A DNA stretch of 64,000 bases, taken from Prevotella sp. Its GTDB lineage: Bacteria; Bacteroidota; Bacteroidia; Bacteroidales; Bacteroidaceae. Position numbers and translations under genes: made by a program. The stretch is taken from NCBI GenBank assembly GCA_017538105.1, contig JAFYJN010000085.1, forward strand, positions 62,001 to 126,000. The letters are read 5' to 3'. Each line of letters starts with the position of its first letter. Within the stretch, counting starts at the first letter, position 1. The notes beneath the pieces are model-generated. The model was not told the DNA's origin and did no database searches. It saw only the letters and a program-made list of their open reading frames with translations. This document shows, piece by piece, positions 1 through 64,000 of the stretch.

Positions 1-1246
1 TGCCGCTCCCGACGTACTGAAGATTGGCGACCGTTACCTAGTGATTTACGGAGCCACTGGCGGTGGTCTTGGTGGTGGTCACAACGGCCGTATCCTCACC
101 ATGTGGAACAAGACCCTCGACCCCAAGTCGCCTGACTTCAAATATACTGATGCCATAGAGGTTTGTTCTTCCGACGGTATGGAAGACCAGGATGCCATCG
201 ACCCCGGCATGCTGCTTGACCCCAGTACCGGTCGTCTATGGGTGAGCTACGGCACCTATTTTGGTACCATCAGACTCATTGAACTCGACCCGACCACAGG
301 AGAGCGCAAGAAAGGCAATGTGGAGAAAGACATCGCCATCGACTGCGAGGCCACCGACCTTATTTACCGCGATGGCTGGTATTATCTGCTAGGCACCCAC
401 GGCACTTGTTGCGACGGGGTAAACTCCACCTATAATATTGTGGTGGGTCGTTCACGCAGTGTTGAAGGCCCATATATGGATAATGTAGGTCGCGATATGT
501 TCAATGGCGGTGGCAGGATGGTCATTGCCGCTGGCGACCGTGTTTGCGGTCCCGGCCATTTCGGTCGAACCATCATCGACGACGGTATAGAAATCATGTC
601 GTGCCACTATGAAGCCGACTTCGAGCAAGGCGGGCGTAGCGTTCTCGGCATCCGCCCATTGTTGTGGAAGAATGACTGGCCTGTTGCCGGCGACCGATTC
701 AAGGAGGGTGTTTACGCCATCCTGTCGGAACGTCGCGGTTACTCATTGGAATTGTCAGTCGACTTCGTGAGGATGGAACAGCAGCGTCAACGTTTTTGGC
801 AGATGGACCCCAACGAACCCGTGGTACCTGTGGCCAACCAGACATTGGAACAGGTAAATGGCAGTTGGCCTCAGGATGATATCGGCGTTCGCTGCGGTGA
901 CTACATGTTCCGCCCCCACCAGTTATGGCACGTCACGCCCCGTCCAGAAGCCGGCGGTTATCTCGGCGGACCATTGTACAGTATCACCATAGAAGGTACC
1001 GACCGTGCGCTGACAGCCACGTCCGACCTTGAAGTGACCAGCCGCAGCTACGATGGTAGTGAAGGACAATTATGGCGCATCGAGCAGGCCACCGACGGCA
1101 CATTCCGCATCATGCCAAATACCATTCCCGGTCAGCAGGGTAAGAATACCCGCTACTGTCTTTATTCTGCCGGCGACAGCACTCCGACATTGGCGGAATG
1201 GGATTTCAGCAGTGACAATTCTAAGTGGAATTTCAAGAAAGACTGA
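1..1246 (+). CDS. GH43 arabinan endo-1,5-alpha-L-arabinosidase-like protein (5' truncated by window)
   Basis: The reading frame is open from base 2, so the gene begins outside the window and the GTG at 41 is not its start. The visible part is a five-bladed propeller typical of GH43: a DAIDPG motif (nt 191-208) with the Asp expected to tune the pKa of the acid, and an EATD motif (nt 347-358) with the probable catalytic acid Glu. A GHFGRT stretch follows. The last 130 or so residues look like a lectin-type beta-trefoil or similar sugar-binding tail (an LWRIEQ motif near the end). The family hydrolyses arabinan or arabinose side chains, usually outside the cell or in the periplasm. The catalytic base Asp and the signal peptide would lie upstream and cannot be checked. 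A strong hairpin terminator follows. The family is clear; the exact substrate is inferred. Confidence 0.85.
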   Translation, partial: AAPDVLKIGDRYLVIYGATGGGLGGGHNGRILTMWNKTLDPKSPDFKYTDAIEVCSSDGMEDQDAIDPGMLLDPSTGRLWVSYGTYFGTIRLIELDPTTGERKKGNVEKDIAIDCEATDLIYRDGWYYLLGTHGTCCDGVNSTYNIVVGRSRSVEGPYMDNVGRDMFNGGGRMVIAAGDRVCGPGHFGRTIIDDGIEIMSCHYEADFEQGGRSVLGIRPLLWKNDWPVAGDRFKEGVYAILSERRGYSLELSVDFVRMEQQRQRFWQMDPNEPVVPVANQTLEQVNGSWPQDDIGVRCGDYMFRPHQLWHVTPRPEAGGYLGGPLYSITIEGTDRALTATSDLEVTSRSYDGSEGQLWRIEQATDGTFRIMPNTIPGQQGKNTRYCLYSAGDSTPTLAEWDFSSDNSKWNFKKD

Positions 1247-1330
1247 AGCCTTTATACCCTGCCATAAAACAACAGTGTGCTTTCCTTAGTGGAACGCACA
1301 CTGCAACACTAAAAAATCAACGGTATCTTT

Positions 1331-1365
1331 AAATCCAACTTCTCGATGTGAGAAGTTGGATTTTT
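1331..1365 (+). terminator. Intrinsic terminator after the GH43 gene
   Basis: A perfect 14-bp inverted repeat (1331-1344 with 1350-1363) with a 5-nt loop runs into a short T run. It lies 85 bp after the GH43 stop codon. The rest of the 1247-1690 gap is AT-rich and holds only the promoter for the next gene. Confidence 0.85.
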
Positions 1366-1553
1366 CTGTAAGCAGCAATTATCATAGTTTTCTTTTGGTT
1401 GCGAAGTATTTTATAGTTGAACGAACGTTTCTTTTAGACACGTTTTATAATTATATCTGAAAAACTTATGCGAACATCTTGCAAAGATACGCAAAAATAA
1501 TCCCTTTCACATTTTAATAAGTAACAAATTATTTTATTTTTTATAACATTTTC

Positions 1554-1584
1554 TTTGTCAAAATGAAAAATCGGGTTATCTTTG
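1554..1584 (+). promoter_or_regulatory. Bacteroidetes-type promoter for the HTCS gene
   Basis: TTTG at 1554-1557, a 19-bp spacer, then TAtcTTTG at 1577-1584 match the consensus of the main Bacteroidetes sigma factor. The start codon at 1691 would leave a leader of about 100 nt. Confidence 0.7.
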
Positions 1585-1690
1585 CAAAAAGATTCTAACA
1601 TCTATAATCATCACGAGACAACAGGAGGCGTTTCCACTATGGCTGCCTCTTTATTTCTGTCAAAGGATAAAGATTATACCTATAAGCACG

Positions 1691-4600
1691 ATGAAGAAAA
1701 AGTTATCTATCACTACTGCGTTTCTCTTGGCATGCGTCTGCACGTTGGCACAGACGGGACGTTTATTCGACGCCAACCAACAATTATCGAGCAGTTTCGT
1801 AGGGCAAGTATATCTTGACAACGACGGTTTTATCTGGGCGGCCACTCGCAATGGGTTAAACCGTTATGACGGTTATCAGTTCGTTATATTGAAAAAAGAG
1901 AAAGAACTGTATAACGAGATGGCCAGCAATTACGTCAATTGTTTCCTACAAGACAGAAATGGTCTTTTCTACTTAGGTATGTGGGGCCATTTGCAGACTT
2001 ACGACGGTCAGTCGTTCAGGAATGTGGAGGTGAAGGCCATCGACCCGAATAACACCAGCTGTTTTGTCACTTGTTTTTTGGAGCGCAAAAATGGCGAAAT
2101 ATGGGCTGGCACTTCGGGAGTCGGCGTGTTGAAGATAGACGACCGTGAGCATGCCCATCAAGTAAGCAATTCGCTTCGAGACATCCACACCGTGAATCAC
2201 CTTGCCGAAGACAAACTAGGTCATATTTGGATTGTAACGCGCGACAACGGTCTGTTGGAATATGACGGTCGTCAAGTTACCTCTTACTTCACTGAAGCCC
2301 CTTTGCGAGTGTCACTACATCGCGTGTGCGTGGCTCCGTCTGGCCAAGTGTACGTAGGCACCACGAACGATGGTCTATATGTCCGTGAAGGTCAGCAATT
2401 CAGGCATATCGACAACACCGGCACCAAGCCCATATCCGCCCTTTATTTCAACAGCCATGGCGAGTTGATGATTGGTTATGATGGAGGTGGTCTAGGTATC
2501 TATGACCCCAAGACTGGTGAGCTCGTAGACAACCCTTATTACAGTACCGACATCGACCTGTCGACCACGAAAGTCTACTCCATTACAGAAGACCGTATTG
2601 GCAACATCTGGCTTGGGCTGTTACAGAAAGGCCTGTTCATGCAACCTGGCACCCCTCCTGGGTTTGGATACATGGGTTACAAATTGGGCGATCGCAACAA
2701 GATTGGCTCTGCCTGTGTCATTAGCACCTTTATTGACAGTCATGGTCGTATATGGATAGGAACAGACAAAGATGGCCTATACTGTTTCAGCCATGACAAG
2801 CAATTGCTCAAGCATTACAAGGAGGGGTTCCCCGAGTCGATCATGACAATCGCCGAGGACCACAACGGCCATATCTGGATAGGTTCATACAACCAGGGGG
2901 GAGGATGGATAGACCCGACGACCACCCAATACCACCGTTATCCTTTCACCCAAGAGAGTCTCAGCATTTTCGACATCTGTGTTGACAGGAACAACCGGGT
3001 GTGGTTGGGCACCATGCGTTATGGTCTGTTGATGTTGGACCAATCTACGAACCAGCTCATTTCCTACACAAAAAAAGACAAGGCGGAGAAAGACCGTCAA
3101 GTGAACAGCATCTCGAACGACTATATCTCTCAGATTTCTCTTTCACCTGACGAGCATCGCATCTATGTGTCAACTACGATGGGGCTTTGTTGCCTAGACA
3201 TTGAATCTGGCAGTTGGACCAAATACTTTGGGCAGAACTGCATCAATTATGGCACCCCGGTGCGTATCGCGAAAGAATACAGTGGAAAAGTATGGGTAGG
3301 CACGAATGACGGTCTGTACTGTTATGATCCTTCATCGAAACAACTTCGCCTGTACACTGAAGAGAAAGGACTTTCCGACAACGGCATCGCCTCGATAGAG
3401 CAAGACCGTCAAGGACGACTATGGATCGGCACCGACCACGGTTTGCGTTGTCACGACATCAAATCAGGCGACACCCATAACTATTTCATCGACAACGGTT
3501 TGCAATCCAACGAGTTCTCTGATGGAGCCTCCTGCATCTCACCTCAAGGGACGATGCTCTTTGGCGGTGTGGGCGGTGTGACATGGTTTGACCCCGAGAG
3601 TATCACAGACAGCAAATGGGATGCCACGGTGGAGCTGAGCCGTTTCTGCATCAACGGTCAACCTGTGAACAAAAGTACCCAATCGGGTAGTTACCACATC
3701 ACCGACACTACCATCATCGCGAGCAAACGCTTTGATTTAAGCTACCACGACAATTCATTTACCATCCAACTTTCGACACTCACCTACGACAATCCTGAGC
3801 ATATCACTTATCTTTATAGTATCAATAACGAGCCTTATTTGCGTCTTCAGCCAGGAGCCAACGAACTAATGTTCACGCATCTATCTCCCGGCACTTACAA
3901 TTTTAGAGTGAAGGCTGAACGTAATGGCATAGAAACACCCGAGAAAGAGTTCACCGTTGTCATTCACGGTCCATGGTATCGTTCAACTATTGCTTATCTA
4001 CTTTATCTTTTGGCCTTGGGTCTGGCCATCTGGCAATTACTGCGTATGCGTGACCGCAAGGAACAAAATCGCCTAAGTATGCAGCAACACATCCACGCCC
4101 AAGAGATGAGCGATGCCAAGTTGCGATTCTTCATGAACATCAGTCATGAGATACGCACGCCTATGACGCTGATTATCACCCCCTTGATTTCGCTCATCAA
4201 GAACGAGAAAGATGCCCAGAAGAAGAGCATCCTACAGACTATCAAACGTAATAGCGAGCGTATTCTCCATCTCATCAACCAAATGATGGACCTGAGGAAG
4301 ATAGACCAAGGACAAATGGTCATGCATATGTCGGAAACCGATTTGGTACCTTTCATCAACGAGTTGTACAGTCTGTTTGAACACCAAGCAAAGAATAAGG
4401 GCATTCACCTGTCTTTGGAATGTGACAGTGATTCGCTGCCCATATGGATAGACCGACAGAATTTCGACAAGGTAGTAATGAATATTCTGTCGAACGCTTT
4501 TAAATTTACTCCTACTGGTGGCAACATCGCCATTCGCGTTACCCACGATGACAAGGAAGCTCGCATTGCCATCAGCGATGATGGAGAGAAAATACCCGAA

Positions 4601-5665
4601 GGACAGTTGGCAAAAATCTTTGAACGTTTTTACCAGACCGATTCCACCATCAATGGTCAGCAACCCGGCACTGGTATCGGCCTCGATTTGGCCAAATCGC
4701 TTGTCGAGCTGCATCATGGCACCATCAGTGCCCACAACTTAGAAAAAGGTTGCGAATTTGTGGTTACCCTTCCTTTAGGCGACCAACATCTGAGAGCCGA
4801 AGAGAAAATCAACGACAAGCCAATATCCGAGCAGGCCAAGTCAGACGTAGCCCTTCCTGTTTCCGAAGGCACCAACACTCCCGAGCACAAGGACCATGAC
4901 CATTACATGCTTGTCATTGCCGAAGATGATGACGAGATTCGTACCCTTCTATGCAAAGAGTTTGAACAAGATTACGATGTCAAGGCCTGTTCCAATGGTC
5001 GGGAAGCTCTTGTTGAGACCTTACGCAGCAAACCCGACCTAGTGATTAGTGACGTGATGATGCCCGAGATGGATGGACATACTTTATGTTCAAAAATCAA
5101 ATCCAATCCCGACATCAGCCATACCCCCGTAATCCTGTTGACTGCGAAGAACCTCGACGAAGACAAATTGACGGGTCTGGAAACAGGTGCCGACGCCTAT
5201 ATTGTGAAACCATTCAATATGGACATCCTGCGGCGCACCATCATCAATATCATCAGCAGCCACCGTTTGTTGCGCCTTAAATATGAGCGTAACGACCAAT
5301 TGGAAGACAAGGTGGACAACATCGACATCAAGTCGCCCGATGAGAAACTGCTCGAGCGCGTGATGAACACCATCAACAAACATATCTCCGACTCCGACCT
5401 GAATGTGGAGATGATAGCCGAGGAAGTGGGCATCAGCCGTGTTCACCTGCACCGCAAGATGAAAGAACTGACAGGCCAGACACCACATGACTTCATCCGC
5501 AATATCCGTCTAAAGCGAGCCGCCAACCTGTTGGTGAACCAAGGCATGAACGTGACTGAAGTGATGTATGCCTGCGGCTTCTCTAATACCGCCTCCTTCT
5601 CCACCCTCTTTAAGAAGTTCTACGGCCTATCGCCGCGCGACTACATGAAAGAACACGGGAAATAG
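1691..5665 (+). CDS. Hybrid two-component system (HTCS) sensor/regulator, one protein
   Basis: A 1324-residue protein that joins a sensor kinase and its response regulator. It starts with a signal peptide, followed by about 700 residues of two-component-regulator propeller repeats (many W-x-G-T blades) and a Y_Y_Y domain: the periplasmic glycan sensor. One membrane segment lies near residues 765-785. Next come the kinase dimerisation domain with SHEIRTPM (phospho-acceptor His819), an ATPase domain with GTGIGLDLAKS, a receiver domain with DVMMPEMDG (Asp1121) and a C-terminal AraC-type DNA-binding domain (about 1225-1320). All key residues are present. HTCS proteins usually activate the adjacent PUL on binding an oligosaccharide. 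The only glycan gene next to it here is the GH43, so an arabinan or arabinoxylan signal is plausible but inferred. It has its own promoter and terminator. Confidence 0.93.
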   Translation: MKKKLSITTAFLLACVCTLAQTGRLFDANQQLSSSFVGQVYLDNDGFIWAATRNGLNRYDGYQFVILKKEKELYNEMASNYVNCFLQDRNGLFYLGMWGHLQTYDGQSFRNVEVKAIDPNNTSCFVTCFLERKNGEIWAGTSGVGVLKIDDREHAHQVSNSLRDIHTVNHLAEDKLGHIWIVTRDNGLLEYDGRQVTSYFTEAPLRVSLHRVCVAPSGQVYVGTTNDGLYVREGQQFRHIDNTGTKPISALYFNSHGELMIGYDGGGLGIYDPKTGELVDNPYYSTDIDLSTTKVYSITEDRIGNIWLGLLQKGLFMQPGTPPGFGYMGYKLGDRNKIGSACVISTFIDSHGRIWIGTDKDGLYCFSHDKQLLKHYKEGFPESIMTIAEDHNGHIWIGSYNQGGGWIDPTTTQYHRYPFTQESLSIFDICVDRNNRVWLGTMRYGLLMLDQSTNQLISYTKKDKAEKDRQVNSISNDYISQISLSPDEHRIYVSTTMGLCCLDIESGSWTKYFGQNCINYGTPVRIAKEYSGKVWVGTNDGLYCYDPSSKQLRLYTEEKGLSDNGIASIEQDRQGRLWIGTDHGLRCHDIKSGDTHNYFIDNGLQSNEFSDGASCISPQGTMLFGGVGGVTWFDPESITDSKWDATVELSRFCINGQPVNKSTQSGSYHITDTTIIASKRFDLSYHDNSFTIQLSTLTYDNPEHITYLYSINNEPYLRLQPGANELMFTHLSPGTYNFRVKAERNGIETPEKEFTVVIHGPWYRSTIAYLLYLLALGLAIWQLLRMRDRKEQNRLSMQQHIHAQEMSDAKLRFFMNISHEIRTPMTLIITPLISLIKNEKDAQKKSILQTIKRNSERILHLINQMMDLRKIDQGQMVMHMSETDLVPFINELYSLFEHQAKNKGIHLSLECDSDSLPIWIDRQNFDKVVMNILSNAFKFTPTGGNIAIRVTHDDKEARIAISDDGEKIPEGQLAKIFERFYQTDSTINGQQPGTGIGLDLAKSLVELHHGTISAHNLEKGCEFVVTLPLGDQHLRAEEKINDKPISEQAKSDVALPVSEGTNTPEHKDHDHYMLVIAEDDDEIRTLLCKEFEQDYDVKACSNGREALVETLRSKPDLVISDVMMPEMDGHTLCSKIKSNPDISHTPVILLTAKNLDEDKLTGLETGADAYIVKPFNMDILRRTIINIISSHRLLRLKYERNDQLEDKVDNIDIKSPDEKLLERVMNTINKHISDSDLNVEMIAEEVGISRVHLHRKMKELTGQTPHDFIRNIRLKRAANLLVNQGMNVTEVMYACGFSNTASFSTLFKKFYGLSPRDYMKEHGK

Positions 5666-5681
5666 GTGTTATGACTCTCGC

Positions 5682-5719
5682 CACTGGCAATTCCTGTCTA
5701 TGGGATTGCCAGTGCTTTT
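5682..5719 (+). terminator. Intrinsic terminator after the HTCS gene
   Basis: Arms 5682-5691 and 5705-5714 are perfectly complementary (10 bp, 13-nt loop) and are followed by CTTTTTAT. It lies 17 bp after the stop codon. Confidence 0.8.
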
Positions 5720-5844
5720 TATGAAATAAGACGTCATTCTCCATCTTTTTTCAAGTTAGTGGAAAGAGTTTGAGAAAAACTTCTTACCTTTGCACCCTCA
5801 AATCAAGTAGTCTGTTCATATTTTCCAAAGACAGCTACCATGAT

Positions 5845-6030
5845 AGGCCCGTAAAGGTTCGCTTTCATGCGATTAATTGGGAATGTGAGTGAGAATCTCC
5901 AACTGTCCCGCAGCTGTATTCTCCGTTATGGCCACAAAGCAAGAACAGCCATTGCCAGTTTTGGCGAGAAGGCGCATTGTGGTGGAGTTAAGTCAGAATA
6001 CCAGCCTTCCTACGGAAATAACCCGCCATT
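5845..6030 (+). promoter_or_regulatory. Cobalamin (B12) riboswitch
   Basis: Several conserved blocks of the cobalamin aptamer occur in the right order: GGTTCGC near 5856, GGGAATGTGAGTGAGAATC (5879-5897), the core TCCCGCAGCTGTA, a CCACAAAGC block, and the B12-box-like AGTCAGAATACCAGCC (about 5991-6006). A TAccTTTG -7 element at 5785-5792 could start the transcript. After the aptamer, an imperfect hairpin (about 6038-6070; ATGGTGTTGG against CCAACCAT) just before the start codon could be the expression platform. It is the only leader before the DASS/SLC13 transporter gene, so B12 is expected to switch that gene off. Box order and spacing support the call; the exact limits and the platform are uncertain. 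Confidence 0.87.
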
Positions 6031-6099
6031 CCACGATGTATGGTGTTGGCAGGCACCCCAACCATTATCCTCGAACAAAGTCAAAAAAACAAGACTGAT

Positions 6100-7605
6100 A
6101 TGTTCAAAAATTTCAACGGGTTTCATCTCGTGGACGCGTATCATGCTTTACGCGTGGAAAAGCATTCCCATCCTGGGATAGTATTTAAGAAGACGGTAGA
6201 GGCCATAGTCATTATCGCCGTCACGGTGTTGCTATGGAACTTACCCAGTAGTTCATTCGGCATTGAGGGTCTGAACGTTGTTCAGCAGCGAATCATCTCC
6301 ATTTTTGCCTTTGCCACCCTCATGTGGGTATTTGAGGTTGTGCCAGCATGGGCCACCAGTGTGGCTATTATGGGATTGATGCTGTTGTTCTGCAGTGATT
6401 CGGGCATCAAATGGATGTGCGATCCTGACGAAGTAGGAACGCTACTCTCCTACAAGGGAGTAATGGCCTGCTTTGCCGATCCTGTCATCATGCTGTTTAT
6501 CGGTGGTTTCATCTTAGCCATTGCCGCCACAAAGACGGGTCTTGACGCTCAATGCGCGAAGATGCTACTCAAACACTTCGGCACGAAGAGTGAGACTGTA
6601 CTTTTGGGATTCCTTCTCATTACTGGTCTTTTCTCCATGTTCGTGAGCAACACTGCCACCGCCGCCATGATGCTCACCTTCCTTACCCCTGTATTCAAGC
6701 AATTACCTCCCGAGGGCAAGGGCCGCATCGCCTTGGCTCTATCCATCCCCATCGCGGCCAACATTGGCGGTATGGGTACGCCTATCGGCACACCTCCCAA
6801 CACCATCGCCCTGAAATATCTCAACGATCCCGAGGGGCTGAATATGGGCATGGGCTTTGGCCAATGGATGCTCTTCATGGTGCCTCTGGTATTGGCGCTT
6901 CTGTTTATCGCCTGGCTTCTACTCATAAAAATGTTCCCCTTCAAGCAGAAACGGATAGAATTGCACATCGAAGGAGGCATGAAACCAGGCATGAAGACAA
7001 AGATTGTCATTGTGACGTTCATATTAACTGTAGCTCTGTGGTTGCTTGACAGTGTGACAGGCATCAACAGTTATACTGTTGCATTCATCCCCTTCGTGGT
7101 TTTCTCGTTGGCAGGCATCGTCAACCGACGTGATTTGGAAGAAATCAACTGGGGGGTGATATGGATGGTGGCCGGCGGTTTCACCCTTGGTTATGGTCTG
7201 AACCAATCTGGCCTTGCTGACCTTGCCGTCAATAGTATCCCCTTCGGCGACTTCTCGCCCTTGGTTATTCTTATACTGTCGGGGGTTATATGTTATATCC
7301 TGTCGAACTTCATCTCCAATTCGGCTACCGCCGCATTGCTCATGCCCATTTTAGTGATGGTATGTGCAGCCATGGGCGACAAGCTCAACGCCATTGGCGG
7401 AACGTCGACCGTGCTCATCGGCATAGCCATTGCATCGTCGAGTGCCATGGTATTGCCCATCTCCACCCCTCCAAACGCTTTGGCCTATGCCACCAATATG
7501 GTGGAACAGCGCGATATGGCCCGTATCGGCATCATCGTGGGAATACTCTCCATCATCCTAGGCTATGCCATGCTATACACCATGGGTATGTTGCACATGA
7601 TTTAA
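6100..7605 (+). CDS. DASS/SLC13-family sodium:dicarboxylate (succinate-type) transporter
   Basis: A 501-residue polytopic inner-membrane protein of the divalent anion:sodium symporter family (VcINDY/CitT type). Both signature repeats are present: SNTATAAMM (Ser183-Asn184-Thr185) and SNSATAALLMPI (Ser406-Asn407-Ser408), which in the family bind the carboxylates and sodium. Related proteins move succinate, malate, fumarate or citrate. I chose the ATG at 6100 because an upstream in-frame ATG at 6040 lies in the riboswitch leader and would add a non-conserved, non-membrane stretch. The cobalamin riboswitch directly upstream is unusual for this family. It suggests that the transporter is made when B12 is scarce, when the methylmalonyl-CoA route from succinate to propionate stalls. 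Whether it exports or imports cannot be read from the sequence. Confidence 0.9.
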   Translation: MFKNFNGFHLVDAYHALRVEKHSHPGIVFKKTVEAIVIIAVTVLLWNLPSSSFGIEGLNVVQQRIISIFAFATLMWVFEVVPAWATSVAIMGLMLLFCSDSGIKWMCDPDEVGTLLSYKGVMACFADPVIMLFIGGFILAIAATKTGLDAQCAKMLLKHFGTKSETVLLGFLLITGLFSMFVSNTATAAMMLTFLTPVFKQLPPEGKGRIALALSIPIAANIGGMGTPIGTPPNTIALKYLNDPEGLNMGMGFGQWMLFMVPLVLALLFIAWLLLIKMFPFKQKRIELHIEGGMKPGMKTKIVIVTFILTVALWLLDSVTGINSYTVAFIPFVVFSLAGIVNRRDLEEINWGVIWMVAGGFTLGYGLNQSGLADLAVNSIPFGDFSPLVILILSGVICYILSNFISNSATAALLMPILVMVCAAMGDKLNAIGGTSTVLIGIAIASSSAMVLPISTPPNALAYATNMVEQRDMARIGIIVGILSIILGYAMLYTMGMLHMI

Positions 7606-7675
7606 TCATGAAACGTTGAGAACAACAATTGATGGATACAAATGCTACAGGTGATGTAAAAAAAGACGGTTAATG

Positions 7676-7706
7676 TTTGTTTTGTGGATTTTTTTCATTA
7701 CATTTG
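7676..7706 (+). promoter_or_regulatory. Promoter deciding the start of the YARHG gene
   Basis: TTTG (7676-7679), a 19-bp spacer and TAcaTTTG (7699-7706) fit the Bacteroidetes consensus. Transcription should start near 7713, which rules out the in-frame ATG at 7673 and points to the ATG at 7748. Confidence 0.7.
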
Positions 7707-7747
7707 CAAAAGATACCACTATTACTAACCAAAAACCGACAACTACA

Positions 7748-8164
7748 ATGAAAAAGACCCTAAAAAATTGGGGCGCCCGACTCGCCCTCGTTTTGTTCTT
7801 CACCTGTGGAATGAGCATGATTGCCGATGCCCAAGTGCCTTCCATCCCCCGAAGGCAGTCAACCTATCGTGCCAAGCCAAAGACACGTACACAGACGTCG
7901 CGCAATACTGTATGGGGCACTCAGTACGACTGGCTGTCAACCCGTTACTGCACCTATTCCGACATCCGCAATATGGATCGCGGACAGGTACGCGTGCTGA
8001 AAAATTCCATTTATGCCCGTCATGGTCGTCGTTTCCGCGACGCTAACCTTCGCCGGTATTTCCAGTCGCAGCGCTGGTATAACCCCTGGCGCAGCGAAGT
8101 GCCGTCAAGTGAATTCAACAGGTATGAGAGCTACAACATCTCATTCCTGCTGAGGTACGAATAG
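7748..8164 (+). CDS. Small secreted YARHG-domain protein
   Basis: A 138-residue protein with a signal peptide (cleavage expected after the ADAQ at about residue 29) and a basic, threonine- and arginine-rich linker. The C-terminal domain contains SIYARHGRRF followed by YFQSQRWYNP, the hallmark of the YARHG domain. Proteins with this domain are extracellular or periplasmic and of unknown function; the domain is often found next to peptidase or lipoprotein modules, but here it stands alone. It is transcribed from its own promoter and converges with the symporter gene on the other strand, with only 12 bp between the two coding ends. The domain is recognised with confidence; no function is claimed. 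Confidence 0.8.
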   Translation: MKKTLKNWGARLALVLFFTCGMSMIADAQVPSIPRRQSTYRAKPKTRTQTSRNTVWGTQYDWLSTRYCTYSDIRNMDRGQVRVLKNSIYARHGRRFRDANLRRYFQSQRWYNPWRSEVPSSEFNRYESYNISFLLRYE

Positions 8165-8176
8165 AGGAGCAACCTC

Positions 8177-9709
8177 TTACTTCTTTCTGCTATAGCATCT
8201 GAAGATGTCGTCGACCACAGTTGACGGCATCTTCGGCGTTAAGAGGCTGACAATCCAAGTGACAGGGAAGCCACCAAGCATGGCTATAGCACCACAATTG
8301 ATGGGGTTAATGGGGTTTCCAAGGAGCATGTTCACAACGGTGATTCCCACTCCCCATACGAAACAGGCCCAAACAGCCGTAGTAGTCACACCACGCCAAT
8401 AAAGTCCGAGCATAAACGGAGCGAGGAAGGCACCTGCCAATGCACCCCACGATATACCCATGAGTTGTGCGATGAACGTCGGTGGGTTAAGTGCGATGAG
8501 CAACGATATAACAATGAAGAATACAATGAGTACGCGCATGACCACCACTTTGCGGTGTTCCACCTTTTCCGACACCTCGTCGTCGATGCTCCCTTCCTGC
8601 ACTTCGCCCGGCAATGCTTTCTTGTCGCGGTAAATGAGGTCGAGTGTCATCGTCGAAGATGACGTGAGCACCAACGAAGCCAAAGTCGACATCGAAGCCG
8701 AAAGCACGAGCAACACCACCAGCGCAATGATGAAGTCGGGCAATGTCACCAACATCGATGGCACAATGGCATCGAAGTCAAGTTTTCCCGAAGCAAGCAT
8801 CGGAGGCATACCAAAGAGTCGACCGAATCCGCCGAGGAAATAGCATCCACCTGCCACCACAAGGGCAAAAACGGTAGAGATAATCGTTCCTCGTTTGATC
8901 GCCTTCTCATCCGTGATGGAATAAAATTTTCCAACCATCTGCGGCAATCCCCATGTTCCCAACGAAGTCAAAACGACCACACCCAAGAGATTCCACGGGT
9001 CAGGACCGAAGAGCGAAGCGAAGCCACCATTGGCCGCCGCGTCGTTGTCGGCCGGCATCTGAGCCAATTTATCAACAGCCGCCGTCAGTCCCCCCTGTGT
9101 ATTGAGAACTGCCGCAATGACTGTGACAATACCGAAGAGCATGATGATACCCTGTATGAAGTCGTTCATCGCCGTCGCCTTATATCCACCGAGGATCACA
9201 TAAACCGCCGTGAAAGCCGCCATGAATATGACACAATACTGATAGTCGATGCCGAAACCCATCTCGAAAAGCGTCGATATACCCTTGTACACTCCTGCCG
9301 TATAAGGAATGAGGAACACAAAGGCTATAACACTTGCCGTAACGCGCAAACCCTGACTTTGGAAACGTGTACCAAAAAAGTCGGGCATCGTGCGGCTCTC
9401 TATGTGTTGGGTCATCAGTTTGGTACGTTTGCCGAGCACCAGCCATGCCAAAAGCGACCCTATGACCGCGTTGCCAATACCTATCCATGCTGAACTGAGG
9501 CCGTATTTCCAGCCAAACTGTCCTGCGTAGCCCACAAAGACCACTGCCGAGAAATACGATGTGCCAAAAGCAAACGCCGTGAGCCACGGCCCCACCTTTC
9601 TGCCACCGAGCACGAACCCGTCGACCGAGCGTGCTTGCTTGCGGGAATAAAGACCCACGAAAACCATCAAGCCAATGAAGATGATGGTGAGGAAGATTTT
9701 TATGAACAT
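8177..9709 (-). CDS. Sodium:solute symporter (SSS family)
   Basis: A 510-residue membrane protein with about 13 hydrophobic segments in the order typical of the SSS family. An N-terminal YSRKQARSVDGFVLGGRK stretch marks the conserved region after the first segment, and an FGTSYFSAVVFVGYAG stretch marks the first core helix. The family couples sodium entry to uptake of amino acids, sugars, pantothenate or short acids; the sequence does not decide which. It lies 102 bp downstream of an OprP-like porin on the same strand, with no clear promoter between them, so the two may form an uptake operon (outer-membrane channel plus inner-membrane symporter). The pairing is an inference. Confidence 0.87.
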   Translation of the reverse strand: MFIKIFLTIIFIGLMVFVGLYSRKQARSVDGFVLGGRKVGPWLTAFAFGTSYFSAVVFVGYAGQFGWKYGLSSAWIGIGNAVIGSLLAWLVLGKRTKLMTQHIESRTMPDFFGTRFQSQGLRVTASVIAFVFLIPYTAGVYKGISTLFEMGFGIDYQYCVIFMAAFTAVYVILGGYKATAMNDFIQGIIMLFGIVTVIAAVLNTQGGLTAAVDKLAQMPADNDAAANGGFASLFGPDPWNLLGVVVLTSLGTWGLPQMVGKFYSITDEKAIKRGTIISTVFALVVAGGCYFLGGFGRLFGMPPMLASGKLDFDAIVPSMLVTLPDFIIALVVLLVLSASMSTLASLVLTSSSTMTLDLIYRDKKALPGEVQEGSIDDEVSEKVEHRKVVVMRVLIVFFIVISLLIALNPPTFIAQLMGISWGALAGAFLAPFMLGLYWRGVTTTAVWACFVWGVGITVVNMLLGNPINPINCGAIAMLGGFPVTWIVSLLTPKMPSTVVDDIFRCYSRKK

Positions 9710-9811
9710 TATTTGAGTGTTGATTTTTGAATGTTAAATGGTCGCTGTGCGATGAAGGATGTTGAATGTTGAGTGGTTTAATTCACTGGTTGTTTAATTC
9801 ATTCATCTTCC

Positions 9812-10909
9812 TCAGAACGCCACTTGAAGTTGAGCCTGCAACCAGTTGTAATCATCTTGGAAATGGCTAAGAACCCTTGTATACTGCAATTGGGCGCGAC
9901 ACTTCTTGAAGAACCAGTATTGCAAGCCTGCCGTGAGTTGTGTCTGGTAATAGTCCATGTCTGGGTTTCGGTTGAAATAGTCGGCAGAGGCAATGATATC
10001 AACCCCCTTGCCAATGGGCACACACCCCGTCACATATCCACCATTACTGTTCACGTCGCCATCTTTGCCCCACATATATTCACCACGCACACTGACACCA
10101 CCCGTGGTGGACGCTGCGCCCGCCGTGGTGGGCATTTTCCATTCTGCGCCCACACTCAGTCGGTCGCGTGTGTAGTCATCCCCTTCGGCCACTGACGGGT
10201 TCCATGCAGCCGTACCCACGGCATGTCCTTTTCCTTTCTGTCCTGAGGCGACAATTCGGAGACCATTCATTGGTCTCACATCGATTTTGGCAATGAGGTC
10301 CTTATTGTTGTTGCCATCGCGCCTGTTGATGCCCTGTCCGTTCATCACCGCCAATTCATACAGCAATCGGTCATTGAACAACGAGCCATACACCATCAGT
10401 CCCATGTCACGACCATAATTAACCCCATTGAGCGGGTCAGGTCCCTCGCCAGCAAGGAAAAGCGTAGCCTGCGAATATACATCTATGAGTTCAAGCATTG
10501 TCGGCGACAGCGGGTTCTCCATGGAAAAACTGTGTTTGAACTGTCCTAGTCGTACAGAAAACGAATTATCGTTGGAAAATCTATAATCCATATAATATTC
10601 CTGCACTACACTTGAAAAGTCGTGCATGAAAAGGAACGACCATCTGTCGGTGATACGTGCCTTGGCCCAAAAAAGGGTGCGTTTGAGGTTGAAGTCATTG
10701 GTTTGCTTGCCATTGGCATCGTTCCAAGCATAGCCGCCCTGTGCGTAACCATGCAGTTCGATGCGGTCGGTAAGCTCCTTCAACCAATTGATACTATCTT
10801 TCGATTGTTGCCCCATGGCAGCCACGCTGCTCATGACAGCCATGGCTACCGCCAATGTCACGTTTTTTACCCGTTGTCTGTGAAACGGGTGAGTAGAATT
10901 ACCATTCAT
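9812..10909 (-). CDS. Outer-membrane porin, phosphate-selective porin O/P (OprP) type
   Basis: A 365-residue protein with an N-terminal signal sequence (an AMGQ cleavage region near residue 33), alternating amphipathic beta strands and a terminal Phe (LQVAF), the end expected of an outer-membrane beta-barrel. The N-terminal half has HGYAQGGYAW and RLGQFKHSFSMENP, typical of the Porin_O_P family, which forms anion- or phosphate-selective trimeric pores. A minus-strand TAtcTTTG element (CAAAGATA on the plus strand, 10995-11002) lies about 85 bp upstream. It probably shares a transcript with the sodium:solute symporter. Specificity for phosphate is a family default and not proven here. Confidence 0.85.
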   Translation of the reverse strand: MNGNSTHPFHRQRVKNVTLAVAMAVMSSVAAMGQQSKDSINWLKELTDRIELHGYAQGGYAWNDANGKQTNDFNLKRTLFWAKARITDRWSFLFMHDFSSVVQEYYMDYRFSNDNSFSVRLGQFKHSFSMENPLSPTMLELIDVYSQATLFLAGEGPDPLNGVNYGRDMGLMVYGSLFNDRLLYELAVMNGQGINRRDGNNNKDLIAKIDVRPMNGLRIVASGQKGKGHAVGTAAWNPSVAEGDDYTRDRLSVGAEWKMPTTAGAASTTGGVSVRGEYMWGKDGDVNSNGGYVTGCVPIGKGVDIIASADYFNRNPDMDYYQTQLTAGLQYWFFKKCRAQLQYTRVLSHFQDDYNWLQAQLQVAF

Positions 10910-11190
10910 AAAAACTATAAAAAAATCAAATTAGCCCCCGAGGTCCCTCCCAAAGAGGGTGTGGAGGAAAAATCTTCTCACCTTTTTGAGAGTGCAAAGA
11001 TAAGCACAAAATGCCAAAATAGCGCATTATAGGGCACTTTTCTTTCATTTTATCGTAAAAATGGTTATTTTTGTAACATTAAGAAAAAAAGGAACGGTAG
11101 TTTTGGAAGAATTTTCCCCACAACGTACTTATTGATTTTGCTTTTCCCATCGTATTATTGGAAAACAATGATGCCAAAAAAAGAAGAAAC

Positions 11191-11222
11191 ATTGCAATTT
11201 TCAGGAATTAGCACTAACTTTG
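11191..11222 (+). promoter_or_regulatory. Promoter deciding the start of the caspase-like gene
   Basis: ATTG (11191-11194), a 20-bp spacer and TAacTTTG (11215-11222) give a start of transcription near 11229. The in-frame ATG at 11132 is therefore upstream of the transcript, and the ATG at 11249, which begins a good signal peptide, is the true start. Confidence 0.65.
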
Positions 11223-11248
11223 CAGGTTCAAATACAAACAAAATCAAT

Positions 11249-12574
11249 ATGATAAAGAAATACTGTCTTTCATTGCTACTTTTGCTGCTTGGCATGGTGG
11301 CCCAAGCACAGACATTTTATGAGATGTCGTTCAATATGCCCAATGATGATGAAACCTTTTTGGGATTGATCATTTACACCGACGAAAGCGACTGCAAAAT
11401 GCGGTTGGTAAGTGCCCGTTCCATCGCAGAGAACACCGTTTACGAGGCTAATTATACTTGTCAGATTGAGGATAAGAAAGACGCCGAGGACATAGGCGTG
11501 ATGTACTATACCCCTACGGAGGATGGGATGCCCAGTCTAATATGGTATTGGCAGAAGAACGACCTCTCAGACTTTTCCGACACCCCTTTTATCGCCTTTG
11601 ACCTTAACGACAGCGAATCATGGTTTGCCGCCACCTCGTTCGAAGAAGTGAGTCTCGCCGACATGGACGAGGAATATGTCAGCCAATTCTATAGCGACAA
11701 CGAACCAGAATACCAGATATTGATGGGAGCAGCCGATGTTGTCAGGTCACAAGCATCGGCTCCTTTGACAATCGGCGGTTACGACTCCCCTTATGGTGAA
11801 AACAACTCCCCCACCTTAACTGACCAAGCACCAGCGTTCCACCTCATCATCGCTGCCAACACCATGGTGAGCGACATTGGTCCCGCCTGTCAAATAGATT
11901 TCAACAATGTGAGAAGTGAATTTGCCGGCGTAGCCAAATGTCTGGGCATGCGGCTTGATGAGACCCTCGTGGCCGGTAACAATTATAGCAAAGACGCCTT
12001 GTTCGCAGCCATGGACAATCTCCATCCTGGGAGCGATGATGTGGTAATGTTTGTCTATACCGGCCATGGATTCCGTTTCAAGAACCAGCCGGATGCTTAT
12101 CCCAATATGGACCTCACGAGTACCGCTTATGAAGATGCCACGGAGAACTACGCCTCATTGAGCGATGTGTTCAAAACTATTACGAGCAAAGGTGCCCGAT
12201 TGAACATTGTATTGAGTGACTGCTGCAACAGCGAGGTGAATCTTACGCAGCCCATCATCAGCAGCAATTCCCTATTCTCACGCTCGAACACAAGTTTCGA
12301 CCGCAACAAGGTTCAACAACTCTTTCTTCGGTCACAAGGCAACATCATAGCCACTGCCGCCAGTCCCGGCGAAGTGGCTTGGTGTGGTAGCAACGGCGGT
12401 TTCTTTTTGCTAAGTGTGATAGAAAGCCTGCGCAATCAAATCAGCGCGATGAGCAACACGCCCCCCTCATGGGAAGCACTGATAAAAAACGCCATCGATG
12501 CCGCCGCCAAGAAATCGGAGAGCAGTGAAGGCTGCAAAAAACAGAACGGAGTGAAATACGTAGAGATAAAGTGA
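11249..12574 (+). CDS. Secreted caspase-family (peptidase C14) protein
   Basis: A 441-residue protein with a clear signal peptide ending in AQAQ, so it leaves the cytoplasm. The N-terminal half (about 20-190) is not recognised. The C-terminal half is a caspase/metacaspase fold. FVYTGHG carries the catalytic His273 after a hydrophobic strand, and VLSDCCNS carries the catalytic Cys (Cys325 or, by metacaspase alignment, Cys326) at the end of the next strand. Both catalytic residues are kept, so the domain may be active. It has its own promoter and terminator and no obvious partner gene. Bacterial caspase homologues often act in signalling or cell-death circuits; a secreted single-domain version has no assigned role, and none is claimed. 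Confidence 0.83.
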   Translation: MIKKYCLSLLLLLLGMVAQAQTFYEMSFNMPNDDETFLGLIIYTDESDCKMRLVSARSIAENTVYEANYTCQIEDKKDAEDIGVMYYTPTEDGMPSLIWYWQKNDLSDFSDTPFIAFDLNDSESWFAATSFEEVSLADMDEEYVSQFYSDNEPEYQILMGAADVVRSQASAPLTIGGYDSPYGENNSPTLTDQAPAFHLIIAANTMVSDIGPACQIDFNNVRSEFAGVAKCLGMRLDETLVAGNNYSKDALFAAMDNLHPGSDDVVMFVYTGHGFRFKNQPDAYPNMDLTSTAYEDATENYASLSDVFKTITSKGARLNIVLSDCCNSEVNLTQPIISSNSLFSRSNTSFDRNKVQQLFLRSQGNIIATAASPGEVAWCGSNGGFFLLSVIESLRNQISAMSNTPPSWEALIKNAIDAAAKKSESSEGCKKQNGVKYVEIK

Positions 12575-12617
12575 TGAGGCTCTACAGGGGAAAAGTTTCC
12601 TTTGATGATTGCATAAG

Positions 12618-12648
12618 AGAGGGGCGACTTCACAGTCGCCCCTCTTTC
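12618..12648 (+). terminator. Terminator between the caspase-like gene and susD
   Basis: A perfect 12-bp stem (12618-12629 with 12634-12645) with a 4-nt loop, GC-rich and followed by a short T run. It stands between convergent genes and may serve both strands. Confidence 0.85.
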
Positions 12649-12756
12649 CAAAATCATTAACCTAAAAAACACTAATTCCTATATACTGTGTTTTGTGAAA
12701 AAAGTTTATGCTCTCTTTCTTTGTAATGATTTTCTATACTGAATTCAGATGAAGCA

Positions 12757-14709
12757 TCAGTTTCTATAGGCAGGGTTCTGATATGCCTTCTTTTCTGCAT
12801 CATCCATCTCCATACCTTCAAGCTGTCCTTGTGGAATAGGACGGAGGTAGAAGTCAGCGGGAATAGTGCGGTGGAACTCCTGAAGATCTTTGTCAGTGTA
12901 TCCACTGCCAGCGATGTGGTAAACCGTAGCCTTTTCAGCCCATGTCTGCGTACGCACGAGGTCGAACCAACGGTATCCCTCTCCCCAGAATTCACGACTG
13001 CGCTCATCGAGAATATAGTCGATGGTGATGGTGGCCGGTGTGGCGGCAATCATAGCCGCGCTATTATCTACAGTAGTCTCCAGTTTCACATTATCGTTTT
13101 GGTTGAACGTCATCTTTCCTGCGCGAGCACGTAGCACATTCACCAAATCGCGTGCATCACTATTCTTTCCGAGTTTCACGGCTGCCTCGGCGGCGATAAG
13201 ATAGAACTCCGAGAACTTGGCGATATTGAACGGTCTCGGGCTACCACCATTCACCTTGCTACCTAAACCACCATTATTGTCAGTACGGTAGATACCCAAT
13301 TTCCAGTTGATGGGGAATTTCTTACGGCTGATGTGGTTGACTGCCACGACGAAATCAGAACGTCCCTGTGTCTCTCCAAAGCCTAATTTACCGTCAGCAC
13401 CCGTATAATCAATAGCGTTATCCATGTACTCTGGTACCCAACTGAAGTATACAGAGTCGGGAAGGACTTGCATTTGATTGGCACCGATTACATAAGGCAC
13501 TTTACTACCCGTCTTATGCCAGTTGGTATGGTAGCGCAATGTGAAGGTTGCGTCGTAGCGCGAGTCAATGGACTTGACGGCATCTTCCCACACACCACCT
13601 TCAATGAAGTTGTCGGCAATGGGAGCCATACGTGTCCAAGGACGTCCTAGAGCCTGCACAGCCTCACGCTGCACGGGATTGATGGAAGAACCATCTGGGG
13701 CTTTGGCAATCATCTCAGTATAGTTCCATGTTTCCATCCAGTAGGCAAAGTTTTCAGGAGAGCCACCGCTACCCCAGCCATAGCCTGTTCCTCCGTTACC
13801 ATATTTCTCATTCTCATCATGGTCGGCATAGAGCATGATTTCGGCATTTCTGTCGTTGGTAGCCACATTCACGTCGTAGAACGTTTCCTGCAGTTTATAC
13901 GGTCCAGGGTTGTCGATTGCCGTCTTGGCCACTTGATATGCCTGTTGGAAGTACCAAGTAGCATCATGCCCATCGAGGTCCTGACGAGCGCATTCAGGAT
14001 AAGTCGGGATGTTCTTAGGATTCTCCAACCACCATCCAAAGGTGAGATATGCCTTGGAGAGGAAGAGTCTTGCGAGGTTCTTCGTTGCCGTTCCCGTGAG
14101 ACGAGGCTCATCAGGTAGGTTGTTCACTGCGAAATTGAGGTCGCTGAAGATGGCTTGGTACACCTCTGGCACGGTGTTACGCACCGATGTACGGACGGTA
14201 GATGTATTGAACTTCAATGGTCCAGCACCCAAATCGAGAGGCACACCGCCAAATGTCTGCACGAGCAGGAAATAGTCGAAAGCACGGAAGAAGTATGCCT
14301 CAGCGAGCATTGATTCGCTCATGCCAGCGTCAGTACCATTTTCGATGATACCGCTAGCCGTGTTGATATTGGCAAAAGCTGTTCCCCAGAGCAAGTCGGA
14401 ACGGCTGGAGGAAGCCGTGAGGTTGCCCACCCCCGAGAGGTCGGCGTCCTTGAAGTTACCGTCGGCCGACTGCGCCCAGGTGTACTCATCAGTACCCGTC
14501 TCGCAGATATTGAGCCAATAGCCGTTTCCATAGAAATAGCGCAGGTGCGCATAGAGCGAAGTCAGGCCACCCTCGATACCCATTTCAGAATTGAAGAACG
14601 AGGGGTCGAGATTGCTGCGCGGTTGTTCGTCGAGTATATCTGAGCACGAAGCCAACATACCTCCGAGGAGACACACAGCACCTATTTTCTTGAATATGTT
14701 CGTTTTCAT
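12757..14709 (-). CDS. SusD/RagB-family glycan-binding lipoprotein (xylan-type PUL)
   Basis: A 650-residue surface lipoprotein with a signal peptide and lipobox ending in Cys22 (MLASC). It carries the SusD N-terminal features (ILDEQPRSNLDPS) and C-terminal RagB/SusD region (DYILDERSREFWGEGYRW), which is highly conserved in the family. SusD proteins cover the SusC pore and pass oligosaccharides into it. The gene lies 69 bp after the SusC partner on the same strand. The GH115 glucuronidase nearby suggests that the ligand is a glucuronic-acid-substituted xylan, but the binding residues cannot be read from sequence alone. Confidence 0.95.
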   Translation of the reverse strand: MKTNIFKKIGAVCLLGGMLASCSDILDEQPRSNLDPSFFNSEMGIEGGLTSLYAHLRYFYGNGYWLNICETGTDEYTWAQSADGNFKDADLSGVGNLTASSSRSDLLWGTAFANINTASGIIENGTDAGMSESMLAEAYFFRAFDYFLLVQTFGGVPLDLGAGPLKFNTSTVRTSVRNTVPEVYQAIFSDLNFAVNNLPDEPRLTGTATKNLARLFLSKAYLTFGWWLENPKNIPTYPECARQDLDGHDATWYFQQAYQVAKTAIDNPGPYKLQETFYDVNVATNDRNAEIMLYADHDENEKYGNGGTGYGWGSGGSPENFAYWMETWNYTEMIAKAPDGSSINPVQREAVQALGRPWTRMAPIADNFIEGGVWEDAVKSIDSRYDATFTLRYHTNWHKTGSKVPYVIGANQMQVLPDSVYFSWVPEYMDNAIDYTGADGKLGFGETQGRSDFVVAVNHISRKKFPINWKLGIYRTDNNGGLGSKVNGGSPRPFNIAKFSEFYLIAAEAAVKLGKNSDARDLVNVLRARAGKMTFNQNDNVKLETTVDNSAAMIAATPATITIDYILDERSREFWGEGYRWFDLVRTQTWAEKATVYHIAGSGYTDKDLQEFHRTIPADFYLRPIPQGQLEGMEMDDAEKKAYQNPAYRN

Positions 14710-14778
14710 GATTAATTCAATGCTAAATGATTATTTCTGTATCTTAACTGTCCTAATTTTATAATTGTCAATTGCGAA

Positions 14779-17700
14779 TTAGAACGTAATGTTGACACCG
14801 AAGAGGAAGTTACGCGTAGCCGGTGTGTTGTATCCCACGATTGGCATACGGTGTGTGCGATATTCTCCATATGCCACTGCCGTGTTCTCAGTAGCCCATG
14901 AGTTGGTTTCGGGATCGAGTCCGCTCTCATTGTTAAACGGCGAGAAGAGCACGAAGGGATTCTGTATGGTAGCATAGAGACGCAGGCGGCTGATACCAAG
15001 GTCGCGTACGGCCTTGAGGTGCTCGAAGTTGTATCCGAGAGTAATCGTGCGGATTTTCAAGTAACCAGCATTGAAGTAGCCGAGCGTACTGCCATATTTG
15101 GGGTTGTCACCACTCTGGATGCCACCCGGTTTCGGATATTTGGCACCCGTGTTGTCTTCCGTCCAGTAGTCCACGTCGAGCTGTCCGCGACGTCCTGTCA
15201 GCATGTTGAGATAGCCGTTAGATGAGTGGATGGCCGAGATGAGCTTGCCACCAACTTGGAAAGCACCAATCATGGTGAAATCGAAGTGTTTGTAGGAAAC
15301 CGTTGTATTGAAACCACCGAGCAGATCTGGTTCCATATCCATGACTCGGCGATCGTCGGGACCGATGGCACGTGTCGGCTTACCGTTGGCGTCGAGCACG
15401 TCGTCGTTGTATTTCACCTTGATCATTCCGAGGTTGCCACCTGGCTCAAGAATATCGAAGTTGGTAATGGGGTTGCCACTATCATCCGTACCCACCTGAT
15501 ACACGTCTTCCGCGTTCCAGAGGCCGTCGTACTCATAGTCGTAGATGACATCGATGGGATGTCCAACGAACCAACGGTTTGCCTCGTCTTTGTCCTTACC
15601 CGAAGCCAATGCGGTAAGTTTGTTGCGGTTGGCATAGAGGTTGATGCCAGCATCCCAATTCCATCCGTTTTTATTGTCGATGATAGTACCATTGAGGGTA
15701 AATTCCCATCCCTTGTTCTCGGTTTTACCGATGTTACCCGTAAAGCTGCTCACGCCAGACGTTGAAGGCAACGACAGATTGAGCAGGATGTCGTTAGTCT
15801 TCTGGATATAGTATTCAAAGGTACCAGAGAGACGTCCGTGGAAGAGAGAGAAGTCAACACCGAAGTTCCATGTCTTGGAGTATTCCCATCCGAGTTCCGG
15901 ATTGGGCAAAGCGGTAACATAATAACCTGGTTTGTAGCTACTGCCGAAGTTATAGTTTCGTGTCGAAAGGGTACCCATAGTGGAATAAGGGTTGATACTC
16001 TGATTAGAAGTTTCACCGTAGCCAATGCGCAGTTTCAGGTTGTCGAGCCATGTGAGGTCTTGCATGAACTCCTCGCGAGACATGTTCCAACCCAGACTGA
16101 TAGCAGGATAGGTATGCCACTGGTGACCTTTTGCCAATCGAGATGAAGCATCGGCGCGGACAGCCACGGAAGCCATATATTTATTGTCGTATGAGTACAT
16201 CACACGGCCCATCCAGGAGATCAGTCCACTCTGCCAGTAGTTGAAGTTTTCGAGTTTTGACTCACCTGCGGCTTGGTCAAGAGCATAATACTGCATGAAG
16301 TCGCCAGGAATGTCCTGAGCACTTGCACCTATCCTTTCATAAGTAGTTTGCTCTGCCGAATACATACCCACGACATTGAGATTGTGCTTTTCAGCGAACG
16401 TACGGTCATAGGTAACAATATTTTCCACCGCCCAGTTGCGTGTTTGATCATCCCAGACGCCGCCACCATTGACAGATTTGGCATCTTTGTTGTTCACGCC
16501 CGTACCGGTAAAGTTGCCATTTTTGGCGGAACGGAAGTTCAGACCGATATTGATGCGGTAACTAAGTCCCTCAACCCATGGGCATTTAACCTCGCCAAAG
16601 AGCGTATTGTAAGTACCTATACCTTTGTTTTCGTTGAGCCACACATCTTCGAGGCTCTCCACCAAGTCACGAGTAATTACCGTTTGGTCATCGGCGGGAA
16701 GCGAGATATAGCGTTTCAGGTTTCCATTCTCATCATAGGGAGAAGCGATTGGGGTCATCGCGAGGACATTGTACATGCCACTCACGCCCTGGGTGATGCG
16801 GTAACTGTTATTGGTTGACAGTCCGAAATGGAAATATTTTCCAATGAACTGGTCGAAATTACCTCTTACACTCACGCGGTCATATGCCTGTGTTGGCACC
16901 ACTGCTTCGTCGTGGTAATATCCAGCACCAAAGCTATAGCTACCTCCATTGGTTCCGCCCGAAATGGTAACATCGTGATTATGGCTGATACCCGTCTTAT
17001 AATACAGGTCTTGCCAGTCGGTGTTAGTGTCGTCGCTCTCAGCAAGGGAATTCTGGTACAGTCCGGCATACTTACGGAACTTAGCATAGGTCGGTCCGTC
17101 CATCATCGGGTATTTCTTGAACACCGTTTTGAAGCTGACGTATCCGTTGTAGTTCACCTTGGCCGGAGCGCCCTGATAGCCTTTATTGGTGGTGATGATA
17201 ATCACACCGTTGGCACCACGGGAACCGTAGATAGCGGTTGCCGAAGCGTCCTTAAGAATATCCATCGACTTGATGTCGGCGGGGTTGATGTCGGAGAGCA
17301 CGCCCATGAACGGTATTCCGTCGAGCACGATGAGCGGGTCGTTGCTTGCGCTGAGGGAGCGCTGGCCACGGATGCGAATCTGCATTTCCGCGCCTGGCTG
17401 CGATGACGTCTGTGTCATGAGCACACCAGCCACACGACCTTGCAGTGCTTGTGCCGCGTTGGTTGCCGCCACCTGGTTGAGTTTCTCACCTCCGATATTG
17501 GCCACGGAACCCGTTACCGCTTCACGCCGTTGCGTACCGTAACCGATGACTACCACCTCATTGAGGTTGTGTCCCTCTTCCTCGAGGATAATACTGAGGT
17601 TGGAGCTGGCTCCCAACACCACTTCCTGAGAAACATATCCCACATAGGAGATGACGAGTGTAGCTCCTTGGGGAGCATCCAGTTCAAAGCGTCCGTCGAT

Positions 17701-17916
17701 GTCTGTTAGCGACCCGTTGGAAGTGCCTTTCACTTGAACAGTAGCGCCGATGAGCGGTCCTTGAGAATCGCCCACGTAGCCTGTTACCTTTTTGCTCTGC
17801 TGCACGGCCTCTACTGATTGTGAGTCAGTGGCAGCCATAGCATTTTGTGGGATAGCAATCAGTCCGAAGAGCGAGCACAATCCCACACATAGAGATTTTC
17901 CAAAGTTCACATGCAT
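14779..17916 (-). CDS. SusC/RagA-family TonB-linked outer-membrane transporter (xylan-type PUL)
   Basis: A 1045-residue TonB-dependent transporter. In order it has a signal peptide, a carboxypeptidase-regulatory-like domain (about 43-120, with GPLIGATVQVKGT), a TonB-box-like NEVVVIGYGTQ stretch, a plug domain with DPLIVLDGIP and ILKDASATAIYGSRGANGV, and a long beta-barrel ending in Phe (FGVNITF). It forms the import complex with the adjacent SusD. A minus-strand TAccTTTG element (CAAAGGTA on the plus strand, 18064-18071) lies about 150 bp upstream, giving a long leader. Such leaders are usual for SusC genes under HTCS control. Confidence 0.95.
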   Translation of the reverse strand: MHVNFGKSLCVGLCSLFGLIAIPQNAMAATDSQSVEAVQQSKKVTGYVGDSQGPLIGATVQVKGTSNGSLTDIDGRFELDAPQGATLVISYVGYVSQEVVLGASSNLSIILEEEGHNLNEVVVIGYGTQRREAVTGSVANIGGEKLNQVAATNAAQALQGRVAGVLMTQTSSQPGAEMQIRIRGQRSLSASNDPLIVLDGIPFMGVLSDINPADIKSMDILKDASATAIYGSRGANGVIIITTNKGYQGAPAKVNYNGYVSFKTVFKKYPMMDGPTYAKFRKYAGLYQNSLAESDDTNTDWQDLYYKTGISHNHDVTISGGTNGGSYSFGAGYYHDEAVVPTQAYDRVSVRGNFDQFIGKYFHFGLSTNNSYRITQGVSGMYNVLAMTPIASPYDENGNLKRYISLPADDQTVITRDLVESLEDVWLNENKGIGTYNTLFGEVKCPWVEGLSYRINIGLNFRSAKNGNFTGTGVNNKDAKSVNGGGVWDDQTRNWAVENIVTYDRTFAEKHNLNVVGMYSAEQTTYERIGASAQDIPGDFMQYYALDQAAGESKLENFNYWQSGLISWMGRVMYSYDNKYMASVAVRADASSRLAKGHQWHTYPAISLGWNMSREEFMQDLTWLDNLKLRIGYGETSNQSINPYSTMGTLSTRNYNFGSSYKPGYYVTALPNPELGWEYSKTWNFGVDFSLFHGRLSGTFEYYIQKTNDILLNLSLPSTSGVSSFTGNIGKTENKGWEFTLNGTIIDNKNGWNWDAGINLYANRNKLTALASGKDKDEANRWFVGHPIDVIYDYEYDGLWNAEDVYQVGTDDSGNPITNFDILEPGGNLGMIKVKYNDDVLDANGKPTRAIGPDDRRVMDMEPDLLGGFNTTVSYKHFDFTMIGAFQVGGKLISAIHSSNGYLNMLTGRRGQLDVDYWTEDNTGAKYPKPGGIQSGDNPKYGSTLGYFNAGYLKIRTITLGYNFEHLKAVRDLGISRLRLYATIQNPFVLFSPFNNESGLDPETNSWATENTAVAYGEYRTHRMPIVGYNTPATRNFLFGVNITF

Positions 17917-18176
17917 AGCATTCTTTTTTAAGTTTATAAATAAATATAATTAGGTTATGTAATTGTTAAATTGAATTGCAGATTTGTCTATTTTTTGTTC
18001 TCAAATTTGTCATTATGTGGGTTTATGTATGCAGAAAAGCGGCTTGTGTTTCAATAGTCGACACAAAGGTATATATAATTAAAAATCATTCCATTAACAA
18101 TTGTTCCAAGGGTTTTAAAATTTGTTTCAGACAAAAAAAACGAGTAATTTCCCAGAGATTTATAGGGTCAAGGGGC

Positions 18177-18330
18177 ATTTTTAAGAAGATAAAGGAAGTT
18201 AGAGGAAGGTAAAGGAAGATAGAGGAAGATAGAGGAAGATAGAGGGAGGTAGAGGAAGGTAGAGGAAGATAGCCGCTTTTCAGCGGCGAAGATAAAGGAC
18301 AAGACCAAACCGACCGTTGATGGAATCGGA
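18177..18330. repeat. Composite dispersed repeat, copy 1: purine tandem tract plus hairpin
   Basis: Within the 490-bp gap between susC and the HTCS gene, about ten units of AGGAAGATAG type are followed by a small hairpin (GCCGCTTTTCAGCGGC), then AAGATAAAGGACAA and CCGACCGTTGATGG. The same modules recur, in part, at 25797-25940 and, inverted, at 45826-46030. No coding potential is seen. Confidence 0.8.
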
Positions 18331-18342
18331 GGAACCAAAACT

Positions 18343-18379
18343 GAAATAACGTAATTACAAATCGCAATTACGTTATTTC
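18343..18379 (-). terminator. Terminator for the second HTCS gene
   Basis: A perfect 14-bp inverted repeat (18343-18356 with 18366-18379) with a 9-nt loop lies 28 bp beyond the HTCS stop codon on the minus strand. It is AT-rich and has no long T run, so efficiency is uncertain. Confidence 0.65.
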
Positions 18380-18407
18380 AATGCCATGATATTGCGTTTT
18401 GACGCGA

Positions 18408-21400
18408 TTACTGTTTCTTCTCTTTTTCGGCAAATTCTGTGGGAGTCATACCATAATAACGTTTGAAGACAGTAGAGAAATAGGTCTGGTTGTTGAATCC
18501 CACGGAATAGGCAACCTGTGCGATATTGACCTTTCCCTCGCGGATGAGGCGCACTGCCTGTTCCAGTCGGAGGTTTCGAATGAACTCACCTGTGGAGATA
18601 CCCGTCATTTCTTTCATCTTGCGGTGCAGTTGAGTGCGAGAAAGCCCCACCTCTTCGGTCAGTTTGTCAACATTGAAATCCGGGTCGGAAAGGTTATCGT
18701 TGATTGACTTCATGATTCGTTCCATAAGCGCATCGTTGTTGCCCTTGACGACCACATTCTCCACCTTGTCCTCCTGTTTTTGCGCCCCTGTGAACTTTCC
18801 ACGAAGACGTCGCACATTGTCGACAAGATTATCGATGAGGATATGCAGCTCCTCCATGTTGAACGGTTTGGCCAGATAGGCATCCGCACCTTTCTTCAGT
18901 CCTTCCATCCTATCACTCACCTCAGCCTTCGACGTGAGCAGGATTACAGGTATGTCGCTGATGTTGGTGTTGCCCTTGAGTTGTTTAAGGAATGTCAGTC
19001 CATCCATCTCCGGCATCATAACATCGCAGATGACCAAATCATATTCGTTGTTGGTGAGTAGCATCTTCAAAGCCTCACGTCCATTTGGAGCCGCGTCGAC
19101 ACGATACCAGTCGGCCAGTTCATTCTGAATGTAATGCGCCACTTCGATATCGTCGTCAACGACGAGCAGGCGCAGGTTTCTCGATGCCTGTCGGCGGCCC
19201 CCTGTCTTTCTTTCCACAGCATTTTCTATCTCCTCTGGTTTGAGATGTGCCTTTCCCAAGGGGATTGACACCTCAAGGCACGCGCCTCGCTGTCCATCGG
19301 TACGGTTATACGCTTTTATCTGTCCTCCGTGCATGAGCACGATACTCCGACTGAGGTTCAGCCCGATGCCCGTTCCCTCGATGTGGAAGTCATTGGCGTT
19401 TTCACCTTGGTAGAAACGTTCGAAGAGACGTTCCGTTTTCTCTTCTTTGAAGCCAATGCCATTATCGACAACACGAATTGTCGCCATCTTGTCGTCATGT
19501 GAGAGTATCACTTTCACTTCACCCCCATCGTAAGTATATTTGAAGGCATTTGAGAGCAGGTTGCTCACTACTTTGTCGAACTGTATGCGATCGACCCACG
19601 CCATAAGCCTCTCATCGTTGTGTTCAAACGGGAAATGGATATTTCTCTGTTGGGCGTTGAAATGGAAGAGCGAGCAGATGCCCTGAATGAAACCCACCAA
19701 ATCGGTCTCCGTGCAGTGCAAGTGCATCTGATTCTTTTCTATTTTCCTTTCGTCGAGTATTTGGTTCACCAAGAGCAACAGCCGGTTGGCATTCCTATCA
19801 ATGGTCTCAATGTCCTTTCGGCTCTCAGCATCTGTCAATCTGCCCTTTAATTTGTTAAGCGGTCCCATGATAAGCGAGAGTGGCGACCGGATATCGTGTG
19901 TGGCGTTAATGAGGAAGCGCATTTTCTGTTCTTCGAGTTCGACTTTTCTCTTGCGTTCAAGATAATAGAAGACAAACGCAGCCAAACCGATAGCCGCCAA
20001 AGTATAAAGGATATATGCCCATGTGGAAGCGTACCAAGGAGCCTTGACTACCACCGTCACTTTTTTTACCGAATCAGTGTAAAGTCCATTGCTTATCGCT
20101 CTCACTTCGATAACATATTTGCCTGGTTTCATGCGTGTGAACGACACGCCATTGGAACCATTCTCCATCGGTATCCATTGACCACCATTGACCCTGTATT
20201 CATAGCTGATGTTGTCGGCATTTCTGAAAGTGAGCATGGAAAACTCCATGGCGAACGAGTTTTGGTCGTAAGGAATAACGAATTCATCGTTGAGACATCC
20301 CACAGGTTTTCCATCTATGGTGAAGTTGGTCAGAAACACCTCGCCGCTGAGTTTTTCTCGGCTTCCTATCACCTCGTCGGGATAGAATGCCACCAAGCCC
20401 TCATTGCTGCCATAATAGATGCGGTCATCGTCAGTATGGACCAAGGCACCGAGAGCGAATTCCCTTGATTCCAATCCATTTCCCGAATTGTGAAGGATGA
20501 ATTGTTTTGTCTGGTGATTGTATTGCCAGATGCCATTGGCAGAACTGAACCACAGGTCACCGTTTCGTGATGCCACGATGGTATAGACAGGTTTGTTCTC
20601 TATCTCTTTAGAGTTTGGCGCGAGCACCACATTGTTTTGTTTTCGTTGATATTGGTACAGTCCGTTGTCGGTTCCTATGAGGATATCGCCTTCATGTTCG
20701 AAAAGCGCAAAGCACTGCATTCCTTTGAGTTGCACGTCCCAACCGAACACTTTGAAATTGCCATCGGCGGGATTCATCACACACACGCCATCAACCGTGG
20801 CTATCCACAACAATCCATGGCTGTCAAGCAGCAGCGCTTTTATCCAATCGTTGCATAGCACCCCTTTCTGTTTAGCGTCATTATACATGGAGTACTGCCG
20901 TGTCTCTCCCGTGGCAGTATTGTACACACACAATCCCTTACCATAGTTGCAGATATAGAGAATGCCTTCGCCATCATCGGTCATTAAGTTGATTCCCCAT
21001 CCATCGACTTTCAGTTTGGACGTGCTGGCACCTGTGTTGGGGTCGTAGCTGTAAAGCACGTTCTCACTTCCCACCCAATAATGTCCTTGTTTGTCGCGGT
21101 AGATGCAATTGGCACCAGCCGGCGAATGGGGAGCAGGTGTTATTTTACCATTCCTGTCGAAATTATAGACACCGCTTTTCTGCACGGTGCACCACACACT
21201 GCCATCGTTACCCGGAGCCACGCTCGACACTCCACTTCCCAACTCGAAATTCTGGTTGGCAAATTTCCATGTGGCGAAAGCGTCCTTTCCCTTGTTCATT
21301 TCGAACAGTCCCTTTTTGTAACAACTCACCCATAGGTTTTGGTCCTTGTCTTCGAAGAGATGATTGACATTGGTCGTGGTGATGTCGTATTTCCCATTGA

Positions 21401-22286
21401 TGTTCTTCACCTGCTGCAACCGTTTGTCGCCAGCGGCGATGAGAAACAGTCCACGTCCAGACGTTCCCAGATAGATGTTTCCGGCATGGTCGACGAGAGC
21501 GCAACGAATCGACACTTTACCATCGAGCGACGACATGTCGTAGCCCGCGTCTGAGAGTTGAGCTGTAGCATAGTCGTATCGCAAAATGCCATACATACAC
21601 ACAGCAAGAAAGCCTCTGGAGTCGGGCTTTAGGAAACTGACCACTGGTCCGTAGTTCGACACGTAGTTTTTGGTGGCCGTGGGCTGCAGCGCATTGACCT
21701 TGATTTTCGTGATGGTGTCGGTCTGGTACCCCTGCCACAGGTTATGCTGTTCATCCTCGAACAATATGCCCATGAAATCGTTGGTTTTCCTTCTAGAGAA
21801 CTGTGTTTCATGGGTAATCACGTCCTTCCCCTTGCGTAAAGCGAACATGCCAAAGCCAGCAGTGGTAATGAGTACATTGCCTTCCGAATCCTCCATCATG
21901 AACTCCACACGCGGAGTCAGTCCCTCTGGGAAAGGATAGCGCACAAAACAATTACGTTCATAATCAAAACGACAGACTCCCTTCGATGATCCTATCCATA
22001 GGCGGTGTTGACTGTCGACCAGCAACCGCGTGATGTTATTATCCTGTACCGTTGTGGAATCGTTGCGGTCGGTAAAGAAATGGGTGAAGCGATAGCCGTC
22101 GAAACGGTTCAGTCCGTAGAGTGTAGCCACCCAGATATAACCATAATGATCTTGGGTGATATTGTCAATCATGCTACTCGACAGCTTGTCGGCAGTATAG
22201 AACACGCCATTGTCGGCTCTTGTCGGCAACACCGACAAACACCAAACAACAAGTGCGAAAAGACAATTGAACAATTTATTAAGCAT
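18408..22286 (-). CDS. Hybrid two-component system (HTCS) regulator of the xylan-type PUL
   Basis: A 1292-residue one-protein two-component system with the same plan as the regulator at 1691. It has a signal peptide, periplasmic propeller repeats, a Y_Y_Y domain (about 665-740), one membrane segment (about 755-775), a histidine-kinase domain with THDIRSPL (His797), an ATPase domain with GTGIGLNLSRS, a receiver domain with DVMMPEMDG (Asp1088) and a C-terminal AraC domain (LSRTQLHRKMKEMTG onward). All phosphotransfer residues are intact. It sits between susC and the GH115 gene on the same strand. With only 76 bp to the GH115 gene and no clear promoter there, it may be read from the GH115 promoter. 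It probably senses a xylan-derived oligosaccharide and activates the adjacent susCD; this is inferred from position. Confidence 0.94.
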   Translation of the reverse strand: MLNKLFNCLFALVVWCLSVLPTRADNGVFYTADKLSSSMIDNITQDHYGYIWVATLYGLNRFDGYRFTHFFTDRNDSTTVQDNNITRLLVDSQHRLWIGSSKGVCRFDYERNCFVRYPFPEGLTPRVEFMMEDSEGNVLITTAGFGMFALRKGKDVITHETQFSRRKTNDFMGILFEDEQHNLWQGYQTDTITKIKVNALQPTATKNYVSNYGPVVSFLKPDSRGFLAVCMYGILRYDYATAQLSDAGYDMSSLDGKVSIRCALVDHAGNIYLGTSGRGLFLIAAGDKRLQQVKNINGKYDITTTNVNHLFEDKDQNLWVSCYKKGLFEMNKGKDAFATWKFANQNFELGSGVSSVAPGNDGSVWCTVQKSGVYNFDRNGKITPAPHSPAGANCIYRDKQGHYWVGSENVLYSYDPNTGASTSKLKVDGWGINLMTDDGEGILYICNYGKGLCVYNTATGETRQYSMYNDAKQKGVLCNDWIKALLLDSHGLLWIATVDGVCVMNPADGNFKVFGWDVQLKGMQCFALFEHEGDILIGTDNGLYQYQRKQNNVVLAPNSKEIENKPVYTIVASRNGDLWFSSANGIWQYNHQTKQFILHNSGNGLESREFALGALVHTDDDRIYYGSNEGLVAFYPDEVIGSREKLSGEVFLTNFTIDGKPVGCLNDEFVIPYDQNSFAMEFSMLTFRNADNISYEYRVNGGQWIPMENGSNGVSFTRMKPGKYVIEVRAISNGLYTDSVKKVTVVVKAPWYASTWAYILYTLAAIGLAAFVFYYLERKRKVELEEQKMRFLINATHDIRSPLSLIMGPLNKLKGRLTDAESRKDIETIDRNANRLLLLVNQILDERKIEKNQMHLHCTETDLVGFIQGICSLFHFNAQQRNIHFPFEHNDERLMAWVDRIQFDKVVSNLLSNAFKYTYDGGEVKVILSHDDKMATIRVVDNGIGFKEEKTERLFERFYQGENANDFHIEGTGIGLNLSRSIVLMHGGQIKAYNRTDGQRGACLEVSIPLGKAHLKPEEIENAVERKTGGRRQASRNLRLLVVDDDIEVAHYIQNELADWYRVDAAPNGREALKMLLTNNEYDLVICDVMMPEMDGLTFLKQLKGNTNISDIPVILLTSKAEVSDRMEGLKKGADAYLAKPFNMEELHILIDNLVDNVRRLRGKFTGAQKQEDKVENVVVKGNNDALMERIMKSINDNLSDPDFNVDKLTEEVGLSRTQLHRKMKEMTGISTGEFIRNLRLEQAVRLIREGKVNIAQVAYSVGFNNQTYFSTVFKRYYGMTPTEFAEKEKKQ

Positions 22287-22362
22287 GGGACCCTTTTATT
22301 AAGGCTTCATAGGATTACGAGAGTTACGATAAACGCAGTTATCACGAACGGGGATTACACCA

Positions 22363-24786
22363 TTAGCGAACGCTTCTTGGGGACTCCTGTCCGTGGAGGT
22401 ATGACGGTTGGTATCCGCCGCAGTCAATGATAATTTTCTCAAAGACGATGGCCGGGTCGAGTGGTTCTATACGCAGCGTGTGGGTACCCGGTGCCGCCGT
22501 TACATTGACGGTCGATTCTACCACTCTTCGTGCTACAGTAGGATAATATACGGAATAAATATTCTGAGGATTCTCGTTCAAGTTTGCGTTGAAGTTGATG
22601 GTTTGCGGTTGTTGGTCATCGAGTGTCACACGGAAGCGCAGTCCCCCTTGGTTGAGGAAGTCCAACGTCGATTTCACCACCACGACCACCTTCGTGATGT
22701 CGGAAGAGGTGTTGAAACGATAATTCAGCGACGCGCCCGCCACGTTTTGCACATAAGGTCGTAGGGTGATGCCGCTGAGGGTGCGTCCCATGAATGGGAT
22801 GATGGTCCACTGCGCGTTGGCAGCATCTGTCTTGCTATAATAATGTTCCGCCTCAATGGCCACCATACCATTGTTTTCAGTAAAGATATTGTTTCCCTCT
22901 GCAGGAGCATCGAGTCGTTTCACACGTGGCATGATATCGCGTGGTCCAAAGTCATCATTCCAAGATCTGTAACCGATATGTTTCTGTGTCATCATGCCGT
23001 TCCACTTGCCGTTGGCAAAATCGTGGTTGTATGCCGCGCACAGCAGAGAATCACGTCGGAACGTCTCCACTACCCTATCCGCCCACAGATTGGCATCGGG
23101 GTTACCCTCGTCATAGCATTTCAGGTTCATGGCCTGAGCATAGTACATATGGTAGATGTTGGCCATGGCCTGTATGGGAAAGAGTATGATTTGCTGGTAG
23201 GCATCATGGTATTCCGGTTTGAGCGTGGCGAACTGTCGTAGCGCCTCCATCTCCAGACGGTCGTAGTCGGCCACCACCTGTTGCCACTCACCCGAGGCGA
23301 GGTTGTAGGTGCGGTGGTCGAGCATTTCCGCTGTTATGCGTCCGTTGTATTTGCAGCATAGGTTAAGCAACCGTGCCGCCTCGTCGGCCTGGTCGTTGCC
23401 GAAAGTGGCCTGACAAAACGCCAACGTGTGGTCGGGGATGGTCTCCTCACCTTTCCATGCCATGTCCATGAACAGTTGGATAGGATATTCCATGGGTTTC
23501 AGGTCGCCCACGTTGAGCACCCAGAGACGGTCAATGCCATATTCGAGTGAGAGTGTCAGTTGCTCCCACATGTTCTGTATGGGTGTCACATTGAGCCATT
23601 TACTATTGCGTGGTGCCCCCACGTAATCGACATGGTAGTAAAGTCCCCATCCCCCAGGTCGTTTTCTTTCCTTGGCGGTTGGTACGCGACGTACATTGCC
23701 CCAATTGTCATCGCAGAGCAATATTGTGACATCGTCGGGAACCCGCATCCCTTTATCATAGTAGTCAAGCACCTCTTTATACAAAGCCCACACTTGTGGT
23801 GTTTCCTTAGCTGGTCTGCCTGTCACTTCTTTGATAATACGCCGTTGGTTGTTCACGATATCGAGTAGCAGTTTGGTGTCGGCCTCCTCGCTCATCGCCT
23901 CGTCACCATCGCCACGCATGCCGATGGTCACGATGTCTTCCGTGTTCTTGATGCGTTCGATACCCTCACGGAAGAAACGGTCGAGCACTTCTTTGTTGGT
24001 GCTGTAGTTCCACGCCCCATATTCACGGCGGTGACGCGCCCACTCTTGGTGGTTGCGTGCCATTGGCTCATGGTGCGACGTACCTATGATGACGCCCATC
24101 TCGTCGGCTGTGGGCGAGTTGAGCGGGTCATCGGCATAGAACGCCCATCCCCACATGGCCGGCCAAAGGAAATTGCCTTTGAGTCGGAGGATGAGTTCGA
24201 ACACCTTTTCATAGAAGTCATGGCCACCATAGTTCGTCCCAAAAGTGTTCTTCACCCACGAGGTCAGACAAGGAGCCTCGTCGTTGAGGAACAATCCACG
24301 ATAGCGCACCGCCGGTTCTCCGTCGGTGTAGGAGCCGTTGACGAGGAACACCCTGTCATGTTTCTCCACGGGCACATCGGCCCAATAATACCATGGCGAC
24401 ACACCCATCTGCCGTGACAATTCATAGATTCCATAGATAGCACCGCGCTTGTCGCTGCCCGTAATACTGACTCGACGGTTCTGGATGTCGATGACATATT
24501 TCTCCCGTGCCTTCATCTTGGGGTCGATGGTGATGACGATTTGCGCCTCGTCGAGTTGTCCCGTAATGGCCGACTGTGCCCCACACACTTTGTTGATGTC
24601 GGTACAGAGGTCGTTTGCGGCGCGTTGAACCCCCTTGTCAGCCGTATCGACGAAGACGGCTACTCGTCCCCCTTCGTTGAGGCACCATCCCTGGTTGTTG
24701 AAATTGACAAATTGTTCAGAGGCCTGCGCATCGACTGCGAAGCCAGCGATGAGAAGAGAAATCAGAAGATGGAACGTTTTTTTCAT
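22363..24786 (-). CDS. GH115 xylan alpha-(4-O-methyl)glucuronidase
   Basis: An 807-residue secreted enzyme (signal peptide ending near QASE). It shows GH115 hallmarks: KRGAIYGIYELSRQMGVSPW in the N-terminal domain, YRGLFLNDEAP, KGNFLWPAMWGWAFYADD, GTSHHEPMARN, and an ILLCDDNWGNVRR stretch in the catalytic barrel. The C-terminal part (from about residue 640) resembles the extra domain usual in the family. GH115 enzymes remove glucuronic acid or its 4-O-methyl ether from internal as well as terminal xylose of xylan. A minus-strand promoter is visible upstream (CAAA 24835-24838 and CAAAAATA 24809-24816 on the plus strand). It is the strongest clue that this PUL targets glucuronoxylan. Confidence 0.92.
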   Translation of the reverse strand: MKKTFHLLISLLIAGFAVDAQASEQFVNFNNQGWCLNEGGRVAVFVDTADKGVQRAANDLCTDINKVCGAQSAITGQLDEAQIVITIDPKMKAREKYVIDIQNRRVSITGSDKRGAIYGIYELSRQMGVSPWYYWADVPVEKHDRVFLVNGSYTDGEPAVRYRGLFLNDEAPCLTSWVKNTFGTNYGGHDFYEKVFELILRLKGNFLWPAMWGWAFYADDPLNSPTADEMGVIIGTSHHEPMARNHQEWARHRREYGAWNYSTNKEVLDRFFREGIERIKNTEDIVTIGMRGDGDEAMSEEADTKLLLDIVNNQRRIIKEVTGRPAKETPQVWALYKEVLDYYDKGMRVPDDVTILLCDDNWGNVRRVPTAKERKRPGGWGLYYHVDYVGAPRNSKWLNVTPIQNMWEQLTLSLEYGIDRLWVLNVGDLKPMEYPIQLFMDMAWKGEETIPDHTLAFCQATFGNDQADEAARLLNLCCKYNGRITAEMLDHRTYNLASGEWQQVVADYDRLEMEALRQFATLKPEYHDAYQQIILFPIQAMANIYHMYYAQAMNLKCYDEGNPDANLWADRVVETFRRDSLLCAAYNHDFANGKWNGMMTQKHIGYRSWNDDFGPRDIMPRVKRLDAPAEGNNIFTENNGMVAIEAEHYYSKTDAANAQWTIIPFMGRTLSGITLRPYVQNVAGASLNYRFNTSSDITKVVVVVKSTLDFLNQGGLRFRVTLDDQQPQTINFNANLNENPQNIYSVYYPTVARRVVESTVNVTAAPGTHTLRIEPLDPAIVFEKIIIDCGGYQPSYLHGQESPRSVR

Positions 24787-24916
24787 GACTCCATGCGGTT
24801 AGTTTCCGCAAAAATAGCATTTTTTGACGTTGTCGCAAAAAAAACGTTCCACAAATATCATATATGAAACAAATACAAAAGTAAAAAGAAAGGTTTTTTG
24901 TGAGTTCTTGAGTTAT

Positions 24917-25576
24917 TTAGTTTGTGAGTTTATATTCCGCCACTTTACCAACACCTTTCACCCAATAACTTACAGTATTGTTGTCGGGCAGCGGTTGATG
25001 GTTAGCATCATATACACGTCGTTCAACTATCAAAGTGGGCATGGCAGGGTACGTCTGGTCGTTTTGGACACAATCACGGGTGGTATGCGTTACTGTCATC
25101 TCCCATATCTGCATCACACGACCAAAACGTTCCATCTCATAGGTCCAACTGGTGGACTCATTCATCGGTGGCATTTTAAGCAGCACAAGGTTATACATTA
25201 AACTACCTCTAGTGGGACGAAGACCACCTGTTGACAGTCCTGATTCTTCATACCAAACTGTGGCCATGACGGTTGAATCAGTGATTTCGAGTTGATAGGT
25301 TCGTTCCATGACAACAAAACCGTCGCCCACACCCTCCATGGGGTAGTAACTTTCTTTGAGCCGAGGGCCACGTGATGTGGTGTCGATGCGCGCCTCCACC
25401 TGCATTGTCGGTGGTGTGTTCTCGTCTGGGCAGATGTAATAGACATGGGGACCCTTATCCTGGTAGAAATAGTCGGCCACACATTCTTGGGCGAAAGATG
25501 CCCCGCACCCAACCATTGCCAGGCAAGCAACAAGAGCCGTCCTTTTAACATCAAAATGATTTATTCGTAATGTCAT
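24917..25576 (-). CDS. Unrecognised secreted protein in the xylan-type PUL region
   Basis: A 219-residue protein with a signal peptide (cleavage near SFAQE at about residue 31) and a mostly beta-strand mature part. I recognise no family. Features seen are an acidic N-terminus, scattered Trp and Tyr, and three Cys in the mature chain. It has its own promoter element (CAAAAATA on the plus strand, 25602-25609) and lies between the GH115 gene and the carboxylesterase on the same strand. Co-occurrence with the PUL suggests a periplasmic or surface role, but no function is proposed. Confidence 0.7.
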   Translation of the reverse strand: MTLRINHFDVKRTALVACLAMVGCGASFAQECVADYFYQDKGPHVYYICPDENTPPTMQVEARIDTTSRGPRLKESYYPMEGVGDGFVVMERTYQLEITDSTVMATVWYEESGLSTGGLRPTRGSLMYNLVLLKMPPMNESTSWTYEMERFGRVMQIWEMTVTHTTRDCVQNDQTYPAMPTLIVERRVYDANHQPLPDNNTVSYWVKGVGKVAEYKLTN

Positions 25577-25741
25577 AGTTCAGAAGTATTGATTATTGGC
25601 ACAAAAATAGTTATTTTTCTTTAGATTGCAAACCATAAATTCAAAAAAGGTATGAACAAGGTAGGTTATCGTATGAAAAATGCCCAAAAAGAAGAACAGA
25701 TTGGACTTGTCATTCTGATTTATACATTGAAAAAGAGAAGC

Positions 25742-25778
25742 ACTCGGCCAAAGACCCATGAAGAGTCTTTGGCCGAGT
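25742..25778 (-). terminator. Hairpin terminator downstream of the carboxylesterase
   Basis: A perfect 14-bp stem (25742-25755 with 25765-25778), loop 9 nt, in the 381-bp gap between two minus-strand genes. On the minus strand it is followed by a pyrimidine-rich stretch with a T run, so it can end the esterase transcript. Confidence 0.7.
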
Positions 25779-25796
25779 AGCGTATTAAGGTGTTAT

Positions 25797-25940
25797 GGAG
25801 ATAAAAGAAAATAAAGGACAATACCTTGCCCGACCACGTTGATGGGCTCTGAACTATAGGCTTCTAACTCCTTCTAACTCCTTCTAACTTCTTCTATCTT
25901 CTTTTAACTCCTTACAACTGGAGCTTGCGGAAGTTGTATT
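25797..25940. repeat. Composite dispersed repeat, copy 2
   Basis: Contains AAAGGACAATACCTTGCC, CCGACCACGTTGATGG, a tandem CTTCTAACTC tract and CAACTGGAGCTTGCGGAAG, in that order. The last three modules recur in inverted orientation at 45826-45920, and the first two in part at 18277-18325. Fills the space before the carboxylesterase stop codon. Confidence 0.8.
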
Positions 25941-25957
25941 AAGGAAGATGTGCAAAG

Positions 25958-27496
25958 TCATTGCTTCTTGGCCGAGTCGGGTTTGGCAGGAGCTGGAGCC
26001 GGTCCAAAAGGATTAGGCAGCTCGGACTTGATGGGTGTACCCATTTCCGAGTTCTCCTTGTCACTGGCATCGAGTTTGAAGAGCATGAACTCTGGTTTCT
26101 CTGCCGTGCAGGGAGCCCAGTTGCCACCCTCCGGACCGTTGGGGTCACTGTATTTGGCGAAATTGGTCCATGCCGTGAGCATCTTTTCGGCCAGATCCCA
26201 GTCACCCTGTGTCCACGGACGCCAGCAGTGTTTGAGCGACTTGAAGACGAACCATAGGTCTGAAGAGTGGAATGCCCCCTTCAGGCGGTCGGTGATGGCG
26301 GGATGCTTGCCATCATCGGGCAACGGGCGTGCAAACTCATAAGCCCATGCCTTACCGCCCTTCTCCTGACGCACCTTACAGAACTCGGCGATGCCTGGAG
26401 CCATGTCACCCATGTCATCAAGTGTATAACCAATCATATAAGGCACATCAGCCAGAGAGCCGTCGCGTGTAGCGTCATCAAAGCTCTCCTTGCTTACGTA
26501 GCCGTCGACAATGGGTCGGTTGATGAGATACACATCGTTTTTCGTCACCGCATTGTAGAGGTCGGCCACGGTGTACATGGTCTCTGTGGAAGCCTTACGC
26601 AGTTTCTCCAGGTCGGTGAGTCCCGCCCAGTCCATCACTTTCTTCGTGTTGGCCTCCGACTCCTGCAGCGAAGGATTGTAGGTGAAGAAACGGTTCATCG
26701 GCGTGGCCGATTTTGCCTCTTCGCCTTCCTTAGCAGGCACGTTGATGCCACCACCGCTCATAATGACTGCCTTGTGGAAGAGGCCACGTGCCAGAGGCGA
26801 CTCGCAGAGTGTTTTCACACTACCCGCACCTGCGCTCTGTCCGAAAATGGTCACGTTGTCAGGGTCACCACCGAACTGGGCGATATTGGCCTTGATCCAT
26901 TTAAGCGATTGTATCTGGTCAAGGATGCCATAGTTGCCCGACACGTGGTTGGGACTCTCCTCCGACAGTGCCGGATAGGTGAAGAAGCCGAACACACCCA
27001 GACGGTAGTTGATGGTAACGAGCACCACATCCTTCGACGCCCACTCCTGACCGTCGAACTCCGGTTCGGAGCCCCAGCCTTCGCGATAGCCGCCACCATG
27101 AATCCACAAGGCCACAGGCAGTTTCTTGTCGACCTGTCCAGGTGCTTTCGTCCACACGTTCAAATAGAGACAGTCCTCACTATAGGGAGCTTCGTCGCCA
27201 TAGCCCCACTCCGAGGCATAAAAGCCTGGATAGTGAACAGCTTGGTAGCCGGGATGTCCGAACTTGTCGCAAATGCGGACACTGTCCCAAGGTACCACGG
27301 GCTGCGGTTCTTTCCAGCGCAGGTCGCCGATAGGCGGTGCGGCATAGGGTATGCCACGATAGACATACACACCGGGGTTGTCGGCCATGACACCTTGAAT
27401 CTTTCCACCCTCGATAGTTAGCACGGGGTTGTCGTCCTTACCGCATGCAGCGAGTAAGAGAACGAGGAATGCGAATACGAGTTTTTTCATCATCAT
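25958..27496 (-). CDS. Carboxylesterase type B lipoprotein
   Basis: A 512-residue alpha/beta-hydrolase of the carboxylesterase type B family. A signal peptide with lipobox (LLAAC, Cys18 counting from the first of three Met codons) predicts anchoring in a membrane. The family signature EDCLYLNVWTKAP and the oxyanion-loop WIHGGGY are present, and the nucleophile elbow FGQSAGAGS gives Ser221. The C-terminal third is shorter than in animal enzymes but usual for bacteria. In a xylan-type PUL it could remove acyl or feruloyl groups; that substrate is inferred from neighbours only. A minus-strand TAttTTTG element (CAAAAATA on the plus strand, 27527-27534) lies just upstream. The start may be any of the three adjacent ATG codons. 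Confidence 0.88.
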   Translation of the reverse strand: MMMKKLVFAFLVLLLAACGKDDNPVLTIEGGKIQGVMADNPGVYVYRGIPYAAPPIGDLRWKEPQPVVPWDSVRICDKFGHPGYQAVHYPGFYASEWGYGDEAPYSEDCLYLNVWTKAPGQVDKKLPVALWIHGGGYREGWGSEPEFDGQEWASKDVVLVTINYRLGVFGFFTYPALSEESPNHVSGNYGILDQIQSLKWIKANIAQFGGDPDNVTIFGQSAGAGSVKTLCESPLARGLFHKAVIMSGGGINVPAKEGEEAKSATPMNRFFTYNPSLQESEANTKKVMDWAGLTDLEKLRKASTETMYTVADLYNAVTKNDVYLINRPIVDGYVSKESFDDATRDGSLADVPYMIGYTLDDMGDMAPGIAEFCKVRQEKGGKAWAYEFARPLPDDGKHPAITDRLKGAFHSSDLWFVFKSLKHCWRPWTQGDWDLAEKMLTAWTNFAKYSDPNGPEGGNWAPCTAEKPEFMLFKLDASDKENSEMGTPIKSELPNPFGPAPAPAKPDSAKKQ

Positions 27497-27705
27497 TTAG
27501 GTTTTTAGTTAGGGTTATCCAAAAGGCAAAAATAGCGTATTCTATCCACTTTATCTATTTAATTTTCAATATCTTTTCGTTAATGTTACATTTTACGTAT
27601 TATTTGTGACATTGAAGGAGAATAAGAAAATCGAATAGGGAAAAAAGTTGTTGCATCGAATTGTAGAAAAATAGCACAATCTTCAACAATATATAAATAA
27701 ATGTG

Positions 27706-27713
27706 TATATTTG
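27706..27713 (+). promoter_or_regulatory. -7 promoter element for the Pro-rich membrane protein
   Basis: TAtaTTTG lies 53 bp before the ATG at 27767. It excludes the in-frame ATG at 27701. No good -33 element is seen. Confidence 0.5.
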
Positions 27714-27766
27714 CAAAAACAAATCTGTTTTCATCTGAGAAATACATTCTCAAGACTATATCGCCT

Positions 27767-28528
27767 ATGAGTTATCCAGGAAAAACAGTAGGGCCGCCAA
27801 CACCTCCGCCATACCAGAATGCACCACCGCAATGGCAATCCACGCCGTCTCCAATGAATCCTTTCTCGCAGAGAGCTGAACATCAAGGAGCCCCGAATCC
27901 TCAGGGAGACAACATTCCGCCTTACGGCAGTAGGATTCAGTTGTGCCAAGACGGCAAATACCGTTGGATATATGAGATGCACATGATGAAGAACCCCGTC
28001 ATATTCTTCACCGTTCTGAAGATTTTCGGATGGATTATTTTCATCGGTTGGCTGATTATGAGCATCTTCGACCTTGTAGATGGCAACGGCTTTGAAAGCA
28101 TACTCAACACAGGCAAGGTGATGCTGCTCATTTTTCTCGGCTTCATCGTACTCACCTTCTTGGGCTATACCATTACAGCTGCCATAAACGGCTGGAAATA
28201 CGTGGTTCTCTTCGAGATGGACGACAATGGTCTACTCCACCGTCAGATGAAGGAACAGGTGAAGAAAGCCAAGGCTATCGGCTGGCTCACCGTGCTGGCC
28301 GGTGCTGCTGCCGGCAACCTGACCACTGTGGGCATAGGCATCAATGCGGCCACAAAGACCTCGAGCTCGTCGAACTTCGCCAGTGTGCGCAGTGTGAAGC
28401 CTTTGCGGCGTTGGAACACCATCAAGGTGAACGAGCCGCTGAGCAAGAACCAAGTATATGTGGAGAAAGAAGACTTTGACTTCGTGTATAACTATATTAT
28501 GGCGAGATGTCCGAAGGTGAAACAATGA
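27767..28528 (+). CDS. Proline-rich N-terminus membrane protein, unrecognised
   Basis: A 253-residue protein. The first 60 or so residues are rich in Pro, Gln and Asn (cytosolic, disordered). Two hydrophobic segments follow (about residues 87-110 and 119-142). The rest is a soluble domain with an Ala/Gly-rich stretch (LAGAAAGNLTTVGIGINAA) that may be a further membrane helix or a glycine-rich loop. I know no function for this arrangement. The next gene (67 bp on, same strand) also has a Pro/Gln-rich low-complexity part and a membrane helix plus a zinc ribbon, so the two may work together. Confidence 0.7.
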   Translation: MSYPGKTVGPPTPPPYQNAPPQWQSTPSPMNPFSQRAEHQGAPNPQGDNIPPYGSRIQLCQDGKYRWIYEMHMMKNPVIFFTVLKIFGWIIFIGWLIMSIFDLVDGNGFESILNTGKVMLLIFLGFIVLTFLGYTITAAINGWKYVVLFEMDDNGLLHRQMKEQVKKAKAIGWLTVLAGAAAGNLTTVGIGINAATKTSSSSNFASVRSVKPLRRWNTIKVNEPLSKNQVYVEKEDFDFVYNYIMARCPKVKQ

Positions 28529-28529
28529 T

Positions 28530-28562
28530 ACCCACCCCGACCCTCCCAAAGGGAGGGAGAAA
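28530..28562. repeat. CCCTCCC/GGGAGGG palindromic element
   Basis: A CCCACCCCGACCCTCCC half followed by AAAGGGAGGGAGA forms a GC-rich hairpin directly after the stop codon at 28528. The same element recurs at 10937, 41387-41567 (tandem copies), 44468, 45926 and 60363. Confidence 0.8.
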
Positions 28563-28595
28563 GATAAAATACGATATACTTAATATTTTACGAGC

Positions 28596-29492
28596 ATGAC
28601 ATATTGTAGTAATTGCGGAACCGCATTGCGCGACGGAGAGAAATTCTGCCACGAATGTGGTGCGAGAGTAGAACAACCGGCAGTATCACAGGGAGATGCC
28701 TCCACGCAACCATTGGTGACACCACAGCAACCTGTGGGGATGTCGTATGGAGTGCCGCCTATACCACCTCAACAACCTGTTGGAGCACCACCGATTCCGC
28801 CACAGCCACCCATGGGCACTCCTTATGGTGCGGCACCACAACAAATGGCACAACCTATGCCACAGCAGAAAAAAGACGGGAAACGTATCGCATTAAAGGT
28901 GTTTCTTGCCTTTCTCCCCCTCATCATCGGTGTCGGAGGCTATTCCCTTTGGTATAACCTCGGCAAGAAAGCCACAGAGAACGCATTGAAACCCTCGCAG
29001 AAACAACAAGCAGAACAACCCATCACGGAAGGCGACTTGGTGATAGAGGAAAAAACGAAGGATGCCAGCAGTACAACGGAGAAACAGGAAAAGGCTTCTT
29101 CCAATGATCCGAAACCCATGCAAATAGATATCTGTACCCCGTCATCAGGAACAACGAGTGGCAAGAGTACGGTTCGTGAAAATATCCCAGTCCGTAGCAC
29201 CGCCAGACAAGGCGAGCCGATGGGCATGACCGACGAGGAATATGAAGCCACATATGGACAACGACAAAATGTGCCATCCATCTCTTCACAACAACGCCAA
29301 CAGCGCCAGGCAACCCAGCAACAGACACGTCGTCGCCGTTCAGCAGAGGAGATTGTGGGCAGTTTCGGTCCTAACACCGATGAGTCAGCCCGTGCCCGCG
29401 TGCGACAATTGAAAGCACAAGGACGCATCACCGCCGAGGAATACAACGACTGCATGCGGTATATCGACCGAAGGCGACACGCCGGACAATGA
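28596..29492 (+). CDS. Zinc-ribbon membrane protein
   Basis: A 298-residue protein that opens with a zinc ribbon (YCSNCGTALRDGEKFCHECG, four Cys at residues 4, 7, 18 and 21). A Pro/Gln-rich linker, one membrane segment (about residues 97-120) and a long, charged, low-complexity C-terminal part follow. The last 40 residues (RARVRQLKAQGRITAEEYND) look like a short helical hairpin of the SHOCT kind. There is no signal peptide; the N-terminal ribbon should be cytosolic. Proteins of this build are common in gut Bacteroidetes and of unknown function. It is next to the Pro-rich membrane protein and probably co-transcribed with it. Confidence 0.75.
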   Translation: MTYCSNCGTALRDGEKFCHECGARVEQPAVSQGDASTQPLVTPQQPVGMSYGVPPIPPQQPVGAPPIPPQPPMGTPYGAAPQQMAQPMPQQKKDGKRIALKVFLAFLPLIIGVGGYSLWYNLGKKATENALKPSQKQQAEQPITEGDLVIEEKTKDASSTTEKQEKASSNDPKPMQIDICTPSSGTTSGKSTVRENIPVRSTARQGEPMGMTDEEYEATYGQRQNVPSISSQQRQQRQATQQQTRRRRSAEEIVGSFGPNTDESARARVRQLKAQGRITAEEYNDCMRYIDRRRHAGQ

Positions 29493-29639
29493 TTATTCTT
29501 CGTTTGTACAACAAGTGGACAACGAATTAAACGAATTAATGTGAACAACGATATACGCATATTACACGAATTTGTCATTAAACAATCAGCCTTCATACAA
29601 TATAGGATGAAAAGATGAGGAAAAAGGCGGAATGATTAT

Positions 29640-29647
29640 TATCTTTG
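29640..29647 (+). promoter_or_regulatory. -7 promoter element before the secreted protein at 29678
   Basis: TAtcTTTG lies 30 bp before the ATG at 29678 and overlaps the in-frame ATG at 29645, which is therefore not the start. Confidence 0.6.
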
Positions 29648-29677
29648 CAAAAAGAAAGAACTAATACATCAACCATT

Positions 29678-30322
29678 ATGAAAAAACTATTCTATATCAT
29701 GCTGCTCACCCTGGGTATGGTTCAGGGAGCCAGCGCACAGGATGCCATCGCCAGCATCCGTAAGCACTACAACGAGACGAAGGCATCAGTTGACCTAATG
29801 ATGAAAGCTTACGAAGATCGGTGTAAAAGCATTGACGAGACGGTGGGCGAGGAAGGGTGGCCTCCGGCTTTCTACGAGACGATTGTCATGCAGAATCTGC
29901 CCGCCACGGGTCCTCACAAAGAAACATTCCGCTTTTTCTACTACGATTATGAAGACTATGAGCGCGAGGGCGGTCCCGTATTCTGGCGTAAGATCCATTT
30001 TGCCACAGTAGCATATAACTTCGCTGCCCGTGAATACTATGAGGAATATCTGTTCGATGAACAGGGGAACATACAGTTCATCTATGCCCGTAACAGCGAC
30101 ATGGACGAATATACACAACTCGACTTCCGCTTCTATTTCGACAAAGGGAAACTAGTTCACGCCATCATTCAAGGACGTAACGACATAGAGGGCGACTTCA
30201 CATCCCTTTATACAGGCAAGAACGTACCCTCGAAATACAAGGGTTCTCTCGACTATTATGTCGGTTATACCAAAAGGGTGAAAAACCTGTTCGACGCCAT
30301 CGACTCGGGGGAACACTTTTGA
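29678..30322 (+). CDS. Unrecognised secreted protein
   Basis: A 214-residue protein with a signal peptide (MKKLFYIMLLTLGMVQGASAQ). The mature part is acidic and rich in Tyr, Phe and Glu, with a pattern of amphipathic strands (FRFFYYDYEDYE, REYYEEYLFDEQGN). I do not recognise the family. It stands alone between the zinc-ribbon gene and butyrate kinase, and its coding end runs straight into a heptad repeat tract. Confidence 0.72.
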   Translation: MKKLFYIMLLTLGMVQGASAQDAIASIRKHYNETKASVDLMMKAYEDRCKSIDETVGEEGWPPAFYETIVMQNLPATGPHKETFRFFYYDYEDYEREGGPVFWRKIHFATVAYNFAAREYYEEYLFDEQGNIQFIYARNSDMDEYTQLDFRFYFDKGKLVHAIIQGRNDIEGDFTSLYTGKNVPSKYKGSLDYYVGYTKRVKNLFDAIDSGEHF

Positions 30323-30500
30323 AGGGTAAAAAGGTAAAAGGGTAAAAAGGTAAAAGGGTAAAAGGGTAAAAAGGTAAAAGGGTAAAAAGGTAAAAGGGTA
30401 AAAAGGTAAAAGGGTAAAAAAGTAAAAAGGGAAGTAAAAAGGGAAGTTAAGCACTTCGTGCAGGACAATAGTCTTGAAAGGTAAAGGGGTAAAATAGAAA
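30323..30500. repeat. GGTAAAA heptad tandem tract with a hairpin (copy 1 of a dispersed repeat)
   Basis: About 110 bp of alternating GGTAAAA/GGGTAAAA units follow the stop codon at 30322. They lead into a 50-bp element (30431-30480) with a small hairpin (GCACTTCGTGC) and GGACAATAG. The 50-bp element recurs at 41590-41639 with three mismatches. Frames through the tract give only low-complexity peptides. Confidence 0.85.
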
Positions 30501-30505
30501 TATTC

Positions 30506-30551
30506 TTAAATAGAATGGTCGAATTAAATATTCGACCATTCGCTTATTTAA
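30506..30551 (-). terminator. Terminator for butyrate kinase
   Basis: A perfect 12-bp stem (30513-30524 with 30530-30541), 5-nt loop, extended by TTAAATA (30506-30512) and TATTTAA (30545-30551). It lies about 40-85 bp beyond the buk stop codon. Confidence 0.75.
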
Positions 30552-30592
30552 AATCTGCTAACGTGGCAGAGATAGTTATTGATTTAGAGAAT

Positions 30593-31654
30593 TTAACTGT
30601 ATACTTTGATTTCCTGCTCACCCTTCATGGCGCGGTAGACGTTGGTGGCAAGGGCTGTGAGTTCGTCTTCGCCCGGATAGACGAAGACGGGGGCGAGGAA
30701 TTTTACACGCTCCGTTATGCCTTCCGAGACGAACTTGCTGTGCGACATGGCTCCCGTGAGAATGACCGCATCGACATGACCGTTGGTCACCGGCGCGAGC
30801 GAGCATAGCCAGCGCGAAATCTGGTAAACCATGGCGGAGAGAATGAGTTTTGCATGTTCGTCGCCCTCGTTGATGCGCCGCTCCACCTCACGCACATCAT
30901 TGGTGCCGAGATGAGCCGTCAGTCCACTATGCCCGTTAATCTTTCGCAGCATCTCCTTTTCCGTATATTGCCCATTGTAACACAGTTTCACCAACTGAAC
31001 GGTAGGCAACATACCTGCCCGTGAAGGAGAGAACGGTCCATCGCCACTGAGGGCATCGCTGCATTCTATTGCCCTGCCGTGGTGATGCATGGCGAACGAG
31101 ATGCCACTACCGAGGTGGCATACGATGAGATCCTGCTCCTCATATTTCACACCATGTTCACGACAATAACGCTTTGCTATCTCGCGTTGGTTGAGTGCGT
31201 GCCATATGGTCTGGTGCGGCAACTCGGGCATGCCCGTGATACGCGCCACGTCATCGAGTTCATCGACGACGCCAGGATCCACGGTGAAAGCACGGCATCC
31301 AGGAATTTCCTTAGCCATAGACAGGGCAATAAGTGAGCCGAGGTTGCAGGCATGGTGCAGACGCGGTGTCTTTGTATCCTCGATTACCTTATCATTGAGT
31401 TCGTAAACCCCACTCTCAATGGGTTTGACCAGCCCTCCACGTCCCACAATGACATCGAACTTCAAGTCGAAGCCCTGACGCAGCAGTTCCTCAATGAGTT
31501 TGTCCTTGCGGTAATCGAACTCATCCATGATGAAAGGATAGCGGCACAATTCCTCGTAGGGGTGGTTGATGGTGGCGTGCATCAAAAGTTGGTCGTCTTC
31601 AAAAACACCCACCTTTGTGGAAATCATTCCCGGGTTAATGGCAAGGATTTTCAT
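30593..31654 (-). CDS. buk: Butyrate kinase
   Basis: A 353-residue acetate/butyrate kinase family enzyme (ASKHA fold). It has the N-terminal ILAINPGMISTKVGVF phosphate-binding motif, GRGGL, VCHLGSGISFAMH and a C-terminal AVILTGAMSHSK motif, and the length of butyrate kinases. It makes ATP from butyryl-phosphate (or acts on branched-chain acyl phosphates). The usual partner phosphotransbutyrylase gene is not adjacent: the upstream neighbour is cas2. A minus-strand promoter is visible (CAA 31722-31724 and CAAAAATA 31695-31702 on the plus strand), so buk is transcribed independently of the cas genes. Confidence 0.93.
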   Translation of the reverse strand: MKILAINPGMISTKVGVFEDDQLLMHATINHPYEELCRYPFIMDEFDYRKDKLIEELLRQGFDLKFDVIVGRGGLVKPIESGVYELNDKVIEDTKTPRLHHACNLGSLIALSMAKEIPGCRAFTVDPGVVDELDDVARITGMPELPHQTIWHALNQREIAKRYCREHGVKYEEQDLIVCHLGSGISFAMHHHGRAIECSDALSGDGPFSPSRAGMLPTVQLVKLCYNGQYTEKEMLRKINGHSGLTAHLGTNDVREVERRINEGDEHAKLILSAMVYQISRWLCSLAPVTNGHVDAVILTGAMSHSKFVSEGITERVKFLAPVFVYPGEDELTALATNVYRAMKGEQEIKVYS

Positions 31655-31843
31655 AATATTTCAGGTATAGTAGGTTAACAATGGTTTTTCCGCACAAAAA
31701 TAATAAAAAAAAAGGAAACTGCAAGGAAAAATCGAGTTTTTTTCAAAGTAATAGACAAATGTGTTCCCCCAAAAAAGGAGGCAAGTGAATTGTTGGCCCT
31801 GTTATTTGCGAAACACGTCATACTCTCTTTTATGAAAGTAATT

Positions 31844-32158
31844 CTAGAAGAATTCCACATTGCCATATTTTCCATAAACAATACACTTTGACCTTTTCCT
31901 ATTAAGGCTGTGATAGATATTGCTTTCCTGACTATCAGCGGACATTATAATGCTTACATCGCAACACTTTATCGGTATGACTTTCTTTACTCGTTCTTTA
32001 TGCATATTAGCATTACCTACTGTGCCGCAATACCTGACATACAGATTCTCATGCAGTTGGAAGAATCCATCCTTAACTAATGCCTTTTGAAAAGTATCCT
32101 TTGCTTTTCGTCCCACCTTATTATAGCGAGTGAAACTAGTAACGACATAAATCCACAT
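31844..32158 (-). CDS. cas2: Cas2 CRISPR adaptation protein, without the usual catalytic Asp
   Basis: A 104-residue protein 4 bp after the cas1 stop codon. I chose the ATG at 32158 because an earlier in-frame start at 32203 would overlap cas1 and add a non-family extension. It aligns by eye with type II-C Cas2: a first strand WIYVVTSF, a FQKALVKDGFFQLHENLYVRYCG core (given here in part), ANMHKERVKKVIP, and the C-terminal strand KYGNVEFF. The Asp that normally ends strand 1 (as in FFDLPT) is replaced by Ser or Thr (VVTSFT), so nuclease activity is unlikely. That activity is not needed for integration in studied systems; Cas2 acts as a bridge between Cas1 dimers. No effector gene lies beside the pair. 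Confidence 0.85.
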   Translation of the reverse strand: MWIYVVTSFTRYNKVGRKAKDTFQKALVKDGFFQLHENLYVRYCGTVGNANMHKERVKKVIPIKCCDVSIIMSADSQESNIYHSLNRKRSKCIVYGKYGNVEFF

Positions 32159-32162
32159 ACTT

Positions 32163-33020
32163 TCAAATCGTCGGATAAACAATAACCCTACCATTTCCCT
32201 CATAAATACCTGCCAATGTAGAAGCCGTTAATGTCAATGCATCAGCAGGAATATTTTGATAGAATAATTCCAGAAGTCTCCTCTTCGATTCTCGGCACAC
32301 TTCCGTCAGTCCATCTTTCATCATTCGTATTATCTGATTGTCAACATAAGGCCTGTATGGTTCCATAACATCATCGGCCAAAGGAAACGCATCGTGACAA
32401 TTATGATGGAAGATTCCCACAAGAGGAAGTAGTCCTGCATTCATAAGACTTCTAGCCAACATAGAACGGAGCACGGCATAGCCGTAATTGAGTAGAGCAT
32501 TCGGAGGACCTCCAAACCTGTCACGAATAAAGTCCTTTCCCATTAGTTTCAACCAATAGACCCTAGCAGCCACTCCTTCTCGATTGGTGGAATCGCCACT
32601 TTTAACATTGTTGTAGTAGGTGGTAAGCAATGATTTACCAATGCCCAATTTCTCAAGCAATAAGGACTGGTTACGTATTTTAGCCTCTACGATTTGTTTC
32701 CATATTTGTTTGTTGACAGGTTTTGATGCAGCCAACTGGCATCTTATCCTTTTCGACTGCAAGGTATTAGATTCCATATCCAACAACATTGACACGGGCA
32801 TATGTTTCTCATCGCAGAACACGACGCCGATATTTAATTTCGATAATTTAGCGATGAGAGGTATCGTTATCTTGACGGAATGATTATCCACCATAATCAT
32901 TTGGATGTCCTCCAACGAGCGCAATGTCATCTCTTCTGTCTCCCTGTCGGTAATGACCAGCATACCATCTTTTAAGGAGAGTTCTTTTGGTGATTCGAAT
33001 ACTAAAGTTTGCTTTGCCAT
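32163..33020 (-). CDS. cas1: Cas1 CRISPR integrase, type II-C-like
   Basis: A 285-residue Cas1. The length and motifs match subtype II-C Cas1. The metal-binding triad is intact: Glu148 (NREGVAARVYW), His205 (GIFHHNCHDAF; His206 is adjacent) and Glu220 (LADDVMEPYRPYVD). Cas1 with Cas2 cuts and joins pre-spacer DNA into the leader-proximal repeat of an array. Here it is transcribed away from the repeats, with only 118 bp between its start codon and the first repeat. No cas9, csn2, cas4, reverse transcriptase or other effector is found in the window, which is unlike ordinary type II-C loci, where cas9 precedes cas1. Base use is more AT-rich than in the flanking metabolic genes. Confidence 0.95.
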   Translation of the reverse strand: MAKQTLVFESPKELSLKDGMLVITDRETEEMTLRSLEDIQMIMVDNHSVKITIPLIAKLSKLNIGVVFCDEKHMPVSMLLDMESNTLQSKRIRCQLAASKPVNKQIWKQIVEAKIRNQSLLLEKLGIGKSLLTTYYNNVKSGDSTNREGVAARVYWLKLMGKDFIRDRFGGPPNALLNYGYAVLRSMLARSLMNAGLLPLVGIFHHNCHDAFPLADDVMEPYRPYVDNQIIRMMKDGLTEVCRESKRRLLELFYQNIPADALTLTASTLAGIYEGNGRVIVYPTI

Positions 33021-33138
33021 TTTTCGGCTAAATTACAAAAAAATGAATGAAAAATAGAATTCTTTTATTTTTTCATTCATTTTTTGTGTATTTATAAAGA
33101 TTCTAACTATCTTTGCATGACAAAGTTACCAATTAATG
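33021..33138 (+). promoter_or_regulatory. CRISPR leader with promoter and a 17-bp inverted repeat
   Basis: An AT-rich 118-bp stretch between the divergent cas1 start codon and the first repeat. It holds a perfect 17-bp inverted repeat (33038-33054 with 33069-33085, 14-bp centre). A plus-strand promoter reads into the array: TTTG 33083-33086, 21 bp, TAtcTTTG 33108-33115, with a start near 33122, about 17 nt before repeat 1. The right arm of the inverted repeat overlaps the -33 element. It may be a binding site for a host factor or regulator that serves both directions. The in-frame ATG at 33117 would precede the transcript start and is probably not used. Confidence 0.75.
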
Positions 33139-33174
33139 GGTTCGAATACTACCTGAATCCAAACCATTGTAAGC

Positions 33175-33588
33175 GCCCTGAACAAATATTCTTGGGTAAT
33201 GGAAGCGATGAAGCCATTGACCTTTGTTACCGCGTGTTTTGTGAACCCGGCCGTGACAACGTTGTGGCCATCGACCCCACATATGGTATGTACAAGGTTT
33301 GTGCAGACATCAATAATGTGGAATATCGTCCAGTGTCATTGGACGAAAATTTCAACATTATTGCCTCCAGGTTACTTGAGCATACAGACAAACACACAAA
33401 ACTTATCTGGTTATGCTCACCCAACAACCCAACGGGCAATAGTCTTGACCGTAATGAATTGTTGACGATCATGCGACAATTCCAGGGCATTGTGGTTATC
33501 GACGAGGCGTATGGTGACTTTTCTACGAAAAATAGTTTTCGTGAAGAACTGTCTAACTACCCTCATCTCATCGTATTAAATACGATGA
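33175..33588 (+). pseudogene. hisC: Internal fragment of histidinol-phosphate aminotransferase (hisC), first interval
   Basis: Exactly 138 codons of a class I/II aminotransferase, bounded on both sides by the 36-bp repeat. It begins at [18 protein letters not shown] and runs through PTYGMYKV, the [11 protein letters not shown] pyridoxal-phosphate site region and [10 protein letters not shown]. It stops at LIVLNTM, just before the SKAWG segment with the catalytic Lys. Both the N-terminal substrate part and the C-terminal half are missing, so it cannot be an active enzyme. The frame stays open through both repeats, but the only upstream ATG precedes the transcript start. The close match to a Bacteroidales HisC suggests it was copied or taken from a host or relative chromosome. 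Confidence 0.9.
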
Positions 33589-33624
33589 GGTTCGAATACT
33601 ACCTGAATCCAAACCATTGTAAGC

Positions 33625-33705
33625 TAGTAACTGGTTCTGTTGGTCTTTTAACATTATTAGTTGCCTATCAACCTCTTGGGAGTTCTTACTGCTATTTAGT
33701 ATCAT
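33625..33705 (-). pseudogene. First 27 codons of an unknown gene, cut by repeat 2
   Basis: On the minus strand an ATG at 33705 opens a helical, polar sequence ([19 protein letters not shown] onward) that runs for 27 codons to the edge of repeat 2. It continues in frame through the repeat ([12 protein letters not shown]) to a stop six codons later. It looks like the true start of a small coiled-coil protein, but the family is unknown and the fragment is short. Confidence 0.45.
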
Positions 33706-33731
33706 CTTGAAGTTTTTTTTATAAAAAAACG

Positions 33732-33770
33732 AAAAAATCCGCTACTTATTGATTGAGTTGCGGATTTTTT
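33732..33770. terminator. Hairpin with A and T tracts in the second interval
   Basis: Perfect 11-bp arms (33732-33742 and 33760-33770, AAAAAATCCGC with its complement) flank a 17-nt loop. With A and T tracts on either side it could terminate transcription in both directions. Confidence 0.7.
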
Positions 33771-33772
33771 TG

Positions 33773-33866
33773 TACCTTTGCAGCAAAGATGCAATGTAGG
33801 AGGCATTTCACATGTCGGCATCGCAAGATGTGCAGGCTTCGGAATGACCATTTGCGTCTTTTTTTG
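33773..33866 (+). ncRNA. Candidate structured small RNA with own promoter and terminator
   Basis: A TAccTTTG -7 element (33773-33780), with ATTG 21 bp upstream, is followed by about 80 nt of nested complementarity. The stems are 33785-33794 with 33852-33861 (one G-U pair), 33802-33807 with 33843-33849 (one bulge) and 33809-33813 with 33828-33832. The outer stem runs into seven T. The minus-strand coding fragment ends at 33868, so the RNA does not overlap it. It shows no convincing match to the complement of the 36-bp repeat, so it is not an evident tracrRNA. No known RNA family is recognised; pairing was done by eye. Confidence 0.45.
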
Positions 33867-33867
33867 T

Positions 33868-34416
33868 TTATATAAACTTCATCATATAAAGCAATTCCCC
33901 ATCTGTTATTTTGCATTTGAACTCAATCGTTTGCCCCTGATATGTGACTTGGTAAACACTGAAATCGCAACTGTGATGTATTCCTGCTTCAGTTCTAATT
34001 CGGGTGGCTTCTGGAATCCATTTACTAAAATCCGTGGCAGTTTTCAACACATGTACTACATCAGGATCCCTTTTGGATTTTGCGGCGGTCTCTGTAAAGA
34101 ACACCTTTCCAACACCTATTGTGTGACCATCTGCTGTTTGTACCATGGTACGTTTAGCAGGTTGCCCGTTTATAATTGTTGGAGTTAGGTTGTTATCAGC
34201 CCATTGCGTAGCCTTTTCCCTTGCATCCCTAAATTCTTGTGGCGTCAGTCTTTGGTTGTTTCTCTGTGCCTGTGCTTGACGAATTAGACGGCAAGCAGCA
34301 CACAGTTCGTTCTCGGGAATGAAAGCGAGTTTTGCCTTCCCTTTGGCGATGTCGCAGTCGCGGCAGCGGCGTATGGTGTAGGGGTTGTAGTCGGGGAAAG
34401 TCTTTTGTTCTATTCC
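33868..34416 (-). pseudogene. C-terminal fragment of a probable phage head-morphogenesis protein
   Basis: About 182 codons running from the edge of repeat 3 to a natural stop. It has two Cys pairs (RRCRDCDIAKGKAKLAF and CAACRLIRQ), a basic middle and a compact C-terminal domain (VVHVLKTATDFSKWIPEA, FSVYQVTYQGQTIEFKCK). The latter resembles the RNase-like tails seen on phage Mu gpF/SPP1 gp7-type head proteins. The frame extends through the repeat ([12 protein letters not shown]) to an ATG at 34461, which is an accident of the junction. The N-terminal part of the gene is absent. The phage assignment is from memory of the family and moderately sure; the truncation at the repeat is certain. Confidence 0.6.
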
Positions 34417-34661
34417 GGTTCGAATACTACCTGAATCCAAACCATTGTAAGCAAAGGTCACAACCTCTCTCCCCTGCCTTCCCGAGTCCCAGAGGGAAGG
34501 TGAAAGCGGTGTGGCCGCCGCCGTGATCAGGAACCAATCACAGCAGCGGACACACGGCTTGAAGGGTGACGATTATCCCTTAAACCTTGGGAAAGAACAA
34601 GAAAGATGATGTGCAAGACACAAATGTGTGCCAAGACGAGAGATTCTTCTAAAAAATGTGT

Positions 34662-34669
34662 TATCTTTG
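34662..34669 (+). promoter_or_regulatory. -7 promoter element for the TraB/GumN gene
   Basis: TAtcTTTG lies 57-66 bp before the candidate start codons of the gene at 34726. The gene therefore carries its own promoter inside the third interval. Confidence 0.6.
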
Positions 34670-34725
34670 CATGGTATATGACAGATTAATCGGAATTTTG
34701 TGTTTTATATTCCGACAAGCAGAAT

Positions 34726-35646
34726 TTGAATGATATGAACAAAAAGACTATCCTTAGCGTTATTTCCTTTTTTGTTGTTTTCAGCGCCAACGCACAGCTT
34801 CTTTTCCGCATCAGCGGCAATGGACTGGAAAAACCGTCTTACATCCTTGGCACGATACACAATCTGTCTGGTTCGTTGCTCGACAGCATTCCGGAATATC
34901 TGGAGGCGGAGTCGCAATGTCAGCAAATGTATGTGGAGCACAAGCCCTCTGCTACCACCATGGTCGTCAGTTTAGGTGAACCAGATGGAAAACAAGTACA
35001 ACAAGAGGTGGATTATCCTGATGGCAAGAACATCTTTGATGTCATAGATGAAGAGAGTGCAGAAATTCTGGTAGAGAAATACAATGAGTATATGCACATC
35101 AATCTTTCGGACACGACTTGGAAGAGTTTGTGGAAGATTACTCCAGCCGCATTCCAGAACCTTCTTACCTCCCGTTTTTTGGCCCTGTATAGAAACAAAG
35201 GAAGTATGGATTATGAACTCATGGAAAAAGTCCAGGAACGCGGATGGAACGTGGGCCAACTTGATGACGAGAGGATAAAGTGGAATGAACTCTTCGAATA
35301 TCAAGAAAAACTGCCACAGACCATAGAGGAACAGGCAGACTCGTTGATGGCCTTTCTGAAAGACTACGAGGGACGCAAACAACAGGTGGTTAAGGATTAT
35401 GAGTCAACGTGCAAATATTGGAGAACGGGAGATTACGAAGGCTTCGTCAGTCATCTTATTCAAAATGTGAACATCTTCCCTGGTTTACTTAGAGACCGCA
35501 ACGAGAAATGGCTACCGAGAATGATAACCGCCATGTGTGAAAAGCCTACGATGTTTGTCTTCGGCTCCGCCCATCTGATAGGCGAGCATGGCATCATTCA
35601 GTTGCTCCGAGCCTCCGGGTATGAGGTTGAGCAGGTGAAGCGGTAA
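34726..35646 (+). CDS. TraB/GumN-family protein, complete, inside interval 3
   Basis: A 306-residue protein (or 303 from the ATG at 34735) with a signal peptide (FFVVFSANAQ). It starts the mature chain with LLFRISGNGLEKPSYILGTIH, the first conserved block of the TraB/GumN family. The second block, a GSAHLIGEHGIIQLL stretch with a conserved His, is near the C-terminus. Family members are metal-dependent peptidase-like proteins, several linked to envelope functions or pheromone shutdown. The role here is unknown. The gene is intact with its own promoter, unlike the cut fragments in the neighbouring intervals. Confidence 0.82.
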   Translation: MNDMNKKTILSVISFFVVFSANAQLLFRISGNGLEKPSYILGTIHNLSGSLLDSIPEYLEAESQCQQMYVEHKPSATTMVVSLGEPDGKQVQQEVDYPDGKNIFDVIDEESAEILVEKYNEYMHINLSDTTWKSLWKITPAAFQNLLTSRFLALYRNKGSMDYELMEKVQERGWNVGQLDDERIKWNELFEYQEKLPQTIEEQADSLMAFLKDYEGRKQQVVKDYESTCKYWRTGDYEGFVSHLIQNVNIFPGLLRDRNEKWLPRMITAMCEKPTMFVFGSAHLIGEHGIIQLLRASGYEVEQVKR

Positions 35647-35925
35647 GTAAGGCTTTCTTTGACAAATTAATAGTTACGACATGGAAGCCCCGGGGGTATG
35701 ACAGGAATTGCTATTACATAAATGACGCATTCAAGGGCTGCTATGATGATTATTCTATTGCCTTGAAAGATAATTGAATTCCAATATCTCCAAAGGAAGG
35801 TGATTATCTGCAGATAGAATAGGCTCAACGCCAGCATGACAGCGGATGTCTCTTCTAGTCTTGATGTATATTACTATCCAATGATTACTCGATCAATGCC
35901 TGTCTGGAATAGGTACAATCGCAGT
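35647..35925. other. Gap inside interval 3 with a possible decayed reading frame
   Basis: A 279-bp stretch without an intact gene. One plus-strand frame reads like a broken small protein (CYDDYSIALKDN, stop, then PKEGDYLQIE, stop), hinting at decay, but the pieces are too short to assign. Confidence 0.3.
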
Positions 35926-36297
35926 TCAGAAAACGCAGACCCAACCAAACCTGCGAACGATTTCACGAAGCAGGTTGCGGTCTTGGATGGGTATGGTGAG
36001 CGCAACGGTTTCATGCTGGTTGTCGTTGGATGTGGCTTTGGCTGATTCAAGGTCATACTGTGCCTGGGCTGACAACAGTAGTTTAGCAGGCAGCCCGATG
36101 GCTTCTTCTATCTTCACTGCCAAATCTGTGGAAAGAGCACGCTTCCCATTGAGTACTTCGCTCAGATGCGAGGCCTGAATGCCAAGCATCTTGGCAAATT
36201 CCTTCTGGGTGATGCCGCGCTCAACAAGTTCTGGTTTGACCATCATTCCCGGATGCACCGCCATAAACGGTGCTGGATTTTCATTTCTTGTTGCCAT
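35926..36297 (-). CDS. higA: HigA-type antitoxin
   Basis: A 123-residue Xre/HigA antitoxin. The VHPGMMVKPELVERG start and the helix-turn-helix QKEFAKMLGIQASHLSEVLN (about residues 31-50) are typical of the family. The C-terminal tail (EIVRRFGWVCVF) is less usual. It overlaps the end of the toxin gene by 17 nt, the toxin coming first, as in higBA operons. It should bind the toxin and repress the shared promoter. The pair sits in the third interval of the repeat array, and such pairs are known to stabilise chromosomal integrons and mobile elements. Confidence 0.85.
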   Translation of the reverse strand: MATRNENPAPFMAVHPGMMVKPELVERGITQKEFAKMLGIQASHLSEVLNGKRALSTDLAVKIEEAIGLPAKLLLSAQAQYDLESAKATSNDNQHETVALTIPIQDRNLLREIVRRFGWVCVF

Positions 36298-36601
36298 AAT
36301 GTGTGTTGTCTAAACTTAAAACTATTATTCTGATACCACCTTCGAACTCGCGGAAAAGGATACGCTCCACCATTCCGTTGACAACTCTTATGGAACTCAT
36401 TCCATTGGTTCCTGCAAGTTGCTCGTAGTGGAGGAAAGAGATGGAACGGAGGTCACTGGCACGCTCAGACAACCGCAAATAGTTGTATGCTATGGCGAGA
36501 GCCTTCATGAACTTCGAATTGCGGGTGTACTTCTTGTATTTGTTGTTGCGTCCCGTGGTGATCAATTCCTCCAAATCAGTATCTTCGAAAACTATTTGCA
36601 T
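36281..36601 (-). CDS. higB: HigB/RelE-superfamily toxin
   Basis: A 106-residue protein of the HigB branch of the RelE fold: MQIVFEDTDLEELITTG start, a central basic part (KYTRNSKFMKALAIAYNYLR), SFLHYEQLAGTNGMSSIRVV, and a last strand RIIVLSLDNTHY. Such toxins cut mRNA on the ribosome. Its promoter and a likely operator lie directly upstream. The first gene of a two-gene operon with higA. It is intact, with no stop or frameshift. Confidence 0.83.
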   Translation of the reverse strand: MQIVFEDTDLEELITTGRNNKYKKYTRNSKFMKALAIAYNYLRLSERASDLRSISFLHYEQLAGTNGMSSIRVVNGMVERILFREFEGGIRIIVLSLDNTHYGNKK

Positions 36602-36625
36602 GATGACTTGTTTTCAATTTCAAAG

Positions 36626-36663
36626 CAAAGATAGGGAATTATTCCCGAATTTGGGAATAATTC
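36626..36663 (-). promoter_or_regulatory. higBA promoter with palindromic operator
   Basis: A minus-strand TAtcTTTG (CAAAGATA on the plus strand, 36626-36633) is abutted by an 11-bp inverted repeat (36636-36646 with 36653-36663). One half is itself a 13-bp palindrome (36634-36646). Its position between the -7 and -33 regions suits repression by HigA. Confidence 0.65.
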
Positions 36664-37093
36664 GCACGTTATTTCTTCTTTTTTAACGAAAAAACGTTTC
36701 TAAAGTGGGTTTTATATTCATTTAGACTCATAAAGGCTCATTTCCTTGACCTCTCCGCTTGAAGGGTGGCAAGGAACGGGAAACATTAGGAACGGCTTGG
36801 TTGACGGGTTGACAACGCCTTGGCATTCTCAACTTGTCAACCATGGAAACAGGAAACACACTCCACGACATCGGCAGCATATTCCCGCCATGGGCAGGAA
36901 CATCCTGCGGTTGCCGTGGGCATCAAGAAACAGCAAACACAAGGGTAAGGGGCTCTCCCGGACAACGGCGGTGAAACGACTGACCGCCCGAAATCCGATG
37001 GAGTGACAGGCAGAGCAGACCTGCCCTGCCCGTCGTGTGAGGATGAGCGCGGTGTCTTTCACCAAAGGGGAAAGGGAGTGTCCCTGGGCCGCG
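36664..37093. other. GC-rich end of interval 3, no supported gene
   Basis: Apart from an AT-rich 60 bp, this stretch is richer in G and C than its surroundings. It has overlapping open frames on both strands (for example 36746-37006 on the plus strand), none with a recognisable motif, signal or promoter. It ends exactly at repeat 4. The other end of the interval (34453-34620) has similar base use, so the two ends may come from one source. Confidence 0.4.
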
Positions 37094-37129
37094 GGTTCGA
37101 ATACTACCTGAATCCAAACCATTGTAAGC

Positions 37130-37474
37130 GGAAATCGCTTCATTAATCCCATTCGTGATAGTGCCCCATAAACCATAGGCCATCCTGCCAATCAACCCTC
37201 CTATGCCGTTTTTTACAACATCCTTTATGTGGTCGTTCAGGCCTTTATAACCTGTATTAACATGGTTTATATAATCTCTGTGCGTTTTTAATATGGCATT
37301 CAAATCGGCTATTTTTGCTGCTTTTTCTTCATATTCTTCCGTTCCGATTTTTAACTTGTTCATCTCCTTTGTCAGTTTGTTGATCTGACTACGGATGGAA
37401 CGTACGCTGCCGTCTATCTCCTTGTTGTTGATATAGAGATTGATTGTTCGTTTTGTTTCTTTGTTTACCGCCAT
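37130..37474 (-). pseudogene. N-terminal fragment of a probable phage tape-measure protein
   Basis: From the ATG at 37474, 115 codons run to the edge of repeat 4. The start MAVNKETKRTINLYINNKE, then a long heptad-rich coiled coil (QINKLTKEMNKLKIGTEEYE, KIADLNAILKTHRDYINHV) and a hydrophobic GIGGLIGRMAYGLWGTI stretch match the beginnings of tape-measure proteins in Bacteroidetes phages. The frame continues through the repeat ([12 protein letters not shown]) into unrelated sequence. A full tape-measure gene would be several times longer, so it is truncated. Phage origin is likely but not proven. Confidence 0.65.
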
Positions 37475-37642
37475 GTTACTATTGTATTTGTCACGCCAAA
37501 CTTACAAAAAAGCACAATTTTGACAAAGGACTGTTTATTATTGTAACGATTCTGTGGACTTGAAGTAAAATTGAGGGAACCACTATTTGTAGAGAAGTAG
37601 CCTATCCGTAGGTTCTTTCCTTGATCTTTTAGGGATTTCCCC

Positions 37643-37674
37643 CTTGACACGAACTGGAATAATCTATATATTTG
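37643..37674 (+). promoter_or_regulatory. Promoter of the small membrane protein in interval 4
   Basis: CTTG (37643-37646), a 20-bp spacer and TAtaTTTG (37667-37674) place a start near 37681, so the ATG at 37698 is used and the one at 37644 is not. Confidence 0.65.
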
Positions 37675-37697
37675 CATCGAAATTAAATACCAACATT

Positions 37698-37889
37698 ATG
37701 AAAGTTATCAAGATCATATTCATAGCGTTACTGGTAGTGCTAAGTATCATTTACGGAGTGGCATTCTTCGATACTTGGCTGTTCAAGTTGGTATTGTTCT
37801 GCATCCTTATATATTTCTTTGTGCGCGTCTTGTGTAAATGGGGAAACGACACAGATTCCAATGATGATTACAATCTTGGGGGATGGTAA
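37698..37889 (+). CDS. Small membrane protein in interval 4
   Basis: A 63-residue protein with two close hydrophobic segments (about residues 4-20 and 27-46) and an acidic, Asn-rich tail (NDTDSNDDYNLGGW). No family is recognised. It is complete and carries its own promoter, so it could be an expressed cargo gene of the array. Confidence 0.6.
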   Translation: MKVIKIIFIALLVVLSIIYGVAFFDTWLFKLVLFCILIYFFVRVLCKWGNDTDSNDDYNLGGW

Positions 37890-37989
37890 TGCTTTTTATG
37901 CCGTAATAGATGGTGGTGGGCCACCTACCATGAATTAATCTTTCACCCCTTCGGTTCGAATACTACCTGAATCCAAACAATTGTAAGCT

Positions 37990-38112
37990 ATAGCGCAACC
38001 ACAAGAAGAAAAAGAGGAAACGAAGGAAGTTGAACAAATAGCGGCACGCGGGGTTGACCGACTACCAGTGTGGCGTAATGATGCCGATAGAATAAACATA
38101 CAAAGAACATAG
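37990..38112 (+). pseudogene. C-terminal fragment of an unknown protein after the last repeat
   Basis: Directly after repeat 5 one frame is open for 40 codons (from IAQPQEEKEETKEVEQ to a stop at 38110-38112 inside a palindrome). The highly charged stretch followed by VDRLPVWRNDADRINIQRT looks like a real protein end, but its gene is not recognised. It could be the original flank that the array now abuts. Confidence 0.4.
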
Positions 38113-38136
38113 GAAAAGCGGCCGCTTTTCCTATGT
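38107..38136. terminator. Perfect 30-bp palindrome, bidirectional terminator
   Basis: A 15-bp arm and its complement meet at GCGGCCGC. It stands between the plus-strand array and the minus-strand deoD, 24 bp beyond the deoD stop codon, with a T-rich run on the minus-strand side. Confidence 0.75.
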
Positions 38137-38159
38137 AAAAACAACTTTCATTATATCCC

Positions 38160-38867
38160 TTAAATCAGCGAGAAGGCCACGTCCATCATCTGGGTGAATT
38201 TGGTTTGGCGCTCCTCGGCGGTTGTGGACTCGCCCGTGAGGATATGGTCGGACACGGTGCATATGCCCAAGGCGCGGTTGCCTGAGCGGGCAGCGTTCAT
38301 ATAAAGCGCCGCTATCTCCATCTCAACGGCCAAGACACCCAGGTTCATCCACTTGTCGTTCTTGGGATTGTCGCAGTAGAAGAAGTCGGAAGAGACCACA
38401 TTGCCCACCTTATAGCGGTAACCGAACTTTTCGCATGCCTCTACAGCACCGCGGAGCAGGTCGAAATTGGCGATGGGTGCGAAAGTGCCTGGGAGGTCGT
38501 ATTGCGACGCATAGTTGGAGTCGGTGCATGCTCCCATGGCGATGACGAGGTCGCCCACTTTGAGGTCCTTATTGATGGAGCCTGTTGAACCAACGCGTAT
38601 GATGGTCTTCACGCCATAAAAATTGAACAACTCGTAAGTATAGATGGATATGGACGGAATACCCATGCCATGCCCCATCACACTGACACGCTTACCATCG
38701 TGGGTGCCCGTGAAACCAAGCATACCACGCACGTTGTTGAACTGCACTGGATTGTCAAGGAAATTCTCTGCCATGAACTTGGCGCGCAAGGGGTCGCCTG
38801 CCATGATGACCGTCTCGGCTATGTCACCGAGTTTCGCCCCGATGTGGGGAGTGGGAAGTTTTGCCAT
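38160..38867 (-). CDS. deoD: Purine-nucleoside phosphorylase, DeoD type
   Basis: A 235-residue hexameric-type phosphorylase. [16 protein letters not shown] (phosphate-binding loop), IIRVGSTGS (phosphate and ribose site), [10 protein letters not shown] (ribose-binding Glu and Met) and [10 protein letters not shown] (catalytic Asp) are all present. It cleaves purine nucleosides with phosphate to free base and ribose-1-phosphate in the cytosol. A minus-strand TAtcTTTG (CAAAGATA, 38936-38943) is its promoter. Length and motifs are normal for the family. Confidence 0.96.
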
Positions 38868-39004
38868 AATATCAGTTTTTAAAGGAAATGAATGGGGAGT
38901 TTAAGTTAATAGATTTAATAATATGCAAAGATACTATTTTTTCTTCAAAAGTTGTTCAAGTAGCTACACATTTTTTTCGAAGTGTTACAATCCGAGGAAA
39001 AGAG

Positions 39005-39035
39005 TTGTCATTTTGAATGATTATGCTTATCTTTG
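39005..39035 (+). promoter_or_regulatory. Promoter of the GH127 gene
   Basis: TTG (39005-39007), a 20-bp spacer and TAtcTTTG (39028-39035). Transcription near 39042 excludes the ATG at 39017 and supports the ATG at 39068. Confidence 0.65.
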
Positions 39036-39067
39036 CAAATCCATATTTTAGAAGCAAACCTATAACA

Positions 39068-41383
39068 ATGAAAAGAATAATCATCACTTTGTCCATGGTT
39101 CTCACCATTGTGAGCACTTCTTTCGGCCAGTTAACCACTAAGATAGAGACCTTCCCCATCAGCAGTGTGCGACTGGGTAACAGTCAGTTCTTGCGCAACC
39201 AACGCGCCGACATTAGTTACCTGCTCTCTCTGGACGCCGACCGTTTGTTAGCCCCCTACATGAAAGGTGCGGGACTAACACCCAAGGCCGACAACTACAC
39301 CAACTGGGAGAACACCGGACTTGACGGTCATATCGGCGGACATTACCTCTCCGCCCTGGCCTATATGTACGCCGCCACGGGCAACGACGAGGTGAAACAG
39401 CGTTTAGATTATTTCCTCGGCGAGTTGAAACGCTGTCAGGATGCCGCTGGCGATGGTTACCTGGGAGGTATCCCCAATGGCCGGGCCATGTGGCAAGAGA
39501 TAGCACAGGGCAACATCCGAGCCGCCTCGTTCGGTCTGAACGACCGTTGGGTGCCTCTGTACAATATCCACAAGATTTACGCCGGTCTGCACGATGCTTG
39601 GCTCATCGCTGGTTACAAAGAGGCCAAGGACATGCTCGTCCGTCTGACCGATTGGATGATTCAGGAGGTGAGCAACCTCAGCGACGAGCAGATACAACAG
39701 ATGCTCATCAGTGAACAAGGCGGCCTGAACGAGACTTTTGCCGACGTGGCCGCCATCACGGGTGACAAGAAATACCTCCGTCTGGCCCATCAATTCAGTG
39801 ACCAACGGATGTTGCAACCCCTGCTCAAGGGTGAGGACAACCTCACCGGCAAACATGCCAACACACAGATTCCGAAGGTCATCGGCTACAAGCGTATCGC
39901 CGACCTGGAGGGACTGCAAGACTGGGACCGTGCCGCCGCCTTTTTCTGGGACGTGGTGATAGGCCAGCGTAGCGTGAGCATCGGTGGCAACTCGATGCGC
40001 GAGCACTTCAACCCCACCGACAATTTCAGCGAGTTATTGGAGAGTGAGCAAGGGCCTGAGAGCTGTAACACCTACAACATGCTCCGCCTGACGAAGATGC
40101 TCTACCAGACCTCAGCGAAAAAGGACTATATCGACTACTATGAGCGGGCGCTCTACAACCATATCCTCTCCATCCTCAATCCTGTGCAGGGCGGTTTTGT
40201 CTATTTCACCCCCATGCGTTCCGGTCACTACCGCGTTTATTCGCAACCGCAGACCTCGATGTGGTGCTGCGTAGGCACCGGTCTGGAGAACCCCGCACGC
40301 TACGGCGAGATGATTTACGCCCATGAGGGCGACGATTTGATAGTCAACTTATTCATCCCCTCCACCCTCACGTGGAACGGCATGACCGTCACCCAACGGA
40401 ACCTGTTCCCTGTGCAGCCCTCAACAGACATCACCCTCTCACTGAAAAAGGCGAAGAAGATGGCGGTGAAGATTCGTTGTCCATGGTGGACCGAAGGCAT
40501 GACACTTAATGTGAACGGCACGCCAGTATCGGCGCAAAAAGAGAACGGTTATATGGTAGTGTCTCGCAAGTGGGAAGACGGCGACGTGATGCATGTGGAC
40601 ATGCCGATGCACCTGACCGCCATGACCACGCCCGACGGCAAGCCCCAGTACTCTTTCTTCTACGGTCCCATCGTGTTGGCCGCGAGGACAGGCACCGACC
40701 GCCAGGATGGCATGTATGCCGATGACAGCCGTGGCGGACATATTGCCAACGGCCCACAGATTCCGCTGACGCAGATGCCCGCCATCATCGGTGACGCCAA
40801 TACCATTCTCAGCCATCTACGTCCTGTTGAAGGCAAGCCTCTTACCTTCACATTGAACGGTGTATCACTGCCGTCTTACGAAGGAATGCAACTGGTACCC
40901 TTCTATCAGCTATATGAATGTCGATACCAAATCTATTTCCCTCTCTATTCTCAAAACGAGTGGGAAACGAAAAAACAGGAGATAGCACAGGCTGAGCAAG
41001 CCCGTATGCTCTTGGAGCAGCGAACCATAGACAAGGTGTTCTGTGGTGAGCAACAGTCGGAGAGCGACCACTTCTTCCTGTCCGACCGTAGTTGGAACGG
41101 CAGCGACGGTGGCATCCATTGGCGCCGTACAAGAGGAACATTCTCCTACCAGTTACGTAGTGCCGAGGCCAAGCACCTCATGATCCAGAGCTTTGCTGGC
41201 GAACGGGGACAGTTACGCCTGTCGGTGAACGGCACGGACATCGGCGCTTTCACGCCCAACAGCCAAGGAACTATCATCGCCAACTTGCCCGAGGTGAGTG
41301 GCGAGACCTTCAAATTGGAATTCTCGGCTGTCGATGGTAGGGAAACACCGCGCATCAGCGAGGTGAGGGCGATGAAAGAGTAA
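39068..41383 (+). CDS. GH127 beta-L-arabinofuranosidase (DUF1680 family)
   Basis: A 771-residue enzyme with a signal peptide ending at STSFGQ. The all-helical (alpha/alpha)6 domain carries GHIGGHYLSALA, NLDG-like substrate loops and the zinc-site residues known from HypBA1: an ESCNTYN motif (Glu and Cys) and WCCVGTG (two Cys, the first the proposed nucleophile). Beta-sandwich domains follow. Family members release terminal beta-L-arabinofuranose from arabinan or glycoprotein side chains. It is read toward the mannan PUL but is not part of that operon. The signal peptide suggests a periplasmic or surface location. Confidence 0.92.
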   Translation: MKRIIITLSMVLTIVSTSFGQLTTKIETFPISSVRLGNSQFLRNQRADISYLLSLDADRLLAPYMKGAGLTPKADNYTNWENTGLDGHIGGHYLSALAYMYAATGNDEVKQRLDYFLGELKRCQDAAGDGYLGGIPNGRAMWQEIAQGNIRAASFGLNDRWVPLYNIHKIYAGLHDAWLIAGYKEAKDMLVRLTDWMIQEVSNLSDEQIQQMLISEQGGLNETFADVAAITGDKKYLRLAHQFSDQRMLQPLLKGEDNLTGKHANTQIPKVIGYKRIADLEGLQDWDRAAAFFWDVVIGQRSVSIGGNSMREHFNPTDNFSELLESEQGPESCNTYNMLRLTKMLYQTSAKKDYIDYYERALYNHILSILNPVQGGFVYFTPMRSGHYRVYSQPQTSMWCCVGTGLENPARYGEMIYAHEGDDLIVNLFIPSTLTWNGMTVTQRNLFPVQPSTDITLSLKKAKKMAVKIRCPWWTEGMTLNVNGTPVSAQKENGYMVVSRKWEDGDVMHVDMPMHLTAMTTPDGKPQYSFFYGPIVLAARTGTDRQDGMYADDSRGGHIANGPQIPLTQMPAIIGDANTILSHLRPVEGKPLTFTLNGVSLPSYEGMQLVPFYQLYECRYQIYFPLYSQNEWETKKQEIAQAEQARMLLEQRTIDKVFCGEQQSESDHFFLSDRSWNGSDGGIHWRRTRGTFSYQLRSAEAKHLMIQSFAGERGQLRLSVNGTDIGAFTPNSQGTIIANLPEVSGETFKLEFSAVDGRETPRISEVRAMKE

Positions 41384-41386
41384 AAT

Positions 41387-41573
41387 ACCCACCCCTGACC
41401 CCTCCCCAAGGGAATAACCCACCCCTGACCCTCCCCAAGGGAGGGGGATAAAAAACCCACCCCTGACCCTCCCCAAGGGAGGGGGATAAAAAACCCACCC
41501 TTGACCCTCCCCAAGGGAGGGGAGATGAAAAACCCACCCTTGACCCTCCCCAAGGGAGGGGAGATGAATAGCA
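41387..41573. repeat. Five tandem CCCTCCCC/GGGGAGGG palindromic elements
   Basis: Five head-to-tail copies of a 33- to 37-bp unit (AACCCACCC[CT]TGACCC followed by CTCCCCAAGGGAGGGG). Single copies of close variants occur at 10937, 28530, 44468, 45926 and 60363. The unit folds as a GC-rich hairpin. It fills most of the 308-bp gap before the epimerase stop codon. Confidence 0.85.
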
Positions 41574-41589
41574 GGGAAGGGTGAAAAAG

Positions 41590-41691
41590 GAAGTAAAAAG
41601 GGAAGTTAAGCACTTCGTGCTGGACAATAGTTTTGAAGGGGAAAAAGGGAAAAGGGTAAAAGAAAGATTATAAGTTTAAAAAATTAAAAGA
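41590..41691. repeat. Hairpin element copy 2 plus AAAAGATTA-type tandem tract
   Basis: 41590-41639 repeats 30431-30480 with three mismatches (GAAGTTAA, GCACTTCGTGC hairpin, GGACAATAG). The following GGGAAAA and AAAAGATTA units continue over the end of the epimerase gene. Confidence 0.8.
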
Positions 41692-43038
41692 TTATAAAAT
41701 TAAAAGGGTAAAGGGGTAAGAAATTTTGAGCGGGGATTGACGCTCAATAATTTCGAGACACATGCGGGTGTTATGGTATGGGCATTTCCAGAATCCCGCC
41801 TTGTCGTCGACAAGGTTTAGCGACCCGTCAGCGTGTCGACTCCAATGCCACTCTCCGTTCTCGTAGTCGATGAGGTTTTTCTTGATATATTCCCAACATC
41901 TGACGGCTTTGTCGAGCGCTTCCTCATCACCGAAATACTGGTAGATGTTCATCCATCCCACCACATTCTCCGCCTGCACCCACCAGTGCAGATCGTCGTC
42001 TAGATGACCTGTGTCGAGGTTGGCCTCGTGAATCATCGACCCATCAGGTCGCAATCCCTTTTCGCTTGCCTCGGCCACCATTTTTACGATGGATTCCACT
42101 TTATCCAGCACCTTCTTTTCACCCAAGACGAGTGCCGCCTCGTGCAAAAGCCACGAACACTCGATATCATGGCCATAACTCTCCAGATGTCCCGCCCCTC
42201 GTGTCCAATCCATCTCGAAAAAGAGGTCAAGATGATGAGTTTCAGGATTGAGGATATGGTTGGCGAAGATGTCGATGAGGTTACGTAGAGCCACTTTTAC
42301 GATGAGGATTGTTTCTTGAGGCACCGAGATGGTTACAGGCAACACCGCTCCAATGGCAGGAACATAGTTGCACGTATTAGCTGCTTGGAACTCTTTCAGA
42401 CATCGATATAGATTGGTGTATGGCTCAATGATATGAAGATGCGTGTTCTGCGACTTGGGATAATTGGCATCCAATTCCGACAACCGCATGTCGGCAACGG
42501 GGCTCCAATCGCGTGCTGTCGCCTCTATATAACCATTGTGTTCATGGTCGAAAGCATGCTCCTCGATGCAGTCAAATAGTTGGAGCGCATAGTCGAGAGC
42601 CTCTTGGTCGCCCGTAGCCCTCGCATATTCCGAAAGGCCATAAATGGCAAATCCAATGGCATAGAACTGTTTGCGGGTATTCAGGGGATTACCCTGAGCA
42701 TCCACGCTCCAATATACCCCGCCATACTCATGGTCGATGAAATGGTCAATAAAATAATCCTTGGCGCGGGTGGCCATGTCGAGGTATTGCTGGAGTTCAG
42801 GAGTTTGGGAGTTTAGGAGTTTGGACAGCACCCGATAGGCAGCGGAGAAAGACCAGAGAATACGGGCATTGAGGATGGCCCCTTTCTCGGCATCGGCATG
42901 CAACCGCTCTTCACCATCGATACGACCATAAAAACCACCATTTTCATGGTCAACCATCTTCTCCATCCAAAAATGTAGGATGTTGTTTTCCAACACATCC
43001 TGCATCTCCTGTTTTAACTGACTGACTATTGCTTGCAT
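41692..43038 (-). CDS. Mannobiose/cellobiose 2-epimerase (AGE family)
   Basis: A 448-residue (alpha/alpha)6-barrel epimerase. Catalytic-site motifs of cellobiose 2-epimerases are present: an ESYGHDIECSWLL stretch with one essential His and KCPYHNTRMC with the other, plus WVQAEN and RGAGHLES. In mannan degradation this enzyme turns mannobiose into mannosyl-glucose, the substrate of the GH130 phosphorylase two genes upstream. No signal peptide is seen, so it is cytosolic. The last ten or so residues (SYPFTLLIL) are encoded by a tandem-repeat tract and are probably not part of the ancestral enzyme. It is the last gene of the mannan PUL run. Confidence 0.9.
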   Translation of the reverse strand: MQAIVSQLKQEMQDVLENNILHFWMEKMVDHENGGFYGRIDGEERLHADAEKGAILNARILWSFSAAYRVLSKLLNSQTPELQQYLDMATRAKDYFIDHFIDHEYGGVYWSVDAQGNPLNTRKQFYAIGFAIYGLSEYARATGDQEALDYALQLFDCIEEHAFDHEHNGYIEATARDWSPVADMRLSELDANYPKSQNTHLHIIEPYTNLYRCLKEFQAANTCNYVPAIGAVLPVTISVPQETILIVKVALRNLIDIFANHILNPETHHLDLFFEMDWTRGAGHLESYGHDIECSWLLHEAALVLGEKKVLDKVESIVKMVAEASEKGLRPDGSMIHEANLDTGHLDDDLHWWVQAENVVGWMNIYQYFGDEEALDKAVRCWEYIKKNLIDYENGEWHWSRHADGSLNLVDDKAGFWKCPYHNTRMCLEIIERQSPLKISYPFTLLIL

Positions 43039-43104
43039 GGTATTTACGTTTACACCAACTACATATAATTGAAGAAAAAAAGCACCCCGCAGGGTGCTTT
43101 TTCA

Positions 43105-44448
43105 TTATTTCTTAATCGGATAAATCTTGGTGAGGAACACCATGATGAGGGCGATGAAAGCCGGAATGATAGAGAAGATGGCCCAAATCATGTTCTGCAC
43201 CGCCGGCATATCTGAGATGGTGATGACCGTCTCTCCTGTTGCCTCATTCGTTCCCGATACGAATCCAGCGATGCCGAGTAACAGCGCCACCAACGACCCC
43301 GAGATGGCCGTTCCAAATTTCTGCGCCATGGTTCCCGAAGAGAAGATAAGACCTGTCGAGGACGTACCATTTTTCTCTGTGGCGTAGTCGGCCACATCCG
43401 CATACATCGACCACAACAGTGGTGAATAGAGACCGATGCCGATGGAGGTGAGAATCACCACACCTATAAGCACCCAAATATAAGCTGGGTCTTTGGGAAT
43501 AAAGAAGAATAGTGTGGAGAATACGGCACAGATAAGAGCCGCCACAATAAACGCCTTACGTTTTGAACCCATCTTCTTCGTGAACCAAGGTGATACACCG
43601 CCGAAAATCATACAGGTCACCTCACCGAAGGTCATGAACACCGTATAGTTGATGATAAGTCCACTAATGGTGATTTCCTTTCCCAGAATATAGTCGAACA
43701 TATAGCCCGCCACAGCATAGCGGAAGCCGTTGAAGAAATTGGTGCAAATACCGATGAGTGTGAGGTAAATCCACGGCTTGTTCTTGAACAAGTCCTTGAA
43801 AGGCTTGAACGAGAATTTTTCTGCACGGACTGGTTTCAGGCGTTCCTTGGTGAGCAATCCACACGCCAGTGTACCTGCCGCCGCTATGGCTCCGAAAATG
43901 ATACCTATGACCGCATATTGGTGTTGTTCCGTTCCACCCACTAACTTCTGCACATAGGGGAATGCGAAGAGGGTGATGAATCCCATGGCATAGGCACCCA
44001 CCATACGGAACGACGAGAACTGGTTTTTCTCGTTATCATCATCGGTCATCACGCCGAGGAGTGAACCATAAGGCACGTTGACCGCCGTATACATGGCCAT
44101 CATGACGAGATAGAAACCGTAAGCCCAGATTCGCTTACCTACCGGTCCGAAGTCGGGGGTATAAAGTAAGAGTGCAAAGATAAGTCCGAAGGGGATGGCA
44201 CCATAGATGAGCCACGGGCGATAAGTACCCCATTTCGACTGCGTCCGGTCGGCGAGCGCACCCATGAGGGGGTCGGTGACCACATCGAACATACGGGCGA
44301 TAAGCATCAAGGCTGCCGTATCTGCAACGGTAAGACCGAACACATTGGTAAAGAACAGCGGGAACGCGATGGACATGATTTTCCATGTGATACCACCAGC
44401 AGCGGCGTCACCCAGGGCATATCCGATTTTCTCTTTTAAACTTGCCAT
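43105..44448 (-). CDS. GPH-family glycoside:cation symporter for mannooligosaccharides
   Basis: A 447-residue MFS-type transporter with 12 predicted membrane segments. MLIARMFDVVTDPLMGALADRT is the signature region of the glycoside-pentoside-hexuronide family (MelB type), followed by GTYRPWLIYGAIPF. Placed between the epimerase and GH130 genes, it most likely brings mannobiose or short mannosides across the inner membrane. The substrate is inferred from position. It starts 146 bp after the GH130 stop codon, a gap that holds one GC-rich palindromic repeat. Confidence 0.9.
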   Translation of the reverse strand: MASLKEKIGYALGDAAAGGITWKIMSIAFPLFFTNVFGLTVADTAALMLIARMFDVVTDPLMGALADRTQSKWGTYRPWLIYGAIPFGLIFALLLYTPDFGPVGKRIWAYGFYLVMMAMYTAVNVPYGSLLGVMTDDDNEKNQFSSFRMVGAYAMGFITLFAFPYVQKLVGGTEQHQYAVIGIIFGAIAAAGTLACGLLTKERLKPVRAEKFSFKPFKDLFKNKPWIYLTLIGICTNFFNGFRYAVAGYMFDYILGKEITISGLIINYTVFMTFGEVTCMIFGGVSPWFTKKMGSKRKAFIVAALICAVFSTLFFFIPKDPAYIWVLIGVVILTSIGIGLYSPLLWSMYADVADYATEKNGTSSTGLIFSSGTMAQKFGTAISGSLVALLLGIAGFVSGTNEATGETVITISDMPAVQNMIWAIFSIIPAFIALIMVFLTKIYPIKK

Positions 44449-44467
44449 TGTTTTTGTTAAGAGTTTA

Positions 44468-44520
44468 AACCCACCCCGACCCTCCCAAAGGGAGGGAGTA
44501 GATTAGGGAGGGAGTAGATT
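44468..44520. repeat. CCCTCCC/GGGAGGG palindromic element
   Basis: One copy (44468-44500) with a short duplication of GGGAGGGAGTAGATT after it, between the GH130 and symporter genes of one operon. It may form a hairpin in the mRNA and so set relative expression. Confidence 0.75.
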
Positions 44521-44594
44521 CTACTTGAGGATGGTGAATATAGTTAATACTTACAATTTTATTTATAACGTGAAAAAGCGCAAATAATTATGCG

Positions 44595-45755
44595 TTATCC
44601 CAGATTTTTCTTTACAAGTCGTTTGATGGTCTCGACACTGGCTGCGGTGGTGAAACCATCTTCCGGTGTGTTCATGCAATAATCGATGAGTCGGTCGATA
44701 GAGGATACCGCCACGTGCATACGTGTGTCGGATGACGCGTAATAGATAAGTACACGTCCGTCGTCATCGGCTATCCAGCCGTTGGCAAACACCACGTTCA
44801 TCACGTCGCCAACATATTCCCAACCTTCAGGCACGAGGAAATAGCCCCCAGGCTGTGCAATGACCCGTGTGGGATCATCGAGTGCCGTCATGTACATATA
44901 GAGCACATAACGAAGACCGCTGGCACATCCGCGCACACCATGAGCCAGATGCAGCCATCCGCGGTTCGTCTTGATGGGATGCGGTCCCTCACCATTTTTC
45001 ACCTCCATAATCGTGTGATAATGGCGGGCATTGATGATTTTCTCTTCCGTTACCACCGCGTTGGTGATATCGTCGACGAGAGACCAACCGATGCCGCCAC
45101 CCGATCCCGTGTCGATGAAACCATCTTGGGGACGCGTATAGAAAGCGTATTTGCCATCGACGAATTCCGGATGGAGCACCACGTTACGCTGTTGGCTTTT
45201 TGACTTGAGGTCGGGAAGCCGCTCCCAGTTCACGAGATCTTTTGTGCGAGCGATACCCGCCGTGGCCGTCGCCGCAGAGAGGTCACCTGGGCAACTGTCA
45301 TCATGTCGTTCGGCACAAAACACGCCATAAATCCATCCGTCCTCATGCTGTGTGAGGCGCATATCGTAGACGTTCGTTGCCGGAATGACATCGTCGGGCA
45401 TGGTAATGGGTTCCTTCCAAAATCGGAAATTATCAATGCCATTGGGACTCTCCGCCACGGCGAAGAATGACTTGCGGTCGGCACCCTCCACACGAACGAT
45501 GATGAGGTATTTTCCGTTCCATTTGATGGCACCGCTGTTCAGCGTGGCGTTCATCATGATGCGCTGCATGAGATAAGGGTTGTCTTTCTCGCAGAAATCA
45601 TAGCGCCATTCCAAGGGCGTGTGTTCTGCGGTGACGATGGGGAAGCGGTATTTCTCGTAGATGCCGTTCCCCCACTCCATGGGTTCATTCTTACGTGAGA
45701 GCAGTTCCTCATGATGTGCTCTCAGCGCAGCCACTTTATTCTCGAAATCGGTCAT
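44595..45755 (-). CDS. GH130 4-O-beta-D-mannosyl-D-glucose phosphorylase
   Basis: A 386-residue five-bladed propeller enzyme. YDMRLTQ places the general acid at Asp131, the same number as in the Bacteroides fragilis enzyme. [17 protein letters not shown] and [11 protein letters not shown] complete the family pattern. It splits mannosyl-glucose with phosphate into mannose-1-phosphate and glucose in the cytosol. I chose the ATG at 45755, because the in-frame extension to 45902 is repeat-derived and gives a longer protein than the family. No signal peptide. The 300-bp gap upstream holds repeat copy 3 and a palindromic element, so it may be transcribed apart from the GH26 gene. Confidence 0.94.
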
Positions 45756-45825
45756 TGTTATAATGATTTTTGAATGTTGAATGTTGAATTGTGAGTTATG
45801 AATTGTGGATTTTACCCCTTTATTC

Positions 45826-46030
45826 AACTTCCGCAAGTTCCAGTTGTAAGGAGTTAAAAGAAGTAAGGAGGAGTTAGAAGAAGTTAGAAGCCAATAGCCC
45901 AAAGACCATCAAGGGATTTGATTACTAACCCCACCCCTATCCCCCCTACAAAGGAGGGGAACAGGCAAGGTATTGTCCTTTATCTTCGCCGCTGAAGCGG
46001 CTATCTTCCTTTATCTTCTTTTATCTTCAT
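45826..46030. repeat. Composite dispersed repeat, copy 3 (inverted), split by a palindromic element
   Basis: Read on the minus strand it carries, in order, the GAAGATAAAGG tract, the GCCGCTTCAGCGGC hairpin, AAAGGACAATACCTTGCC, a CCCTCC-type palindromic element (45926-45962), TTGATGG, GGCTTCTAAC tandem units and CAACTGGAACTTGCGGAAG. It shares the outer modules with 18177-18330 and 25797-25940. Only this copy has the palindromic element in its middle. Confidence 0.75.
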
Positions 46031-46056
46031 AACATGAGGAGTTTGATACACCTTTA

Positions 46057-47136
46057 TTACTTTTCGGAAATGTCTCTAAGGAAGAGGGTGTTAGGAGCCT
46101 CATATAGTTTTTTGAAATCGGCGGCGCAGGGCAGTTCCGGCGATGGTCCAAAATATTCCTCTTTATAATTTCGCCAAAGCAGGAAATAACAGATTTCATA
46201 TTTGTCCATGATGGGTTTAAGTACGCGCGTCCACCATGTGGAGTCGGGCATGTTCTTGAAACCACATTCCGTCATAGCGAACAGTTTGCCGTTTTTCTTC
46301 GCAAAGGCACTGACGAAGTCAAGGTCGGCCGTGAGTTGTTTTTTGAAATCCTCTTCCGTACCCCATTGGTAAGCATCTTCACCGATGAGGCTCACGCGGT
46401 CATTGCCCGGATAACGTGCCATGTAACGTGCCTCATCCCAATTACCATCGAGGTTGGGCGAATAGCTCCACAACAGGTTGTCGAGTCCACGGCTATTAAG
46501 ATAGTCTTGCAGCATGTTCCACAATCCGTGAAACTCCTCATCGGAACACAGTTTCTGTCCCCACCAGAACCATGACCCGTTGTTCTCGTGCCAAGGTCGG
46601 AATATGACGGGCACACGTTGTCCTTCTTCGGACTTTAGCGTTTCAAGGAAGTCGCCCACCCTTTTCATCCATTCTTTGAATTTCTCGTGTTGTGTGCCCC
46701 CCGGAAGTATGTTTTTCACCACAGTGGTATCATCTACGTCCCATGCCGTGCCACCTGTGAGCGGGTTGCGCGGATGCCAGCTGATGGTGATGACGCCTCC
46801 ATTCTTATGGTGCTTGACGATTTCGTCGTGGATACGTGTGAAAGGCACGCTGTCGAGATTTTTCGCATCGCCCATCTCAATACCTCCGAGGTCAAAGCCC
46901 ATGACGGCGGGATAGTCGCCAACGGTGGCGAAAATGTCACATTTGTCGGCATCCCATTCCCAAGTGACACCATACATAGTGGCATCTTCGTGTCCGCACA
47001 TATAGCCTTTCTTCGAGAGCGAATCGAGGCGTTCAAACAATTGTTCGGCAACGGTAGATGTTTTCTCTTGTTTCTGTGTGGAGCAAGCCACGAAAGCGGT
47101 TGCAGCTAATGCCATGCAATAAAATAAAGATTTCAT
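46057..47136 (-). CDS. GH26 endo-beta-1,4-mannanase lipoprotein
   Basis: A 359-residue GH26 enzyme with a lipobox (VACS, Cys18). IFRPWHENNGSWFWWG holds the acid/base Glu184, and FAMTECG the nucleophile Glu290. GGVITISWHPRNP is the conserved strand of the barrel. The lipoprotein may be on the periplasmic side or the surface; it is the shorter of the two GH26 enzymes here and lacks extra domains. It probably cuts mannooligosaccharides to mannobiose for the epimerase. It follows the CE7 esterase by 45 bp on the same strand. Confidence 0.94.
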   Translation of the reverse strand: MKSLFYCMALAATAFVACSTQKQEKTSTVAEQLFERLDSLSKKGYMCGHEDATMYGVTWEWDADKCDIFATVGDYPAVMGFDLGGIEMGDAKNLDSVPFTRIHDEIVKHHKNGGVITISWHPRNPLTGGTAWDVDDTTVVKNILPGGTQHEKFKEWMKRVGDFLETLKSEEGQRVPVIFRPWHENNGSWFWWGQKLCSDEEFHGLWNMLQDYLNSRGLDNLLWSYSPNLDGNWDEARYMARYPGNDRVSLIGEDAYQWGTEEDFKKQLTADLDFVSAFAKKNGKLFAMTECGFKNMPDSTWWTRVLKPIMDKYEICYFLLWRNYKEEYFGPSPELPCAADFKKLYEAPNTLFLRDISEK

Positions 47137-47181
47137 ATGAATTAGAATTTAGGAGTGGAGGAGAAAAACGAGTGAAGTCAC

Positions 47182-48462
47182 TTATCTCAGTTTCATTTGT
47201 TTAAGCAGCCAGTTTTCCCATTCATCCCATTGTTCCTGATACCAGAAATGGGCTGTCATTTGATAGACACTGAGCATTTTGGGAGCGGTCACCACGTTGT
47301 AAGTGGCATAGGCCGATGTCGGCGGCACCACATCGTCGTTATAACCGAAAGAGAACCACGAAGGACAGGTGACACGACGTGCGAAATTGACTCCGTCATA
47401 ATAGCGTGCGCCCTCCACTTTTTTCATATCTGGGTTTCTCTGTCCATAGAAATAATGAGGCCATCCACAAGCAACGCCATGGAGTGCCGACTCATAGTCG
47501 CACATGGCATCATGAACAGCCGCCATAAAAGTAACGCGTCTGTCGAGTGCCGCCACAGCCAGCGAGAGAAAGCCCCCTTGCGAGGATCCCGTCACGCCCA
47601 GTTCCTGTCCGTTCCATTGTGGAAGAGATGCAATATAATCGACCGCCCTCACCGCTCCCGTCACCACATGGCGATAGTAGTTACGTTCCGGCTCGTCGAG
47701 GTTTGTCTGCCAATAACCATCGAGGGCACCTCGGTTGAGGTTGTCGTATATCTTTTGCGGCAATGTCACAGGAATTCCATGAATGCCAATCTCGAGCGTG
47801 ATGGCACCTTGCGATGCCGTCCACACATCGCCACTATAAGGTCGGCATCCAGCTCCCGGCACACGCAGCAATGCAGGGTATTTACCCTCCTTCACCGGCA
47901 CGCAGAGAATGCCGTAGACACGCCGTCCCTGTTGGTCGTTGGTGAAGTTCACCTCATAGACATTCACCTCGTCGGTGCAACGCTCTGGCAACAGTTCACG
48001 GTGTGCGTCGAGGGGCCACTGCCTTGCCTCGCAAAGTGCACGGCTCCAAAAAGCGTCGAAATCCGTCGGGCATTGCGTGGCCGGTTGCAGCTGTTCGGGT
48101 GAGAAAGCTGCCGTGCAGCTACCCTCATAATCCTTTCCATCAACGTGAGCCACCACCCTGATACGGTAGAAGCCTGAAGTGCGCATGGAACCGGTCCATT
48201 TCATTGAGCCATCCTTCAAGGTGACACCTTGTCTTTTTACATCGGGATACATCACTGGTCCCGCTTCATAGTCGACAATCACATTGTCGAGCAGTGTACC
48301 CGACTTTCGCACGTTAACTGAAAACTCGGCCTTTTCACCTGCACGGTAGTTCCAATCCTGGTGGTCGGGAGTCACCGTCACAACGATGTTTGTGCCCCTG
48401 ATTTGTCCTTGAGCTGCCAGGGCCAGGAGTGTTGCAAGGCAGAAAAAGAAGACTCTTTTCAT
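47182..48462 (-). CDS. CE7-type acetyl esterase (Axe1 family)
   Basis: A 426-residue secreted protein (signal peptide ending AAQGQ). An N-terminal beta-sandwich (about 20-120) is followed by an alpha/beta-hydrolase of the acetyl-xylan esterase (CE7) family. The nucleophile lies in GVTGSSQGG (Ser294), the Asp in FGYNDDVVPP and the His in MTAHFWY. VPGAGCRPY and GIHGI are typical of the family. In this PUL it probably removes acetyl groups from acetylated glucomannan or galactomannan. It sits between the two GH26 genes. Confidence 0.9.
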   Translation of the reverse strand: MKRVFFFCLATLLALAAQGQIRGTNIVVTVTPDHQDWNYRAGEKAEFSVNVRKSGTLLDNVIVDYEAGPVMYPDVKRQGVTLKDGSMKWTGSMRTSGFYRIRVVAHVDGKDYEGSCTAAFSPEQLQPATQCPTDFDAFWSRALCEARQWPLDAHRELLPERCTDEVNVYEVNFTNDQQGRRVYGILCVPVKEGKYPALLRVPGAGCRPYSGDVWTASQGAITLEIGIHGIPVTLPQKIYDNLNRGALDGYWQTNLDEPERNYYRHVVTGAVRAVDYIASLPQWNGQELGVTGSSQGGFLSLAVAALDRRVTFMAAVHDAMCDYESALHGVACGWPHYFYGQRNPDMKKVEGARYYDGVNFARRVTCPSWFSFGYNDDVVPPTSAYATYNVVTAPKMLSVYQMTAHFWYQEQWDEWENWLLKQMKLR

Positions 48463-48580
48463 TGGTTGATGTTTTTTCTGAAGGAGGATTATTCAGTGTT
48501 TTCTCAGTTATCAAGACAATTAGAAGAATTCGCCGGAATGACCTGACCATGAGGTCATGGCCATTCCAGCGATTAATCGT

Positions 48581-50059
48581 TTATTTAAAACTTGGTACCT
48601 GGTCGCGTGTGATGATGAGCGGCGAGGTATAAAGCTCGCGCAGGAAGTCGGAAGTGTTGATTGGACTGTCGATGTAAGGCACCCCAATGCTGCTCTGTCC
48701 ATACCATGGCATACACCAACTCCACATGGCTCCAGTTGAGAGCATGTTGTTGACAGAAGGCATGGCATCGCCTTCGCTCAACGCAATCAACTTCTTTCCG
48801 CCCGTTATCTGTCGCAACGTCTCGAACTGGTCGGCCAACGCAGAATGGTAGTCGTTCGATTTGTCGTTGAAGTAATAGTCACGCGAGATGATGTCGACAT
48901 AGTCATCGCCCGGATACCAATCTGAGTCGTCGCCCGCCGACGGATCATTCGGATCGATGCCTTCGGATGTCCATACCCAGAGTACATTGTTGACACCCTT
49001 CTCCTTGAAACGGTCGAACATCATCATCCATAGTTTCTTAAACTGCAAGGGACCTTTGCCGCCCCACCAGAACCATGCCTTGCCAGAGCCATTATATTTC
49101 CCATAGTTGCCACGTGCCTCATGGAGCGGACGCCAAAGCACGGGAATACCCTTCTGCTGAAGTTGGAGGAGATAGTCGGCAATAATATCAATGTCGCGGA
49201 TAGCCACCTCATGAGCCCAACCAGAAGAACGGGTGGCCGTTTGGGCGGTCATCTCCGTCTCGTCAGGATTGATCACATAAGAATTGAAGTTGTTGATGTC
49301 GGCCTGTGACGGTGGCACCATCCAGTGCCACATACACGATACGATACCACCATTGTCGACCCAGTCTTCCACCACCTGCGTGTTGGTATAGTCGATCCAT
49401 CCTTCGGCATGGAGCGGCGCGCTATGATTGAAGTGGATGTAGTCGAAGGTATTGATGGCAGGATATTTGCCCGTTATCTGATAGAGGGCCTCCGCATTCT
49501 CTGTATTCCAATTGACATTTGCGATGGCAGCCGTGAGCGACTTCTTACCGAAGTTCTCCTTCAGGTAATTGTAGAGCGCCACTGTCTCGGGTGTAGCGTT
49601 GGGGTTGACCGGTGCCTCTGCAATTTGGAAGAGGTTGGGATTGAACGCATTGACCAGCATCGTGGTGAAAGAAAACTTGAAATCGAGGGCAAAGTCGTAC
49701 AACTCATCGCGCACTGACGGTCTCATGATTTCCACCGTATAGGTGGTGTTTCCTTTCAGTTCATACGGAATGATGAGTTGGTTACCCTTCGCTACCACGC
49801 CTGAATCCACCCATTCGTTATTCACCTTGATGGAGACATGTGGAGGAATGAAAATATTCTTATCGTAATTGACGACGATTTGCTTAAGCGTATCCACATC
49901 CTGTTCGTTGATCGAAGGAATGGTAGACACGACAGCAGGAGCCTCTCCCGTGAAGCGTGTAGCATCATAGCCGTAAGCCTCACCCTTTTCATCATCCTTG
50001 CAAGACGAGATGATGCCGGCTGCCACCATTGCCATCAAAAATATAGCTACTTTTCTCAT
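48581..50059 (-). CDS. GH26 endo-beta-1,4-mannanase lipoprotein with N-terminal Ig-like domain
   Basis: A 492-residue lipoprotein (lipobox IISSC, Cys20). Residues about 40-135 form an Ig-like (Big_5-type) domain that probably spaces the enzyme from the membrane. The catalytic GH26 barrel follows, with LWRPLHEARG (acid/base Glu314) and ALSEGDA (nucleophile Glu429). The Asp/Glu after the lipidated Cys (CKDDEKG) resembles the surface-export signal of Bacteroidetes lipoproteins, so a surface location is likely. It follows the surface glycan-binding gene by 13 bp and leads the enzyme part of the operon. Confidence 0.93.
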   Translation of the reverse strand: MRKVAIFLMAMVAAGIISSCKDDEKGEAYGYDATRFTGEAPAVVSTIPSINEQDVDTLKQIVVNYDKNIFIPPHVSIKVNNEWVDSGVVAKGNQLIIPYELKGNTTYTVEIMRPSVRDELYDFALDFKFSFTTMLVNAFNPNLFQIAEAPVNPNATPETVALYNYLKENFGKKSLTAAIANVNWNTENAEALYQITGKYPAINTFDYIHFNHSAPLHAEGWIDYTNTQVVEDWVDNGGIVSCMWHWMVPPSQADINNFNSYVINPDETEMTAQTATRSSGWAHEVAIRDIDIIADYLLQLQQKGIPVLWRPLHEARGNYGKYNGSGKAWFWWGGKGPLQFKKLWMMMFDRFKEKGVNNVLWVWTSEGIDPNDPSAGDDSDWYPGDDYVDIISRDYYFNDKSNDYHSALADQFETLRQITGGKKLIALSEGDAMPSVNNMLSTGAMWSWCMPWYGQSSIGVPYIDSPINTSDFLRELYTSPLIITRDQVPSFK

Positions 50060-50072
50060 GACTTTCTATATA

Positions 50073-51323
50073 TTAATAGTTTCTCGGTTCTATACGGAAC
50101 TGTCCCCAAGCATGGTCAACATTCCATGCCGAGACGCCATCTACAGGATTGGGTTGACAGACAAATTCGAAGTTCACCCATTGGTCGGGAGATGTGGGAA
50201 GCGGTTTGTTCTGAATCATCTCATCAAGCGGCATAGCCACCGTCACCCATTTTCCATAAGTATTGGTCAGGTTGAATTCAGAGACGGGATCAAACTGCCT
50301 GCGTGGCTCACCATTATTCAGCGTGAAGCAATATCCTCCATTCTTATCATTATAGACATCGTTTGTTCCATAACTATAGAATGGATTTGAGGAATTCGTC
50401 CAAACCTCGAATTTCACCACATAATTCTCGGGATTGGCCGAAGCATCCAACCAGCGCCAATTACAACCGAATCCCGTGGAGTTCCAGTCCCAGGCACCGA
50501 AAGTACCTGTCAGTCTCAAGAAGTTATACCCCAATGATACGGGATCGCCATCTTTGGTTCCATCCGTCACCAATCCTCTACCCCAGTCATTCCACCATCC
50601 GAGGTCGCCATCAAAATTACCGAACATCAACTGGTCAGACATACGGTAAGGAATGGATTTGGAATAATTCTGTCCCATTTCCTGCCAACTGAACGTGATG
50701 AGCGAATTGTCCGGACAATCCTTGGGAATGATGATGCCTGTATAGTCCTCCGTACAGGAGTCCGTCTTGATAACCTGCCTATACCCAAGGGCATCGTTTG
50801 TGATGACGATGGAAGCTGTCGACGCATCCGTCGTGTCATTGAATTCGAAGAGGTCGAAATAGTCACCTTTCACCTTCACTTCATTGCCAGGAAGGACGAA
50901 TTCGTTTTCCAATCCTTCAAGTTCCATGTGAGGGATACTCACGTCGAAGTTGATTGTGACAGAGCCTTGTTGAGTCTCATACACCAGAATCCCTGTTGGC
51001 GATTCAGGAACGATACGAGGGATATGAATCCAACTGTTGGCAGACTCAGCATAGATATCCCTCACATCCACCTCCACGCCGTTGATGTTCACATGTTTGG
51101 GATTAGCGAGGTTCTGCCCCTTCAAGCGTATGAACTGTTTGAGGACACCAGCAGTGATAGGAGCGGCGTCATCATTTGTGGCATCATAAACAGCCGATAT
51201 GACAGGAGAGCCGTTGTTGCTGAACAGGTCTTCCTTCTCGTCGTTGAACTTCACGACATCGCTACATGCGGTAAGGAAGAGCATCTGGCAGACCCACAAA
51301 CCGATATAATAGATTCTTTTCAT
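50073..51323 (-). CDS. Surface glycan-binding lipoprotein of the mannan PUL (SGBP, IPT/TIG domains)
   Basis: A 416-residue lipoprotein (lipobox LTAC, Cys20, then acidic residues). Two IPT/TIG-type immunoglobulin-like domains (about 40-130 and 130-215, with LKGQNLANPKHVNINGVEV and VKVKGDYFD) lead to a larger C-terminal beta-sandwich rich in Trp (WWNDWGRG, WDWNSTGFGCNWRW), probably the glycan-binding face. It takes the place of SusE/SusF after susD. It presumably holds mannan at the cell surface for the GH26 enzyme. No enzymatic motif is seen. Confidence 0.87.
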   Translation of the reverse strand: MKRIYYIGLWVCQMLFLTACSDVVKFNDEKEDLFSNNGSPVISAVYDATNDDAAPITAGVLKQFIRLKGQNLANPKHVNINGVEVDVRDIYAESANSWIHIPRIVPESPTGILVYETQQGSVTINFDVSIPHMELEGLENEFVLPGNEVKVKGDYFDLFEFNDTTDASTASIVITNDALGYRQVIKTDSCTEDYTGIIIPKDCPDNSLITFSWQEMGQNYSKSIPYRMSDQLMFGNFDGDLGWWNDWGRGLVTDGTKDGDPVSLGYNFLRLTGTFGAWDWNSTGFGCNWRWLDASANPENYVVKFEVWTNSSNPFYSYGTNDVYNDKNGGYCFTLNNGEPRRQFDPVSEFNLTNTYGKWVTVAMPLDEMIQNKPLPTSPDQWVNFEFVCQPNPVDGVSAWNVDHAWGQFRIEPRNY

Positions 51324-51358
51324 ATTTCAAAAATGTTAACTTTAACGATATCGAAAAA

Positions 51359-53131
51359 TTAGTTCCATCCCGGGTTGTTCTCCGTGATATAGGGATTGGC
51401 GGCCACCTCCGCAGTGGGGATGGGATAGAGCAGATTCCTTTCCGTGCGCAACTTGAGGTTGCCGGCATCATCCTGATGGTTCTCTGCGGTAGAGCCTTCA
51501 TTGGTCACGATGGAATTCATGGCATCAAGGTAAATCCCCCAACGTATAAGATCCCATCGACGGTCGCCTTCACACGCAAATTCTTTCGCCCTTTCCTCAA
51601 TGATCACACTACGCAGGGCATCCCTTCCGGGATTATTCATCAATAATGTGGCATTGCTACGTTGCCTTACGATATTCAAATAGGTGATAGCCTCTTCGCT
51701 GTTGCCCAATTCGTTTTGTGCTTCAGCATATATGAGGATGACATCAGCATAGCGTAGGAAGGGCCATTGTGAATCGGCATAGTCGGTAGCATCGTTTTTC
51801 ACGTCATCATATTTGGTGGTGAAAGCGAGACATTCCGACGATTGGTTAAATTGATATGCCAATCCTGTTGCCGCATACTCCGGATCCTGTTCCACCCAAT
51901 CGCCCAAGATGGTACGTCCCTGCACCTTTTCCGACCAGCTTTGCGGATAGAAGAAGCAACCATTGTATTCTTCCTGATAGTAATATCTCCAGAAATGGCG
52001 GACACCATCCGTGATACGATAATCCTGGTCATCGAAAAGACAATACCAATTATTGGTACATCCTACCCATCCACCCGACTGGAGGAACTGACTACCCGAG
52101 GATATCTTATAACCAGAATAGAACGAATGGATCTGTGTGCGATATTTGGTATCGCCGTCAAGGCTTTGGATAGCGAACATGAATTCGGAAGCATCACGGT
52201 TCGTGCTCTTCCACAACTTGCTGTATTCGGACAGTTCATAGACCCCGAACTCCCCATCTATCACCCTTTTGGCCCATTGTGCTGCCTTGGCGTACAAATC
52301 TTGGGAGTTCAGTTCTTCGTACCCCGCCACCGCCGTTTTCTGCAACATCTTGGCCGACGGCTGACGGAAGATTTGCACATCCTCACCGTTGTGGCTTACC
52401 GTTTCGTAAGGTCCACCCGTTTTCACCACCACCTGTGTACCCACAGGCATGGCTGCGGAAGCCATGGTAGCATAAACCTTGGCAAGCAGTCCGGCAGCGG
52501 AGCCAGCAGAGACGTGTCCCGTTTTATAGTTGGGATCATCGCGCTTGTACATCATCGACGAGGCGTCGGTGAGCAATTGGATGATATGATTGTATATCTC
52601 CACAATAGGAGTACGCGGTTTTCTCGTTTCTTCTCCATTGAACACATCGTTGTCATAATAAGGGACAGGTCCATAAGCCCTGACCAAGAGGAAGTAAGCA
52701 AACGCCTTTTGGAAATACAACTCGCCTATAGCATTGTTGATATACGCCTCATCCACAGAGGTCATATTCCTCAGATATCTCTCTGCTTGGTTGCAGTCGC
52801 TGATTAAGTTGTACGGACCTTTCCACATTTTGTCGAGCGACTGTTCACCTTGGAAGTTACCTGCGCCTAACTTTCCCAAGAGCCAATCAGGTCCTGAGAT
52901 GTAGTCAGCATCCAACTCCAATACTCTTGGAAATTCGCCCCAGCAGAACATATCATACAGCCAGTTGCTATAAACACCCGTCACCCATTGGTCGACCGCT
53001 TCTTTTGAGTCTCCCAACTGGTCAGGTTCGATGAAACTTTTCGGTTCTTCCTGTAGCCAATCATTACATGAAGAGGCCAGGAGAACCATCGTTCCCAACA
53101 ACATCGTTGAAATATATTTCTTGATTTTCAT
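51359..53131 (-). CDS. SusD/RagB-family lipoprotein of the mannan PUL
   Basis: A 590-residue lipoprotein (lipobox LASSC, Cys22). NDWLQEEPKSFIEPDQ at the mature N-terminus and ERAKEFACEGDRRWDLIRWG near the C-terminus are classic for the family, with TPR-like helices between them. It binds and delivers mannan oligosaccharides to SusC. It starts 25 bp after the susC stop codon, so the two are co-transcribed. Confidence 0.95.
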   Translation of the reverse strand: MKIKKYISTMLLGTMVLLASSCNDWLQEEPKSFIEPDQLGDSKEAVDQWVTGVYSNWLYDMFCWGEFPRVLELDADYISGPDWLLGKLGAGNFQGEQSLDKMWKGPYNLISDCNQAERYLRNMTSVDEAYINNAIGELYFQKAFAYFLLVRAYGPVPYYDNDVFNGEETRKPRTPIVEIYNHIIQLLTDASSMMYKRDDPNYKTGHVSAGSAAGLLAKVYATMASAAMPVGTQVVVKTGGPYETVSHNGEDVQIFRQPSAKMLQKTAVAGYEELNSQDLYAKAAQWAKRVIDGEFGVYELSEYSKLWKSTNRDASEFMFAIQSLDGDTKYRTQIHSFYSGYKISSGSQFLQSGGWVGCTNNWYCLFDDQDYRITDGVRHFWRYYYQEEYNGCFFYPQSWSEKVQGRTILGDWVEQDPEYAATGLAYQFNQSSECLAFTTKYDDVKNDATDYADSQWPFLRYADVILIYAEAQNELGNSEEAITYLNIVRQRSNATLLMNNPGRDALRSVIIEERAKEFACEGDRRWDLIRWGIYLDAMNSIVTNEGSTAENHQDDAGNLKLRTERNLLYPIPTAEVAANPYITENNPGWN

Positions 53132-53156
53132 AATGACTCTTTATATAAATGATTTA

Positions 53157-56100
53157 TTAGAAAACGAATCCCACACCGAAAGAGAATGTTCGAGAAGCGG
53201 GATAGGAATAAATATCCACACCTCTTCTTGACGAATCACTACCGAAAGCATTTACGTCCGGATCGTACCAACTATAGTTGGTGATGGTGAAGAGATTCGT
53301 AGCAGCCAGGGAGAAGCGAATGGAATCGATGCCAGAAATCGGTCTCATCCAATTATAGGTAAGACTTATGTTCTTCAGTTTCAAGTAACTGCCATCCTCC
53401 ACATACCTATCGCTAAGGAGCAAGGTACGCTGATATCCAGAAGAAGCCATGGGCCATTTGGCGTGTTCGTAGTTTTCCGCTGTCCATCTGCTGTTGTAAA
53501 CATCGAGCGGAATGTTTCCGATATTACCCATGGAGATATCCATCAAGTTGCCGTTGAAGATGTCGCCACCTTGTGAACCTTGGAACATAAACGAGAACGT
53601 CAGGTTTTTCCATGTAAGGTTATTGGTAAAGCCATACGTGAAATCGGGATTGGTGTCACCGATGATGGTACGGTCGCCGTCGGCATTGATGAGACCATCG
53701 CCATTGAGATCCCTATATCTCACTTCACCCACTGCATTTGTGCCGCCATATCCGAGTCCTGGCCGAGCCACGGTTTCCGCCTCCGTGTCGTAGTAGCCAT
53801 CCTCCACATATCCATAGATGGCACCGATGGGACAACCATTCCGTTGGATGAACACCTGGTCCGCTCCATACCACAAAGTATTGGCGAACTGATCGGATTC
53901 CAATCCCGAGATTTCATTCTTGTTGAAAGCGATATTGGCATTGACATTCCAGTGCCAGTCCCCTTTATCGATAATCCTATAGTCGAGCGTCATCTCAAGA
54001 CCTCTGTTAGTGACGTTGCCGCTATTGGTAAGATAGTTGCTGAATCCAGAACTTGAAGGAATAATCACATTCTGTAGGAGGTCACGAGTCTTTTTGTAAT
54101 AATAATCGATGACGAAAGTCAGTCTGTTGTCTAAGAATCCGAAGTCGATACCCGCATTCCACTGTGCTGTCGTTTCCCATCTTAAATCCTTATCGATAGG
54201 TCCTCTCCATTGTTCCGCGGCTTGTCCACTCTGCATTGAACCGCCGAAAGGGAAGTTTGCTGTATTCAGATGTTGCAGCGTACCATAAGAGCCAATGCCC
54301 TGATTTCCCGTTTCACCATAACTCATACGGAACTTTAGGTTGGAGAAGATGTTGAGGTCCTTAATAAACTTTTCTTCCGAAGCCCTCCATGCTATGGCAC
54401 CGGAAAGGAAGGTTGCCCATTTATGGTTGTCGGTGAATTTCGACGAACCGTCGGAACGCACACTTGCCGTGAAGAGATATTTGTCGTAGAGAGAATAGTT
54501 GATACGTCCGAGGAAAGAAGCCAGTCTTTGTTCTCCCACATCACTGGTCATCTGTTCGAAATTCAACGCCCTCTCCATGTTATAATCCTTGGTCATATCA
54601 TCTGGGAAATCGGAAGCCTTCATACCTGTATTATCCCATTTTCCCGTTTCGAAAGTGAAGGCACCCATCACATTCAACTTATGTATTTCGTTGAATGTCT
54701 GGTCATAAGTGATGATGGATTCGGCTGTCATGCTCTTCCAAATATTGGAAGCCTTGCTAGCCACACCGTTATTGGGGGATTTTCCCTCTTGTGTGTGTCG
54801 GTCATAATAACTGCCACGATGCGAATCATTGTAGGATAGTCCCAAATTCTGTCTTACTTTAAGAACAGGAAGTATTTTCACCTCGAAGAAAGAACTGCTG
54901 AACCAGTTGATGGCATCGAGTTGGTCTTTCGTATTCTGCACATAGGCAGCAGGATTGGCAGCAAGCCAGTTGAGGTTATCTGCCTGCGTAGTATCCATAT
55001 TCGGTCCATATGTGGGCGGGAATAGCAAAGCCGAACGCACCACACCCGTATTGTAATTCAACGTATTGGCGAAATCCGTTTTTGAACTGGTGAAACTGGT
55101 GTTCGTACCTATTTCCAACCAATCCGTAACATGGCGGGCAATATTCACGCGCAAAGCATATCTCTGGTATCCAGAATTCTTGATTACGCCATCTTGTTTG
55201 GCATAGTTGCCCGAAAATGAATAGTAGCCACGTTCATCGCCTCCGCTCACGCTGATGTTGTAGTCCTGCGACCAAGCCGTCTGGAAAATCTCATCTTGCC
55301 AGTCGGCAATATCGATGAGCGTAGCGTTACCGTATTCATCATAGAACCACTGTGAGCGAGCGTAATCATCAGGAGCACCTGTGTATTTACCTGTATTATA
55401 GTCGATGTGACCATTCAGATACTGATATCCCCATTTCCCCTGGTAGGGCGTGCTTGCACCCGTAGCATTATGATAGCGGATATCATTCTCCACTTGCTCG
55501 TTTTGATAACGGGCATATGTAACCGCATCGAGCATCTCGATTTTCTTTGATATATGTTGCGTACCCCACGATGCATTGAACTCCACTTTCGGTTTGCCAG
55601 CCTTACCTCTTTTAGTAGTGATAATAACCACACCATTGGCGCCACGTGAGCCATAGATAGCGGTAGCCGAAGCATCCTTGAGTATTTCAATGTTCTCGAT
55701 GTCATGCGGGTTGATGAAACTCAGAGGATTGGCTTCCTGTTCTGAACCCGTTGCGCTGTTGCCCGGTGTTGAGCCTGTATCGAAGGGAACGCCATCGACG
55801 ATAAAGAGCGGTTGAGAGGAAGTGGAGAACGAGTTGGCACCACGGACTACGATGCTTATGCCTCCGCCCGGCGCGCCATCATTCTGTTGGATATTGACAC
55901 CCGCCACTTTTCCCTGCATACCATGTGCGAGGTCCAGCGCACCGCCTTTCATGAGGTCATCGCCTTTGAGTTGGCTCATGGCACCTGAGAGGTCACGTTT
56001 CTTCATGGTACCATATCCCACGACCACCACTTCATCCATAAGTTTGGAATCCTCCTGCATAATGATTTGGAATTCCTTTTTCCCGGAGATGTTGATGGTT

Positions 56101-56339
56101 TGGGTGGTGTACCCGACACTTGAGACCACGATGCGTGATTTCCCTTGTGGCACCGTCAGCGAGAAGTTACCTTCGATATCGGTAACAGTACCCGTTGATG
56201 TGCCATCCACCATGATGGTAGCACCGATCATGGGCTCATTGTTCATCGCCCCGTCGAGCACGGTGCCATGAATCTGAGTCTGTGCGAAGAGCGGACAAGT
56301 CATGAGGATTGTCGCCCATAGCATTAAGATTTTTTTCAT
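53157..56339 (-). CDS. SusC/RagA-family TonB-linked transporter of the mannan PUL
   Basis: A 1060-residue outer-membrane transporter with a signal peptide (PLFAQ), a carboxypeptidase-like regulatory domain (about 22-105), a TonB-box-like MDEVVVVGYGTM stretch, a plug domain (PLFIVDGVPFD, ILKDASATAIYGSRGANGV) and a beta-barrel ending FSFGVGFVF. It imports mannooligosaccharides with its SusD partner. A minus-strand TAacTTTG (CAAAGTTA, 56434-56441) lies 95 bp upstream and is the best candidate for the main promoter of the operon down to the enzymes. Confidence 0.95.
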   Translation of the reverse strand: MKKILMLWATILMTCPLFAQTQIHGTVLDGAMNNEPMIGATIMVDGTSTGTVTDIEGNFSLTVPQGKSRIVVSSVGYTTQTINISGKKEFQIIMQEDSKLMDEVVVVGYGTMKKRDLSGAMSQLKGDDLMKGGALDLAHGMQGKVAGVNIQQNDGAPGGGISIVVRGANSFSTSSQPLFIVDGVPFDTGSTPGNSATGSEQEANPLSFINPHDIENIEILKDASATAIYGSRGANGVVIITTKRGKAGKPKVEFNASWGTQHISKKIEMLDAVTYARYQNEQVENDIRYHNATGASTPYQGKWGYQYLNGHIDYNTGKYTGAPDDYARSQWFYDEYGNATLIDIADWQDEIFQTAWSQDYNISVSGGDERGYYSFSGNYAKQDGVIKNSGYQRYALRVNIARHVTDWLEIGTNTSFTSSKTDFANTLNYNTGVVRSALLFPPTYGPNMDTTQADNLNWLAANPAAYVQNTKDQLDAINWFSSSFFEVKILPVLKVRQNLGLSYNDSHRGSYYDRHTQEGKSPNNGVASKASNIWKSMTAESIITYDQTFNEIHKLNVMGAFTFETGKWDNTGMKASDFPDDMTKDYNMERALNFEQMTSDVGEQRLASFLGRINYSLYDKYLFTASVRSDGSSKFTDNHKWATFLSGAIAWRASEEKFIKDLNIFSNLKFRMSYGETGNQGIGSYGTLQHLNTANFPFGGSMQSGQAAEQWRGPIDKDLRWETTAQWNAGIDFGFLDNRLTFVIDYYYKKTRDLLQNVIIPSSSGFSNYLTNSGNVTNRGLEMTLDYRIIDKGDWHWNVNANIAFNKNEISGLESDQFANTLWYGADQVFIQRNGCPIGAIYGYVEDGYYDTEAETVARPGLGYGGTNAVGEVRYRDLNGDGLINADGDRTIIGDTNPDFTYGFTNNLTWKNLTFSFMFQGSQGGDIFNGNLMDISMGNIGNIPLDVYNSRWTAENYEHAKWPMASSGYQRTLLLSDRYVEDGSYLKLKNISLTYNWMRPISGIDSIRFSLAATNLFTITNYSWYDPDVNAFGSDSSRRGVDIYSYPASRTFSFGVGFVF

Positions 56340-56433
56340 CTGTTGGGTTTTGGTTGATTAGTTATTATGTTTATATTAGGTTTAAGGGCTTAAAGGTATT
56401 CTATCGCTGTTGCCCTTTCTCACATTTCGTTTG

Positions 56434-56441
56434 CAAAGTTA
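56434..56441 (-). promoter_or_regulatory. -7 promoter element of the mannan susC operon
   Basis: TAacTTTG on the minus strand, 95 bp before the susC start codon. No good -33 element is seen at the usual distance, as expected for a promoter that needs an activator. Confidence 0.55.
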
Positions 56442-56501
56442 ATATGATAAGATGTAAAAGTATGATACTTTATTGACCATCTTTTTACAAAATAGGAAGA
56501 A

Positions 56502-57809
56502 TCACTTTTTTCCGATATTTGACATGCGGTCGACTTCGGCCTTGACCACTTGCAAGGTGGTAGTATCAGAGGCAAACACCGAATTGAGACCTTGCGCCTC
56601 CTGTGCCGGGTCACCCGTATAGTCATCGCCCACCTGCCACTGTTCGTGTCTGGGTTGGGCGAAGCCTCCCCATCCCCAGAAATTGCATCCGGCGAAATAA
56701 CCTCCGTTCTCCGCATTGTCGCCCACGAGTGAGAAGACAAAGCGGTAATAGCCATCACGCCCCTTAGTAGAAGAGTTGAGCGAGAAGGAGAAACCGTCGC
56801 GCGGGTATCCGAACTCCTCCATGACCAGCGGTTTCTTCAGACGTGCGCACACAGCCAGATGTTCATCAATGTATTTCTTGGTATTGACACAACTGGTATC
56901 CAGGTCCTCCACCAGATGGTCTTTCCTTGCCCACGACCAGTTGTATGGCCAGAGGTGGACGTTGCAGTAGTCGATGTTCTTATCGGCGCATATGCGTTCA
57001 TAGGAAGTAATGTCGTTTTCGCACCCCCATGACCCTTCACTGCCCACGGATATGAGGTGGTTGGGGTCGATACTGCGTATGAGCGCTGATGCCTCGGCAA
57101 GCCATTTCTCGAAATCGGGCAACGCCTCCTTGCTGAATGCCCTCGGTTCATTACCTATCTGCCACGACATGATGGCAGGGTCGTCAACATAACGCACATT
57201 GGTATAACGGTTGGTGCGTCCCAATATGAAACGCACGTAGTCATAGAACAGCTCATGTGCCTTTTGACATGACGCATATTTCGCCACAAAGTTCATATAG
57301 GCAGGATAGCCATCCTCGTTGGGTCGCGGTGCCTTTCCCACGCCCGCGTGCTCGAGGTAGAAGCCATATCCCCCACTCCACTCCCATGCATTGTTGAGGT
57401 AGAGCACCGCCACCATATCGCGTTTTCCCATTTCCATGAGCAGATAGTCGAGGCCAGCAAGGATGGTGTCGTTGTAAACGCCTGGCTCAATTTGCAATGT
57501 CGGTTCCACCTTAGTGGTCACGCCACGCTGTCCATCCGACCCCACGAGTATACGTAGGTTATCGATGCCCATCTCTTTCATTGTGTCAAGTTCTCGACAC
57601 AGCCGTGCGCGGTCGCCGCCCTGTCCTTCGGATCCCAGTATGGCTCCATACCAGAAATTGGTGCCCACATAATAATATGGTTTGTCTTTTCTGACGAAAT
57701 GGCCGTCTTTCACCTTTACGAAGTCGTTTTTCCCTACATTCTCGCCGTTTCCTGTACAGCCGTAGATAAAAGACATGGTAAACACTAGAGCTAAAAGATA
57801 AATTTTCAT
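56502..57809 (-). CDS. GH5 (subfamily 7-like) endo-beta-mannanase lipoprotein
   Basis: A 435-residue lipoprotein (lipobox IYGC, Cys18). The barrel has GTNFWYGA and MGIDNLRILVGSDG, the acid/base Glu221 in SWQIGNEPR and the nucleophile Glu332 in LVMEEFGYP, all in the pattern of GH5_7 mannanases. It is separated from susC by 163 bp with a promoter between, so it is transcribed before or apart from the main operon. It adds a third endo-mannanase to the locus, likely with a different cutting pattern or location. Confidence 0.92.
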   Translation of the reverse strand: MKIYLLALVFTMSFIYGCTGNGENVGKNDFVKVKDGHFVRKDKPYYYVGTNFWYGAILGSEGQGGDRARLCRELDTMKEMGIDNLRILVGSDGQRGVTTKVEPTLQIEPGVYNDTILAGLDYLLMEMGKRDMVAVLYLNNAWEWSGGYGFYLEHAGVGKAPRPNEDGYPAYMNFVAKYASCQKAHELFYDYVRFILGRTNRYTNVRYVDDPAIMSWQIGNEPRAFSKEALPDFEKWLAEASALIRSIDPNHLISVGSEGSWGCENDITSYERICADKNIDYCNVHLWPYNWSWARKDHLVEDLDTSCVNTKKYIDEHLAVCARLKKPLVMEEFGYPRDGFSFSLNSSTKGRDGYYRFVFSLVGDNAENGGYFAGCNFWGWGGFAQPRHEQWQVGDDYTGDPAQEAQGLNSVFASDTTTLQVVKAEVDRMSNIGKK

Positions 57810-57979
57810 GATATATCTAAATAAAATATGGTTCGTAATGAGCTATAAAATATCAAGAATCACACATACTTTGTTGCCCATTTATAATACTATTATTTGA
57901 CACGAGGACAAAGTGAGCTTCTTTGATGAAGGGGACGAAGAGACATAACATCCAAGAGCAAGGACAGAAGTTAAAAGCA

Positions 57980-58005
57980 GAGGGATGCCAGGATTGGCAT
58001 CCCTC
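57980..58005 (-). terminator. Terminator after the CBM-like gene
   Basis: An 11-bp stem (57980-57990 with 57995-58005) with a 4-nt loop, followed on the minus strand by TGCTTTTAAC. It lies 43 bp beyond the stop codon of the gene at 58049 and separates it from the GH5 gene. Confidence 0.75.
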
Positions 58006-58048
58006 GATTACATGTGTTTGTCCACCAACGGAAGATCAAAACAACAGA

Positions 58049-59092
58049 TTATTTCTGGATGAACTTACGCCCATTACGAACGACCACACCTTTGTACTCC
58101 CCGCCAACGCGCTGGCCAGCAAGGTTATAGATGGCACCGTTATGGGTGGTGTCAACCATCATGTCGTTGATGCCAGCTGTGTCATACATATCGGCAAGAC
58201 CGTTCTCGTCGAGATAGGTCTGCGTACATACGAAAGCTTCGGCAAGCGTATAGGTGGATTCAGCAGGTCCCTGGATGTAGAACTGTTTGGTGACAGCCTT
58301 GCCCTCAGGCAGCGCAACTACCTTCTGAAGACATAGTTCGTTGAAAACACCATCTTCGCCGCTGTCGCTACCGTCGCACTCGACCATTATCTTGCCCTGG
58401 GTTGCAGTAGCCGGGTTGAACTTCACCACAAAATAGTCGAAATCGGAATAGTCGGCATCACCGAACCACCAACCTTTGCCACTCCAATCATCGCCGATGG
58501 TGATGGTCTTCGTGCCGCTGTCGTAAGTGGAACCGCCCCAGCCAGATGCGAGGTCGGCCAATGAGATGTCCGCCCTCTGGATCTTGCCCGCGGCATCCTT
58601 GTCGGCCTGATACTCTTCCTCATAGCCCACATACACCTCCTGGACCACCATCTGTGCGCCGGCCACCGTGCCTTGCACCCAGAACTGAGCCACAAGGTTG
58701 GAGTGCTCGATGTTCAGGTCCACCTTGGCAATCTTCGAGCCCGAATTGATGGTGCCCGTGGAGTTCCAAGCTTCATTAATCGCATACTCTGGCGAAGTCG
58801 TACCATCCTCGTTGGTGATGACACCGCCAGTGGCTTCCCCATACTGGGCACAGATATTGATGTTGCCCACGGTGGGTTCGGCGAACTTGACCACAATGCA
58901 GTCGTACTCGCTCAGGTCGATGTAATTGAGCCACCAGCCCGCACCCGACCATGCGGCATTGAAGGTGATGGTATTGCCGTCGACGGTGCAGGTCTCACCC
59001 CAAGGGTTGAACGAACCAGTGAGCACTTGTTTGGCATTGACTGTAGTGGTGAATGCCAGAAACATAGCGAAAAGCGTAAATAATTTTTTCAT
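58049..59092 (-). CDS. Secreted two-domain CBM-like protein with a Prevotella-type C-terminal tail
   Basis: A 347-residue secreted protein (signal peptide ending TTVNAKQ). Two similar beta-rich domains (about 22-150 and 160-290) each have a Trp-rich GWWLNYIDLSEYDCIVVKF or GWWFGDADYSDFDYFVVKF stretch. This internal duplication is like a carbohydrate-binding module. The last 35 residues (IYNLAGQRVGGEYKGVVV then RNGRKFIQK) match the C-terminal tail common on exported Prevotella proteins, possibly a type IX secretion signal. It has its own promoter and terminator. Binding of mannan is inferred from position only. Confidence 0.72.
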   Translation of the reverse strand: MKKLFTLFAMFLAFTTTVNAKQVLTGSFNPWGETCTVDGNTITFNAAWSGAGWWLNYIDLSEYDCIVVKFAEPTVGNINICAQYGEATGGVITNEDGTTSPEYAINEAWNSTGTINSGSKIAKVDLNIEHSNLVAQFWVQGTVAGAQMVVQEVYVGYEEEYQADKDAAGKIQRADISLADLASGWGGSTYDSGTKTITIGDDWSGKGWWFGDADYSDFDYFVVKFNPATATQGKIMVECDGSDSGEDGVFNELCLQKVVALPEGKAVTKQFYIQGPAESTYTLAEAFVCTQTYLDENGLADMYDTAGINDMMVDTTHNGAIYNLAGQRVGGEYKGVVVRNGRKFIQK

Positions 59093-59164
59093 AAATGATA
59101 CGTTAAATTGATTATAAATAGGTATGTTTAAATGTATAAAGTAAATCGGTTACATAATTTGGTG

Positions 59165-59193
59165 CAAAGTTAGTACATTTATCGAGAAACAAA
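59165..59193 (-). promoter_or_regulatory. Promoter of the CBM-like gene
   Basis: On the plus strand CAAAGTTA (59165-59172), 17 bp, then CAAA (59190-59193): a minus-strand TTTG/TAacTTTG promoter with a slightly short spacer, about 75 bp before the start codon. Confidence 0.6.
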
Positions 59194-59286
59194 TAATACT
59201 AATTTGACCAATGATAGTATTATCTTGTTAAAATGTTTTTTTACTATTTTTTATCAAGTAAAGTGATGGTGTTTAAGAGATAAAGC

Positions 59287-59435
59287 AGTATTTTTGAATA
59301 AAACACGCTGCGGCTCTGAAATACTCAAATAAATTTGGTATTTCGCTCACCTTGTAGTATTTTTGAATAAAACACGCTGCGGCTCTGAAATACTCAAATA
59401 AATTTGGTATTTCGCTCGCCTTGCAGTATTTTTGC
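59287..59435 (+). repeat. Tandem 69-bp repeat carrying a consensus promoter (2.2 copies)
   Basis: Units 59287-59355 and 59356-59424 differ at very few positions, and the start of a third follows. Each unit ends with a dyad (59318-59344 and 59387-59413: GAAATAC, CAAAT, ATTTG, GTATTTC) and TTTG, which lies exactly 20 bp before the TAttTTTG that opens the next unit. Two complete promoters thus result: 59334-59337 with 59358-59365, and 59403-59406 with 59427-59434. Both read into the DUF4835-recN genes; the second starts about 10 nt before the ATG at 59452. Confidence 0.85.
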
Positions 59436-59451
59436 AAAAAAAATAAAAGAC

Positions 59452-60357
59452 ATGAAAAGAATCATCCCCATATTCCTCTGCATGATGTCATGGGTACATC
59501 CATGCTTAGGACAGGAACTGCAGGCCAAGGTGACGGTAAACCACCAACAGGTGCAAGGCACCGACGTGAGCGTATTTGAGGCCCTGCAGCAGACACTCGA
59601 GCAGTTCATCAACGACCGCCAGTGGACGAATCTCCAATTCCAGAAGAACGAACGCATCGTATGTAATTTCAACATTACGGTGACGAAATATGACCCCTCG
59701 TCGAACGTCTTCACGGCCAACGCCATGATACAGGCCAACCGACCTGTGTACAACTCCGCATACACCACCACCCTATACAACAACAAAGACAACGACTTCA
59801 GTTTCGAATTCTCACAGTTCGACCAACTGGAATTCAATGAAGAGATGATTGACAACCAACTCACCGCCATGATAGCCTACTATGCCTACCTCATCATCGG
59901 CCTTGACCTTGACTCATTCTCTCCCATGGGTGGCGAGGATGTGTTACAGCGGTGTATGAATCTGACGAACAACGCGCAAAACCTCAATTTCCCTGGTTGG
60001 AAAGCCTTCGACAATGACCGCAACCGTTTCGCCATCATCAACGACTATCTCGACGGTGGCATGGCGCCATTCCGCCAGTTGCAATACGACTACTACCGTA
60101 AGGGACTTGACGAGATGGCCAATAACGTGGACCGTGGACGCACAGCCATCACCGCGGCGCTGGAGGATGATTTGAAGAAATGCCACGAGAACAAGCCATT
60201 GAGTATGCTGCCCCAGATATGGACCGACTACAAAAAAGAAGAATTGGCCAACATCTACAAGGGCAAGGGCACGCAGAAGGAGAAGGAGTTGGTATACGAC
60301 ATCCTTTTCAGCATCAACGCCTCGCAGAACAACACGTGGGAGAAGATTAAGGAGTGA
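59452..60357 (+). CDS. DUF4835 family protein (PorD-like)
   Basis: A 301-residue protein with a signal peptide (HPCLGQ). The mature start ELQAKVTVNHQQVQGTD, then LEQFINDRQWTN and the DYLDGGMAPFRQLQYDYYRKGLD stretch (given in part) are typical of DUF4835, a Bacteroidetes family that I recall being linked to type IX secretion under the name PorD. It is found just before recN in many Bacteroidetes, as here. The ATG at 59404 belongs to the promoter repeat, so 59452 is the start. The function is a family-level suggestion only. Confidence 0.8.
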   Translation: MKRIIPIFLCMMSWVHPCLGQELQAKVTVNHQQVQGTDVSVFEALQQTLEQFINDRQWTNLQFQKNERIVCNFNITVTKYDPSSNVFTANAMIQANRPVYNSAYTTTLYNNKDNDFSFEFSQFDQLEFNEEMIDNQLTAMIAYYAYLIIGLDLDSFSPMGGEDVLQRCMNLTNNAQNLNFPGWKAFDNDRNRFAIINDYLDGGMAPFRQLQYDYYRKGLDEMANNVDRGRTAITAALEDDLKKCHENKPLSMLPQIWTDYKKEELANIYKGKGTQKEKELVYDILFSINASQNNTWEKIKE

Positions 60358-60362
60358 GGGGG

Positions 60363-60395
60363 ATACCCACCCCGGCCCTCCCAAAGGGAGGGGGG
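60363..60395. repeat. CCCTCCC/GGGAGGG palindromic element
   Basis: One copy between DUF4835 and recN, followed by GAGAGATGA tandem units up to 60430. The recN start codon lies just beyond. Confidence 0.75.
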
Positions 60396-60441
60396 AAGAA
60401 AGAGGGGGTGAGAGATGAGAGATGAGAGACGAAAGTTAAGT

Positions 60442-62112
60442 ATGTTAAAACGACTATATATCAAACATTTCACGCTGATTGACGAGCTTGACATCACCTT
60501 CGATGCCGGTTTCAGTGTGATTACTGGCGAGACGGGTGCCGGCAAAAGCATCATCCTCGGAGCCATTGGCCTGTTGCTAGGTCAACGTGCCGATGCTAAG
60601 AGTGTGAAGAACGGTCACGAGCGTTGCGTGATAGAAGCTCATTTCGATTTGAGCCGCTACGGTTTGGAACCGTTCTTTGAAAGCAACGACCTGGATTATG
60701 ACGCCACCGACACCATCCTCCGTCGCGAGCTGAACATCTCGGGCAAAAGCCGCGCCTTCATCAACGACTGTCCTGTGGGCATTGCCGTTCTCCGCGAACT
60801 CGGTGACCAACTGATGGACATCCACAGCCAACACCAAAACCTACTGCTCAAGAAAGAAGATTTCCAGTTGGGCGTGGTGGATATCCTCACACCCGACAAA
60901 AACACACTGACTGAATACCGCAGTCTTTACCACGAGTACCAGTCGGTCCAGCGCCAACTTGATGAACTTCGCCAAAACATCGACCAACAACGTGACAATG
61001 AAGATTTTCTACGCTATCAGTTGCAGGAGCTGCAACAGGCGGGACTATCCGATGGCGAACAACAGGAGTTGGAACAGAAGAGTGAGACGATGGCCCATGC
61101 CGAGGACATCAAAGGCGGTCTGTACCAAGCCTTCCAGTTGCTCGATGGCGATGATGGCGTGGTGCAACGGCTGCGAAGCATTGCCCATGAACTACACGCC
61201 ATTGAACAGGTGTTTCCCGCCGCCGCAGAATTGGCCGAGCGCATTGACAGCACCCACATCGAACTGAAAGACATTGCAGCCGAAGTGGAACGCCATACCG
61301 ACGATGTAGAGTTCGACCCCCAGGAACTGGAGAGGATCAACGAGCGTCTCGACACCATCTACCATTTGGAAAAGAAACATCATGTGGAAGACATCGGCGC
61401 GCTGCTCGTGTTGCAAACACAGTTGGAGGAACAGCTGTCACGCATCGACCACGGCGACGAGTTGTTGCATGAGATGGAAGAAAAGACGTCCGCGCTAAAA
61501 GCTCAGTGTGAGAGGGTGGCTTGGCGACTGACCACCCTGCGTATGGAATCCGCCCGACAGGTGGAACATGAGATGTGCGAGCGGTTGGTACCTCTCGGCA
61601 TGCCCCATGTCCGTTTCAAGGTCTCGATGGAGGAAAAGGCACTGAGCGCCGACGGTAAGGACAAGGTGTCGTTCCTTTTCAGTGCCAACACGAACACACC
61701 GATGCAACCCATCTCGCAGGTGGCATCCGGTGGTGAGATATCCCGTGTGATGTTGTCGCTGAAAGCCATGATTAGTGGTGCCGTGAAACTGCCCACCATC
61801 ATCTTCGACGAGATAGACACTGGCGTGAGCGGCAAGACTGCCGAACAGATGGCCCGTATCATGCACGAGATGGGAGAGCAAGAGCGACAAGTGATCAGCA
61901 TCACCCACCTGCCACAGATTGCCGCCATGGGAACACACCATTATAAAGTTTACAAGGAAGAAGGCAGCGAGGGTACCACCAGCCACATGGTTCGTCTGAC
62001 CGATGCCGAGCGTGTGGAAGAGATAGCGCAGATGCTCAGTGGCAACAACGTGAGTGCCGCAGCCTTGGAAAATGCCAGGGAACTTATGAAGATTAAAAGA
62101 TTAGAAAATTAA
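60442..62112 (+). CDS. recN: DNA repair protein RecN
   Basis: A 556-residue SMC-like ATPase. Walker A is GETGAGKS (residues 29-36), followed by two long coiled-coil arms, then the ABC signature ASGGEISRVMLSLKA and Walker B TIIFDEIDTGVSG. It acts early in repair of double-strand breaks by holding DNA ends. I chose the ATG at 60442, because the nine codons before it are repeat sequence. The last five or so codons (IKRLEN) are read from an AAAAGATTA tandem tract that continues past the stop codon. Confidence 0.95.
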   Translation: MLKRLYIKHFTLIDELDITFDAGFSVITGETGAGKSIILGAIGLLLGQRADAKSVKNGHERCVIEAHFDLSRYGLEPFFESNDLDYDATDTILRRELNISGKSRAFINDCPVGIAVLRELGDQLMDIHSQHQNLLLKKEDFQLGVVDILTPDKNTLTEYRSLYHEYQSVQRQLDELRQNIDQQRDNEDFLRYQLQELQQAGLSDGEQQELEQKSETMAHAEDIKGGLYQAFQLLDGDDGVVQRLRSIAHELHAIEQVFPAAAELAERIDSTHIELKDIAAEVERHTDDVEFDPQELERINERLDTIYHLEKKHHVEDIGALLVLQTQLEEQLSRIDHGDELLHEMEEKTSALKAQCERVAWRLTTLRMESARQVEHEMCERLVPLGMPHVRFKVSMEEKALSADGKDKVSFLFSANTNTPMQPISQVASGGEISRVMLSLKAMISGAVKLPTIIFDEIDTGVSGKTAEQMARIMHEMGEQERQVISITHLPQIAAMGTHHYKVYKEEGSEGTTSHMVRLTDAERVEEIAQMLSGNNVSAAALENARELMKIKRLEN

Positions 62113-62300
62113 AAGATTAAAAGATTAGAAGATTAAAAGATTAAGGGGGAAAAAGGGGTGAAAGGTAAGAGATGAGAGGCAAGAGGTAAAAGGGTAAAAA
62201 GGTAAAGGGGTGAGGGGTGAGGAGTGAGAGGAAGGAGCAGGGGGCAAGAGGAAAAAGCTAGTCATTAAGGGCAAGAGGTGAGAGAATAGAATTAAGTAAA
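62113..62300. repeat. Purine-rich tandem tract between recN and the TPR gene
   Basis: Units of AAAAGATTA, then GGTAAAAGG and GAGGGGTGAG types, about 190 bp, almost free of C on the plus strand. No gene is present. The first units overlap the recN coding end. Confidence 0.8.
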
Positions 62301-62315
62301 TTTTGGAAAAAAAGA

Positions 62316-63977
62316 ATGAAAAAGATAACAACTGTTTTGGCAATGTTCTTTGTGAGCCTTGCCATCCAAGCACAACCTGCCGCCGTGAAGACGGCCGGCA
62401 AATCTGTGTTCACCCTTACCACCTTCAAGGCTGACGGTAGCATCTTGGGCACGTCACGAGGCGTGTTCGTCGACAACGACGGCACCGCCGTGAGTGCTTG
62501 GTCACCCTTCGCGAATGCCGATCATGCCGTGGTAGTCGATGCCAGCGGCAAGCGGATGGACGTGGATTATATCTATGGTGCCAACGACTTGCACAACATG
62601 GTGAAATTCCATGTGACGGGCAAGACCACAGGTTGCAAACTCGCCACCAGTGGCGTGTCGGCGGGCAGCAAGGTGTGGTTGCTCGACTTTGCCAAGGGCA
62701 AGAGCAACGCTTTGGAAGCCACCGTATCGAAACAGGAGACTTTCGGCAACAAATATGCCTATTACGTCATCTCGATGACTGCTCCCGAAAACACAGAGAG
62801 TTGTCCGTTCGTAAATGCCAATGGTCAGGTGATCGGTCTGATGCAGCCCTCGAAGACTACCAGCGATGTACATGCCACCGACGCGCGCTTTGCCGCCGAC
62901 TTCACAGCTACGGGACTTTCCGCCAACGAGCCACTGCTACGGAGCACCAGTATCCCCGTCGCGTTGCCTGCCGACAAGGACCAGGCATTGCTGTCGATGA
63001 TGCTCATCGCCCAGCAGGGCGACAAGGCGAAGTACAGCCGTACCATCGACCTCTTCACCAACCAGTTTCCTACAGCTCCCGACGGTTATAATGCCCGCGC
63101 CCAGCAGTTGGTGAACGAAGGGAAATTTGCCGAAGCCGCACGTCTCATGGAAACGGCCATCGGCAAATGCACGCCCAAAGATGAAGTACACTATGACTAT
63201 GCGCGGTTGATTTATCAGAAGGTGATCTTCAGCAATGACAGCTTGTTCACAGCGTGGACCCTCGACAAGGCCATGAGTGAAGCCAAGGCAGCGTACGATA
63301 TCAACCCCCTGCCGCTGTACAAACATCTTCAGGCACAGATTACTTACAGCCAAGGCGACTTTCAGGGAGCCCACGACCAGTTCATGGCACTCACCACCAC
63401 CGATTTCCGCAACCCCGAGCTGTTTTTGGAAGCCTCACAGTGCAAACAACAGCTACAGGCTCCACAAGAAGAACGTCTGGCATTGTTAGACAGTGCCGTA
63501 GCCGCCTGCCGTACACCTCTCACCGTCGAGGCCGCACCCTATTTCCTGGCGCGTGCAGCTGCCCTTGACGAAGCAGGGGAGTATCGTCGCGCCGTCATCG
63601 ACTACAACCAGTACGACTCATTGATGCTGGGTAATTTGAGTGCTGAATTCTATTACCAGCGCGAGCAATGCGAGGTGAAAGCTCGTATGTTCAAACAAGC
63701 CCTTGACGATATTGCCCGTACCATCCTCCTCACACCAGGCGACCCCTTGCTCTTGGCAGAGATGTGTTCACTGGAGATACGCGTCAACAAACTTGACGAT
63801 GCTCTCAAGACCGCCGATGCCATCATCAGGATTGACCCCGAATATGATGAGGGTTACTTGTTGAAAGGACTGGCACAAGTTCAGAAGGGGCAGAAGAAAG
63901 AAGGATTGGAGAACCTGCGTAAGGCACAAGCCATGGGCAACGAACAAGCCGCCACACTGATTGAGAAGTATAAATGA
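62316..63977 (+). CDS. TPR protein with a degenerate trypsin-like N-terminal domain
   Basis: A 553-residue protein with a signal peptide (SLAIQAQ). Residues about 25-200 have the strand pattern of a trypsin-like serine protease fold (GVFVDNDGTAVSAWS, NANGQVIGLMQ) but lack the usual GDSGGP nucleophile motif, so this part is probably not a protease. From about 230 to the end, TPR helices follow (for example DALKTADAIIRIDPEYDEGY). It may be a periplasmic scaffold. The gene begins after the purine tract and is complete; a further purine tract starts at 63978. Confidence 0.72.
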   Translation: MKKITTVLAMFFVSLAIQAQPAAVKTAGKSVFTLTTFKADGSILGTSRGVFVDNDGTAVSAWSPFANADHAVVVDASGKRMDVDYIYGANDLHNMVKFHVTGKTTGCKLATSGVSAGSKVWLLDFAKGKSNALEATVSKQETFGNKYAYYVISMTAPENTESCPFVNANGQVIGLMQPSKTTSDVHATDARFAADFTATGLSANEPLLRSTSIPVALPADKDQALLSMMLIAQQGDKAKYSRTIDLFTNQFPTAPDGYNARAQQLVNEGKFAEAARLMETAIGKCTPKDEVHYDYARLIYQKVIFSNDSLFTAWTLDKAMSEAKAAYDINPLPLYKHLQAQITYSQGDFQGAHDQFMALTTTDFRNPELFLEASQCKQQLQAPQEERLALLDSAVAACRTPLTVEAAPYFLARAAALDEAGEYRRAVIDYNQYDSLMLGNLSAEFYYQREQCEVKARMFKQALDDIARTILLTPGDPLLLAEMCSLEIRVNKLDDALKTADAIIRIDPEYDEGYLLKGLAQVQKGQKKEGLENLRKAQAMGNEQAATLIEKYK

Positions 63978-64000
63978 GGGGTGAGGGGTGAGAAGTGAGT

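Follow-up and report, generated by a model that had tools for sequence, protein, structure and literature searches.

Cas1-Cas2 complexes set the length of CRISPR spacers with a molecular ruler, at close to 30 bp, and the question raised by this locus is what a cas1-cas2 pair may be doing beside an array in which the repeats lie gene lengths apart. The window, a stretch of 64,000 nucleotides from a Prevotella sp. genome, contains five 36-bp repeats, all on the forward strand, four of them identical and the distal one with a single change. They start 118 bp from cas1 and enclose intervals of 414, 792, 2641 and 823 bp (Table 1), all exactly as given in a first-pass annotation of this DNA. With up to three mismatches allowed, the repeat is found at just these five sites in the 3.6-Mb genome and in a single orientation, and the reversed repeat, used as a control, has no match there; the pattern is not due to chance. 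A search for the exact repeat in collections of genome contigs and viral contigs gave no matches. As in CRISPR arrays, identical direct repeats within the usual range of about 23-50 bp lie beside cas1-cas2, but the near-constant short spacers (about 20-50 bp) of such arrays are not found.

Table 1. Features of the long-interval array and the adjoining cas genes, with positions in the window.
Feature	Position	Strand	Remarks
cas2, 104 aa from internal ATG	31844-32158	-	listed ORF starts at 32203
cas1, type II family	32163-33020	-	catalytic E148/H205/E220 kept
Leader, 118 bp	33021-33138	+	promoter-like element and imperfect inverted repeat
Repeat 1 (leader-proximal)	33139-33174	+	repeat comparison
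Interval 1	33175-33588	+	internal hisC fragment; 406/414 bases identical to hisC of the same genome (C14)
Repeat 2	33589-33624	+	repeat comparison
Interval 2	33625-34416	-	phage gene 3' end (33871-34416) and downstream intergenic DNA
Repeat 3	34417-34452	+	repeat comparison
Interval 3	34453-37093	.	TraB/GumN-type gene, HigA-type antitoxin, 106-aa ORF (next three rows)
Whole TraB/GumN-type gene (interval 3)	34726-35646	+	
HigA-type antitoxin (interval 3)	35926-36297	-	
106-aa ORF in toxin position, no family match (interval 3)	36281-36601	-	
Repeat 4	37094-37129	+	repeat comparison
Interval 4	37130-37952	.	coiled-coil N-terminal part and small membrane ORF
Coiled-coil protein N-terminal part, weakly like phage tape-measure starts (interval 4)	37130-37474	-	
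Small membrane ORF (interval 4)	37698-37889	+	
Repeat 5 (distal, 1 change)	37953-37988	+	repeat plus right flank common to window and G317

The cas1 product matches Pfam PF01867 (E 4.1e-27) and the NCBIfam type II Cas1 model at 268.7 bits (cut-off 120). Cas2 is recognised by PADLOC as Cas2_II (E 1.8e-12) and can be aligned with the Cas2 found beside Cas9-linked Cas1s, though it falls under the cut-off in Pfam and in NCBIfam (20 vs 24.5 bits). In a tree from which 11 of 79 proteins had been dropped (six duplicates, five partial), the Cas1s of long-interval arrays form one clade (support 100/100) inside type II Cas1, and the clade retains the E/H/E active site of that type. Its closest relatives have ordinary 65/66-bp arrays and the two that were examined both adjoin Cas9. 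In the clade itself no effector is linked to cas1-cas2, and the Cas9 that accompanies the array in type II CRISPR-Cas does not lie beside it. A search for Cas9 found no match in eight of the nine clade genomes, of which G478, G575, G430 and G157 are just 78-81% complete; in the ninth, G000, Cas9 is present, but at another locus.

The first-pass annotation had proposed a search with the repeat in related genomes for similar arrays next to effector-less cas1-cas2, and the layout does recur, in seven more genomes. In total there are 12 arrays in eight genomes; their 47 intervals range in length from 189 to 3483 bp; the same repeats at normal spacing, which would have told against the proposal, were not encountered, all 47 intervals being at least 189 bp. 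Two of the genomes, G695 and G710, belong to other families and were located by Cas1 sequence alone, the prediction of long-interval arrays being made blind; both have them. G575, where one repeat is followed by the contig end, was not counted as an array. Relatives of this Cas1 were also sought in viral contigs and none was confirmed. The assemblies are draft or metagenome (five named clade members are, or appear to be, metagenome assemblies), and a short-read assembler could in principle have left a normal array through spacers matching phage or chromosome and re-entered it through others. We consider this very improbable. The pattern is seen in eight genomes, solely with this Cas1 clade, while assemblies of the same kinds give normal arrays at 30 of the 37 loci examined outside it. 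Moreover intervals 2-4 have no second copy elsewhere in the window genome, eight sites distinguish interval 1 from the chromosomal hisC, and neither the decay of distal repeats nor the oldest interval shared between genomes, both described below, would be expected from such an error.

Repeats are identical inside an array and differ from array to array, and where changes occur they are ordered. In G478a repeats 1-9 are identical while repeats 10-12 have 2, 1 and 7 changes, the repeat variants of G157a are arranged as consecutive blocks, and distal repeats are decayed in G710 and G695. The order of leader, array and degenerate trailer repeat that had been claimed for the window is borne out there and in other arrays. 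A comparison of interval content had also been suggested, between strains; between genomes, it showed that G478a and G317b have 1085 bp of their oldest intervals in common at 99.5%, from the same boundary. Where a phage record supplies the source of an interval, 376 of 377 bases are identical and the homology begins at the repeat junction; source homology likewise ends at the repeat. Judged from standing arrays rather than from insertions watched, growth at the leader end with decay at the trailer appears to proceed as in CRISPR arrays. Taken with the recurrence in eight genomes and the clade-specific Cas1-Cas2, the trailer decay and the exact source boundaries support the earlier reading of a Cas1-Cas2 adaptation module holding long DNA. 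Probably the module comes from the type II CRISPR-Cas of Bacteroidota, has no effector of its own, and would integrate long DNA and duplicate its repeat.

Integrons also hold gene-sized inserts between identical sites next to a divergent promoter, with toxin-antitoxin cargo, and the same three features (the promoter being a promoter-like site) are seen in these arrays together with a leader and whole genes. If the arrays were built by site-specific recombination, each cassette would bring its own repeat. However, the repeats are uniform within each array, and 348 bp of interval 4 (37605-37952) are 99.7% identical, in inverted orientation, to an interval of G478b, where they adjoin different repeats. 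Because the same DNA adjoins different repeats in two genomes, a repeat is a property of its array rather than of the insert; the recombination site does not travel with the cassette. Eight proteins of the window array and its surroundings were scanned, and none is a recombinase, whether a tyrosine recombinase of the IntI kind or another integrase. An integron-type mechanism is therefore hardly credible, and of the integron-like layout proposed in the first-pass annotation the likeness of layout stands and that of mechanism does not.

The proposal that genes are the cargo needs similar division. Whole genes are present in some intervals (TraB/GumN, HigA, HicA, CotH and BspA-type), but others contain just fragments, such as the hisC interior and phage gene ends. 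The phage gene end in interval 2 has a PHROG match (6.6e-14) and relatives in IMG/VR; the tape-measure-like protein of interval 4 has no relatives among the viral contigs. Phage origin of intervals would also suit an immune function, in which a leader-driven transcript carries long phage stretches that serve an unlinked nuclease of the host as guide or antisense RNA. The window leader contains promoter-like TATCTTTG at 33108-33115, besides an imperfect inverted repeat (33029-33054/33069-33094), and the element precedes repeat 1 exactly in 9 of 13 leaders and with one change in another. Against this, there is no linked effector, the cargo is in part non-phage (hisC, CotH, BspA-type genes), phage gene fragments occur in both orientations, and an Rfam scan gave one chance-level match and no known RNA family. 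We regard RNA-based immunity of this sort as improbable. Hairpins were considered as a feature of the intervals and rejected (5 found, background mean 5.3).

The insert ends show a base preference. Of 69 ends, 38 have T as the fourth base counted from the 3' end, on either side of the insert, and a maximum chi-square as high as this arose in 1 of 2000 random placements (5 of 74 ends were dropped: both of G000b.1 and G430.1, and the left end of G317b.2, common to G478a.11). In a held-out set T occupies this position in 11 of 20 ends (p 0.021) and accounts for 39 of 80 over positions -6 to -3 (p 6e-4). The T-rich preference is weak and symmetric at both ends. Telling against such a module, no motif was seen by eye outside the captured pieces at 16 junctions. 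Double-stranded 3' ends are the putative substrate and Cas1-Cas2 the putative catalyst of insertion. In the mechanism we propose, Cas1-Cas2 would take up DNA ends with no measurement of length, be they from phages, from the chromosome or from elsewhere; it would join both 3' ends across the leader-proximal repeat, which gap repair would then duplicate. Each event would add one repeat and one insert of 0.2 to 3.5 kb at the leader end, so that the array would be a dated library of long DNA.

The closest known system, which we take to be type II-C CRISPR-Cas adaptation with Cas1-Cas2 beside Cas9, shares the Cas1 family (TIGR03639), Cas2_II, 35-36 bp repeats, a leader and leader-end growth. It differs in its adjoining Cas9 and its inserts of about 30 bp. 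In a casposase study, a Cas1 inserts gene-sized DNA with a 15 bp target duplication and an end preference at the terminal -3 position (PMC7786333). The combination of Cas1, gene-sized insertion and target duplication is alike, the preference lying at -4 here, while the type II-derived Cas1-Cas2 pair, the fixed leader-repeat target and the tandem arrays set the present system apart. Casposons are marked by terminal inverted repeats and PolB around a solo cas1; here Cas2 is present, and the weak T preference is all that the insert ends have in common.

It could be argued that the module is simply broken, Cas9 having been lost and then the length control of Cas1-Cas2, and that the long inserts are harmless accidents of no use to the cell. 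Truncated genes such as the hisC interior fit this, as does the patchy occurrence (3 of 393 genomes of the order). Several members are decayed (G430, a pseudogene, G274, L110 and G000b, with G317 lacking an intact cas1), which shows that loss of the module is frequent. The promoter-like TAnnTTTGC sites within the intervals also point in no one direction (17 vs 19). There are 36 such sites in the first 37 intervals, compared with a mean of 16.7 for host DNA (max 32, 1000 draws) and 5.2 for phage (max 14), but equally strong enrichment was seen for 5 of 149 permuted motifs. The ten held-out intervals have 5 sites in 8474 bp, close to the rate in host DNA (75 in 153271 bp), so the enrichment was not replicated and was rejected. 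On the other side, dN/dS between the window and G478 is about 0.12 for cas1 and 0.16 for cas2, which indicates purifying selection on both genes. Between families Cas1 identity is 57%, a divergence that implies some age for the clade, and captures are non-random along phages. A broken module therefore seems rather unlikely to us.

Selection may instead retain the module for useful cargo. Tentatively, we suggest a system for heritable DNA capture in which genes are stored in place of guides, with a Cas1-Cas2 integrase that has left RNA-guided immunity building dated, growing, gene-length libraries. Phage accessory loci, toxin-antitoxin pairs and further genes would be taken in together with their promoters; the cell could then express parts of the phages and neighbours that it has encountered and pass them on. 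A literature search found no description of such long-interval Cas1-Cas2 arrays. If this is correct, the clade points to a second use of the CRISPR adaptation machinery, the capture of whole genes, and to a way of acquiring genes that lies between CRISPR adaptation, casposons and integrons. As a tool, it would be a candidate for writing DNA of kilobase length to a fixed site in time order.

The clade, which would lack the ruler, offers a natural comparison for how Cas1-Cas2 measures length. In the Cas2 of the window the Asp of the VFFDLP motif is replaced; besides this altered motif, an 8-residue Cas1 loop of the Cas9-linked relatives is shortened or missing. Loss of the ruler may be due to these changes, which open the question of length to direct test.

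The five repeats of the window's array, their spacings and their distance to cas1 are exactly as the first-pass annotation described them, and the repeat has no further copy elsewhere in the same genome. The adjoining genes are a type II-family cas1 and a divergent cas2, with an acetate-kinase-family gene downstream of cas2 and a phosphorylase-superfamily gene flanking the array on its right. Tandem 8-bp units (AAGGGTAA/AAAGGTAA) lie immediately left of the locus, and a similar run is found at the corresponding site of the related genome G317. The window's own genome also carries an ordinary CRISPR locus on contig C51 (L085; about 34 repeats, 76-78 bp spacing) with its own cas1-cas2 plus a Cas9 match, and on contig C53 a decayed second long-interval array, comprising a cas1 remnant, a leader and two repeats that enclose a whole BspA-type leucine-rich-repeat gene.

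Coordinates of the features discussed
Feature	Sequence	Position	Strand
cas2	window	31844..32158	-
cas1	window	32163..33020	-
Leader	window	33021..33138	
Imperfect inverted repeat in leader	window	33029-33094	
Array	window	33139..37988	
Tandem 8-bp units	window	30322-30449	
Similar 8-bp-unit run	G317 (L070)	6564-6651	
Decayed long-interval array	C53 (L086)	4657-7150	
11-bp tandem duplication	L079	10903-10925	

Searching 200 genomes of the genus with the array DNA identified G317 and G478. The corresponding chromosomal site of G317, whose left flank is 93.7% identical across 764 bp, has a leader and two related repeats around a different interval of 1678 bp; cas1-cas2 are absent from this counterpart of the window locus. 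G478 has a second, cas-less array with an interval of 444 bp. A stretch of 348 bp in this interval recurs, in the opposite orientation, within window interval 4 at 99.7% identity; the repeats beside the two copies differ. A scan of GTDB species genomes for Cas1 returned 36 loci, five of them in the clade of the window Cas1: L088 (RUG812, our G478; 91%), L089 (RGIG7584, G686; 80%), L090 (G575; 75%), L091 (G157; 67%) and the fragment L110 (71%). The first-pass annotation had proposed looking in relatives for arrays with intervals of this length, and they are indeed present beside the clade cas1 in L088, L089 and L091, with nine, seven and eight repeats in the DNA first fetched and every interval long; L090 has a single repeat and then the contig ends. 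Others were found as second arrays of G317 and of G157, and in G430 with a cas1 pseudogene. Within the genus, 4 of 398 genomes have a clade Cas1 (73% identity or more), one being a pseudogene. In G430 (L183) the leader and first repeat are present in two copies 4.3 kb apart, one adjoining the cas1 pseudogene.

In a blind test, with Cas1 alone as the query against 393 genomes of the order (E up to 1e-88), the matches were G000, G695 (67%) and G710 (57%). The latter two belong to other families than the window genome, are 98 and 99% complete, and both hold long-interval arrays: four repeats with intervals of 342, 232 and 409 bp in G695, and eight with intervals of 2350, 1159, 790, 412, 452, 454 and 1874 bp in G710, where the array lies behind cas2 and not in front of cas1. 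With the G710 Cas1 as query, the same 393 genomes gave only G710 and G695.

All seven full-length Cas1s from long-interval arrays fall in one clade (support 100/100 in a tree of 70). Aligned with solved type II Cas1s, Cas1 retains the E/H/E residues. An 8-residue stretch of Cas9-linked relatives is missing from the five clade Cas1s aligned. All six clade Cas2s aligned have lost a short N-terminal extension, and in place of the Asp in the VFFDLP motif five of them have Ser and that of G710 has Asn. The dN/dS ratio between the window and G478 comes to 0.039/0.333 in cas1 and 0.033/0.208 in cas2. Different genes adjoin cas1-cas2 at each of the four loci listed, and none there is of Cas9 length except a 1162-aa ORF in L091, which reads as a proline dehydrogenase. 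A Cas9 query matched one of nine clade genomes, G000, at a locus apart from the clade cas1, and was unmatched in the other eight, four of which are 78-81% complete and one of unknown completeness. Outside the clade, 24 of the 31 Cas1-scan loci have ordinary short-period arrays and seven have none; six further loci outside it (L080-L085) have periods of 65/66 or about 77 bp, with Cas9 encoded next to Cas1 in L080 and L083. Two Alkalibacterium loci (L101, L103) have ordinary 66-bp arrays, each interrupted at a single point where two repeats stand 2.9-3.2 kb apart.

Repeats near the leader are identical and distal ones have changes: from leader to distal end there are 0, 0, 0, 0, 1 in the window, 0 in nine and then 2, 1, 7 in the first G478 array, 0, 0, 6 in the second of G317, 0, 0, 0, 6 in G695, and six at 0 followed by 2 and 4 in G710. 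In the first array of G157 the repeat variants are grouped in consecutive blocks, as templating off the first repeat would give. The oldest intervals of the first G478 array and the second of G317 share 1085 bp at 99.5% with the same start, and the newer intervals of these arrays differ. The repeats are tied to their array rather than to the inserts. Capture of long DNA by Cas1-Cas2 is likely.

Of 69 insert ends, read on the strand whose 3' end joins the repeat, 38 have T as the fourth base from that terminus (28% expected); only 1 of 2000 random placements gave a maximum chi-square as high at any of the 15 positions. The held-out ends, from the ten G695 and G710 intervals, have T at this base in 11/20 (p 0.021) and at -6 to -3 in 39/80 (p 6e-4). 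The preference is alike at both ends, which suggests that one enzyme acts on both. A casposase described in PMC7786333 has a preference at its terminal -3 position.

At the 16 junctions with a homologue, similarity ends at the repeat or within one base of it. Window interval 1 is an internal piece of hisC, matching the full hisC of its own genome at 406 of 414 bases; since all but one of the eight mismatches fall on third codon positions, it probably came from a related working hisC rather than by drift within the array. The seventh interval of the first G157 array agrees with a viral record in 376 of 377 bases. This homology begins at the repeat junction, and a local duplication makes up the final 11 bases of the interval. 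In L079 one insert ends on the right in an 11-bp tandem duplication that extends into the repeat and may be a relic of faulty joining. Most of the 30-odd interval proteins scanned had no family match; the families found were HicA, HigA, TraB/GumN, CotH, BspA-type repeats and LPD3, with weak tape-measure matches. Five of 37 intervals have protein matches on five phage records, all of them at the 3' end of a single phage gene, inside a stretch of 1.9 to 2.3 kb. One of the five, the fourth interval of the first G478 array, was the query that chose these records, and the clustering therefore counts as four of four. Capture, or retention, is therefore non-random along a phage. The gene resembles those of MuF-type head proteins, with their variable ends. 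Intervals 2, 9 and 10 of the same G478 array carry related small membrane-protein genes, relatives of which stand in tandem on contig C36 of G317 (L179). An advantage through the captured genes is likelier than antisense immunity, though the long inserts may also be plain accidents. Full-text searches of open-access papers turned up no description of arrays of this kind.

A promoter-like TAnnTTTG precedes the first repeat exactly in 9 of 13 leaders and with a change in one more, and is likewise present in the G695 leader, so the array is probably transcribed. The first set of intervals is rich in elements of this type, a richness not repeated in the held-out intervals of G695 and G710. The window leader also contains an imperfect inverted repeat, whose stem is seemingly kept, with bases changed, in the leaders of G317 and G478.
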